A stretch of 37,676 bases of DNA from the NCBI GenBank assembly GCA_937888365.1, contig CALBFA010000087.1, forward strand, positions 1 through 37,676, in the 5' to 3' direction. Each line of letters opens with the position of its first letter. Within the stretch, counting starts at the first letter, position 1. A program made the translations under genes and the position numbers. The stretch comes from an uncultured Fidelibacterota bacterium (GTDB lineage: Bacteria; Fidelibacterota; UBA8477; JABMPR01). Shown piece after piece: positions 1 through 37,676 of the stretch. Below the pieces are notes generated by a model. The model made no database searches. It was not told where the DNA came from and worked only from the letters and a program-made list of their open reading frames with translations.

Positions 1-264
1 AATATTATTGATTTTTATAATCCTATGATTTATGGAGCTTAAGCAATGTCCATTCAATCACCAAATGATATAATTATTGTAACAGGTTGGGCTCGGGTTA
101 TTCATTTTAATGGAATTACTTGGGACATTGAAAACTCCGTTTTTAATCAATTTGGCCCGGGTCAAATTAGCTGCAAAACAATGGACAGAAATGGACAAAT
201 GATAGCTTTAGTCGGGTCTCTTTATGGAGGAATGCATGCATACGTAGCTACCGGGAATTTTTAA
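1..264 (+). pseudogene. 3' end of a beta-propeller-like gene, apparently interrupted by an in-frame stop
   Basis: Frame 1 is open from the first base of the window except for a TAA at 40-42, then runs to TAA at 262-264. The largest ATG-started piece is 46-264 (72 residues). Its pattern SPNDIIIVTGWARVIHFNG followed by ITW resembles one blade of the propeller-like repeats that read roughly SPNDVfvvG-x-ilHydG-x-W in many secreted bacterial proteins. In that family the repeat is preceded by a segment like the NPMIYGA found just before the stop, so the stop looks like a disruption of a longer gene. Alternatively 46-264 is a short independent ORF. There is no signal peptide and no good ribosome binding site before 46. 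The upstream part lies outside the window. Function unknown; family assignment is by pattern only. Confidence 0.35.
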
Positions 265-274
265 TAAACGTTAT

Positions 275-318
275 CTGGCTATCTAGCCTGATAAAGAGAG
301 CCAGGGGGAGCAGTTTTT
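275..318 (+). terminator. Possible weak terminator between the partial gene and the PBP gene
   Basis: CTGGCT (275-280) can pair with AGCCAG (299-304) across an 18-nt loop, and a run of five T follows at 314-318. The long loop and the 9-nt gap before the T run make this a poor intrinsic terminator. The rest of the 265-371 gap shows nothing else convincing. Confidence 0.2.
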
Positions 319-371
319 ATGTAAAAAACAGTATTATTTTTTGGGAACACAGATGTTAGCAGTTACTTTGA

Positions 372-2561
372 ATGCATGAAGAACGCAAAAAGAACAATAT
401 GAAAAGATTAAAAAATAACCTCCCTGCAACATTTAGAACTCGCATTTATTATAGCCTTGGAATTATGGGTGTTTTCATTCTGTTTATGGTCATCGGGATT
501 TTGTATTTATCGAAAGATCTGCCTTCCTTAGAGGAGCTTGAGCAATTCGATCCAGATTTAGTCACGCAAATTATTTCCCATGACGGTAAAGTCATTAAAG
601 AGCTTTATACGACGAAGCGAGAATTGGTAAAATCGAATCAAATTCCATCCCATTTAAAAAAGGCGTTAGTTGTTACCGAAGATCAGCAATTTTATTCCCA
701 TTGGGGCATGAATATTTTCCGAACAGGTCTTAATGTTGTTTTACTGGTTGTCACAAGAGAAAATCATGGTGGCGCGTCTTCATTAACTCAGCAATTAGCG
801 CGAAGTCTTTACAAGCGTATTGGGTTTTCTCAGACGATGAGTCGGAAAGTTAGGGAGCTGATTACAGCCGTCCAGATTGAGCATACCTACACAAAACAAG
901 AAATTTTGACGATGTATTTGAATACGGTTTATTTCGGACATGGGACCTATGGAGTTCAATCGGCGAGTCGCAAGTATTTTGGCAAAAGTGTCGAGCATAT
1001 CAGTATTGACGAAGCCGCAATTCTCGTGGGCATGTTGCGCTCGCCGCAAACATACTCACCCATCAATCATCCCGATCGAGCCAAACGCGTCCGTAATGTG
1101 GTGTTGAATAATATGTATCGCGAAGGCGTCTTGTCGGCAGTGGATCGAAATTATTATAAATCCCTTGATGTCGTAACCGTCAACGAAATTGGTGATGAAG
1201 ATACGGATTTTGCACCGCACTTCTCTGAGTTTATCCGACGAAAACTTGAGCGAATTGATGAAGAATTGGACGTTAATCTCTATCGTGACGGACTTAAAAT
1301 TCATACAACTCTGGATACGCGGCTACAGTCAATAGCCTACAGTACACTCATGGAAGAGCTGGAGAAACAGCAGCAAGATTTTAATGCTCGCATGTTAGAC
1401 ACCAATAACTCGGAGCTTGATAGTATTTTGGTTAATATGCTTTTCACCGCCGACTCTGTTCGATTGATGATACGGGATTCGATACCAATAGCAGCGGAAT
1501 TACGGCAATATCTTATTGTACAAGGTGCATTGATAGCTCTTGACGTTGAGACAGGTCAAATTAAAGCCATGGTGGGTGGACGGAATTATGAAGAATCGCA
1601 ATGGAATCGTGCAACACAGACAAAACGCCAGCCTGGGTCATCATTTAAACCATTTCTATATACGGCTGCTATTGATAATAATTATCCAGTAACGACGACC
1701 CTTTTAAATCAGCCGGTTGTGATTCGCTATGGTGACTCACTTGAATGGCGACCCAAAAATTACGACTTGAGTATTGGGGGGCCGACGACACTTCGTGAAG
1801 CAATTCGGCGCTCACTCAACCTCATTGCAGTGCGCATCATACAAGAATTAATTGAACCTAAAGTTGTGCGAAGCTATGCAAGACGATTGGGTATAACATC
1901 ACCGATTGCCGCTGTTGATGCCTTGGCGCTTGGCGTTTCCGCCGTTTATCCTATTGAAATGGCGGCGGCCTACGCTGTGTTTCCCCGCTTGGGTATTTGG
2001 ATCGAGCCAACGAGCATTATTTCGATTCAAGATCGATATGATAGCATTCTAAAAGTCTATACACCTGAGCAAAAAGAAGTTTTGGGTCGCGGCTCGAGCT
2101 ATGTCATGTTAAGTATGCTTCAGACGGTTCAAGATCATGGAACGGGTCAAGGCGCGCGAAATATATATCATTTTAGAGCTCCAGCGGGTGGGAAAACAGG
2201 CACTACGCAAGGTTTTACAGATGCTTGGTATGTCGGTTTTACAACGAGACTTTCAGTAGCTGTTTGGGTCGGGATGGATTCGCCGTCTGTGAGTTTAGGA
2301 CAACGAAAATCAGGCTCAGCCGTTGCAGTACCGATTTGGTCAAAATTTATGAAAGCCAGTTATGATTCGTTAGGTTGGGCATCGGAAGATTTTAATATCC
2401 CTGAAGAAGCCATTGAATATGCAGAGATTTGCACCGAAAGTCATAAGCGGGCGACAAAGTATTGTACGTCTTTTAGAGAAGTCTTTAAACTTGGGACGAT
2501 ACCTGTAGATGAATGCGATATTCATGGTGTAAAGCATGAAGAACGAACAATCGAGTTCTAA
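372..2561 (+). CDS. Class A penicillin-binding protein (peptidoglycan glycosyltransferase/transpeptidase)
   Basis: Bifunctional peptidoglycan synthase of the PBP1A type, anchored in the inner membrane with its catalytic domains in the periplasm. A cytoplasmic basic N-terminus is followed by one membrane helix at about residues 27-46. The glycosyltransferase (GT51) domain covers about 55-235: EDQQFYSHWG (catalytic Glu103), GGASSLTQQLARSLY (133-147), the second Glu near 170, and MYLNTVYFG (181-189). The penicillin-binding transpeptidase domain covers about 385-660: SSFK (423-426, nucleophile Ser423), SLN (481-483) and KTG (608-610). At 729 residues the length is normal for the family. Two ATGs are possible (372 and 399) and neither has a strong Shine-Dalgarno sequence; the first is kept. 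The gene is convergent with the AMP nucleosidase gene. Which PBP1 paralogue it is cannot be decided here. Confidence 0.95.
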   Translation: MHEERKKNNMKRLKNNLPATFRTRIYYSLGIMGVFILFMVIGILYLSKDLPSLEELEQFDPDLVTQIISHDGKVIKELYTTKRELVKSNQIPSHLKKALVVTEDQQFYSHWGMNIFRTGLNVVLLVVTRENHGGASSLTQQLARSLYKRIGFSQTMSRKVRELITAVQIEHTYTKQEILTMYLNTVYFGHGTYGVQSASRKYFGKSVEHISIDEAAILVGMLRSPQTYSPINHPDRAKRVRNVVLNNMYREGVLSAVDRNYYKSLDVVTVNEIGDEDTDFAPHFSEFIRRKLERIDEELDVNLYRDGLKIHTTLDTRLQSIAYSTLMEELEKQQQDFNARMLDTNNSELDSILVNMLFTADSVRLMIRDSIPIAAELRQYLIVQGALIALDVETGQIKAMVGGRNYEESQWNRATQTKRQPGSSFKPFLYTAAIDNNYPVTTTLLNQPVVIRYGDSLEWRPKNYDLSIGGPTTLREAIRRSLNLIAVRIIQELIEPKVVRSYARRLGITSPIAAVDALALGVSAVYPIEMAAAYAVFPRLGIWIEPTSIISIQDRYDSILKVYTPEQKEVLGRGSSYVMLSMLQTVQDHGTGQGARNIYHFRAPAGGKTGTTQGFTDAWYVGFTTRLSVAVWVGMDSPSVSLGQRKSGSAVAVPIWSKFMKASYDSLGWASEDFNIPEEAIEYAEICTESHKRATKYCTSFREVFKLGTIPVDECDIHGVKHEERTIEF

Positions 2562-2628
2562 TTAATTATAAAAAATATGAGTTGATTATTTCTGCGCGTT
2601 TGATGTTTGCGAACCACTTATGCGTGCA

Positions 2629-3402
2629 TTAAAAAACGAAATGTTTCATGGCCTCGCCGCGCTCACCAATATTCGTCATTGCTTCAATACCAAGATCAAG
2701 GTGTAAATCCACAAAATCTTTCGTGACATTTTCGTCTGTCGCTTCCGTTTTAACGCCGTCGGGAATCATTGGCAAATCGCTTACAAGGAGTAAGGCGCCA
2801 CGGGGGATATTATTTGCCAAGCCGGTTATAAAAATGGTCGCGGTTTCCATGTCGATGCCAAGTACGCGGATTTCTCGTAAATATTCTTTGAATTTTGCAT
2901 CATGCTCCCAAACACGGCGATTGGTTGTGTAAACAACGCCGGTTCGGTAATCGATATCACGTTCTACCATTATTTGAGAAATATGCTTATGTAATTTAAA
3001 GGAGGGGAGCGCTGGTACCTCGGGACGGAAATAGTCATTGCTTGTTCCTTCGCCTCGGATGGCTGCAATGGGAAGAATAAAATGTCCAATTTCAGTTGAT
3101 CGCTTGAGTCCGCCGCATTTGCCCAGGAAAAGGACGCCTTTGGGATTTACGGCGGAGAGTAGATCCATTATTGTTGCAGCGTTAGCAGAACCCATACCAT
3201 AATTTATAATGGAAAGACCTTCGTGATTGGTTGCCATTGTCATGGCTCGATCTTCGCCACGAACTTCCACACCAAAACGTTCGGCAAATTTATAAACATA
3301 ATTTTTAAAGTTGGTAAGAAGAATCCATTCACCAAATTCTTCTTTGGGTACGCCGGTATAACGGAATATCCAGTTGTCTACGATTTCTTGTTTAGTTTCC
3401 AT
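2629..3402 (-). CDS. amn: AMP nucleosidase (nucleoside phosphorylase fold)
   Basis: Cytoplasmic purine-salvage enzyme that hydrolyses AMP to adenine and ribose 5-phosphate. The 257-residue protein has the PNP/UDP phosphorylase fold: GKCGGL (94-99, phosphate/ribose region), IDMETA (183-188, where the Glu contacts the ribose hydroxyls) and SD (208-209, base binding). It matches the short AMP nucleosidase form found in Bacteroidetes-type bacteria, which begins with an M-x-T-K-x-E-I-V-x-N-W pattern, rather than the longer E. coli Amn. I use the ATG at 3402 for that reason. An upstream TTG at 3429 would add nine residues (ANFVLFQT and so on) not expected in the family. It is the only minus-strand gene in the window and is divergent from the lipoprotein gene. 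Substrate choice (AMP versus a nucleoside) rests on family resemblance. Confidence 0.8.
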   Translation of the reverse strand: METKQEIVDNWIFRYTGVPKEEFGEWILLTNFKNYVYKFAERFGVEVRGEDRAMTMATNHEGLSIINYGMGSANAATIMDLLSAVNPKGVLFLGKCGGLKRSTEIGHFILPIAAIRGEGTSNDYFRPEVPALPSFKLHKHISQIMVERDIDYRTGVVYTTNRRVWEHDAKFKEYLREIRVLGIDMETATIFITGLANNIPRGALLLVSDLPMIPDGVKTEATDENVTKDFVDLHLDLGIEAMTNIGERGEAMKHFVF

Positions 3403-3523
3403 AGTTTGAAATAATACGAAATTAGCCAATAGTAAAGAACTAATTCTTTAGGATTCGTTATTTGCATCTAATGATATAAAAGAAAAGACTTGTCACATGC
3501 CAATCTTTAAGGAAATTGAATCC

Positions 3524-4123
3524 ATGAAAATGAAATTGAGCTTTTCAATGCTGATTTTAAGTTTTGTGCTGATGGCTTGCACGTCTCACCCTATCATTTT
3601 CCCCGAGCCATTGAAGCCTGGAGAAACATTTGTGGGAGGGGCTTGGGCTGTTGAAAATATTGTTCCACAACTTATTTATCGGAGAGGTCTTACGGAATCG
3701 TTAGATTTTGGCGCAAGAGTTGGATTCCCCCCAGTCCATGGAAGTGGCATTGATGGAACGTTAAAACTTATGGAGCGGGAGAACAATATACATAGCTTAA
3801 ACGTAGGCGTAACCTATGCGGAGCAGTCAAATCTCAGCATATCGTACATCAATTCTAAGAAGAAATTAAAGAAAGGCTCGAATCGCTATAAATATTTTGG
3901 GCTACGCTATCTATATATCCCCTACGGATATTGGGGAAGCTCGACTCGTTTTGGGGCATTTTGGGGTCGAAATTACAATAAAAATTGGGGCTATGAATTT
4001 GGTTATTTTCATGATTTTGCATCAGAAACGCGCTCAAAAACAGAGGTTTCACCGATTCCAATATCCTTTGAGCCTTATACAGGTCTTTCTATTAAAGTAT
4101 TCTTTGGGCAATTTATAAATTGA
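3524..4123 (+). CDS. Small outer-membrane-type lipoprotein of unknown function
   Basis: A 199-residue protein with a lipoprotein signal peptide. The basic start MKMK is followed by a hydrophobic stretch and the lipobox VLMAC, predicting lipidation at Cys19 and export through Sec and LspA (an lspA gene lies at 25.1 kb). The mature part is rich in Tyr, Trp, Phe and Gly with alternating patterns such as ESLDFGARVGF, and ends in Phe-Ile-Asn. This suggests short amphipathic beta strands of an outer-membrane or beta-sandwich protein. I chose ATG 3524 because AAGGA lies about 10 nt upstream and the signal peptide then starts properly; an ATG at 3497 is in frame but has no such site. I do not recognise the family. 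Confidence 0.7.
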   Translation: MKMKLSFSMLILSFVLMACTSHPIIFPEPLKPGETFVGGAWAVENIVPQLIYRRGLTESLDFGARVGFPPVHGSGIDGTLKLMERENNIHSLNVGVTYAEQSNLSISYINSKKKLKKGSNRYKYFGLRYLYIPYGYWGSSTRFGAFWGRNYNKNWGYEFGYFHDFASETRSKTEVSPIPISFEPYTGLSIKVFFGQFIN

Positions 4124-4224
4124 TTTTTTTCACTGTTTGGAATAAAAATGGAATGTGATATTGGCGATTAAGTGTAACATTTTTCACACAACGCGTAGTT
4201 TTGTAAGGAATCTTGCCTAATCCC

Positions 4225-4253
4225 TTGAAACCATAGGGGTCAAAATCTATATT
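4225..4253 (+). promoter_or_regulatory. Sigma70-type promoter of the first giant secreted-protein gene
   Basis: TTGAAA (4225-4230) and TATATT (4248-4253) are separated by 17 nt, and the predicted start of transcription is near 4260. The discriminator CGCGAG is GC-rich, as in the ileS and tRNA promoters of this window. The predicted leader of about 90 nt begins with two hairpins (4260-4276 and 4279-4296). Confidence 0.6.
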
Positions 4254-4259
4254 CGCGAG

Positions 4260-4296
4260 CCTAAAAAAACATTAGGGAGTTCTGAAAAATCGGAAC
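4260..4296 (+). other. Two consecutive hairpins at the predicted 5' end of the giant mRNA
   Basis: CCTAA (4260-4264) pairs with TTAGG (4272-4276). GTTCTGA (4279-4285) pairs with TCGGAAC (4290-4296) across an AAAA loop, including one G-U pair. If the promoter call is right, these are the first structures of the transcript. Such 5' stem-loops can protect long mRNAs from RNase E/RppH-type decay; that role is inference. Confidence 0.45.
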
Positions 4297-4348
4297 GATT
4301 AAAGGAAATAAAGAAAATAGCAGAAGTTGAATTTATAAGGAGTAAGTT

Positions 4349-7300
4349 ATGAAACGATTGTTTCCCATTGCTTTATTAGCCATTTTATTAACTGCATCGA
4401 TGGTCTTTGCAGATTTAAAAGTTGCTGACGATGCTGAATGTCCAGTTTGCCCAAAATCTTCGGAAAATGGCACGCTTGAAGTTAACTGGAATCCAACACC
4501 AGTAGCGAATACGAGTTCTAGAGATTTCGAACTTGCATACCATGATGGCACATTTGAAGGCCAAATTGGATGCGGTGGTGGATGTGCGTTTGGTGTTCGT
4601 TTCACGGCTGACATGCCTATTTTGTTAACGGGCTTGACCATTTATACACAAGGTGATGCAAGTGAAACAGGTGCTTATATTAGCATCTACGAAGATGCCG
4701 CATCTGCAATTGCAGGTCCTCCTTCAGCCCCAACGGGTCCAAATGATGGTACCGCAGTTTGGGAGATGGGTCCAATAGATTTGAGCACCGGAACACATGA
4801 ACTTACTGTCGATAACTTAATGATAAGCGGTGGTGACTATTATGTTGTAATTTGGGAACAAACGGCTTTTCTAGGTGTCGCTACAGACTTACAAAATAAT
4901 TATATAGATAGAAACTGGGTTTCAACAGGCACATGGTCAACTTTAAGTGATGCTGTCGCTGGAGATCCAACCTTAGTTGGAAACTTTGGTATTACATCCG
5001 TCTATTTACCACAAGAAATTTCAGGCGCCTTTATGGTCGTTTCACCTTCAAACGTTGGTTTTGGTGTTATGGACTTAGCCGATCCTGCAGAAACTCAAAA
5101 TGTTACTATTTCTAACTTAGGCGATACAACCTTTACGGTTACAGACATCACTGTTGCTGGCGACGGATATTCGACCAGTCTTTCAACACCTGTTGATGTC
5201 TTAGCAGGCGAATCTGTTGTTATGGATGTTACATTCGGACCTGCTTCTACAGGTATTGTTACAGGGACTTATACTATTACATCAACGGCTGACAACGTAC
5301 AAGAATTTGTTGTCAACGCTTCAGCGACTGTCTATGATGGTTTTCCACAATACATGGTTTGGAATCCTTCCTTTGGTGCAAGTGGGGCTGCCTATGTCTC
5401 TGCACTTTCGACTTTGGGTTACACCGCTATAGAGTCAGAAGATTTATTTATGTTTGGTTCACCCAGCGAAGCTGGATATGATGGCGTATTTGTCGTTTTA
5501 GGTATGTATCCTGATAATTATTCATTTACAGAAGGTGAGCCTGCCCTTATTGCATTGTCTGATTACATCTTAAGTGGTGGCCCCGTTGTAATGGAAGGTG
5601 GCGACACTTGGGCTTTTGATGCATGGACGAGCTTACATGATTTGTTTGGTCTTGATGGTGTTTCCGATGGTGGTGATGACCTTACTGCTGTTGACGGCGC
5701 TGGATTTGCATTTGGGATGAATTATGAATACGGTGGAATTAGTTCTTTTGTAGATCATATCGCACCACTAAGCGAAGAAGCTCAATTGATTCATACAAAT
5801 CCTGCAGATGGTGCGGGTGCAGGTGTTGCATTTTTATCGCCTAATGGGAATACAATAGGTCTCTCTTTCGAATTTGGTGGACTTATCGATGGTGCATACA
5901 CAAAAGCTGATTTATTAGCAGAGTATATTGATTTTATAAATACACCTTATCAAGATTTTGTTGATCCCGTTATTCATAACGTTTCACATTTTGATTATAC
6001 ACTTGATACAGTAGGGCCTTATGGCGTTTATGCACTCGTGTCTGACAATACAGAATTAGCTGGCGCTTCACTTTTCTACAATTTGGATGCAGGTGCTTTT
6101 ACCGAAGTTGCGATGGTTGACTCGGGTATGGGCGTTTATTATGCTGAAATCCCTGGTCAAACTGTCGGAACAACCGTTGGTTATTATGTTTCTGCTGTCG
6201 ATACATCAGAAAACACGACAATGAGTCCTGCTGACGCACCGACGAACCTTTACGTATTTTCAGTGTTGTCACATTTACCACCAGTATATGTTACAGCTGA
6301 ATCGGGTATTGACGGAAATATTCCATTAACATGGATGCCACCCGGCACGGAAGCACCACCTCAAGCAGAGTGTGCAGATTATCTCGTCGATGCAATGCCC
6401 TATAATACTACTGGTACAAACACAGGAATGGGTGATGACTTTGATGTAACTTTCAGTGATAATGAAGATGTTGCATATCAGCTTAATGTATCAACACCCA
6501 CAACCTATACCATGAGTTTATGTGCTGGAACAGATTATGACTCGAAACTAGAAGTTTTCTTTGAAGATTGCTCAACAAGTACAGGTTTTTATAATGACGA
6601 CGCTTGTGGCTTACAATCAGAATTGACAGATGTCTATCTTGAGGTAGGTACATATTATGTTGTTGTTGATGGATTTAGCACCTCAAATGGTAACTATACA
6701 CTTGATATTTATGAGCAAACACTCGCAACAAACTCTATTTCAAATATTACAAGTTTAAGCCAAGAAGTTGAAAAACTTAATCGTTTAGATATCTCATTAG
6801 CAGATATTGATTTTGGTTCTGCCTCAACACGATATAACACGGTGTTAACACCGAGAGAATTACGTTTTTATGGCGTGTATCGTTCGACAACTTCACCTGT
6901 TCTCATCGATAATGCAAACTTAGTTACTCAACCACCACTAGGTCCAACAGAATTGGCCTACGTGGATTACACCGTAACAAACGATGTTCCATATTTCTTT
7001 AGAATACTTGCTATTTATAATGATGGCGAAGCCGCTAGTGCAGAAGTCACTGCCATGGCTAATAACCATCCACCAATTGCTCCGTTTGCCTTAATGGGAA
7101 CCGCTGAAGAAGGTAGCTTGACGGCTAATTTAAACTGGAATTATGATGGCAATGATTACGATTTTGATCATTTTGCAATCTATAGAGAAGGTTATCTCGT
7201 TGGAACCACAACGGACACATTTTATTCAGATATCGCTGAATTTGGTGGCTTCTATCATTACGCGGTAGCAACAATTGATGCCGAAGATATGTCATCAGAA

Positions 7301-10300
7301 TTAAGCAATTCAGTCACACTTGGTTTAGGCAACCTTCCTCCAATGGGATTAGTTGCAGTCGGTAACCTTGATGGCGTTGTAGAACTTTCTTGGCTAGAAC
7401 CAACGCCTAACCCAGGCGAGCCAATGTTCGAAGGTTTTGAAGAAGGTGTCCCTATTGATTGGACTGTTGAAAGTCACGCTGCTGATCCATTAGGTGAAGG
7501 TTGGGTGACCTATGCCATGACAGGTGCTCCCGAAGGTGCACAAGTAATGCGCTGCGGTGATGGCCCTTCTGGAGATTTTATTGATGAGTGGCTTATTACA
7601 AATGATGTCCTCGTAGGTGTTTTTAATTCAACCTTGTCATTTTATCATTATGGAACAGGTCTTTCATGGGATAACGCTCCAAACTATCTCAAGATATCAG
7701 TAGATGGTGGAACAAGCTGGGAAGATTTGATGGTCTGGGACCCAGCCGGTGCTGGTTTACCAAGTGCTTGGACATTAGAGTCAGTTGATTTATCTGCTTA
7801 TCTAGGCCAAAATGCACGTTTTGCTTGGGTTTATACATCCACTTATGGTGAATGGTGGCATTTAGATGCAGTTGAACTTTCTACTCCGACTCGCGCTCAT
7901 ATGCATGCCGCTGTTTTAAATAATCCCGTTGAAACGATTACAAATAAATATGACATTAATACAGAAATTCGCCCCGTCGTCGAAAATCATAACCGTTCAG
8001 GTTTTACGGTTCGTGAGAATCCTAGAGAACTATTAGGTTATGAAATTGTTCGGAACGGTGTCACTCTTACAACGACGGATACCTTAAGTTTGTCTTATTC
8101 AGACTATGACATAACAAATGGACAAGAGTACTGCTATTATGTCATTGGCTTATATCCAGATGGCAACTCAACTTCAAATGAAAGTTGTGCTATGCCAATT
8201 AACTATCCTCCTGCAGCTCCAGAAAACTTAGTTGCAAATGAGCTTGAATTGTCAGCGACATTGGATTGGGATGACAACACAGATTATGACTTTGCAAGCT
8301 ATAATGTCTATCGTGACGGCGTTTTACTCGCCAATGTGTTGACATCAGACTATGCTGAAGTTTTGGATACAGCAGGTATTTATTTTTATACTGTAACGGC
8401 AATTGATGCAGAAGATGCAGAATCTCTACCCAGTAATACCGCTATTTTACCTGCTGGAAGACTTCCCGTTGTATCGCCAAATGCAGTTTCCGGACTTGAT
8501 GGTGCAATTGATCTTTCTTGGTTACCTCCTGGTACTGTTGGTGGTATGGGTAATTATGAAGATTTTGAATCAGGTGTGTGGCCACCCGTTGATTGGACAG
8601 TTGTTGAAAATAATGCTGTAGCTACGTGGTCGCTTTATGACATGACAAGTCTCGTTACACCCGCTTTCGGCGAATATGCCGGCGGTGTTTGGTGGGATAC
8701 GGGTGCTCAAGATGAGTGGCTCATTATGCCATCTACACATGTTGGACCAATGGACGCATTCTCTTTCTGGGCTTATGGTTATCAAGGTTCAATCTATGGT
8801 GATCATTATACAGTTGAAGCATCAACTGATGGCGGCGTCACGTGGACGACACTCTTAGATTTATCTGAGTTACCCATATATAGTGACCCTAATAACAATG
8901 ATTTTAATGCTTGGACAGAACCTTATACAATCGATATAAGTGCTTTCTCAGGCAGCGAAGTAACGTTTGCATTCCATGCTATAGATGGTGATGGCTTTGG
9001 TTTATGGTATATATGGCTCATCGATGAAGTGAGAATTGGTATGCCTGATGCTGGAACACTTGCTATGAATACAGGCTTTAGAGGAACCACTCCAGAATTT
9101 GCTTCTAGAGAAAATGCTCCAAATCCATATAGCTTTACGTTTGCCAATGTTCATGAAGCAATCATTCGTACTTCTGAAGTCAGCTCTATTCGTGAAACCG
9201 TATTAGGCTACACGATTTATCGTTCTGAAACTTCACCTGTTGTCCTAGATGCCAATAACCTGCTTTCAGAAGTTGGTGCTGATACACTAAACTATTTCGA
9301 TTTCCCACTCACGAACGAAATAACCTATCATTATGTTGTGACAGCTGATTATGCTTCTGAATCAATACCGTCTGATGAATTCTCAGGAACGACTCAAAAT
9401 CATCAACCAATGGTGCCGACTAACTTTACGGCTGTCGCTGTTGAAAATGATATCACCTTAGAATGGGATGATAACACTGATTATGACTTAGCTGGATATA
9501 TTATTTATCTGGACGATGAAGTCGCAGACACAGTCGCTGTATCAACTTATTCATCTACTTTGGCTGACGGTGTTTATGCAGTCTATGTTGTCTCTTACGA
9601 TTTTGGTGGTATGGAATCAGATCCTACTAACTCGATAACGCTTGTGGCAGGAGAAGTTCCACCCGAAAACTTACAAGCTAATGGAAACTCTGACGATCAT
9701 ATTGCTTTAACTTGGATGGCTCCAGGTGCTGGCGGTTCTCTAACAGAATTCCGTTATGACGATGGTGTTGCGACAGGTCAATTAGGTTTTGGCGCGAACC
9801 CATCATCTATCTTGGGAGCAGCTCATCCAGTGCATGCTATTGTCAATGCCGTTTCATGGTATTTAACCTCTACCGAAGGAACACACCCAGAAGTTTATGT
9901 TCATGTTTATGGACTTGATGCTGCTGGTGTTCCAGATGTAACGCAAGTGTTACACATATCTGAATCATTAGGCAATACGGACGATGAGTGGAATACATAT
10001 GAATTACCAATGCCAATAGAAGCGCCAAACGGTTTCTATATTGGTGTTGTTACACCTAATCTATTTACGGCTTTAGGCACGGATGATGGTGTCGGTGCTC
10101 CATACGATTTTATAGAAGGTACACAATGGGGTAATGCGGACTATACGGCTGGAAATAACTGGCTAGATGTTGGTCCTGCTGGTTTCCCATTAAACTTTTT
10201 GATTAGAGCACAAGGTTTGGCTATGGAACCATTGGTAACGAATTATAATGTCAATGAATTTATTGCCAAGAAACCCGAATTTGCTGCCCTTAACTACTCA

Positions 10301-12037
10301 AGTATGGCACCTGTAGAAGCTCCATTTACCTTTGTTGATGATGCAGCAGCTACGAGCCAACGCGATGTCGCATCCTATAATATTTATAGAGACGGTGATT
10401 TGTTGGCAAATACTGCCGAAACATTCTACGATGATATGGTTAACGAAGGTCATGGTTATACATACGCTGTAACAGGTGTTTTTGATAATGGCCAAGAATC
10501 ATTACCAACTGAAGATGTAACAGCGATGGCGAATATGGCTCCGGGTTTAGCAACAGCTTTGGCTGCTAACGTCACTGGTTTTTCAGCGGCAATTGAGTGG
10601 GAAGATCCTGCTTTTAATGCGGATGGAAGTGAATGTATCGACTTAGAAGGTGTAGAAATCTACTTAGATGGAAATTTAATTGCTGACTTGGCTCCAATGG
10701 AATGGTTCCATCAAGTCGGTGGTTTATCCAATGGACCTCATACTTTCTCAATCAGAGGATATGATGAAGTGCCTAATTATGGAAACTATGCAAATATCGA
10801 CATTTGGGTCGGTCCAGCTCCTACTGTACTTCAAATATTGACGGACAACTATCCTGGTGAAACATCATGGGAAATCATGGATGGGAATAATAATATTGTC
10901 ATGTCTATTGCTGCGGGTGACCTAGCGGGCGCCGGTGAACTGTATGAGTGGACCTTAGATAATCTTGATCCAGGACTATATACTTTCACTATTTATGATA
11001 GCTTTGGTGACGGTATTTGTTGTGCTTACGGTGAAGGATTCTATCGCATTGTTCATGGCGAACAAATCCTCGCTGAAGGGGGAGCCTTTGCTACATCTGA
11101 GAGCACAGTATTTGAAGTTTCTTCAGGTATTTTAATGGGTGACTTCAACGCTGATGGCGAGATTCATGTTAATGATGTTACGCGACTCATTGAGCTTCTC
11201 ATTTATATGGGTGCTCCCGCAACAGCTGAAGAAGAAGTTCTTATGGATATTAATGGCGACGGTGCAAACAACGTACTCGATGTCGTTTCATTAATTGAAT
11301 ATATGCTTGGCGGCGGTGTACTTGCGAAGAATGAAGTTGGTACTTCAACCGCAAGTGTTTCGGTTCCTGCTAAAATTCTTTTTCCAAGCAGCGAATGGCA
11401 ATATGTACCTATATTCGTAAACTATGAGGGTGCGATTGCTGGATTACAAGCCACAATAGAATTTGATGCATCGATGGTTGAAGTGGGAACGCCCATTTTA
11501 ACCGAAAGCAATGAAGGGATTACCGTTTATACAGCTAGTAGCGAAATCGGACTTCGCGTTCTCGCTATAAGTTTATCCGGTGATTTAATTCAGCTTGAAA
11601 ATGGTGTATTATTTGATGTTCCTGTTAGAGTAACGGATGAAAATGCAAGCGGAAGTATTGATTTTGCAATTTATGATGTCGTTTTATCGGCTGCGGGTGG
11701 AATTGAAATTCCATGCGAATACGTCGTTGAAGTTATAGAAATTGGAGTTGTTAAGCCTGAATTCTATAGTCTTGCACAGAACTATCCTAACCCATTCAAT
11801 CCAACGACTACAATAGACTATGCTTTACCTGAAGACAATCATGTTGAGCTTGTCATTTACAATATGTTGGGACAAATGGTTCGTAGCTTGGTGACCGAAA
11901 ATCAAACTGCTGGTTTTTATCATGTTCAATGGAATGGTTTAAATGATATGGGACAACAATTACCAACGGGTATATATATTTATGCTATTCAATCCGCTGG
12001 TTTTTCAAAAACCATGAAAATGGCTTATATTAAATAA
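4349..12037 (+). CDS. Giant secreted multidomain protein with dockerin, cohesin-like and T9SS sorting domains
   Basis: A 2,562-residue exported protein. In order: signal peptide (1-21, ending VFA); a YHDG module (about 62-221); an ASH/Hydin-type Ig domain (222-330); a glutamine-amidotransferase-like alpha/beta segment (330-530); an Ig-like domain (540-635); four tandem FN3 supermodules (644-994, 995-1370, 1371-1768, 1769-2154) in which a PPC domain, two MAM-like choice-of-anchor J domains and a second YDDG module sit inside split FN3 folds; a domain with the GDGICC motif (about 2155-2257); a dockerin with two Ca loops DFNADGEIHVND and DINGDGANNVLD (about 2263-2321); a cohesin-like domain (2335-2467); and a T9SS type A sorting domain (2471-2562) with NYPNPFNPTT. 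AAGGAG lies 7 nt before the ATG. No catalytic site is recognised; a surface adhesin, scaffold or matrix role is inference. Confidence 0.9.
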   Translation: MKRLFPIALLAILLTASMVFADLKVADDAECPVCPKSSENGTLEVNWNPTPVANTSSRDFELAYHDGTFEGQIGCGGGCAFGVRFTADMPILLTGLTIYTQGDASETGAYISIYEDAASAIAGPPSAPTGPNDGTAVWEMGPIDLSTGTHELTVDNLMISGGDYYVVIWEQTAFLGVATDLQNNYIDRNWVSTGTWSTLSDAVAGDPTLVGNFGITSVYLPQEISGAFMVVSPSNVGFGVMDLADPAETQNVTISNLGDTTFTVTDITVAGDGYSTSLSTPVDVLAGESVVMDVTFGPASTGIVTGTYTITSTADNVQEFVVNASATVYDGFPQYMVWNPSFGASGAAYVSALSTLGYTAIESEDLFMFGSPSEAGYDGVFVVLGMYPDNYSFTEGEPALIALSDYILSGGPVVMEGGDTWAFDAWTSLHDLFGLDGVSDGGDDLTAVDGAGFAFGMNYEYGGISSFVDHIAPLSEEAQLIHTNPADGAGAGVAFLSPNGNTIGLSFEFGGLIDGAYTKADLLAEYIDFINTPYQDFVDPVIHNVSHFDYTLDTVGPYGVYALVSDNTELAGASLFYNLDAGAFTEVAMVDSGMGVYYAEIPGQTVGTTVGYYVSAVDTSENTTMSPADAPTNLYVFSVLSHLPPVYVTAESGIDGNIPLTWMPPGTEAPPQAECADYLVDAMPYNTTGTNTGMGDDFDVTFSDNEDVAYQLNVSTPTTYTMSLCAGTDYDSKLEVFFEDCSTSTGFYNDDACGLQSELTDVYLEVGTYYVVVDGFSTSNGNYTLDIYEQTLATNSISNITSLSQEVEKLNRLDISLADIDFGSASTRYNTVLTPRELRFYGVYRSTTSPVLIDNANLVTQPPLGPTELAYVDYTVTNDVPYFFRILAIYNDGEAASAEVTAMANNHPPIAPFALMGTAEEGSLTANLNWNYDGNDYDFDHFAIYREGYLVGTTTDTFYSDIAEFGGFYHYAVATIDAEDMSSELSNSVTLGLGNLPPMGLVAVGNLDGVVELSWLEPTPNPGEPMFEGFEEGVPIDWTVESHAADPLGEGWVTYAMTGAPEGAQVMRCGDGPSGDFIDEWLITNDVLVGVFNSTLSFYHYGTGLSWDNAPNYLKISVDGGTSWEDLMVWDPAGAGLPSAWTLESVDLSAYLGQNARFAWVYTSTYGEWWHLDAVELSTPTRAHMHAAVLNNPVETITNKYDINTEIRPVVENHNRSGFTVRENPRELLGYEIVRNGVTLTTTDTLSLSYSDYDITNGQEYCYYVIGLYPDGNSTSNESCAMPINYPPAAPENLVANELELSATLDWDDNTDYDFASYNVYRDGVLLANVLTSDYAEVLDTAGIYFYTVTAIDAEDAESLPSNTAILPAGRLPVVSPNAVSGLDGAIDLSWLPPGTVGGMGNYEDFESGVWPPVDWTVVENNAVATWSLYDMTSLVTPAFGEYAGGVWWDTGAQDEWLIMPSTHVGPMDAFSFWAYGYQGSIYGDHYTVEASTDGGVTWTTLLDLSELPIYSDPNNNDFNAWTEPYTIDISAFSGSEVTFAFHAIDGDGFGLWYIWLIDEVRIGMPDAGTLAMNTGFRGTTPEFASRENAPNPYSFTFANVHEAIIRTSEVSSIRETVLGYTIYRSETSPVVLDANNLLSEVGADTLNYFDFPLTNEITYHYVVTADYASESIPSDEFSGTTQNHQPMVPTNFTAVAVENDITLEWDDNTDYDLAGYIIYLDDEVADTVAVSTYSSTLADGVYAVYVVSYDFGGMESDPTNSITLVAGEVPPENLQANGNSDDHIALTWMAPGAGGSLTEFRYDDGVATGQLGFGANPSSILGAAHPVHAIVNAVSWYLTSTEGTHPEVYVHVYGLDAAGVPDVTQVLHISESLGNTDDEWNTYELPMPIEAPNGFYIGVVTPNLFTALGTDDGVGAPYDFIEGTQWGNADYTAGNNWLDVGPAGFPLNFLIRAQGLAMEPLVTNYNVNEFIAKKPEFAALNYSSMAPVEAPFTFVDDAAATSQRDVASYNIYRDGDLLANTAETFYDDMVNEGHGYTYAVTGVFDNGQESLPTEDVTAMANMAPGLATALAANVTGFSAAIEWEDPAFNADGSECIDLEGVEIYLDGNLIADLAPMEWFHQVGGLSNGPHTFSIRGYDEVPNYGNYANIDIWVGPAPTVLQILTDNYPGETSWEIMDGNNNIVMSIAAGDLAGAGELYEWTLDNLDPGLYTFTIYDSFGDGICCAYGEGFYRIVHGEQILAEGGAFATSESTVFEVSSGILMGDFNADGEIHVNDVTRLIELLIYMGAPATAEEEVLMDINGDGANNVLDVVSLIEYMLGGGVLAKNEVGTSTASVSVPAKILFPSSEWQYVPIFVNYEGAIAGLQATIEFDASMVEVGTPILTESNEGITVYTASSEIGLRVLAISLSGDLIQLENGVLFDVPVRVTDENASGSIDFAIYDVVLSAAGGIEIPCEYVVEVIEIGVVKPEFYSLAQNYPNPFNPTTTIDYALPEDNHVELVIYNMLGQMVRSLVTENQTAGFYHVQWNGLNDMGQQLPTGIYIYAIQSAGFSKTMKMAYIK

Positions 12038-12058
12038 AACCAAATATTACATAAAACG

Positions 12059-12088
12059 AAAAGAGGCTCTTAGGGGTCTCTTTTTTTT
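12059..12088 (+). terminator. Rho-independent terminator of the first giant gene
   Basis: A 10-bp stem AAAAGAGGCT/GGTCTCTTTT with two G-U pairs and a CTTAGG loop, followed directly by T residues; eight T at 12081-12088 close the signal. It sits 21 nt after the stop codon. Confidence 0.85.
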
Positions 12089-12122
12089 GAACAAAAAGCG
12101 TAATATTTTTTTTGTGACCTAG

Positions 12123-12192
12123 ACCAATTGTAATAAATTGGTTAAAATTGTTACGATTAACTACTTGTTAAACGCTAAGAATAGACTAAAAT
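12123..12192 (+). promoter_or_regulatory. Candidate promoter region of the second giant gene with an upstream inverted repeat
   Basis: TTGTTA (12165-12170) and TAAAAT (12187-12192) with a 16-nt spacer form a fair sigma70-type promoter about 95 nt before the start codon. Just upstream, ACCAATT (12123-12129) and AATTGGT (12136-12142) form a perfect inverted repeat with a 6-nt centre, a possible operator or hairpin. Confidence 0.35.
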
Positions 12193-12284
12193 TTAGCCAA
12201 TGGAAAAATGAGGAAAGGGAAGGGGCTTTTTAAAAAAAAGTGAACTTTATCTTTAAGAAAACAATAACTAAACATGGAGGTCTT

Positions 12285-15200
12285 ATGTGGCGTAAATTGC
12301 TACAAATTGGCTTGGCTTCATCATTGATTATTACATTGGCATTTGGTGCAAATGTAAAATCAATTGGAGAAGATAACACAGCCGCCGCAATACAAAAAAA
12401 CAGATTGGATATGGTTAATGCCATCAGTCTATTAGAAAAAGATGCATCCGTCAGAGATGATAATGCAGTATTGAACGTACAATATGATTATATCTATGCT
12501 ATTGCCGATATGACATTAGCAGATGGTAGTTTAGTCGAAGATATTGTGACGGTTACTGATGTTGCAACAGTTGGAACAGTTACAGTTGATTATGACTGGA
12601 CCACAGATTTCTGGGCAAGTGAAGGCTCTTTTACCGTGACGTCTCCTACTGGAACAACCTTAACAGTTGGAGCTGGCCAAAGTACGGGTCACTATACTGT
12701 CGCTATAGCGGGCTTCTCGGGTGAAGATCTTGCAGGAGCCTGGACTTTCTCAGTTCATGATTCGTATGGTGATGGTGGTCACACCTTGGCAAATGCCACT
12801 ATGAATGTTGATATGGCTGCAACCACACCAGAGATTAGTTTCTCTGACGCTACTCTTGATTTTGGTACACTCCCTGTAGGTCTATTTGCCAGCAAAACAC
12901 TCACAATAAATAATTTAGGTGGCGGTGTTTTGACCGTTTCCTCAATTGCTGCAGATGATGCTAACTTCTTTCTTGGTGACGTTTCAGCAAGTGTACCTGC
13001 ATTTGGAAGTGTTGATATTACTGTTGGTTATGAACCTTCAGTAGCGGGTGACCATACTGCAAATCTAGTTTTTACTTCAGATGATGCAGGCTCTCCAGAC
13101 ACGGTTGCTTTATCAGGTACCGCGATTGATCCAATTACAACGGGTGGGCCAGACCTTACAGGGTATACTTGGGTTAGTAGTTTAGATGGCGCCGGTCCTA
13201 CATTTGCATGGGTAGATACTGTTGGAGCCACGGAAGCCGGTATAGCATTCGGTGACGACATTCGTGGGACAATCGATATCCCCTTCACTTTCAGATTTTA
13301 TGGCAACCTCTATACTCAGCTCACAGCCACAACAAACGGCTGGGTTGGTATGGGGCCAAGCACGGATTTCGCGAGTTCTTATTGGACGAATACCACAATA
13401 CCAAGTGCTACTTTGCCTGACAATATAATCGCTCCTCTATGGGATGATTTTAAAGCGGGTGATTCACCTGGAAGCACGAGTTCTGCTCACGGAACTATCA
13501 TGTCCAAAACACTTGGTACAGAACCGAATCGTCAATTTGTTGTCATTTTTGACGAGATAGTTCGTGGTACTTATGATACAGATTATTTCAGCTTTGAAGT
13601 GATTTTAGATGAAGCAACCAGCGATATCACGATTCAATATCTAGATGTTATGGGAAATGCCTCAGCAGATAACGGTATTGGTGGAACTGTTGGTATTGAA
13701 AATGTCGGTGCTACAGACGGATTATTATATGGATACAATGGTGTTCCACAACTCGTCTATGATGAGATGGCTATAAAATTCATAGCACCTCCACCTCCAG
13801 CATTACCCAATATGGTATTAGATTTTTCGTCAATAGATTTCGGAACAATTATTGAAAGTGGATCGGCTACTGCAGAAGTACAAATTTCAAATAACGGTTC
13901 GGGCGACTTAGTAATCGCAGGTGCAACAGTTGCTGCCCCATTTGCTACTACATTTTCAGGTACTATTGCTGAAAACACTTCAGCTGTTGCAACAATTTCT
14001 TTTGACCCAACTACAACAGGTGCTTTTGCTGAAACACTAACGTTTACTGTTACGGGTGAATACTCTGGTGATAATGCTGTTTCTTTAACAGGTTCTGCTT
14101 ATCCTTCTACGTATATATCTGAAGGTTTCGAAGATGGTTTCCCACCTTTTGGTTGGACCGTCATCGATGTTGATGGTGGTAGCGTCTTTAATCCAGATCT
14201 CTCATACATAGATCCACATTCAGGTCTCTATGGCGCAGAAGCAATGGGTTGTGCAGATGATTATCTCATTACACCACTACTCGCTATCCCCCCTACGGGC
14301 TATGCTGATTTTTCATTCTGGCATGGACAAGAATCAACTGTGAAAGAGAATTCATTTGAAGTCATGGTTTCCACAACAGGAACCGCTACAACTGATTTTA
14401 CTCAAATTGCAGATTATCCTTTAATCAATCCTCCAACCTCCTATGCTTGGAGTCAAGAATCCATTGATTTAAGTGCCTATGCTGGCCAAGAAGTTTACGT
14501 AGCAATTCATGTTTATTATAGTGAATCTGCTTATTATGGCTTTGGATTTGATGATTTCCTCATGCCACCTCTCGTGCCTTCTACAAATACCATATTCTTC
14601 TCTGAATATATGGAAGGATCGAGTAATAATAAGGGATTGGAAATTTATAACGGTACCGGTGCTACGGTTAACTTGAACGAATACCAAATTGCACAATCTT
14701 CTAATGGTAATGGCTGGGCTTATTATCATATGTTCCCAGATACAGCTATTTTGGCGAATGATGATGTATGGTTGATTGTAACTGATCAATCATTCCCTGA
14801 AATGCAAGCTATGGCAGATGAAATATTGGGCTATCCAAGTGTTGTACACCACAATGGTGATGATGCTCGCGCGTTAATTCACATTGTTGGAACCGACACA
14901 ACGTTTATCGATATTATTGGTACTCCAGATGTTGACCCAGGCTCTGGTTGGGATGTTGCAGGTGTCACTACAGCCACTGCAAATCACAATCTTGTAAGAA
15001 AAGCTGATGTTGTTACTGGAAATACCGATTGGATTGTTTCAGCCGGAACAAATGTTGACGATTCAGAGTGGATCGTTTACGAGCAAAACTATTGGTATGG
15101 TATGGGTTATCATAATGAAGCCTATCCACTGCCAGGAGATGCTTGTGATATGCCATTAGCGTATGGAGCTGTCAATGATGCCGCTGCAACGGGAACTCTT

Positions 15201-18200
15201 GAATCCTATGCATCAAAATGGTATAGCTTCACAAATGATGGTAGCTTCGACAATGTAATTGTTTCATTATGCGAATCTTCATTTGATACACAAATCGAAG
15301 TTTGGGAATCATGTGATTCAGCAACTTATATTGCCTATAATGATGACGCTTGTGGAAACAACTCCGAAGTTGATTTAGGTGCCCTTGCTGCCGGTGATTA
15401 CCTCGTGAGAGTTTATGGATATGGATCATCAAGCGGTGATTATTCATTAAGTGTTACGGGATCAGTTGGTATGCCAGACTTTGTCGTAAGTGACATGGTT
15501 TTATATGGTGATACTCTCGGTGTTACCGTTACAAACCAAGGTCCTGCTGATTCTCCTGGATATTGGGGAACAGATTATCATGGTTGGGGCATTGATGGCG
15601 ATTACTATGGTTATGTTGCAGAGACGGGTGTCGCTTTAACAGCCGGAGCTTCATATACATACGAAATAACAGGCTTTAATTTTGACAATCTTGGCGATGG
15701 TACATTCCTTGTCAATTTCTGGGCTGATGTTGATAATGATGTTGCTGAAGCAGATGAAACAAATAATGCTGATTCACTTTATATCACGATTGATCCTCCT
15801 CCAGTAGCACCTAGAAACTTAGCTGCTGTTGCGGGTGAAAATGAAGTATCATTATTCTGGCAAACAGCTGTTCTGCCAGAAGTCCTACCACCATTGGTAT
15901 CAAGTGCTATGGGTGGAATAAGTGATCAAAAAATAAAACCAGCCATTGTATTATCTCCAGAGCAAATCGCAAAACGTGACGCTCTAAGAGGAAATGCAAT
16001 ACGTAATCTTGGTGATACATGTGCCGAAGCTGAAGGTATTGGAGCAGATTCAACTATAGCAGCTCCTTATGCTCCATATTGGTATTCATATACCGCCACA
16101 ATGGATGGTTTTATGACTGTTTCATCTGATGGTGCAACGGTTGATACAAAAGTCTATATTTATGATGCATGTGATGCAGCATATATCGCTTATAACGATG
16201 ATGGCGGTTCTGGATTATCATCGATTGTTACATTCCCAACTGTTTCAGGTACAACATACTTTATGGAATGGACCGATCAGTGGAGTGCATCGGGTTTTGA
16301 TTGGACTTTAACTGAGTTTGCAGTTCTTCCAATGCCTGACCTCGCTGTAACAAGTATGTATTTCGAAAATGAAGGCGTTTGGGCTGTAGTTGAAAACCTA
16401 GGCGATGCCTCTGCTAGCGGTCAATCAAGCCATTGGTTTATTGACGGCGTAGACATCGGTTATGTTTATACGGCAACACTTGCTCCAGGAACAGCCGATA
16501 CTCTCGGTCTTGTGGGCTTTAACTGGGTTAATGTTGGCGAAGGTACCTTTAATGTTGGTATTTTTGTTGACTTTTGGGATTATTTACTTGAATCTGATGA
16601 AACCAATAACTCAGATTCAATCGAAGTTGTTATTACGCCTCCAGACTATTTACCAACATACAATGTCTATCGTAACAGTGTACTTCTCGTTGATGGTTTA
16701 GAAGCTGCCAATAATTATTTTGACGGTGAATACTACGACATGGATGTTGTGGCAGATGTTACCTATGAATATTTTGTAACTCAAAACTTGCCAGATTCCA
16801 CAGAATCTGAAGGTTCAGAATCTGCTTTTGCAACGCCTTGGGCTCCAATATTTTGGGCTTTCCCAAATACGGAAGACTTTGAAGCTGTGACAGACAATAT
16901 GCTTCCATACGGATTTTTCGTAGAAGAACTCGGTGCAGCTGACGGCGCAGACTGGGCAGTAGGCGATAGCGCATATTTTGAAACAAATGCATATAACTAC
17001 TGGCATGTACCAGGTCATACACAATTCGCAGCAATTGATGATGACGGTAATGGCTCTGGTGTTAACGGGAATGAAATCCTATGGACACCATGGGTAGATT
17101 TCTCAACAGCTGTTAATCCTCAAATTCTTTTTAATTATACAGTTAGAGGTGGAAACGGTGCTGAATTCTTCATTGATAACGGTGATTCGACTGTTGTAAT
17201 GGCGTTAGAAGATTCTCCATCCGCTTGGTTAGGTAGAGTCTTTAACCTTGGCGAATATGCGGGTCAAACAGTACGTTTCGGTTTCCATTATGATGATGCA
17301 GGTGGTTGGGCTTATGGCTTAGCTGTTGATGATATTACTGTTGAAGAAGCGCCATCAGATGGTACTCTTGCGGGTACAATTACAGATGGTGCCGCGAACC
17401 CTGTTGCTTATGCACAAGTACATGTTTTTGGTCTATTTGCCGAAGAAGGTACAATGACGGATGAAACAGGTGCATATTCAGTTACGGTTCCTGCTGGTGA
17501 GTATCAAGTTGATGTTATGCGCGTTAACTATTCACCTGCTACCACTAATGTTTCAATTATTGCGGGTGAAACATCGACTCTTGATTTTACACTAGAGTTC
17601 TTGTTCCCTGCACCTGAAAACTTAATGGTTTATCCAAACGATGCAGATACTACAATTGCATTGCAATGGGCTCCTCCAATGCCGATGGGTCAAGTCGCTT
17701 ATGATGATGGCACCTATGAAGCACTCTATTGGGTCGGCGGTCCAACAACATCAGATCATTATTTTGCAGCACATTTTAAAGCCGCAATTACGCCAGGATA
17801 TGCAATTAACGAAATAGCTATCTTGACAACTTCTGATGATGGTGAATCAGCTTTTGCAAATGTTTCCGTTGTAAGTTCTGATGAATTTGGCGGACCTGAT
17901 CTTGCCAATGTTCTTTGGACTGCAACCGGTAATGCTGCCGCAGCTTACCCTGCAATCGCATGGGATTTTTATCCTGTTGCTGCTAACCCAGCTTATGATG
18001 ATTTCTGGGTCATAATGCAATGGCCAGAAGGCAATGAATTTGGACCATACGTTGCGACGGATATGGATAACAACATTGGTAACTCATTCTATTCTGCAGC
18101 ACCTGATACTTCAGGCAATCCAATGTGGAATATGCTAGGTGGTACATTTGGAGTTCGTGCTTTCTTAAGCGAACCATCAACAGGTCGTTCTGTTGTACTA

Positions 18201-19646
18201 CACGGATCTGAAACAACGACTATTGAAAAAGTTGGATCAGCTCTCGCTTTAGGTACGAAACATGACGAGAATTTTGCGGGTAGTTTTGAAGCACCTGCAA
18301 TGACAACCATTAGCCGTGAGTTACTGAACTACAATGTCTATAGATCATTAGATCCAATGGCAATGGGTGATGTATATGCAACTGCAACGGGTGAAATGTT
18401 TACTGATGCATCGTTTGATTTTGATACACAATATTTCTACGCAGTAACCGCTGCTTACGATTTAGGTGAATCAGGTCCTTCAAATGTTGCTGGTTTTATG
18501 TATTTCACACCCTTATATCTCAACCATTACGAAGGTTTTGATTATGCCGATATGACGCCTCTTGCTGATATTGGCTGGGCTACTGATGATGGAGCAGGAA
18601 ACCCTGCTGCAAACTTTGGTATCGAAGATCAGATGCTTCATTTTGATTGGTCTCCAACGGCTACTGATTTCTATCAAACTGCTACTTCACCTGTAGCTGA
18701 TTTTGCTGGAGCAACACAAGCTAGACTTGGATTCTATCTGTTCTTTGATGATTATAGTGATACAGATAATGGAACCCTCGATTTTTATGCTTCCATTTCA
18801 AATGATGGCTTCGTAACGGAGACATTCTTAATGACTCATAACGATTCTACATTTGGCAACATCGAAGAATATATGATTTTTGATGTATCAGATGTCGCTG
18901 CTGGTTCTGATGGATGGCAATTACGCTTTACTGTCACCGGCGCAACATCTTTCACAATGGATCACCTCTGGATAGATGATGTGATTGTTGAATCTGATAT
19001 CTATATGGGACCAAGTGCATTTAATCTACTTGCTCCTTCAGATGCTGAAGCTGTAGGTATTACAACAGCTAACGTCACAACTGGTTCTCTGCTATTTGCT
19101 TGGGAATCAGCTAGCGATAATGCAATGTATGGCGTTGAAATATCGGGTAGCCTTGGATCAGTTATAGTACCATTCGACACTTCCGCAACTGAAGTCCTAA
19201 TTCCTTTCGCAGCTATACAAGCAGCTTTTAACTTTGCTGGTGTCTATTCTGTTGAAGGTACATGGAATGTTGTTGCTTTTAGTGGTGGAGAAATGCTCTA
19301 TTCATCAAATGGACCTTTTGCATTAACTATCGGTACCACAGTTGGTACGGACAATGCATTTGTTCCTGATGTCTATGACTTATTCCAAAACTATCCAAAC
19401 CCATTCAACCCAACAACATCAATTACCTATGATGTTCCTGAATCAGCAGACGTACGTCTTGTTGTTTATAACCTTCTTGGACAACCCGTAAGAGTTCTTG
19501 TGAACAATTACCAAAGCCCAAATCGTTATAACCTAGAATGGAATGGTTTATCTGATGCTGGCTTACCACTTTCTTCCGGTATTTATATCTACCGCTTAGA
19601 AACGGAAGCCTTTGTTAAAACAATGAAGATGATGTATTTGAAATAA
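12285..19646 (+). CDS. Giant secreted multidomain protein with T9SS sorting domain
   Basis: A 2,453-residue exported protein, second of the pair. In order: signal peptide (1-22); proprotein-convertase P-like domain (about 85-178, with DSYGDGGH); ASH/Hydin Ig domain (183-282); beta-rich domain (289-500); second ASH domain (507-605); choice-of-anchor J/MAM-like domain (612-762); lamin-tail-like domain (769-942); PPC-like (952-1062); CARDB (1063-1170, ending ADETNNADS); first half of a split FN3 (about 1175-1195); PPC-like (1243-1347); CARDB (1349-1453, SDETNNSDS); FN3 second half (1456-1516); MAM-like (1529-1687); carboxypeptidase-regulatory-like (1691-1774); an FN3 split by a YDDG module (1776-2072); MAM/LamG-like (2081-2239); SusE-like Ig (2242-2355); T9SS sorting domain (2362-2453) with NYPNPFNPTT. 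ATG 12285 follows GGAGG directly and begins the signal peptide; the GTG at 12240 is rejected. No enzyme site is seen; an adhesive or matrix role is inferred. Confidence 0.9.
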   Translation: MWRKLLQIGLASSLIITLAFGANVKSIGEDNTAAAIQKNRLDMVNAISLLEKDASVRDDNAVLNVQYDYIYAIADMTLADGSLVEDIVTVTDVATVGTVTVDYDWTTDFWASEGSFTVTSPTGTTLTVGAGQSTGHYTVAIAGFSGEDLAGAWTFSVHDSYGDGGHTLANATMNVDMAATTPEISFSDATLDFGTLPVGLFASKTLTINNLGGGVLTVSSIAADDANFFLGDVSASVPAFGSVDITVGYEPSVAGDHTANLVFTSDDAGSPDTVALSGTAIDPITTGGPDLTGYTWVSSLDGAGPTFAWVDTVGATEAGIAFGDDIRGTIDIPFTFRFYGNLYTQLTATTNGWVGMGPSTDFASSYWTNTTIPSATLPDNIIAPLWDDFKAGDSPGSTSSAHGTIMSKTLGTEPNRQFVVIFDEIVRGTYDTDYFSFEVILDEATSDITIQYLDVMGNASADNGIGGTVGIENVGATDGLLYGYNGVPQLVYDEMAIKFIAPPPPALPNMVLDFSSIDFGTIIESGSATAEVQISNNGSGDLVIAGATVAAPFATTFSGTIAENTSAVATISFDPTTTGAFAETLTFTVTGEYSGDNAVSLTGSAYPSTYISEGFEDGFPPFGWTVIDVDGGSVFNPDLSYIDPHSGLYGAEAMGCADDYLITPLLAIPPTGYADFSFWHGQESTVKENSFEVMVSTTGTATTDFTQIADYPLINPPTSYAWSQESIDLSAYAGQEVYVAIHVYYSESAYYGFGFDDFLMPPLVPSTNTIFFSEYMEGSSNNKGLEIYNGTGATVNLNEYQIAQSSNGNGWAYYHMFPDTAILANDDVWLIVTDQSFPEMQAMADEILGYPSVVHHNGDDARALIHIVGTDTTFIDIIGTPDVDPGSGWDVAGVTTATANHNLVRKADVVTGNTDWIVSAGTNVDDSEWIVYEQNYWYGMGYHNEAYPLPGDACDMPLAYGAVNDAAATGTLESYASKWYSFTNDGSFDNVIVSLCESSFDTQIEVWESCDSATYIAYNDDACGNNSEVDLGALAAGDYLVRVYGYGSSSGDYSLSVTGSVGMPDFVVSDMVLYGDTLGVTVTNQGPADSPGYWGTDYHGWGIDGDYYGYVAETGVALTAGASYTYEITGFNFDNLGDGTFLVNFWADVDNDVAEADETNNADSLYITIDPPPVAPRNLAAVAGENEVSLFWQTAVLPEVLPPLVSSAMGGISDQKIKPAIVLSPEQIAKRDALRGNAIRNLGDTCAEAEGIGADSTIAAPYAPYWYSYTATMDGFMTVSSDGATVDTKVYIYDACDAAYIAYNDDGGSGLSSIVTFPTVSGTTYFMEWTDQWSASGFDWTLTEFAVLPMPDLAVTSMYFENEGVWAVVENLGDASASGQSSHWFIDGVDIGYVYTATLAPGTADTLGLVGFNWVNVGEGTFNVGIFVDFWDYLLESDETNNSDSIEVVITPPDYLPTYNVYRNSVLLVDGLEAANNYFDGEYYDMDVVADVTYEYFVTQNLPDSTESEGSESAFATPWAPIFWAFPNTEDFEAVTDNMLPYGFFVEELGAADGADWAVGDSAYFETNAYNYWHVPGHTQFAAIDDDGNGSGVNGNEILWTPWVDFSTAVNPQILFNYTVRGGNGAEFFIDNGDSTVVMALEDSPSAWLGRVFNLGEYAGQTVRFGFHYDDAGGWAYGLAVDDITVEEAPSDGTLAGTITDGAANPVAYAQVHVFGLFAEEGTMTDETGAYSVTVPAGEYQVDVMRVNYSPATTNVSIIAGETSTLDFTLEFLFPAPENLMVYPNDADTTIALQWAPPMPMGQVAYDDGTYEALYWVGGPTTSDHYFAAHFKAAITPGYAINEIAILTTSDDGESAFANVSVVSSDEFGGPDLANVLWTATGNAAAAYPAIAWDFYPVAANPAYDDFWVIMQWPEGNEFGPYVATDMDNNIGNSFYSAAPDTSGNPMWNMLGGTFGVRAFLSEPSTGRSVVLHGSETTTIEKVGSALALGTKHDENFAGSFEAPAMTTISRELLNYNVYRSLDPMAMGDVYATATGEMFTDASFDFDTQYFYAVTAAYDLGESGPSNVAGFMYFTPLYLNHYEGFDYADMTPLADIGWATDDGAGNPAANFGIEDQMLHFDWSPTATDFYQTATSPVADFAGATQARLGFYLFFDDYSDTDNGTLDFYASISNDGFVTETFLMTHNDSTFGNIEEYMIFDVSDVAAGSDGWQLRFTVTGATSFTMDHLWIDDVIVESDIYMGPSAFNLLAPSDAEAVGITTANVTTGSLLFAWESASDNAMYGVEISGSLGSVIVPFDTSATEVLIPFAAIQAAFNFAGVYSVEGTWNVVAFSGGEMLYSSNGPFALTIGTTVGTDNAFVPDVYDLFQNYPNPFNPTTSITYDVPESADVRLVVYNLLGQPVRVLVNNYQSPNRYNLEWNGLSDAGLPLSSGIYIYRLETEAFVKTMKMMYLK

Positions 19647-19667
19647 ATATATCCCTTCTATATATTG

Positions 19668-19700
19668 CAAAGAGCCCCATTTATGGGGCTCTTTGTTTTT
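19668..19700 (+). terminator. Rho-independent terminator of the second giant gene
   Basis: CAAAGAGCCCCA pairs with TGGGGCTCTTTG around a TTTA turn, followed by five T. This is a perfect GC-rich stem placed 21 nt after the stop codon. Confidence 0.95.
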
Positions 19701-19767
19701 AATTGATTCACGTCATATACTGTTATTTTTATTTGGATTTATAATAAGGTAAGTTTATCTTGCGCCC

Positions 19768-20166
19768 ATGAAAACAACCAAGATAATGATTCTAATTGCT
19801 ACTTTATGCTTTTCACTCATGGCGACAGACATCATATCTAATTTCGTTGGGTACACCGAAGATTCTAGAATTGTACTTCAATGGAACTCTGGAAACGAGA
19901 ATGATGTCATTGGTTACGAAATACATCGTAGTGTCGATGGACACAATTTCTATCAAATTGGTTTTTTACAATCTCAAGGCAATAATAGTAGCTACACCTA
20001 TATAGACAATTCTGTTTTTGCCAAAGTGTCGGGTCGTACCTATCATTACAAAATCGGTATTAAAGATATCAATGGCAATATCAGTTTTATAGATACAATC
20101 GAAGTTTTGAGCAATATTTCTGATGTCAGCCATACATGGGGCTCAATCAAGGCAATATTTAAATAA
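19768..20166 (+). CDS. Secreted single fibronectin type III domain protein
   Basis: A 132-residue protein with a signal peptide (1-19; KIMILIATLCFSLMA) and one FN3-like domain (about 23-115). The domain shows strand B (SRIVLQWNSG), strand C (DVIGYEIHRSVDG) and later strands (GRTYHYKIGIKDINGN). The C-terminus reads SHTWGSIKAIFK and has no T9SS sorting domain, unlike the two giant neighbours whose FN3 modules it resembles. It is a free-standing unit between two terminators. The ribosome binding site is weak. It might be a small periplasmic or surface partner of the FN3-rich giants; this is inferred from adjacency only. Confidence 0.75.
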   Translation: MKTTKIMILIATLCFSLMATDIISNFVGYTEDSRIVLQWNSGNENDVIGYEIHRSVDGHNFYQIGFLQSQGNNSSYTYIDNSVFAKVSGRTYHYKIGIKDINGNISFIDTIEVLSNISDVSHTWGSIKAIFK

Positions 20167-20192
20167 GCGAACAATTACAAAATTTTAATATC

Positions 20193-20220
20193 AAGGCTCC
20201 AGTTTTAAGGAGCCTTTTTT
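20193..20220 (+). terminator. Rho-independent terminator after the FN3 protein gene
   Basis: AAGGCTCC (20193-20200), an 8-nt loop and GGAGCCTT (20209-20216) running into six T (20215-20220). It lies 26 nt after the stop codon. Confidence 0.9.
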
Positions 20221-20291
20221 ATTGCGAAACTTTTATTGAATCTTCGCATTAGATGCTTCATGGTAAAAAATAATAAATGGAGAAAATCATA

Positions 20292-21710
20292 ATGAAAAAA
20301 ACGACACTTTTTATAGTTCTTTTAGTCCTAACCACGACAAGTTTTGCCGCAGATCGAAATATTGTAAAAGCAATGAGCACTACTTTCGCAGATATTGCAG
20401 AATCAGTAGGCCCTAGTGTTGTAACAATCACAAGTGAACGAACGATGACGTCTCATCCAGCTTTCAATGGAATGCAAATACCACCACAGTTTGAAGAATT
20501 CTTTGCACCATTTGGCAATCGAGATTCTCAAGAAAATCGTAGTTATAAGACATCATCATTGGGTTCAGGTATAATTATCAGTAATGATGGCTATATCGTA
20601 ACAAATAATCATGTCATCGAAGACGCTGATGATATTAAAGTTCACCTTCTAGACGAACGCGTCTTAGATGCCGAGCTGATCGGTACAGACCCTAAAACGG
20701 ATATCGCTCTCATTAAAGTTGATGCAACAAAATTAACACCTATAGAACTAGGTGATTCTGACAAAATACGTGTCGGTGAGTGGGTATTGGCAATTGGGAG
20801 TCCGTTTTCAGATAACTTGAGCAATACGATAACACAAGGCATCGTGAGTGCTAAAGGTAGAACATCCGTTGGCCTTATTGACTACGAGAATTTTATCCAA
20901 ACCGATGCCGCCATAAATCCAGGAAACTCTGGTGGAGCGCTCGTTGATTTAGATGGAAAACTAATCGGTGTTAATACTGCGATTGCGTCAAAAACCGGCG
21001 GTAGTCAAGGTATAGGCTTTTCGATACCCGTTAATATGATGATTCGCATAATAGAAGACTTAAAGGATGATGGAAGTGTTACGCGTGCGTGGATTGGCGT
21101 CATGATTCAAAAAATAGATACTGAAATGGCGAAAACGCTTGGGATGTCTGATACGAGAGGTGCATTAGTTCAAAAAGTTGTTGACGATAGTCCAGCAGAT
21201 AAAGCGGGTTTAAAGATGGGTGATGTTATTATTACTTTCGATGGAAAATCAGTTCATAACTCAAGCGATTTACGTATTATGGTTTCTGCAAACAGACCGG
21301 GGGAAAAGAAAAAGCTAGAAATACTTCGAAATGGTAAAAAAGAAAGATATACTATAAAATTGGGCGTTTTACCTGAAAAAGAACTTGTTTCAAACATCCT
21401 TGAAGAGGATAATAACGAATTTCAAGTTAGTACAATTACCAATGATTTAGTAAAAAAATATAATCTTGAGGATATTAAAGCAGGCGTCGTTGTTACGAAG
21501 GTTGTGATGGGTAGCGATGCTTGGAAAAAAAATGTAAGACCCGGCAACATCGTTATTAAAGTCGGGGAAGACATAAAATCCCTCGTAGAAATCAATGATA
21601 AAAATGATTATCAAGATACAATGATGAAATTTAAAGAAGGAGATTCGATTTTATATTTGATGAAACGAGGAGAGGATAGTTTCTTTGTGGCTCTTGAAAT
21701 AAAAGAATAG
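20292..21710 (+). CDS. degP: Periplasmic serine protease DegP/HtrA with two PDZ domains
   Basis: An HtrA-family protease and chaperone that degrades or refolds misfolded envelope proteins. The 472-residue protein has a signal peptide (1-20, ending SFA) and a trypsin-like domain with the full triad: His107 (VTNNHVIEDADD), Asp137 (DPKTDIALIKVD) and Ser213 (INPGNSGGAL). PDZ1 (about 260-350) contains AWIGVMIQ and the ADKAGLKMGDVI carboxylate-loop region. A more divergent PDZ2 follows (about 380-470). ATG 20292 is chosen because GGAG lies 9 nt upstream; an ATG at 20277 would add five residues and lacks a site. Its position just after two giant T9SS cargo genes fits a quality-control role for exported proteins, but this is context only. 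It is flanked by terminators and is probably monocistronic. Confidence 0.93.
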   Translation: MKKTTLFIVLLVLTTTSFAADRNIVKAMSTTFADIAESVGPSVVTITSERTMTSHPAFNGMQIPPQFEEFFAPFGNRDSQENRSYKTSSLGSGIIISNDGYIVTNNHVIEDADDIKVHLLDERVLDAELIGTDPKTDIALIKVDATKLTPIELGDSDKIRVGEWVLAIGSPFSDNLSNTITQGIVSAKGRTSVGLIDYENFIQTDAAINPGNSGGALVDLDGKLIGVNTAIASKTGGSQGIGFSIPVNMMIRIIEDLKDDGSVTRAWIGVMIQKIDTEMAKTLGMSDTRGALVQKVVDDSPADKAGLKMGDVIITFDGKSVHNSSDLRIMVSANRPGEKKKLEILRNGKKERYTIKLGVLPEKELVSNILEEDNNEFQVSTITNDLVKKYNLEDIKAGVVVTKVVMGSDAWKKNVRPGNIVIKVGEDIKSLVEINDKNDYQDTMMKFKEGDSILYLMKRGEDSFFVALEIKE

Positions 21711-21740
21711 AATTTATTATAAAAGACCCTATCGTTTAAG

Positions 21741-21776
21741 ACATGCCATCTTTAATACCTGATGGCATGTTTTTTT
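21741..21776 (+). terminator. Rho-independent terminator of the degP gene
   Basis: ACATGCCATC (21741-21750), a 10-nt loop, then GATGGCATGT (21761-21770) and a T run to 21776. A perfect 10-bp stem. Confidence 0.93.
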
Positions 21777-21879
21777 GTGAAAACCAAGTGTTTCGATTTC
21801 ATTAAAAAAATTTCGAATTTTAGACATTCATTAGAGAAGAATATTTCTGTTTTTATTTGTCAAAATAAATTTACTATGA

Positions 21880-21909
21880 TTGACAAAAAGATTCTGATGA
21901 TGCTATATT
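21880..21909 (+). promoter_or_regulatory. Strong sigma70-type promoter of the ileS-lspA-rluD-xer-hpf run
   Basis: A consensus TTGACA (21880-21885) and TATATT (21904-21909) with an 18-nt spacer. The GC-rich discriminator GCGCGGC after the -10 box is typical of growth-rate or stringently controlled promoters. The leader to the ileS ATG is about 78 nt; it holds a five-codon reading frame at 21941-21958 (ATG to TAG) and no recognisable T-box. Confidence 0.75.
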
Positions 21910-21992
21910 GCGCGGCTTTTTAGAATATGAATAAACACTAATGAAAACAACAAATTAGCCTTTGTTTGGCTTCGCATAATGAGACAAAAAAC

Positions 21993-24900
21993 ATGAGCAA
22001 AATACAAGATGTAAGCAGTAAAGTAGATTTTATTAAACAGGAACATGAGATTCTAGATTTTTGGAAAAAAAATGACTCCTTCAATAAATTAAGAGAAAAG
22101 AATGCTGGGAATGAAAAATGGTCTTTTCTAGACGGCCCTATTACTGCAAATAATCCAATGGGTGTCCACCATGCATGGGGTCGGACCTATAAAGATGTTT
22201 TCCAACGATTCAATGCAATGAATGGAAAAGATCAGCGATACCAAAACGGTTTTGATTGTCAAGGCCTTTGGGTCGAGGTTGAAGTCGAAAAAGAGCTAGG
22301 ATTTAAATCAAAGACCGATATTGAAGTCTATGGTATCGAAAAATTCGTAAACAAATGTAAAGAGCGCGTTCGTAAATATTCAGCCATCCAAACAGAACAA
22401 TCCAAGCGATTGGGTTACTGGATGGATTGGGACAATTCTTATTATACCATGTCGGATGATAATAATTATACGATTTGGAGCTTTTTAAAAAAAGTATTCG
22501 ACCGTGGCTTAATTTACAAAGGCTACGATGTTATGCCTTGGTGCACACGTTGTGGGACGGCATTATCGGAACACGAAATCGCTACTGAAGGCTATAAAGA
22601 ACTGACGCATACATCAATTTTTCTCAAATTTAGATTAAAAAATAAAACGAATGAATCTCTCCTGGTCTGGACCACAACACCTTGGACATTATCATCCAAT
22701 ATTATGGCGGCAGTTCACCCTGATTTAGATTATGCTAAAGTTAAACAAGGTGACGAAATTTATTATATCGTAAATACGCGTTTCTCAATTTTACAAGGCG
22801 AATACGAAATCCTCGATACCATAAAAGGTAAAGATATGTTGGGTTGGGAATATGTTGGCCCATTTGATGAATTGCCCGTTCAAAAAGACATCAAACATGC
22901 CGTTATAGCTTGGGAAGATGTGAGTGATAGCGACGGAACAGGCATTGTGCACATTGCACCAGGTTGTGGAAAAGAAGATCGCCAACTCTCTAAAGAACAG
23001 GGATTTCAAGTCATTAAACCTATTGACGAATTTGGGCATTATTACGAAGGTTTCGGAAAATGGACAGGGAAAAATGTCCAAAATATCACGGATGAAATCA
23101 TACAAGATTTGTCCGAAAAGGGACTGCGCTATAAAAAAGAAAAAATTACGCATCGCTATCCAACATGCTGGCGCCATCATACTGAGCTTGTGTTTCGACC
23201 TGTTGACGAGTGGTTTATTGGTATGGATGCTTTGCGAAATGACATCAAAGAAGTTGCAAAACAGATTAACTGGATTCCCAGCTACGGATTAGATCGAGAA
23301 ATTGATTGGCTCAATAATATGAGCGATTGGATGATTTCGAAAAAAAGATATTGGGGTTTAGCGTTACCGATTTGGACTTTCGAAGATGGTTCTTTTTATG
23401 TCGTTGGTTCGCGGGAGGAACTTAAAGAATTGGCAGTTGAAGGTTGGGAAGAATTCGATGGCAATTCGCCGCATCGACCTTGGGTCGATCGAGTCAAAAT
23501 TAAACATCCCAAATCGGGACTCGTGGGAACAAGAGTCGCAGATGTTGGAAATCCTTGGTTAGATGCTGGAATTGTACCGTATTCAACTATGGAATATTCG
23601 AAGAATAAACAATATTGGGAAGAATGGTTCCCTGCTGATTTTATTGTCGAATCTCTTCCTGGCCAATTTCGGAACTGGTTTTACGCCATATTAGCGATGT
23701 CCACGGTCATGGAAAATCGTCCTCCGATAAAAACAATTATGGGTCACGCTTTGGTCAAAGACGAAAAAGGCGATGACATGCACAAATCGACAGGAAATGC
23801 AATCTGGTTCGAAGACGCCGCCGAAAATATGGGCGTGGATGTCATTCGCTGGATGTATTGCTCCAAAACGCCGTTCAATAATATGAATTTTGGATTTAAT
23901 GTTGCCGATGAAGTGCGTCGAAAAATCTTAACATATTGGAACACATACAGCTTTTTTGTCACCTATGCAAAATTGGATGGCTTTAATCCATTGGAACCCT
24001 TGGATGAATCAAGCCTTACGCAATTAGATCGATGGATGTTAGCTAAACTCAACGTTTTTATTGAAGAAGCGAAGTCACTTTATGAAAGTTATCAAGTTGA
24101 CAAAGTCGTAAAAAAAGCCGAACGCCTCATTGATGATTTAAGCAACTGGTACGTTCGCCGCTCTCGAAGACGTTTTTGGAAAGGTGAAAATGATAGTGAT
24201 AAATGGGCTGCCTATCACACACTCTATTCTACAATCGTTGAGTTAGCGAAAGTTGTGAGTCCTGTTGTTCCTTTTTTAACAGAAGCCATTTACCAAAATA
24301 TTGTACGATCAATTGATAAAACTGCACCCGAAAGTATCCACCTTTGCGATTTCCCAAGCGTCGATACTTCCTTTGCCGATAAAGATTTGATTCGTCGCAT
24401 CGATACGGTCATTAAAACGGTGGAATTAGGTCGTGCAGCGCGCAATCAAGCGGGCTTAAAGGTAAGGCAACCTCTTGCAGCGATAACGGTGGCATGGGCG
24501 GATGCAGTCGATCGTGATGCTGTTCTTGAATTGAAAGATCAAATTCTAGAAGAGCTAAATATCAAAACATTATTAGTTACAGAAGATCAATCCGAATTAG
24601 TTCAAGTCGTAGTAAAACCCAATTTGGCACTGCTGGGTCGCAAACTTGGGAAAGATTTAGGGTCTGTCAAGAATGCTTTGCTAGGCGAAAATGCTATTGA
24701 AATCGCCAACAAAGTTAAGATGGGAGACAATATTTCCCTCAAGACGGAAAACGGTATTTTTGAGATATTACCTGAAGAATTATTGATTGAATATAAAGAA
24801 AAAGAAAATACGGCTGTCATGGTTGACGGACCCGTGACAGTTGCTCTAGATACTATTTTAACGGAAGCACTTATTCATGAGGGAATGGCACGTGATTTTG

Positions 24901-25130
24901 TTAGAAATGTACAGAATTTACGAAAAGATGCAGAGCTCAATGTCTCCGAGAGAATTATGCTTCAAGTCGAATGTGATGATGAGATTAAAACTGTGATTGA
25001 AAATCATCACGGCTATATTTGCAACGAAACGCTATCTGAAAGTATTGAATTTGAAGCTGTAAATTATGAATCTAAGACATCGTTTAAATTAGGCGGGAAG
25101 AAAGTTAAGGTAGGAATCAAAACGTATTAA
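21993..25130 (+). CDS. ileS: Isoleucyl-tRNA synthetase, divergent signature motifs
   Basis: Charges tRNA-Ile with isoleucine. This 1,045-residue class I synthetase of the Ile/Val/Leu type has a Rossmann catalytic core, an editing (CP1) insertion with LLVWTTTPWTLSSN, and a C-terminal anticodon-binding helical domain. The HIGH motif appears as HHAWG (59-63, in PMGVHHAWGRTYKD) and the KMSKS motif as DMHKS (595-599, followed by TGN); both differ from the usual bacterial versions. PWCTRCGTALSEHEI is present, but no zinc cluster is seen at the C-terminus. ATG 21993 is used; a TTG at 21966 would add an unlikely nine-residue extension. Adjacency to lspA is the classic ileS-lspA arrangement and supports Ile rather than Val or Leu specificity. 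First gene of a five-gene run. Confidence 0.93.
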   Translation: MSKIQDVSSKVDFIKQEHEILDFWKKNDSFNKLREKNAGNEKWSFLDGPITANNPMGVHHAWGRTYKDVFQRFNAMNGKDQRYQNGFDCQGLWVEVEVEKELGFKSKTDIEVYGIEKFVNKCKERVRKYSAIQTEQSKRLGYWMDWDNSYYTMSDDNNYTIWSFLKKVFDRGLIYKGYDVMPWCTRCGTALSEHEIATEGYKELTHTSIFLKFRLKNKTNESLLVWTTTPWTLSSNIMAAVHPDLDYAKVKQGDEIYYIVNTRFSILQGEYEILDTIKGKDMLGWEYVGPFDELPVQKDIKHAVIAWEDVSDSDGTGIVHIAPGCGKEDRQLSKEQGFQVIKPIDEFGHYYEGFGKWTGKNVQNITDEIIQDLSEKGLRYKKEKITHRYPTCWRHHTELVFRPVDEWFIGMDALRNDIKEVAKQINWIPSYGLDREIDWLNNMSDWMISKKRYWGLALPIWTFEDGSFYVVGSREELKELAVEGWEEFDGNSPHRPWVDRVKIKHPKSGLVGTRVADVGNPWLDAGIVPYSTMEYSKNKQYWEEWFPADFIVESLPGQFRNWFYAILAMSTVMENRPPIKTIMGHALVKDEKGDDMHKSTGNAIWFEDAAENMGVDVIRWMYCSKTPFNNMNFGFNVADEVRRKILTYWNTYSFFVTYAKLDGFNPLEPLDESSLTQLDRWMLAKLNVFIEEAKSLYESYQVDKVVKKAERLIDDLSNWYVRRSRRRFWKGENDSDKWAAYHTLYSTIVELAKVVSPVVPFLTEAIYQNIVRSIDKTAPESIHLCDFPSVDTSFADKDLIRRIDTVIKTVELGRAARNQAGLKVRQPLAAITVAWADAVDRDAVLELKDQILEELNIKTLLVTEDQSELVQVVVKPNLALLGRKLGKDLGSVKNALLGENAIEIANKVKMGDNISLKTENGIFEILPEELLIEYKEKENTAVMVDGPVTVALDTILTEALIHEGMARDFVRNVQNLRKDAELNVSERIMLQVECDDEIKTVIENHHGYICNETLSESIEFEAVNYESKTSFKLGGKKVKVGIKTY

Positions 25131-25164
25131 ATCTCTATTTAAATATTTAGCACTATCCTTCTTT

Positions 25165-25650
25165 ATGTTGGGGATTGACTATGCCACAAAGCTATGGGCT
25201 ATAAGTGCCCTAAAAGGAAAACATTACTGGCCTGAAAGTGGTGAACTTCTTCGATTTGACTATGCTGAAAATTATCACATGGCGTTTAGCTTGTCTTTTC
25301 TGGATATGCAATGGGTCAATATTATGGCCATTATTGCATCTGGAATTGTCGTCTATTATTTGTGGTTATACAAAGATACGCATGTTCTACCAAGTATCGG
25401 GATGTCGTTGATTTTTGCTGGCGCTATGGGAAATCTTGGCGAACGATTTATCCGAGGATATGTTGTCGATTTTATTTCAGCCGACTGGCCTGATTGGCTC
25501 TATTTTCATCGCTGGCCCACATTTAATATTGCGGATTCTTGTGTCACTGTTGGTATCACACTATTTCTTATCTATACATTATTTTATGAAGGTAAAATCG
25601 TGCTTAATGAAGGAGCTTCCGAAGCGGAAACCCTACGTGAAAACGAATAG
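25165..25650 (+). CDS. lspA: Lipoprotein signal peptidase (signal peptidase II)
   Basis: Inner-membrane aspartyl protease that cleaves signal peptides of prolipoproteins. Conserved landmarks (numbered from ATG 25165) are GIDYATKLW (3-11), YAENYHMAF (33-41), GAMGNLGERFIRGYVVDF (86-103, catalytic Asp102) and FNIADSCVTVG (120-130, catalytic Asp124). Four membrane helices are expected. Starting at this ATG cuts off most of the first helix. The frame is open upstream back to a TAG at 25111, and the only plausible start there is ATT at 25126, overlapping the ileS stop codon as ATTAA. That start would give MKSLFKYLALSFF before the ATG, a normal LspA N-terminus, with AGGA about 10 nt upstream. The true gene is therefore probably 25126-25650. 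The family usually has GNxxDR where GERF stands here. Confidence 0.9.
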   Translation: MLGIDYATKLWAISALKGKHYWPESGELLRFDYAENYHMAFSLSFLDMQWVNIMAIIASGIVVYYLWLYKDTHVLPSIGMSLIFAGAMGNLGERFIRGYVVDFISADWPDWLYFHRWPTFNIADSCVTVGITLFLIYTLFYEGKIVLNEGASEAETLRENE

Positions 25651-25692
25651 CAATGTGTTCGTCCAATTTGATATTAAGTAGCCAACTCTAAT

Positions 25693-26700
25693 ATGGCATT
25701 TGTCCCTAAAAATATAAAATACACTCCTGAGGTTGAAATCATTGAGATGAAAATTTCGGCGTTTCAGTCCGTCATGCGTCTAGATAAGTATTTGGTCAAA
25801 GAATTACCAAACTATATGACGCGCAATCAAATCCAAATAATGCTTAAAAATGGTAAGATTTGTGTAAATGGTAAAAAAGTAAAGGCAAGCTATCCTATCC
25901 AGCCTCATGATTTTATCAGAGTTGAATCGGAGAAACCTTATGACCCACCACTTTACGGCGAAAATATACCATTAGATATTTTATATGAAGATGACTACCT
26001 CATGGTTATTAATAAACAAGCTGGACTTGTTGTGCATCCTGGAGCAGGAACCGCATCAAATACTCTTGTCAATGGTTTGATTTATCATAGTGAGTTTTTA
26101 TCGAATGAAAACGGCCCCTTGCGACCCGGTATCGTGCATCGTTTAGATAAAGATACGACAGGTGTAATCATTACCGTTAAAGACAATACGGTCCATAATG
26201 GGATTAGCCAGCAGTTTGAGAAACGTACATTGGATAAACATTATTTGGCGTTGGTTTGGGGTACTTTGAAAGAAAATTCAGGGACTATCAATCAACCTAT
26301 TGGGCGTTCCAGCAAAGATCGAGCAAAATTTGCAGTCACGGCAGATGGGAAAGCATCCGTTACGCATTATGAAGTTGTCGAAGAGTTTAGATTTTTAACA
26401 TTGTTAAAAATTAAACTTGAAACGGGTCGGACGCATCAGATTCGCGTACACATGTCCCATATCAATCATCCTGTTTTTGGGGACCCGCATTACAATGGTC
26501 GAAATCAAAAAATGATTACATTAAATCTAAAAGATCGACGCATTGCATCTCAACTATTAGAATTGACAGAGAGTCAAGTTTTACATGCCCAAGACATTGA
26601 ATTTGTGCATCCTATGACCAAAGAAAAATTAAAAATAACGGCACCTCTTCATGAGGAATTTAAAGAAATATTGCGTATATTACGATCAGATGCTGAATGA
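25693..26700 (+). CDS. rluD: RluA/RluD-family 23S rRNA pseudouridine synthase
   Basis: Converts uridines to pseudouridine in rRNA, probably in the large subunit. The 335-residue protein has an N-terminal S4 RNA-binding domain (about 26-85; RLDKYLVKELPN) and the RluA catalytic domain (about 92-310), with the signature HRLDKDTTG (149-157; catalytic Asp152) and ETGRTHQIRVH further on. The first 18 residues have no S4 homology, so the true start could be the internal ATG at codon 19 (MKISAF), which has GAGG upstream. The gene follows lspA after 42 nt and overlaps the start of the recombinase gene by 11 nt, consistent with the common lspA-rluD pairing. RluD versus RluC/RluA specificity is inferred from the S4 domain and context. 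Confidence 0.9.
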   Translation: MAFVPKNIKYTPEVEIIEMKISAFQSVMRLDKYLVKELPNYMTRNQIQIMLKNGKICVNGKKVKASYPIQPHDFIRVESEKPYDPPLYGENIPLDILYEDDYLMVINKQAGLVVHPGAGTASNTLVNGLIYHSEFLSNENGPLRPGIVHRLDKDTTGVIITVKDNTVHNGISQQFEKRTLDKHYLALVWGTLKENSGTINQPIGRSSKDRAKFAVTADGKASVTHYEVVEEFRFLTLLKIKLETGRTHQIRVHMSHINHPVFGDPHYNGRNQKMITLNLKDRRIASQLLELTESQVLHAQDIEFVHPMTKEKLKITAPLHEEFKEILRILRSDAE

Positions 26701-27628
26701 ATATATCCAAACGTTCCTCCTCGTATTAAAAGAAGAAAAAAACTTTTCACCCGAGACTATTCGTGGATATGCCATCGATTTAAAACAGTTTAACAACTGG
26801 CTTATGGACAACTTTCCTCATTTCGCAGTGCACCCAAATCAATTAACACGAAAAATATTACGACATTTTTTATCTGAACTTTCGCAGAATAAAGGCTTGG
26901 CCGTAAAATCGGTGGCTCGAAAATTAGCCACGCTAAAATCACTTTTTAAATTTTTGCATAAACGCGGTGTGATGAAAGTCAATATTACTGAAATGGTAAA
27001 AACACCGAAACTTCCAGAGCGAATTCCCGTATATTTAACCGAGCTTCAAATGGAAGAAATGATTAATAATTTAGTAGCGAGTAAAGAATGGATACAGTTT
27101 CGAGATAAAGCCATCATAGAACTCTTTTACAGCACGGGGATGCGCGTGTCAGAGCTTGCCAATTTAAAGCTACCCGATTTTTCATCGGATATGCGAAGCG
27201 TTCGGGTTCTCGGAAAAGGGAATAAAGAGCGCATCGTTCCCATTGGTGACTTTGCAAAAGAATCAGTCATGCTCTGGTTGAAAACAAGATCAAATTTGAA
27301 ATTATTAAAAGCAAATGAAAATGGCGTCTTTATAAGTAAAAATGGTGATGCCTTACGCGCTGACGGTGTTCGGAATCGTGTAAAAATGGCGATGAAACGA
27401 ATTGCTGATTTGAAAAAAGTAAGCCCCCATGTTATTCGACATAGTTTTGCAACACACATGCTCAATAACGGGGCGGATCTCATGGCGCTTAAAGATTTGT
27501 TGGGACACAGTAGTCTCAGTACGACACAAGTCTATACACATGTACAAATTGACAGAGCAAGAAATGTTTACCGACAAGCTCATCCTCGAGCAAGTCGTCA
27601 AAATAGGAATCAAGATTTAACCAAATGA
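26690..27628 (+). CDS. xerD: Tyrosine recombinase XerC/XerD type
   Basis: Site-specific recombinase that resolves chromosome dimers at dif with its partner and FtsK. The 312-residue protein has a SAM-like core-binding domain (about 1-90; NFSPETIRGYAIDLKQF) and a catalytic domain with the complete set: Arg152 (STGMRVSEL), Lys176 (GKGNKERIVPIG), His247 and Arg250 (PHVIRHSFATHML), His273 (LLGHSSL) and nucleophile Tyr282 (VYTHV). ATG 26690 overlaps the rluD stop region by 11 nt, suggesting translational coupling; an upstream in-frame ATG at 26651 would add 13 residues with no family support. Whether this is XerC or XerD cannot be decided from one copy. The housekeeping context argues against a phage or integron integrase. 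Confidence 0.9.
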   Translation: MLNEYIQTFLLVLKEEKNFSPETIRGYAIDLKQFNNWLMDNFPHFAVHPNQLTRKILRHFLSELSQNKGLAVKSVARKLATLKSLFKFLHKRGVMKVNITEMVKTPKLPERIPVYLTELQMEEMINNLVASKEWIQFRDKAIIELFYSTGMRVSELANLKLPDFSSDMRSVRVLGKGNKERIVPIGDFAKESVMLWLKTRSNLKLLKANENGVFISKNGDALRADGVRNRVKMAMKRIADLKKVSPHVIRHSFATHMLNNGADLMALKDLLGHSSLSTTQVYTHVQIDRARNVYRQAHPRASRQNRNQDLTK

Positions 27629-27640
27629 CAGGAGGTCAAT

Positions 27641-27973
27641 ATGAAAATTGATGTAATCGCACGGCATTTTGATGTTTCAGAGAAAACCAAGGATTATGCT
27701 TCTAACGAAGTGAAACGCCTGACAAAATTGTTTGATCGAATCACAAAATGTAAAGTGATTATGGAGCGTGAAAAAAACGACTATCATGTTGAAATTAACC
27801 TAGATGTTCCCGGTGATTTTTTAGTCGCAAAAGAAACGAGTGATGAACTGATGAAATCAATCGATAATGTGGTTAAAAAAATGTTGAAACAACTCGATCG
27901 TTATAGAGGTAAACATAACAAAAAGAACCATGCGAGTAATAAAGAATTTATAATAGAAAATGAAGAGTATTAA
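27641..27973 (+). CDS. hpf: Ribosome hibernation promoting factor, short form
   Basis: Binds the 30S subunit in stationary phase and blocks or dimerises ribosomes. The 110-residue protein matches the HPF/RaiA (YfiA) fold: opening strand MKIDVIARHFDVSEKTKDYA, helix with VKRLTKLFDRI, strands CKVIMEREKNDYHVEINLDV, and the helix SDELMKSIDNVVKKMLKQLDRYRGK. It lacks the C-terminal dimerisation domain of long HPF, so it is the short type. AGGAGG lies 5 nt before the ATG, the best ribosome binding site in this run. It follows the recombinase gene by 12 nt and is probably the last gene of the ileS run. Confidence 0.92.
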   Translation: MKIDVIARHFDVSEKTKDYASNEVKRLTKLFDRITKCKVIMEREKNDYHVEINLDVPGDFLVAKETSDELMKSIDNVVKKMLKQLDRYRGKHNKKNHASNKEFIIENEEY

Positions 27974-28013
27974 AAGGGTTCAAATATAAGGCAAAGACCC
28001 TAAATAAATAGAT

Positions 28014-28053
28014 ATTGGGAGTGCGATTGATATCTTGAAATTGCGCTCCCAAT
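28014..28053 (+). terminator. Long hairpin after hpf, terminator-like
   Basis: ATTGGGAGTGCGATT (28014-28028) pairs along all 15 positions with AATTGCGCTCCCAAT (28039-28053), two of the pairs being G-U, with a 10-nt loop. Only a broken T-rich stretch follows (TTGCATATTT), so it may be a terminator, a processing signal or an mRNA stabiliser. It occupies most of the gap between hpf and the MCE gene. Confidence 0.6.
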
Positions 28054-28089
28054 TTGCATATTTAAAGCCTAACAAAAGAGAAGGAACTC

Positions 28090-29073
28090 ATGTTAAGAGC
28101 TGAAGAAAAAAAGTTAGAATTAATTGTCGGGTTTGTCGTTATTGCCATTGTGATTTTAGCATTGATGGGCGTCGCTTGGGGAAATAAAAACGACATTTTT
28201 ACATCACGAAAAATCTACACAATCCGCTTTGATCGTGCCAGTGGATTGGATGAAGGGAACCCCGTTACCGTAGCGGGTGTGCCAAAGGGAACCGTACAAG
28301 ATTTTATAGTGGGGCAAGATTCTGTTGATGTAATCATTGCCATGGATAAAGATATTCAACTTAAAATCGATGCAACAGCAATCATCGCAAGCGCTGAACT
28401 TATTGGTGGGAAAAAAATTGAAGTTTACCCTGGCGAAAGTGAGATAATTCTACACGAGAAAGGATTGTTTCGCGGTCGGTTTACAGGCGGACTCGATGAT
28501 ATTTTTGAAACGGTTGGTTCAATTACAACGGATTTAAATCGCTTGATGAAGACACTTAATAAGACATTCATCAATGTCAATATGCTTATGGAAACGGATA
28601 TTCAAGCGACGATTAAAGACACAAAGCACTCTATATTTGAGCTTGACTCATTAATTACTTCCGATATAAAACCCATGTTAGGGTCTTTGAAGCGAACCAT
28701 GTCTTCAGCTGAAAAAGTTGTCAAAAAGGCAGACGGAATCGTTGACCAAAATAAAGATAGTATTGCAACAATCGTAAAAAATCTAACGACATTTTCTAAA
28801 TCTATGGATAATCTTGTTTTAGATAATAAAATAAAATTTAAAAATGCTGTTACGAATCTCGAATCTGTTAGCAAAGATTTAACCGATTTTAGTGCACAAC
28901 TGAAAAATAAAAATTCGACTCTCTCTAAACTGATGACGCAGGATACTCTATACACAAGACTCGATACTATTTCTGCAAATCTAAATTCCCTCATTGCTGA
29001 TATTAAGGCAAACCCAAAGAAATATCTAGAACATGTTAATATTAAAGTTGATATGTTTGGAGGAAAAGAATAG
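28090..29073 (+). CDS. MCE/MlaD-family lipid-transport substrate-binding protein
   Basis: A 327-residue inner-membrane protein with a periplasmic domain: one N-terminal membrane helix (about 11-30), an MCE domain (about 41-116) with GLDEGNPVTVAGVPKGTV and ASAELIGGKKIEVYPG, then a long predicted helical/coiled-coil tail (about 140-320) rich in Lys, Asp, Ser and Leu. MCE proteins form hexameric rings that move phospholipids between the membranes together with an MlaE permease and MlaF ATPase. Neither partner is next to it here, so it must use partners encoded elsewhere. AAGGA precedes the ATG by 5 nt. The gene starts a new tightly spaced block; the next start codon is 4 nt after its stop. Confidence 0.85.
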   Translation: MLRAEEKKLELIVGFVVIAIVILALMGVAWGNKNDIFTSRKIYTIRFDRASGLDEGNPVTVAGVPKGTVQDFIVGQDSVDVIIAMDKDIQLKIDATAIIASAELIGGKKIEVYPGESEIILHEKGLFRGRFTGGLDDIFETVGSITTDLNRLMKTLNKTFINVNMLMETDIQATIKDTKHSIFELDSLITSDIKPMLGSLKRTMSSAEKVVKKADGIVDQNKDSIATIVKNLTTFSKSMDNLVLDNKIKFKNAVTNLESVSKDLTDFSAQLKNKNSTLSKLMTQDTLYTRLDTISANLNSLIADIKANPKKYLEHVNIKVDMFGGKE

Positions 29074-29077
29074 AAAA

Positions 29078-30052
29078 ATGAAAGCTATCATCCCCGCTGC
29101 TGGTTTCGGAAAACGACTTCGACCTCATACCCTAACAGTTCCCAAAGTTATGTTGAACATTGCAGGGAAGCCTATAATTGGTCACATCATTGACGCAATA
29201 GAACAAGCGGGCATTACAGAGCTACATGTTATTACGGGTTATAAAAATGAAAAAGTTGAATCCTTTGTTAAAGAACGTTATGGTCATTTAAATTTAACGT
29301 TCCCGTTTCAAAAAGAACGAAAAGGACTGGGCCATGCAATTCTTCAGGGCTTAGAAGATAAGGATGAACCCGTCTTAATATTATTAGGCGATACGGTTGT
29401 TGATATGGATTTTAAAACCTTCATTAATCCATCTAAAAATGTCCTTGCTGTTGTACAAGTTGAAAACCCCGAGCGTTTTGGGATCGCTTATGTCAAAGGT
29501 GATAAGGTGACCAAGCTAATTGAGAAACCCAAAGACCCCGTTTCGAATTTAGCATTGGCAGGACTCTATTTTCTTCGGAATCAACGACATTTAAAAGAAG
29601 CCATCGAACACCTTATTGACAATGATATTCGCACACGAAATGAAATCCAACTCACCGACGCGCTTCAATATATGATTCGAAATGGTGAAGAATTCTTTGT
29701 GAAAGAAATTAAAGGTTGGTATGATTGCGGGAACAAAGACAATATTCTAAAATCCCAACAATTTCTATTGAAGGATGCCCAGACAAAAGAAAAAAGAACG
29801 AATACCGTTATTCATCCTCCCGTCTTCATTCATCCAGAAGCAAAAGTAAACAACGCCGTTATCGGCCCCTTTGTTACAATTGATAAAGGTGCGGAGGTTA
29901 ATAATTCAATTATTCGCAACAGTATTATTGGTAAATATTCAAAAATAACTAATTTAGTCTTAAGCGACTCCCTCATAGGTGAAGATGCTTTTGTTTCTAG
30001 CAGAGAACGACAAGCAAATATTGGCGATTTCTCTGAATTACAATTTAATTAA
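29078..30052 (+). CDS. Sugar-phosphate nucleotidyltransferase with C-terminal left-handed beta helix
   Basis: Transfers a nucleotide to a sugar 1-phosphate (RmlA/GlmU-like chemistry) to make an activated sugar for envelope polysaccharides. The 324-residue protein has the NTP-transferase signature IPAAGFGKRLRPHT (5-18), PKVML (22-26), the metal-binding region GDTVVD (104-109), EKP (149-151) and GWYDCGN (213-219). A hexapeptide-type beta-helix follows (about 245-305). ATG 29078 is chosen because the signature normally begins within the first ten residues; an upstream ATG at 29033 lies within the MCE gene and adds 15 residues. The sugar and nucleotide cannot be read from the sequence; glucose-1-phosphate thymidylyltransferase-like is the best guess. 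Confidence 0.85.
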   Translation: MKAIIPAAGFGKRLRPHTLTVPKVMLNIAGKPIIGHIIDAIEQAGITELHVITGYKNEKVESFVKERYGHLNLTFPFQKERKGLGHAILQGLEDKDEPVLILLGDTVVDMDFKTFINPSKNVLAVVQVENPERFGIAYVKGDKVTKLIEKPKDPVSNLALAGLYFLRNQRHLKEAIEHLIDNDIRTRNEIQLTDALQYMIRNGEEFFVKEIKGWYDCGNKDNILKSQQFLLKDAQTKEKRTNTVIHPPVFIHPEAKVNNAVIGPFVTIDKGAEVNNSIIRNSIIGKYSKITNLVLSDSLIGEDAFVSSRERQANIGDFSELQFN

Positions 30053-30070
30053 TCTAACATAAGGAAAAAT

Positions 30071-31228
30071 ATGTCATATTTATTCTCTTCAGAATCCGTT
30101 ACCGAAGGGCATCCCGATAAAATTGCCGATCAAATATCAGATGCAATTTTAGATGAACTTTTAGAACAAGATGAAAACTCTCGCGTTGCCTGCGAAACAT
30201 TTATTACTACAGGTCTCGTTGTCGTAGGGGGTGAAATTACAACAGAAGCCTATGTGAATATTCCTAAGGTCATTCGTCGTGTTGTTAAAAATATTGGTTA
30301 CACCGATGCTTCCATGGGATTTGATTATCAAACCTGCGGCGTGATGACAACCATAGATAAACAATCGCCGGATATTGCTCAAGGTGTTGATGCAGTTGGA
30401 CACGAAGCGGGTGCAGGCGATCAAGGGATGATGTTCGGTTACGCCGTGAATCAAACGGAAGAGCTCATGCCTCTCCCCATAAAATTAGCCCATGATTTAA
30501 CGGCTCAATTGGCAAAAGTTAGAAAAAACGGAACACTTCCTTATTTACGACCCGATGGGAAATCTCAAGTTACGGTTCAGTTTAATTCCAATACCAAGCA
30601 ACCCGAGCTTATCCCCACAATCGTTATTTCAAATCAACATGCCGAGGATGTGGATATTGCCAATCAAATGAGACCCGATATTCTGGAACATGTGATTAAA
30701 CCCATTATTCCCCAAGGACTTGTCGATTATAGCAAACTCAATTTACTCGTAAATCCAACGGGTCGATTTGTAATCGGTGGACCTATGGGAGACGCAGGTT
30801 TAACGGGGCGAAAAATTATAGTTGATACCTACGGTGGGTATGCTCCACATGGCGGCGGTGCATTTTCGGGAAAAGATCCCAGTAAAGTTGACCGCTCTGG
30901 TGCTTATGTCTCTCGATATATCGCTAAAAATTTAGTCGCCGCAGGCGTCGCTGATGAAGTGACCGTCCAATTGGCTTATGCTATCGGCGTTGCCGAACCC
31001 GTGTCCGTTTATATTAATACTCATGGAACCGAAAAAGTAAATCCGAATCAATTAGAGAATTTAGTTCGAGAAATATTCCCACTTAAACCAGCAGACATAA
31101 TTCGTCATTTAAAACTACGTCGTCCCATTTATTTAAAAACGGCCTCGTATGGACATTTTGGTCGTAAAGAGTTTAGCTGGGAACAACTCGATCTAGTCTC
31201 AGCCATCAAAAATTATGTAAAAAGTTAG
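30071..31228 (+). CDS. metK: S-adenosylmethionine synthetase
   Basis: Makes S-adenosylmethionine from methionine and ATP in the cytoplasm. The 385-residue protein shows the family signatures GHPDK (13-17), GAGDQG (114-119) and [16 protein letters not shown] (261-276), and its length is typical. AAGGA lies 5 nt before the ATG. It starts 18 nt after the nucleotidyltransferase gene and is followed 13 nt later by ahcY, so synthesis of the methyl donor and removal of its product are co-transcribed. No SAM riboswitch can be fitted in the 18-nt gap upstream. Confidence 0.97.
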
Positions 31229-31241
31229 AAAAGAGAAATAT

Positions 31242-32546
31242 ATGTCTTTTACCGATTATAAAGTCGCCAATATCAATGATGCAGCTTACGGCCGCAAAGA
31301 AATTCAAATCGCCGAAATTGAAATGCCTGGACTTATGGCGCTCCGGGAAAAATATAGCGTTTCTAAACCATTAAAAGGTGCACGTATCGCAGGATGCATT
31401 CACATGACGATTCAAACGGCCGTTTTAGTCGAAACCCTTATTGAATTAGGTGCAGAGGTTCGTTGGTCGAGCTGTAATATCTATTCAACTCAAGACCATG
31501 CCGCCGCGGCAATCGCTGCCGAAAATATTCCTGTTTTCGCATGGAAGGGTGAAACAGAAAAAGAGTACAATTGGTGTATTGAGCAAACAATTAACTGGGG
31601 AAATGGCTTCGGCCCGAATCTGTTACTTGATGATGGTGGCGATTTAACGCAACTTATTCTCGACAAATATCCCCAATTTCATGATTCTATAAGTGGCGTC
31701 TCCGAAGAAACGACTACAGGTGTGCATCGCCTCTATGAGCTCGTTGCATTAGGTGAAATGAAGTTCCCAGCCATCAATGTAAATGACTCTGTGACTAAAA
31801 GTAAATTTGATAATTTATACGGTTGTAGAGAATCTTTAGCCGATGGCATTAAGCGTGGAACCGACGTTATGGTAGCCGGCAAAACCATTGTAATTGCAGG
31901 TTATGGTGATGTGGGCAAAGGGTGCGCCCAATCTATGAAAGGATTTGGAGCAAATGTCAAAATTACCGAAATTGATCCTATTTGTGCGCTGCAGGCTGCA
32001 ATGGAAGGTTTCGAAGTCGTTCGGATGGAGACTGCCGTTGCAAAAGGTGATATTTTTGTGACGACAACCGGTAATAAACATGTCATCACACTTGATCATA
32101 TGAAAAAAATGAAAGATCAAGCCATCGTCTGCAATATTGGACATTTTGACATTGAAATTGATGTTGCTGGTTTGGAAAATGATGCATCGATTCAGGAAAT
32201 TAGTATTAAACCTCAAGTGGATAAATTTATTTTTAAAGATGGCCACTCCATTATCTTATTAAGTCGGGGACGCCTTGTGAATCTTGGCAACGCAACAGGA
32301 CATCCAAGCTTTGTAATGAGTACATCATTTACGAATCAAGTTTTGGCTCAGATGGCTTTGTGGAATAACAAAGGTGAATACACAACTGAGAAAGTTTATG
32401 TTTTACCAAAAGCCCTTGACGAAGAAGTCGCTCGTTTGCATTTAGAAAAACTTGGTGTAGAATTAACAACACTAACGGATGAACAAGCAGACTATTTGAA
32501 ATTACCCAAAGAAGGTCCGTATAAGCCAGAATATTATCGCTATTAA
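31242..32546 (+). CDS. ahcY: S-adenosylhomocysteine hydrolase
   Basis: Splits S-adenosylhomocysteine into adenosine and homocysteine with bound NAD, relieving product inhibition of methyltransferases. The 434-residue protein carries the family blocks [16 protein letters not shown] (51-66), [16 protein letters not shown] (76-91), the Rossmann NAD site GYGDVGKG (220-227) and the conserved C-terminus PYKPEYYRY. It is the short bacterial form without the roughly 40-residue insertion. It follows metK in an apparent operon with an SD-like AAGAGAAA before the ATG. Confidence 0.97.
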
Positions 32547-32581
32547 ATGATGGATATAAATCGATAAAATGAGGAATTACT

Positions 32582-35506
32582 GTGTCCATACATCTTAAAA
32601 TGAAAAGACTATTAAAAAATCCAGGAAATTGGTTTATAATCGGTTTACTCCTTTTTGTTGTCCAGTGTAATTTCAATATCCCTACAAAAATCGTCGTCCC
32701 TAAATGGCAAATGACAATGACGGTTCCACTTGTAAATGAGAATTATAAATTTGATGGAATTTCCACCTCGGACTCATTAATGTCTATTTACGGAGACTCT
32801 ATTGATGTTGATGGTGATGGAATATTCGACATATTTATGCCTGACTCCAATGCTCCCTACCCAGGCGGTCTATATATCGGGATGCAAAATGCAATTGATC
32901 GGATAACAATCCCTGCGGATATGTTTGTTATTCCGGGACAGTCACCCATTCAATCCAATGTTGGACCAATTCTTCTCGCTTCAATGATGCCCGACAGCAT
33001 CGTATTTAATGTCGATACAATTTTAACGCTTGCGGATTTAGGCGTGACCGTTGCGGACTGGGAAACACCTGTGTATCCCGTCGCAACATGCGCTGATAAA
33101 CAAGCCACGACGACGGATACAATTTCATTTACCTTTGGAAACCAGCCTAATAATTTAAATTTTGCAGACACGGTTAAAATTCCAGGTTATCAAAAATCCT
33201 TCCAAGGTTCATTCCCGCAATTAACGGGCTCTCCGGGTCCAAACGAAGTTCCGTGTGGCGATGGATTTTCCATATATGATACAACGGTTACACTTGCATA
33301 TTCAAATTTTATGGATGTACCCCAAACGGTATTACCTAGTGTTAGGCAATCGTTTGCAATACTTCCGTCCAGTGATGTCATTCCTGCTGGTGCTCCGTTT
33401 TCATCTTTGGAATCCATAACGATTCAAACTGGAAGTATTCAAACAGTTTTTAATAACCAGCTCCCTACAGGAATGGAAAATGTAACGTTCCGTCTTTTCA
33501 CAAAAAAGAGTACGGGGCAGGAATTCGTGATTCACGACCATAGTCTCAACATTGTTCAGCCCTATATGCAAAATCAATTAGCCGACACGATATTAACGAC
33601 GGATCTCTCAGGTGTCATTTTATATGATAGTCTGATTTTTGAGTTTACGGGGTTAATTCCCCCAACTTCGAATGATACCTTGATGTTTCCAACAGGCGTC
33701 GATCCTAATTTGCATTATCAGTTTATGATTAACATTACGGAATTTCAGAGTATACAAGTTCAGATGAATGATATGACGATCAATGAAACGCAACCCATTA
33801 ACACCGCAAGTTCTGATCAGGGTGGACAATCATTTTCGGTCCAAATAGTGAGTGCAGAAATTAAAACGGGGATTGCATCTCTCGATACCAATCGTCTAGG
33901 TTTATCGTTTGCAAACAATTTGGGGACTGATTTTACCCTCAAAATGCATTTATTAAATTTTTATGCGAGCACCTTAGCCGATACAAATCTCGTCGTTAGC
34001 CTACCTTTAACAAATGGTCAACAAATCGATACGACACTTGATTTGAATGGCTATGTTTTACGAAATGCCATTAGTAGCACGGAACCAATGGATTCACTTT
34101 ATATTGTAACAGAAGCTATTTTTGGAAACAATGGCATCGCATCAATCAATTTAACACAAGATAGTCTCGCTCTTGATGTCGCTGTCGATATAAAAGCGTT
34201 TCAAATTCAGACACTCAATGGTTTCTTTGATGTGGGATTTTCCTTATCTGAAGATGAACAGACTTTATCACTGCCTGGTTTATTAGGTGGCTTGCAATTT
34301 GGCGATGTGATTATGAGTGTTTCTCTCTTTAATGAATTTGGAATAGCACCAGGACTTGGACTCATTGTAAATGGTCGGAATGCAACGGATTCTGTAGTGA
34401 TAGCACTTAATCCAGATTCTGTAACATTTGATGCAGGCGCTCTCGGTAGCCCAACTGCGACGACGATTAAATTGCAAAAAAATACAGTATCAAAAATTAT
34501 TGGCGATTCTTCAGTAGTCGTGCAACACTTTCCAGACGGAAAATCATTAACGGATTTAGTCGGCCTTTTACCGGATCGTGTTAGTATTGGTGGAGCCACA
34601 CAAATTCGACCTGATTCCATAAGTTCAATTTCCCCTGGCGCGAGTATTTGGGGGAATTGGCGCCTTGAAATTCCATTTTATTTCGGTATCGCGCAGGGCG
34701 GCGTTGAGTTTCTGCCATCAAACTATACGACAGTAGCGCCCACGGATTCGGGAACGATAACAACATTAGTGGGTGACGATGGTGTCCCTGATAATAGCGA
34801 TATGTTAATCGCTTCAAGATTGTATACGACTATTGATAATGGAATTGGACTCGGTTTTGACATTGAATTGCTTGTGTCGGATATTAAATATTTCCCATTT
34901 TTCAATGCCATCGAAAACAAAGTTTTTGTGAGTGCCGATTTGAATGATGATGGATCCTCCGATACGCTAGATTTGAATTTAGATTCACTCATTTTACATC
35001 CTATCACAAATATTTTTACAGTATCTGTCGTCGGCGGAGAAGTTGACCCTTTAAGTGGTATCGTGATTCCTGGCGGCGAGGGTCATAGTGAATTTGTTAA
35101 TTCGGTTGACTTTAATTTAGATGCCCTTGAACCGGATTCCAGTATCGGGTCGCTTCTTCGACATCGATATGCTCAACTTGATACATTTATTGTTGCGATT
35201 GCCGGTTCCGGGACATTTGCGTCAGTCGATGATGCGCTTTTAATCAATAATATTATAGCGCCGACAGTTCCAGATTCCCTTTATCAACTCGAATTGAGTG
35301 AAGATGCAAAATCCTTGAGATTAATATATGAGACATCAGAATATGGCGAATTAGGTTGGCTCATAATTGATAAGCCGCATTACATTGCAACAAAATTTAC
35401 ACTCCTAGAAACAGCTAATCCTGCACTCATTACGACAAGTACCGGGATGAATGTGCTTTCTTATTTAGAATTTATATTAAACTCTGAACCTTTGATCTCA
35501 CCATGA
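32582..35506 (+). CDS. Large exported protein, putative lipoprotein, unknown function
   Basis: A 974-residue protein. After a basic start, a hydrophobic segment (about 17-28) ends in FVVQC, so Cys29 could be lipidated, although Gln before Cys is unusual for a lipobox. The mature part is beta-rich with few charged helices. It begins PKWQMTMTVPLVNENY, a pattern I associate, without certainty, with secreted FCB-group proteins. Two short acidic loops, DVDGDGIFD (75-83) and DLNDDGSSD (about 786-794), may bind calcium. GTG 32582 is used because GAGGA lies 7 nt upstream; an ATG at 32600 is the alternative. Its stop overlaps the next start (ATGA), so it is translationally coupled to the barrel-protein gene, suggesting that the two proteins work together at the outer membrane. 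Confidence 0.75.
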   Translation: MSIHLKMKRLLKNPGNWFIIGLLLFVVQCNFNIPTKIVVPKWQMTMTVPLVNENYKFDGISTSDSLMSIYGDSIDVDGDGIFDIFMPDSNAPYPGGLYIGMQNAIDRITIPADMFVIPGQSPIQSNVGPILLASMMPDSIVFNVDTILTLADLGVTVADWETPVYPVATCADKQATTTDTISFTFGNQPNNLNFADTVKIPGYQKSFQGSFPQLTGSPGPNEVPCGDGFSIYDTTVTLAYSNFMDVPQTVLPSVRQSFAILPSSDVIPAGAPFSSLESITIQTGSIQTVFNNQLPTGMENVTFRLFTKKSTGQEFVIHDHSLNIVQPYMQNQLADTILTTDLSGVILYDSLIFEFTGLIPPTSNDTLMFPTGVDPNLHYQFMINITEFQSIQVQMNDMTINETQPINTASSDQGGQSFSVQIVSAEIKTGIASLDTNRLGLSFANNLGTDFTLKMHLLNFYASTLADTNLVVSLPLTNGQQIDTTLDLNGYVLRNAISSTEPMDSLYIVTEAIFGNNGIASINLTQDSLALDVAVDIKAFQIQTLNGFFDVGFSLSEDEQTLSLPGLLGGLQFGDVIMSVSLFNEFGIAPGLGLIVNGRNATDSVVIALNPDSVTFDAGALGSPTATTIKLQKNTVSKIIGDSSVVVQHFPDGKSLTDLVGLLPDRVSIGGATQIRPDSISSISPGASIWGNWRLEIPFYFGIAQGGVEFLPSNYTTVAPTDSGTITTLVGDDGVPDNSDMLIASRLYTTIDNGIGLGFDIELLVSDIKYFPFFNAIENKVFVSADLNDDGSSDTLDLNLDSLILHPITNIFTVSVVGGEVDPLSGIVIPGGEGHSEFVNSVDFNLDALEPDSSIGSLLRHRYAQLDTFIVAIAGSGTFASVDDALLINNIIAPTVPDSLYQLELSEDAKSLRLIYETSEYGELGWLIIDKPHYIATKFTLLETANPALITTSTGMNVLSYLEFILNSEPLISP

Positions 35507-36894
35507 TAAAAATAGCAAAAGCCATCATAGCACTTGGAATATTAACGACAATATTACAGGCTCAAATGCAAATTGATGCTAGGGGTCTTGGGCTTTGTGG
35601 CACCTATACCGCCGCGTCTCGGGGATATGCGTCTGTCGGTATTAACCCTGCCAATTTAGGCTTTGATTCAGGCAATAGATTTGAAATGAATCTTGTGAGT
35701 GCAAATGTCAGTGGCTTTAATAATTTTCTTTCACTATATTGGTTTAATACTTTTTTTACAGGCGACCCTTTAACGCGTCATCGCACGAATCCAGACCCTA
35801 TTAATTTTGACGCCCTTGTTCCAGGGCAAGATTATAGCTATAAAACTTTATTTCTTGGATTGGTGCCTGATGAAGGGTTTTCATTTGGATTTGCGACCTA
35901 TATACCGCATCCCATACTGAATGTTTCCTGGGATAATTATGCCATTACATCAGGTTTGGAAATTTATGAACGGACTACGATTCCGAAAGGGATTCTAAGA
36001 ATAGCATTAGAAGGGAATCCCGTTGACAGTAGTTATGGTTTATCTTTCGCACAGGATATTATCATTATTGACAATATTTCTTTTTCATTTGCCATTCCTT
36101 TTGATGATTTTAATATCGGCATTACGACAAAATATTTAGCTGGCCTGGGTTATGCTGGTGTTGATTCTTCCGGTGGACAGCTTGTCACATCGCCGCAAGG
36201 ATTAATGGCTGATGGCTTTTATCGATACACTCGTGCAATTGGTGGAAATGGTCTCGCAATTGATGTTGGCATTTCGACAAATCCAATTGGTAAATGGCAA
36301 TTTAGTGCGTCTGTCAATAATGTAATCGGTCGTATTTATTTTGGGAAAGAGAATTATTTAACGGCCGGTATTGGTGCCGTTGAAGCAATTGTTCCGGTGC
36401 GTTCAATGCTACAAATACCAACGGGAACCAAACAATTTACAGCACAGACCCTCTACACGTTTAACATAGATTCGATTAATGCTGTGAAGTTTTTTAATAG
36501 CAATTTAGATAGTATTATTTATTCAAATGAAAAAGATCTAGGAACTTTTGACAGCCTATCAATCAATTATCCCGCAATATTTCGAATGGGAGCCAAATAT
36601 GCCATTCATCCTGAAATGGATTGGTATATGGATTTAAGCGCTGGGTTTGATACATATTATTATGCAGTCCAAAAATGGCGTTTTGCCACAGGCGTTGAAA
36701 TGACGCGCTTTAAGCGATTCCGATTTAGAACGGGGATGGCATGGGGCGGTCGCTATGGCAATGAAATGGGCTTCGGAATAGGGTATCAATTACCCCTTAT
36801 AAAAATTGATTTTGGATTGCGACTTCTGGGTGGATACAGCTTACAAAAAGCACAAGGAATTGAAGTCGGTTTAAATTCCAGTTTACATTTTTAA
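35503..36894 (+). CDS. Outer-membrane beta-barrel protein (DUF5723-like)
   Basis: A 463-residue protein with a signal peptide (1-20, ending LQA). The N-terminus has GLGLCGTYTAASRGYASVGINPANLG, the arrangement found in FadL/PorV-like and DUF5723 barrels where a helical plug region precedes an Asn-Pro-Ala motif. Alternating hydrophobic strands follow, ending in a terminal strand LNSSLHF with the C-terminal Phe expected for BAM-dependent insertion. It overlaps the upstream lipoprotein gene by 4 nt. Function unknown; a transport channel or a T9SS-linked PorV-type role are both possible, and nothing in the sequence decides. Confidence 0.75.
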   Translation: MIKIAKAIIALGILTTILQAQMQIDARGLGLCGTYTAASRGYASVGINPANLGFDSGNRFEMNLVSANVSGFNNFLSLYWFNTFFTGDPLTRHRTNPDPINFDALVPGQDYSYKTLFLGLVPDEGFSFGFATYIPHPILNVSWDNYAITSGLEIYERTTIPKGILRIALEGNPVDSSYGLSFAQDIIIIDNISFSFAIPFDDFNIGITTKYLAGLGYAGVDSSGGQLVTSPQGLMADGFYRYTRAIGGNGLAIDVGISTNPIGKWQFSASVNNVIGRIYFGKENYLTAGIGAVEAIVPVRSMLQIPTGTKQFTAQTLYTFNIDSINAVKFFNSNLDSIIYSNEKDLGTFDSLSINYPAIFRMGAKYAIHPEMDWYMDLSAGFDTYYYAVQKWRFATGVEMTRFKRFRFRTGMAWGGRYGNEMGFGIGYQLPLIKIDFGLRLLGGYSLQKAQGIEVGLNSSLHF

Positions 36895-36919
36895 AGAAAA
36901 ATTACGATTTAGAAATATC

Positions 36920-36947
36920 TTGCACGAACTTTGACATCTTGTATATT
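36920..36947 (+). promoter_or_regulatory. Promoter of the tRNA-Val repeat locus
   Basis: TTGCAC (36920-36925) and TATATT (36942-36947) with a 16-nt spacer, followed by the GC-rich discriminator CGCCCCGCC, as expected for a stable-RNA promoter. A second -35-like TTGACA at 36931 has no well-spaced -10 box. Transcription from here would pass through both tRNA-like units before reaching the tRNA. Confidence 0.55.
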
Positions 36948-36984
36948 CGCCCCGCCTAATACGTTTGCAGGCAATTGACAATAA

Positions 36985-37067
36985 AGGCGCTTAGCTCAGC
37001 AGGTTTAGGGCATCCCGACATACATGTCGGGAGGGTCAGGGCTAAGTATCTAAATATTTGAAAACAG
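36985..37067 (+). repeat. 83-bp tandem unit 1: tRNA-Val-derived repeat with anticodon arm replaced by a palindrome
   Basis: The first 30 nt align with the 5' half of the tRNA-Val gene at 37151 with three differences (36985, 37001 and 37010). In place of the anticodon arm stands the palindrome CCCGACATACATGTCGGG (37014-37031). The 3' side reads AGGGTCAGGGCTAAGTATC: there is no T arm and no acceptor 3' strand, so it cannot be a normal tRNA. GCTAAG at 37041-37046 could pair with CTTAGC near the 5' end, giving a self-contained structure. The unit ends with the spacer AAATATTTGAAAACAG shared with unit 2. Confidence 0.85.
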
Positions 37068-37150
37068 GGGCGCTTAGCTCAGCTGGTTTAGGGCATCCCG
37101 ACATACATGTCGGGAGGGTCGGGGCTAAGTATCAAAATATTTGAAAACAG
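37068..37150 (+). repeat. 83-bp tandem unit 2: tRNA-Val-derived repeat with anticodon arm replaced by a palindrome
   Basis: Second copy of the unit, again exactly 83 nt before the next start (37151, the true tRNA). Its first 30 nt match the tRNA gene except GAGC to GGGC in the D stem. The palindrome is at 37097-37114, followed by AGGGTCGGGGCTAAGTATC and the spacer. Like unit 1 it lacks a T arm and the 3' acceptor strand. It is closer to the true tRNA than unit 1, suggesting serial duplication. Confidence 0.88.
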
Positions 37151-37228
37151 GGGCGCTTAGCTCAGCTGGTTTAGAGCATCTGCCTTACAAGCAGAGGGTC
37201 GGGGGTTCGAATCCCTCAGCGCCCACCA
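37151..37228 (+). tRNA. tRNA-Val (anticodon UAC)
   Basis: A full cloverleaf with encoded CCA. Acceptor GGGCGCT (37151-37157) pairs with AGCGCCC (37218-37224); D stem GCTC/GAGC; anticodon stem TCTGC/GCAGA with loop CTTACAA, anticodon TAC; T arm with TTCGAAT; discriminator A and CCA at 37225-37228. The anticodon UAC reads GUA valine codons. A terminator follows at once. It is the only intact tRNA in the array of four tRNA-related copies. Confidence 0.96.
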
Positions 37229-37270
37229 ATAGAACCTCATTTGATGGGGTTTTTTTGTGGAAAAAAATAG
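37216..37270 (+). repeat. 55-nt exact direct repeat, copy 1 (tRNA 3' end plus terminator)
   Basis: Starts in the T stem of the tRNA-Val gene (TCAGCGCCCACCA), continues through the terminator and ends at GGAAAAAAATAG. An identical 55-nt copy lies at 37622-37676, 406 bp downstream. The bases before the two copies differ (C versus A). The two copies bracket the GIY-YIG gene. Confidence 0.95.
37233..37256 (+). terminator. Rho-independent terminator of the tRNA-Val gene
   Basis: AACCTCA (37233-37239) and TGGGGTT (37245-37251) form a 7-bp stem with one G-U pair and a 5-nt loop, followed by T to 37256. It is duplicated exactly at 37639-37662. Confidence 0.85.
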
Positions 37271-37294
37271 AATCATACGATGGCCCTATAATTA

Positions 37295-37552
37295 ATGCGT
37301 ACTGCAAGCAAGTTTACGACTTATATTTTGGAAAGTGACTCTACGAAACGATTGTACATTGGTCAAACAAATGACATCGAACGACGTATTACACAACATC
37401 AAAATCAGCGTGTGAAATCAACGAAGAATCGCGGACCATGGAAATTATTATATGCCATATCTTTTGAAACGCGTTTAGAAGCTGTACAGCTGGAGCAAAA
37501 GTTGAAAAAAATGAAAAACCCTGGAAGGGTACGCTCATATATATCTAAGTAG
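37295..37552 (+). CDS. Small GIY-YIG endonuclease domain protein
   Basis: An 85-residue stand-alone GIY-YIG nuclease domain of the UPF0213/YhbQ-like kind. The core shows TYIL (9-12) for the GIY strand, YIGQTNDIERRITQH (21-35) with the YIG strand and the catalytic-type Arg in the following helix, KNRGPWKLLYAISF in the third strand, and LEAVQLEQKLKKMKN, whose Glu matches the metal-binding position. No DNA-binding domain is fused to it. It lies between a functional tRNA-Val gene and a tRNA-derived fragment, inside a 406-bp direct-repeat interval, and its stop codon touches the next tRNA-like sequence. There is no clear ribosome binding site. A role in moving or recombining the surrounding repeats is inference. 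Confidence 0.82.
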   Translation: MRTASKFTTYILESDSTKRLYIGQTNDIERRITQHQNQRVKSTKNRGPWKLLYAISFETRLEAVQLEQKLKKMKNPGRVRSYISK

Positions 37553-37676
37553 TTTTAGAGCATCCCGACATACATGTCGGGAGGGTCGGGGGTTCGAAGG
37601 ACCTTGTACCGCCACGCGGTATCAGCGCCCACCAATAGAACCTCATTTGATGGGGTTTTTTTGTGGAAAAAAATAG
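37553..37676 (+). repeat. Fourth tRNA-Val-derived copy, broken by two hairpins, reaching the window end
   Basis: From TTTAGAGCATC (37554-37564) the sequence matches the tRNA D arm. The anticodon arm is then replaced by CCCGACATACATGTCGGG (37564-37581). AGGGTCGGGGGTTCGAA (37582-37598) matches the 5' half of the T arm. A 24-nt insertion (37599-37622) replaces the rest of the T stem and contains the hairpin TACCGC-CAC-GCGGTA (37607-37621). From 37622 the acceptor 3' strand, CCA and terminator repeat 37216-37270 exactly. The 5' acceptor strand is missing, so this is not a functional tRNA. The window stops at the last base of the repeat. Confidence 0.88.
37639..37662 (+). terminator. Duplicated copy of the tRNA-Val terminator
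   Basis: Same 7-bp stem and T run as at 37233-37256, offset by 406 bp, within the 55-nt direct repeat. It could end transcription of the GIY-YIG gene. Confidence 0.8.

Follow-up and report, generated by a model that had tools for sequence, protein, structure and literature searches.

The end of the window (the window being the whole stretch of DNA analysed, 37,676 nucleotides) is probably occupied by a one-gene element of a widespread family, whose members are ~365-400 bp long and lodge in structured-RNA genes. The sequences make it likely that this family is mobile DNA. The initial annotation had proposed that a nuclease, palindromes and a tRNA target may together form a very small mobile or gene-conversion system, and this proposal is supported by the recurrence of the arrangement and by filled and empty sites. 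The comparisons cover the anatomy of the locus, its recurrence, a 371-bp difference between filled and empty sites, tandem arrays, purifying selection, clustering by tRNA isotype and co-variation of hairpin and nuclease.

Organization of the tRNA-Val locus

The locus occupies the last part of the window and contains the following features.

36987-37048 (about), + strand: degenerate tRNA-Val copy 1, without a nuclease gene; the palindrome TCCCGACATACATGTCGGGA at 37013-37032 replaces the anticodon arm (83-nt tandem, exact palindrome)
37070-37131 (about), + strand: degenerate tRNA-Val copy 2, with the palindrome at 37096-37115 (83-nt tandem, exact palindrome)
37151-37228, + strand: intact tRNA-Val (anticodon TAC), the occupied target gene (ARAGORN; Rfam, 73.5 bits)
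37233-37256, + strand: terminator-like hairpin and T run between tRNA-Val and the nuclease gene (from the sequence; recurs at the contig end)
37295-37552, + strand: gene of an 85-aa single-domain GIY-YIG nuclease (PF01541, 2.2e-17)
37553-37634, + strand: pseudo-tRNA-Val copy 3, located 3' of the nuclease gene, with two arms swapped for palindromes
37563-37582, + strand: palindrome TCCCGACATACATGTCGGGA in the place of the anticodon arm; the tRNA sequence picks up again at nt 44
37607-37621, + strand: second palindrome TACCGCCACGCGGTA, at the place of the 3' side of the T arm
37622-37676, + strand: second copy of the tRNA 3' end and terminator, reaching the contig end (exact repeat)

The tRNA-Val, the 85-aa GIY-YIG gene and the palindromic tRNA-derived copy had been described in the initial annotation, and all were confirmed. 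The two palindrome-bearing pseudo-tRNA-Val copies that stand in tandem upstream of tRNA-Val were absent from it. The 27-nt palindrome motif exists in three copies in the window's genome, every one at this locus. The Rfam scan of the window found no further RNA beyond tRNA-Val, with one antisense match below threshold. Two open frames run across tRNA-Val, 37141-37338 (+) and 37157-37276 (-), and frames of this type frequently enter annotations as spurious proteins.

The tRNA 3' end and terminator form an exact 55-nt repeat (37216-37270 and 37622-37676, spacing 406), which cannot be chance. The duplication reported at the outset is real, but its length of 55 nt is set by the edge of the assembly, and the repeat runs further. 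The window is all of contig C87 in a draft genome of 2.53 Mb and 110 contigs, and the contig stops at 37676. The first 55 nt of contig C59 are identical to window 37247-37301; after one mismatch the identity continues up to 37354, within the nuclease gene. The shared stretch of 86 nt has two sequences leading in and two leading out, and each contig end lies 55 nt from the branch. Because C59 begins with this exact 55-nt identity, the ends of C87 and C59 look like k=55 overlaps of an assembly graph. C87 most likely continues into C59, which is the only linear path. If this join holds, the real repeat would comprise 86 exact nt and about 52 nt more, running into a truncated second GIY-YIG gene, and the order of the locus would be tRNA-Val, nuclease, pseudo-tRNA, truncated second nuclease and peroxiredoxin-like gene. 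In C59 (L002), downstream of the likely junction, a 43-nt inverted repeat (177-219 and 1007-1049, 86% complementary, core CCCTGTCCTTTAGGGCAGGG) brackets the peroxiredoxin-like gene.

A repeat that stops exactly at a contig end with a k=55 overlap is what would be seen if the duplicated copy were an assembly artefact, a possibility raised in the initial annotation. However, isolate contigs of 250-450 kb contain the same structure in their interior, as do single-contig genomes. This refutes the artefact for the family, and its chance of explaining the copy in the window is practically nil.

The nuclease is a bare GIY-YIG domain

The PF01541 match and the presence of the catalytic Tyr, Tyr, Arg, His and Glu place the protein in the GIY-YIG superfamily. 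In the AlphaFold2 model (mean pLDDT 92) it is a bare GIY-YIG domain, whose core spans the whole 85 aa. Residues Y10, Y21, G23, R31, H35, E67 and K71 are conserved throughout the family, in which the nuclease length is about 75-110 codons, and the GIY-YIG catalytic set (Y10, Y21, R31, H35 and E67) is kept in at least 140 of 146 relatives. UPF0213 BH0048 (1zg2) is the closest solved structure in both sequence and fold, and a fold match to Slx1 was also obtained (E 9e-4 to 5e-3). Against the group I intron endonuclease model the protein scored 20.8 with a cut-off of 56. Matches to defence-system, NCBIfam and PHROG models were weak and partial, and no homologue was found in the phage and plasmid collections at E 1e-5. 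The median pairwise dN/dS of the Flavobacterium copies was 0.08, and the gene is, as judged from its sequences, under strong purifying selection.

Recurrence beside structured-RNA genes

The window's genome contains three other small GIY-YIG matches, one at tRNA-Asp and two as neighbouring copies at tmRNA. At the tRNA-Asp site, part of the tRNA 3' end and the terminator is repeated after the gene, and the palindrome is TCCCGACCCACGCGTCGGGA. The two adjoining GIY-YIG genes after tmRNA (L011:1469-1980, - strand) have a different hairpin type, CTACGCTCGTCAGAGCGTAG.

When ~85,000 species genomes were scanned, 46 relatives were found in Neomarinimicrobiota, Bacteroidota, Acidobacteriota and Patescibacteria, most of them adjoining a tRNA on the same strand. 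Within the window's phylum, which the relatives indicate to be the Neomarinimicrobiota/Fidelibacterota, 92 of 245 genomes have the protein, and 86 of 106 loci lie no more than 300 nt from a tRNA or tmRNA, all on the same strand and 0 on the opposite one. The chance expectation near tRNA is ~0.4%, calculated from 37 tRNAs per 2.53 Mb. At these 86 loci the nuclease is downstream of the tRNA in 75 cases and upstream in 11. Relatives are carried by 74 of 118 sampled Bacteroidota genomes, with a maximum of 22 copies in one genome, and for 43 of 50 Bacteroidota loci the distance to a tRNA or tmRNA is at most 300 nt, again on the same strand with 0 opposite. More than 15 tRNA types host nuclease loci. 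Homologues lying mostly away from tRNA genes would have spoken against the proposal made at the outset; they were found instead mostly beside tRNA genes, of many types, where duplicated tRNA ends and palindromes recur. Partial tRNA duplication is frequent at the loci; of the 87 phylum loci that have a tRNA or tmRNA in the vicinity, 30 gave no significant duplicated tRNA segment.

Two of the remaining Bacteroidota loci abut RNase P RNA genes.

L302:1501-1707: GIY-YIG gene beside RNase P RNA (1724-2102)
L294:1519-1725, - strand: GIY-YIG gene beside RNase P RNA (1003-1502, - strand)

Since these genes stand directly at RNase P RNA, the targets go beyond tRNA and tmRNA. Among the 20 remaining loci of the phylum, about ten are cut off near a contig end and one is an array 400 nt from a tRNA. 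About 8-9 of the 106 have no recognisable RNA gene nearby and are away from contig ends. Rfam, run on ten loci without a nearby tRNA, found a tmRNA end in L195 and nothing else. The loci L168, L170, L173, L179, L184, L185, L190, L200 and L059 have no tRNA or Rfam RNA in reach, and could be decayed sites or sites at other targets.

Hairpins occupy the places of tRNA arms

Near the nuclease genes, palindromes of the form TCC[CG]G..C[CG]GGA reach a density of 1.25 per kb; the far flanks of these loci have 0.015 per kb, so that the enrichment is 85-fold, and 61 of the 106 phylum loci have the motif nearby. In the tRNA copies a perfect hairpin replaces one arm, most often the anticodon arm and less often the T arm. 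At the palindrome-tRNA junctions, 35 cases have nt 26 as the last tRNA base before the palindrome, and 36 have nt 44 as the first base after it; these counts include tandem copies and chance matches and are read as peaks, not as independent events. The positions neighbouring both peaks are nearly empty. These peaks indicate that the palindrome takes the place of precisely the anticodon arm (nt 27-43). A minor peak, with nt 49 on one side and 58-65 (58, 63-65) on the other, is consistent with the T arm.

The tRNA isotype and the hairpin were also placed on a nuclease tree, which is a quick tree of short domains. The isotype required 43 changes, and no fewer than 81 in any of 300 shuffles, so tRNA type clusters on the tree. 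For the hairpin arm type 6 changes were enough, against 13 or more after shuffling within tRNA isotype, which indicates that the hairpin sequence follows the nuclease clade and not the tRNA. Shared descent contributes to both signals. At tRNA-Met, L154 has the TCCGGC hairpin of its own nuclease clade, of which the other tRNA-linked members are at tRNA-Asn.

Filled and empty sites

The initial annotation had named empty tRNA sites in close relatives as support for mobility, and such filled and empty pairs were found in two groups. For Flavobacterium, 150 genomes were searched and 30 loci of the orthologous tRNA-Pro region were compared. In L251, which has no nuclease, tRNA-Pro is followed by the terminator AAAAGTCTTTTC...GAAAAGACTTTT. 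In L263, tRNA-Pro is followed by a different terminator, AAAAGCCGAACAGAAATGTTCGGC, then by the nuclease, by a tRNA-Pro copy in which TCCCGCTTTAAAGCGGGA occupies the place of the anticodon arm, and finally by the terminator and flank of L251. After the pseudo-tRNA, L263 and L251 share a 71-nt identical run and 126 of 140 positions; after the intact tRNA they share 39 of 140. The upstream flanks of both loci match the L022 query at 90-95%. The difference between the two is a precise block of 371 bp with GIY-YIG as its sole gene. The block brings a replacement tRNA 3' end and terminator, and the host terminator is displaced downstream. In the second group, the genus of G008 (Neomarinimicrobiota), the tRNA-Ala orthologue of G019 lacks an element, those of G005, G008 and G012 are accompanied by the gene, and that of G018 by a hairpin array without the gene.

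In one filled and empty pair, insertion looks the same as a precise deletion between tRNA 3' ends. Insertion is favoured because the element carries its own terminator and because its distribution is patchy. For the locus of the window, no empty site was found among relatives with the neighbouring outer-membrane gene, because the relatives have no tRNA beside this gene and synteny is lost.

Arrays and scars were found as well. L245 has four units at a spacing of 365-366 nt, with a host-type terminator at the end of the array. In L253 nothing but the element terminator and the first codons is left, as a scar, and in L246, L248-L250, L254-L256 and L258 the hairpins are present and the gene is absent. 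L204 and L258 have, 3' of the tRNA, nuclease-free tandem arrays of hairpin, tRNA 3' end and terminator, which resemble non-autonomous derivatives. The single-contig genome of L123 (2207-4489) has four nuclease copies of identical score near tRNA-Asp, spaced by 692 nt, and the unit is almost twice the usual length. L305 (1789-4549) contains a tandem of eight nuclease units, each ~365 nt, at a tRNA-Met 3' fragment; a full tRNA is missing from the vicinity, and the fragment may be the distal attachment site of a genomic island.

Proposed mechanism

The chances are about even that these are autonomous elements of ~0.37 kb with a bare GIY-YIG nuclease and without recombinase or transposase, whose hairpins are exchanged for arms of tRNA, tmRNA or RNase P RNA genes while the target is regenerated. 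The unit consists of a tRNA 3' half with terminator, the GIY-YIG gene, and a tRNA 5' portion ending in a perfect hairpin. On insertion, the element would give the tRNA a new 3' half and terminator, by which the tRNA remains intact. Downstream, it would leave a pseudo-tRNA with the hairpin as anticodon (or T) arm, followed by the original 3' end and terminator of the host. The form of the filled site corresponds to what a junction of tRNA 5' part, hairpin and tRNA 3' half would give if it recombined with the tRNA through the shared 3' half. The loci L049, L128 and L163, in which the nuclease is upstream of an intact tRNA, fit an exchange through the 5' half. As an intact tRNA is regenerated beside the element, the site would be reusable, which would yield tandem arrays.

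The part of the nuclease in this scheme is more tentative, and hairpin recognition is given a little less than an even chance. The nuclease might recognise stem-loops in single-stranded or extruded DNA, namely the hairpin of the element and the matching arm of the target, and nick at their foot. Stem-loop recognition is the simplest link, since the hairpin occupies the position of the target's own stem-loop. That the nuclease acts on the repeat or on the tRNA structure had been suggested in the initial annotation; the co-variation of palindrome and nuclease and the exact arm replacement are consistent with such an action. The exchange would be carried out by host recombination or repair across some 30 nt of common tRNA sequence, the host being the proposed source of strand exchange because the protein is a catalytic domain alone and no integrase is present. 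Mobility is the likely cause of the patterns described above; hairpin cleavage, and a circle, a single strand or gene conversion as the intermediate, are proposed steps.

Alternative explanations and relation to known systems

A free-standing homing endonuclease would make a double-strand break in element-free tRNA alleles, and host recombination would then copy the element from the donor chromosome. GIY-YIG is a homing-endonuclease fold, and tandem arrays are frequent in the nuclease family. SegB, a GIY-YIG homing endonuclease located in a tRNA cluster of the T-even phage T6, has an activity that is required for tandem amplification of the tRNA and nuclease segments (PMC13096335). SegB is like the present proteins in being a GIY-YIG nuclease within a tRNA region, but it is a phage protein, whereas here a bare catalytic domain is encoded in the chromosome beside a hairpin-bearing tRNA copy. 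Typical homing enzymes have a separate DNA-binding region, which the 85-aa protein lacks. Homing also normally destroys its target, whereas the intact tRNA is regenerated beside the element (tRNA-Val; L263), and it gives no role to a hairpin that replaces exactly one tRNA arm. Homing is therefore regarded as unlikely, though it keeps an appreciable chance. A domesticated host function is improbable. The nuclease and the hairpin-bearing pseudo-tRNAs would then serve to guard tRNA genes or control them, perhaps by acting as a decoy or processing signal, which would agree with the strong purifying selection and with a replacement of the anticodon arm so exact that it could preserve a tRNA-like, non-coding RNA fold. 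However, the elements are patchy even among close species, scars and decayed copies exist, and many unrelated tRNA types are used.

It is very improbable that a resident tRNA-nuclease unit was only duplicated in tandem by unequal recombination and inherited vertically without moving. Such a history would explain the tandem units flanked by tRNA repeats, and the second nuclease at the window's locus as a truncated duplicate, but not the presence and absence between the species of L251 and L263 with their matching upstream flanks, the element-borne terminator unlike that of the host, the use of more than 15 tRNA types, tmRNA and RNase P RNA, or the many copies per genome in some species. Remnants of integrase-bearing islands, in which the integrase had duplicated the tRNA end and the GIY-YIG gene was passive cargo, are extremely improbable. 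The 3' ends of tRNAs are classic integrase sites, and the L305 array may be an island end. As in islands and prophages, the tRNA 3' end is duplicated and an element-borne end restores the tRNA (L263 versus L251). The inserted block, however, totals 371 bp with one gene, no site-specific recombinase is present in the ~0.37-kb unit, and the L245 array is nothing but repeats of the one-gene unit. Cargo would also not give the clustering of tRNA types or the tracking of hairpins with nuclease clades.

The small mobile-element reading has close parallels in REPtrons (RAYT/TnpA-REP, HUH) and IS200/IS605, in which hairpins and enzyme co-evolve and nuclease-free hairpin copies occur (PMC8266576, PMC6006769). 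Recognition of single-strand hairpins is established for RAYT enzymes (PMC8266576). The likeness lies in one small nuclease gene flanked by short DNA hairpins and in the nuclease-free hairpin copies, and palindromes co-vary with the nuclease and are locally enriched here too. The enzyme there is an HUH tyrosine enzyme; here it is a GIY-YIG nuclease, with linkage to structured-RNA genes and exact arm replacement. REPtron palindromes are intergenic and genome-wide, whereas the window's genome has the motif at one locus alone. Among known proteins, the UPF0213/YhbQ-like small GIY-YIG proteins share the bare domain. They include the Ssn single-strand nucleases of Neisseria; Ssn reportedly acts on repeated sequences in single-stranded DNA. 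To our knowledge, none of these proteins, Ssn included, is linked to tRNA. Slx1 is a eukaryotic repair enzyme that works with a partner and cuts branched DNA in a structure-specific manner, but it forms no mobile unit.

A literature search with partial coverage (few subscription papers, no bioRxiv preprints) returned no description of such elements, and an earlier description is possible. Since a defining feature of each kind of mobile element considered is missing here, the elements are judged, within this coverage, to be new by architecture.

If the mobile-element reading is true, the family would be a very common and overlooked form of selfish DNA, and its ~0.37-kb members would rank among the smallest known autonomous mobile DNA. 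Site-specific use of tRNA genes would then need no integrase. The elements would be a source of partial tRNAs, tandem pseudo-tRNAs and contig breaks beside tRNA genes, and many proteins labelled merely 'GIY-YIG nuclease' would gain a function. One short protein and a hairpin would form a minimal system in which to study structure-guided DNA insertion, and since the anticodon arm is replaced exactly, short oligonucleotides allow a direct test of the recognition rule.
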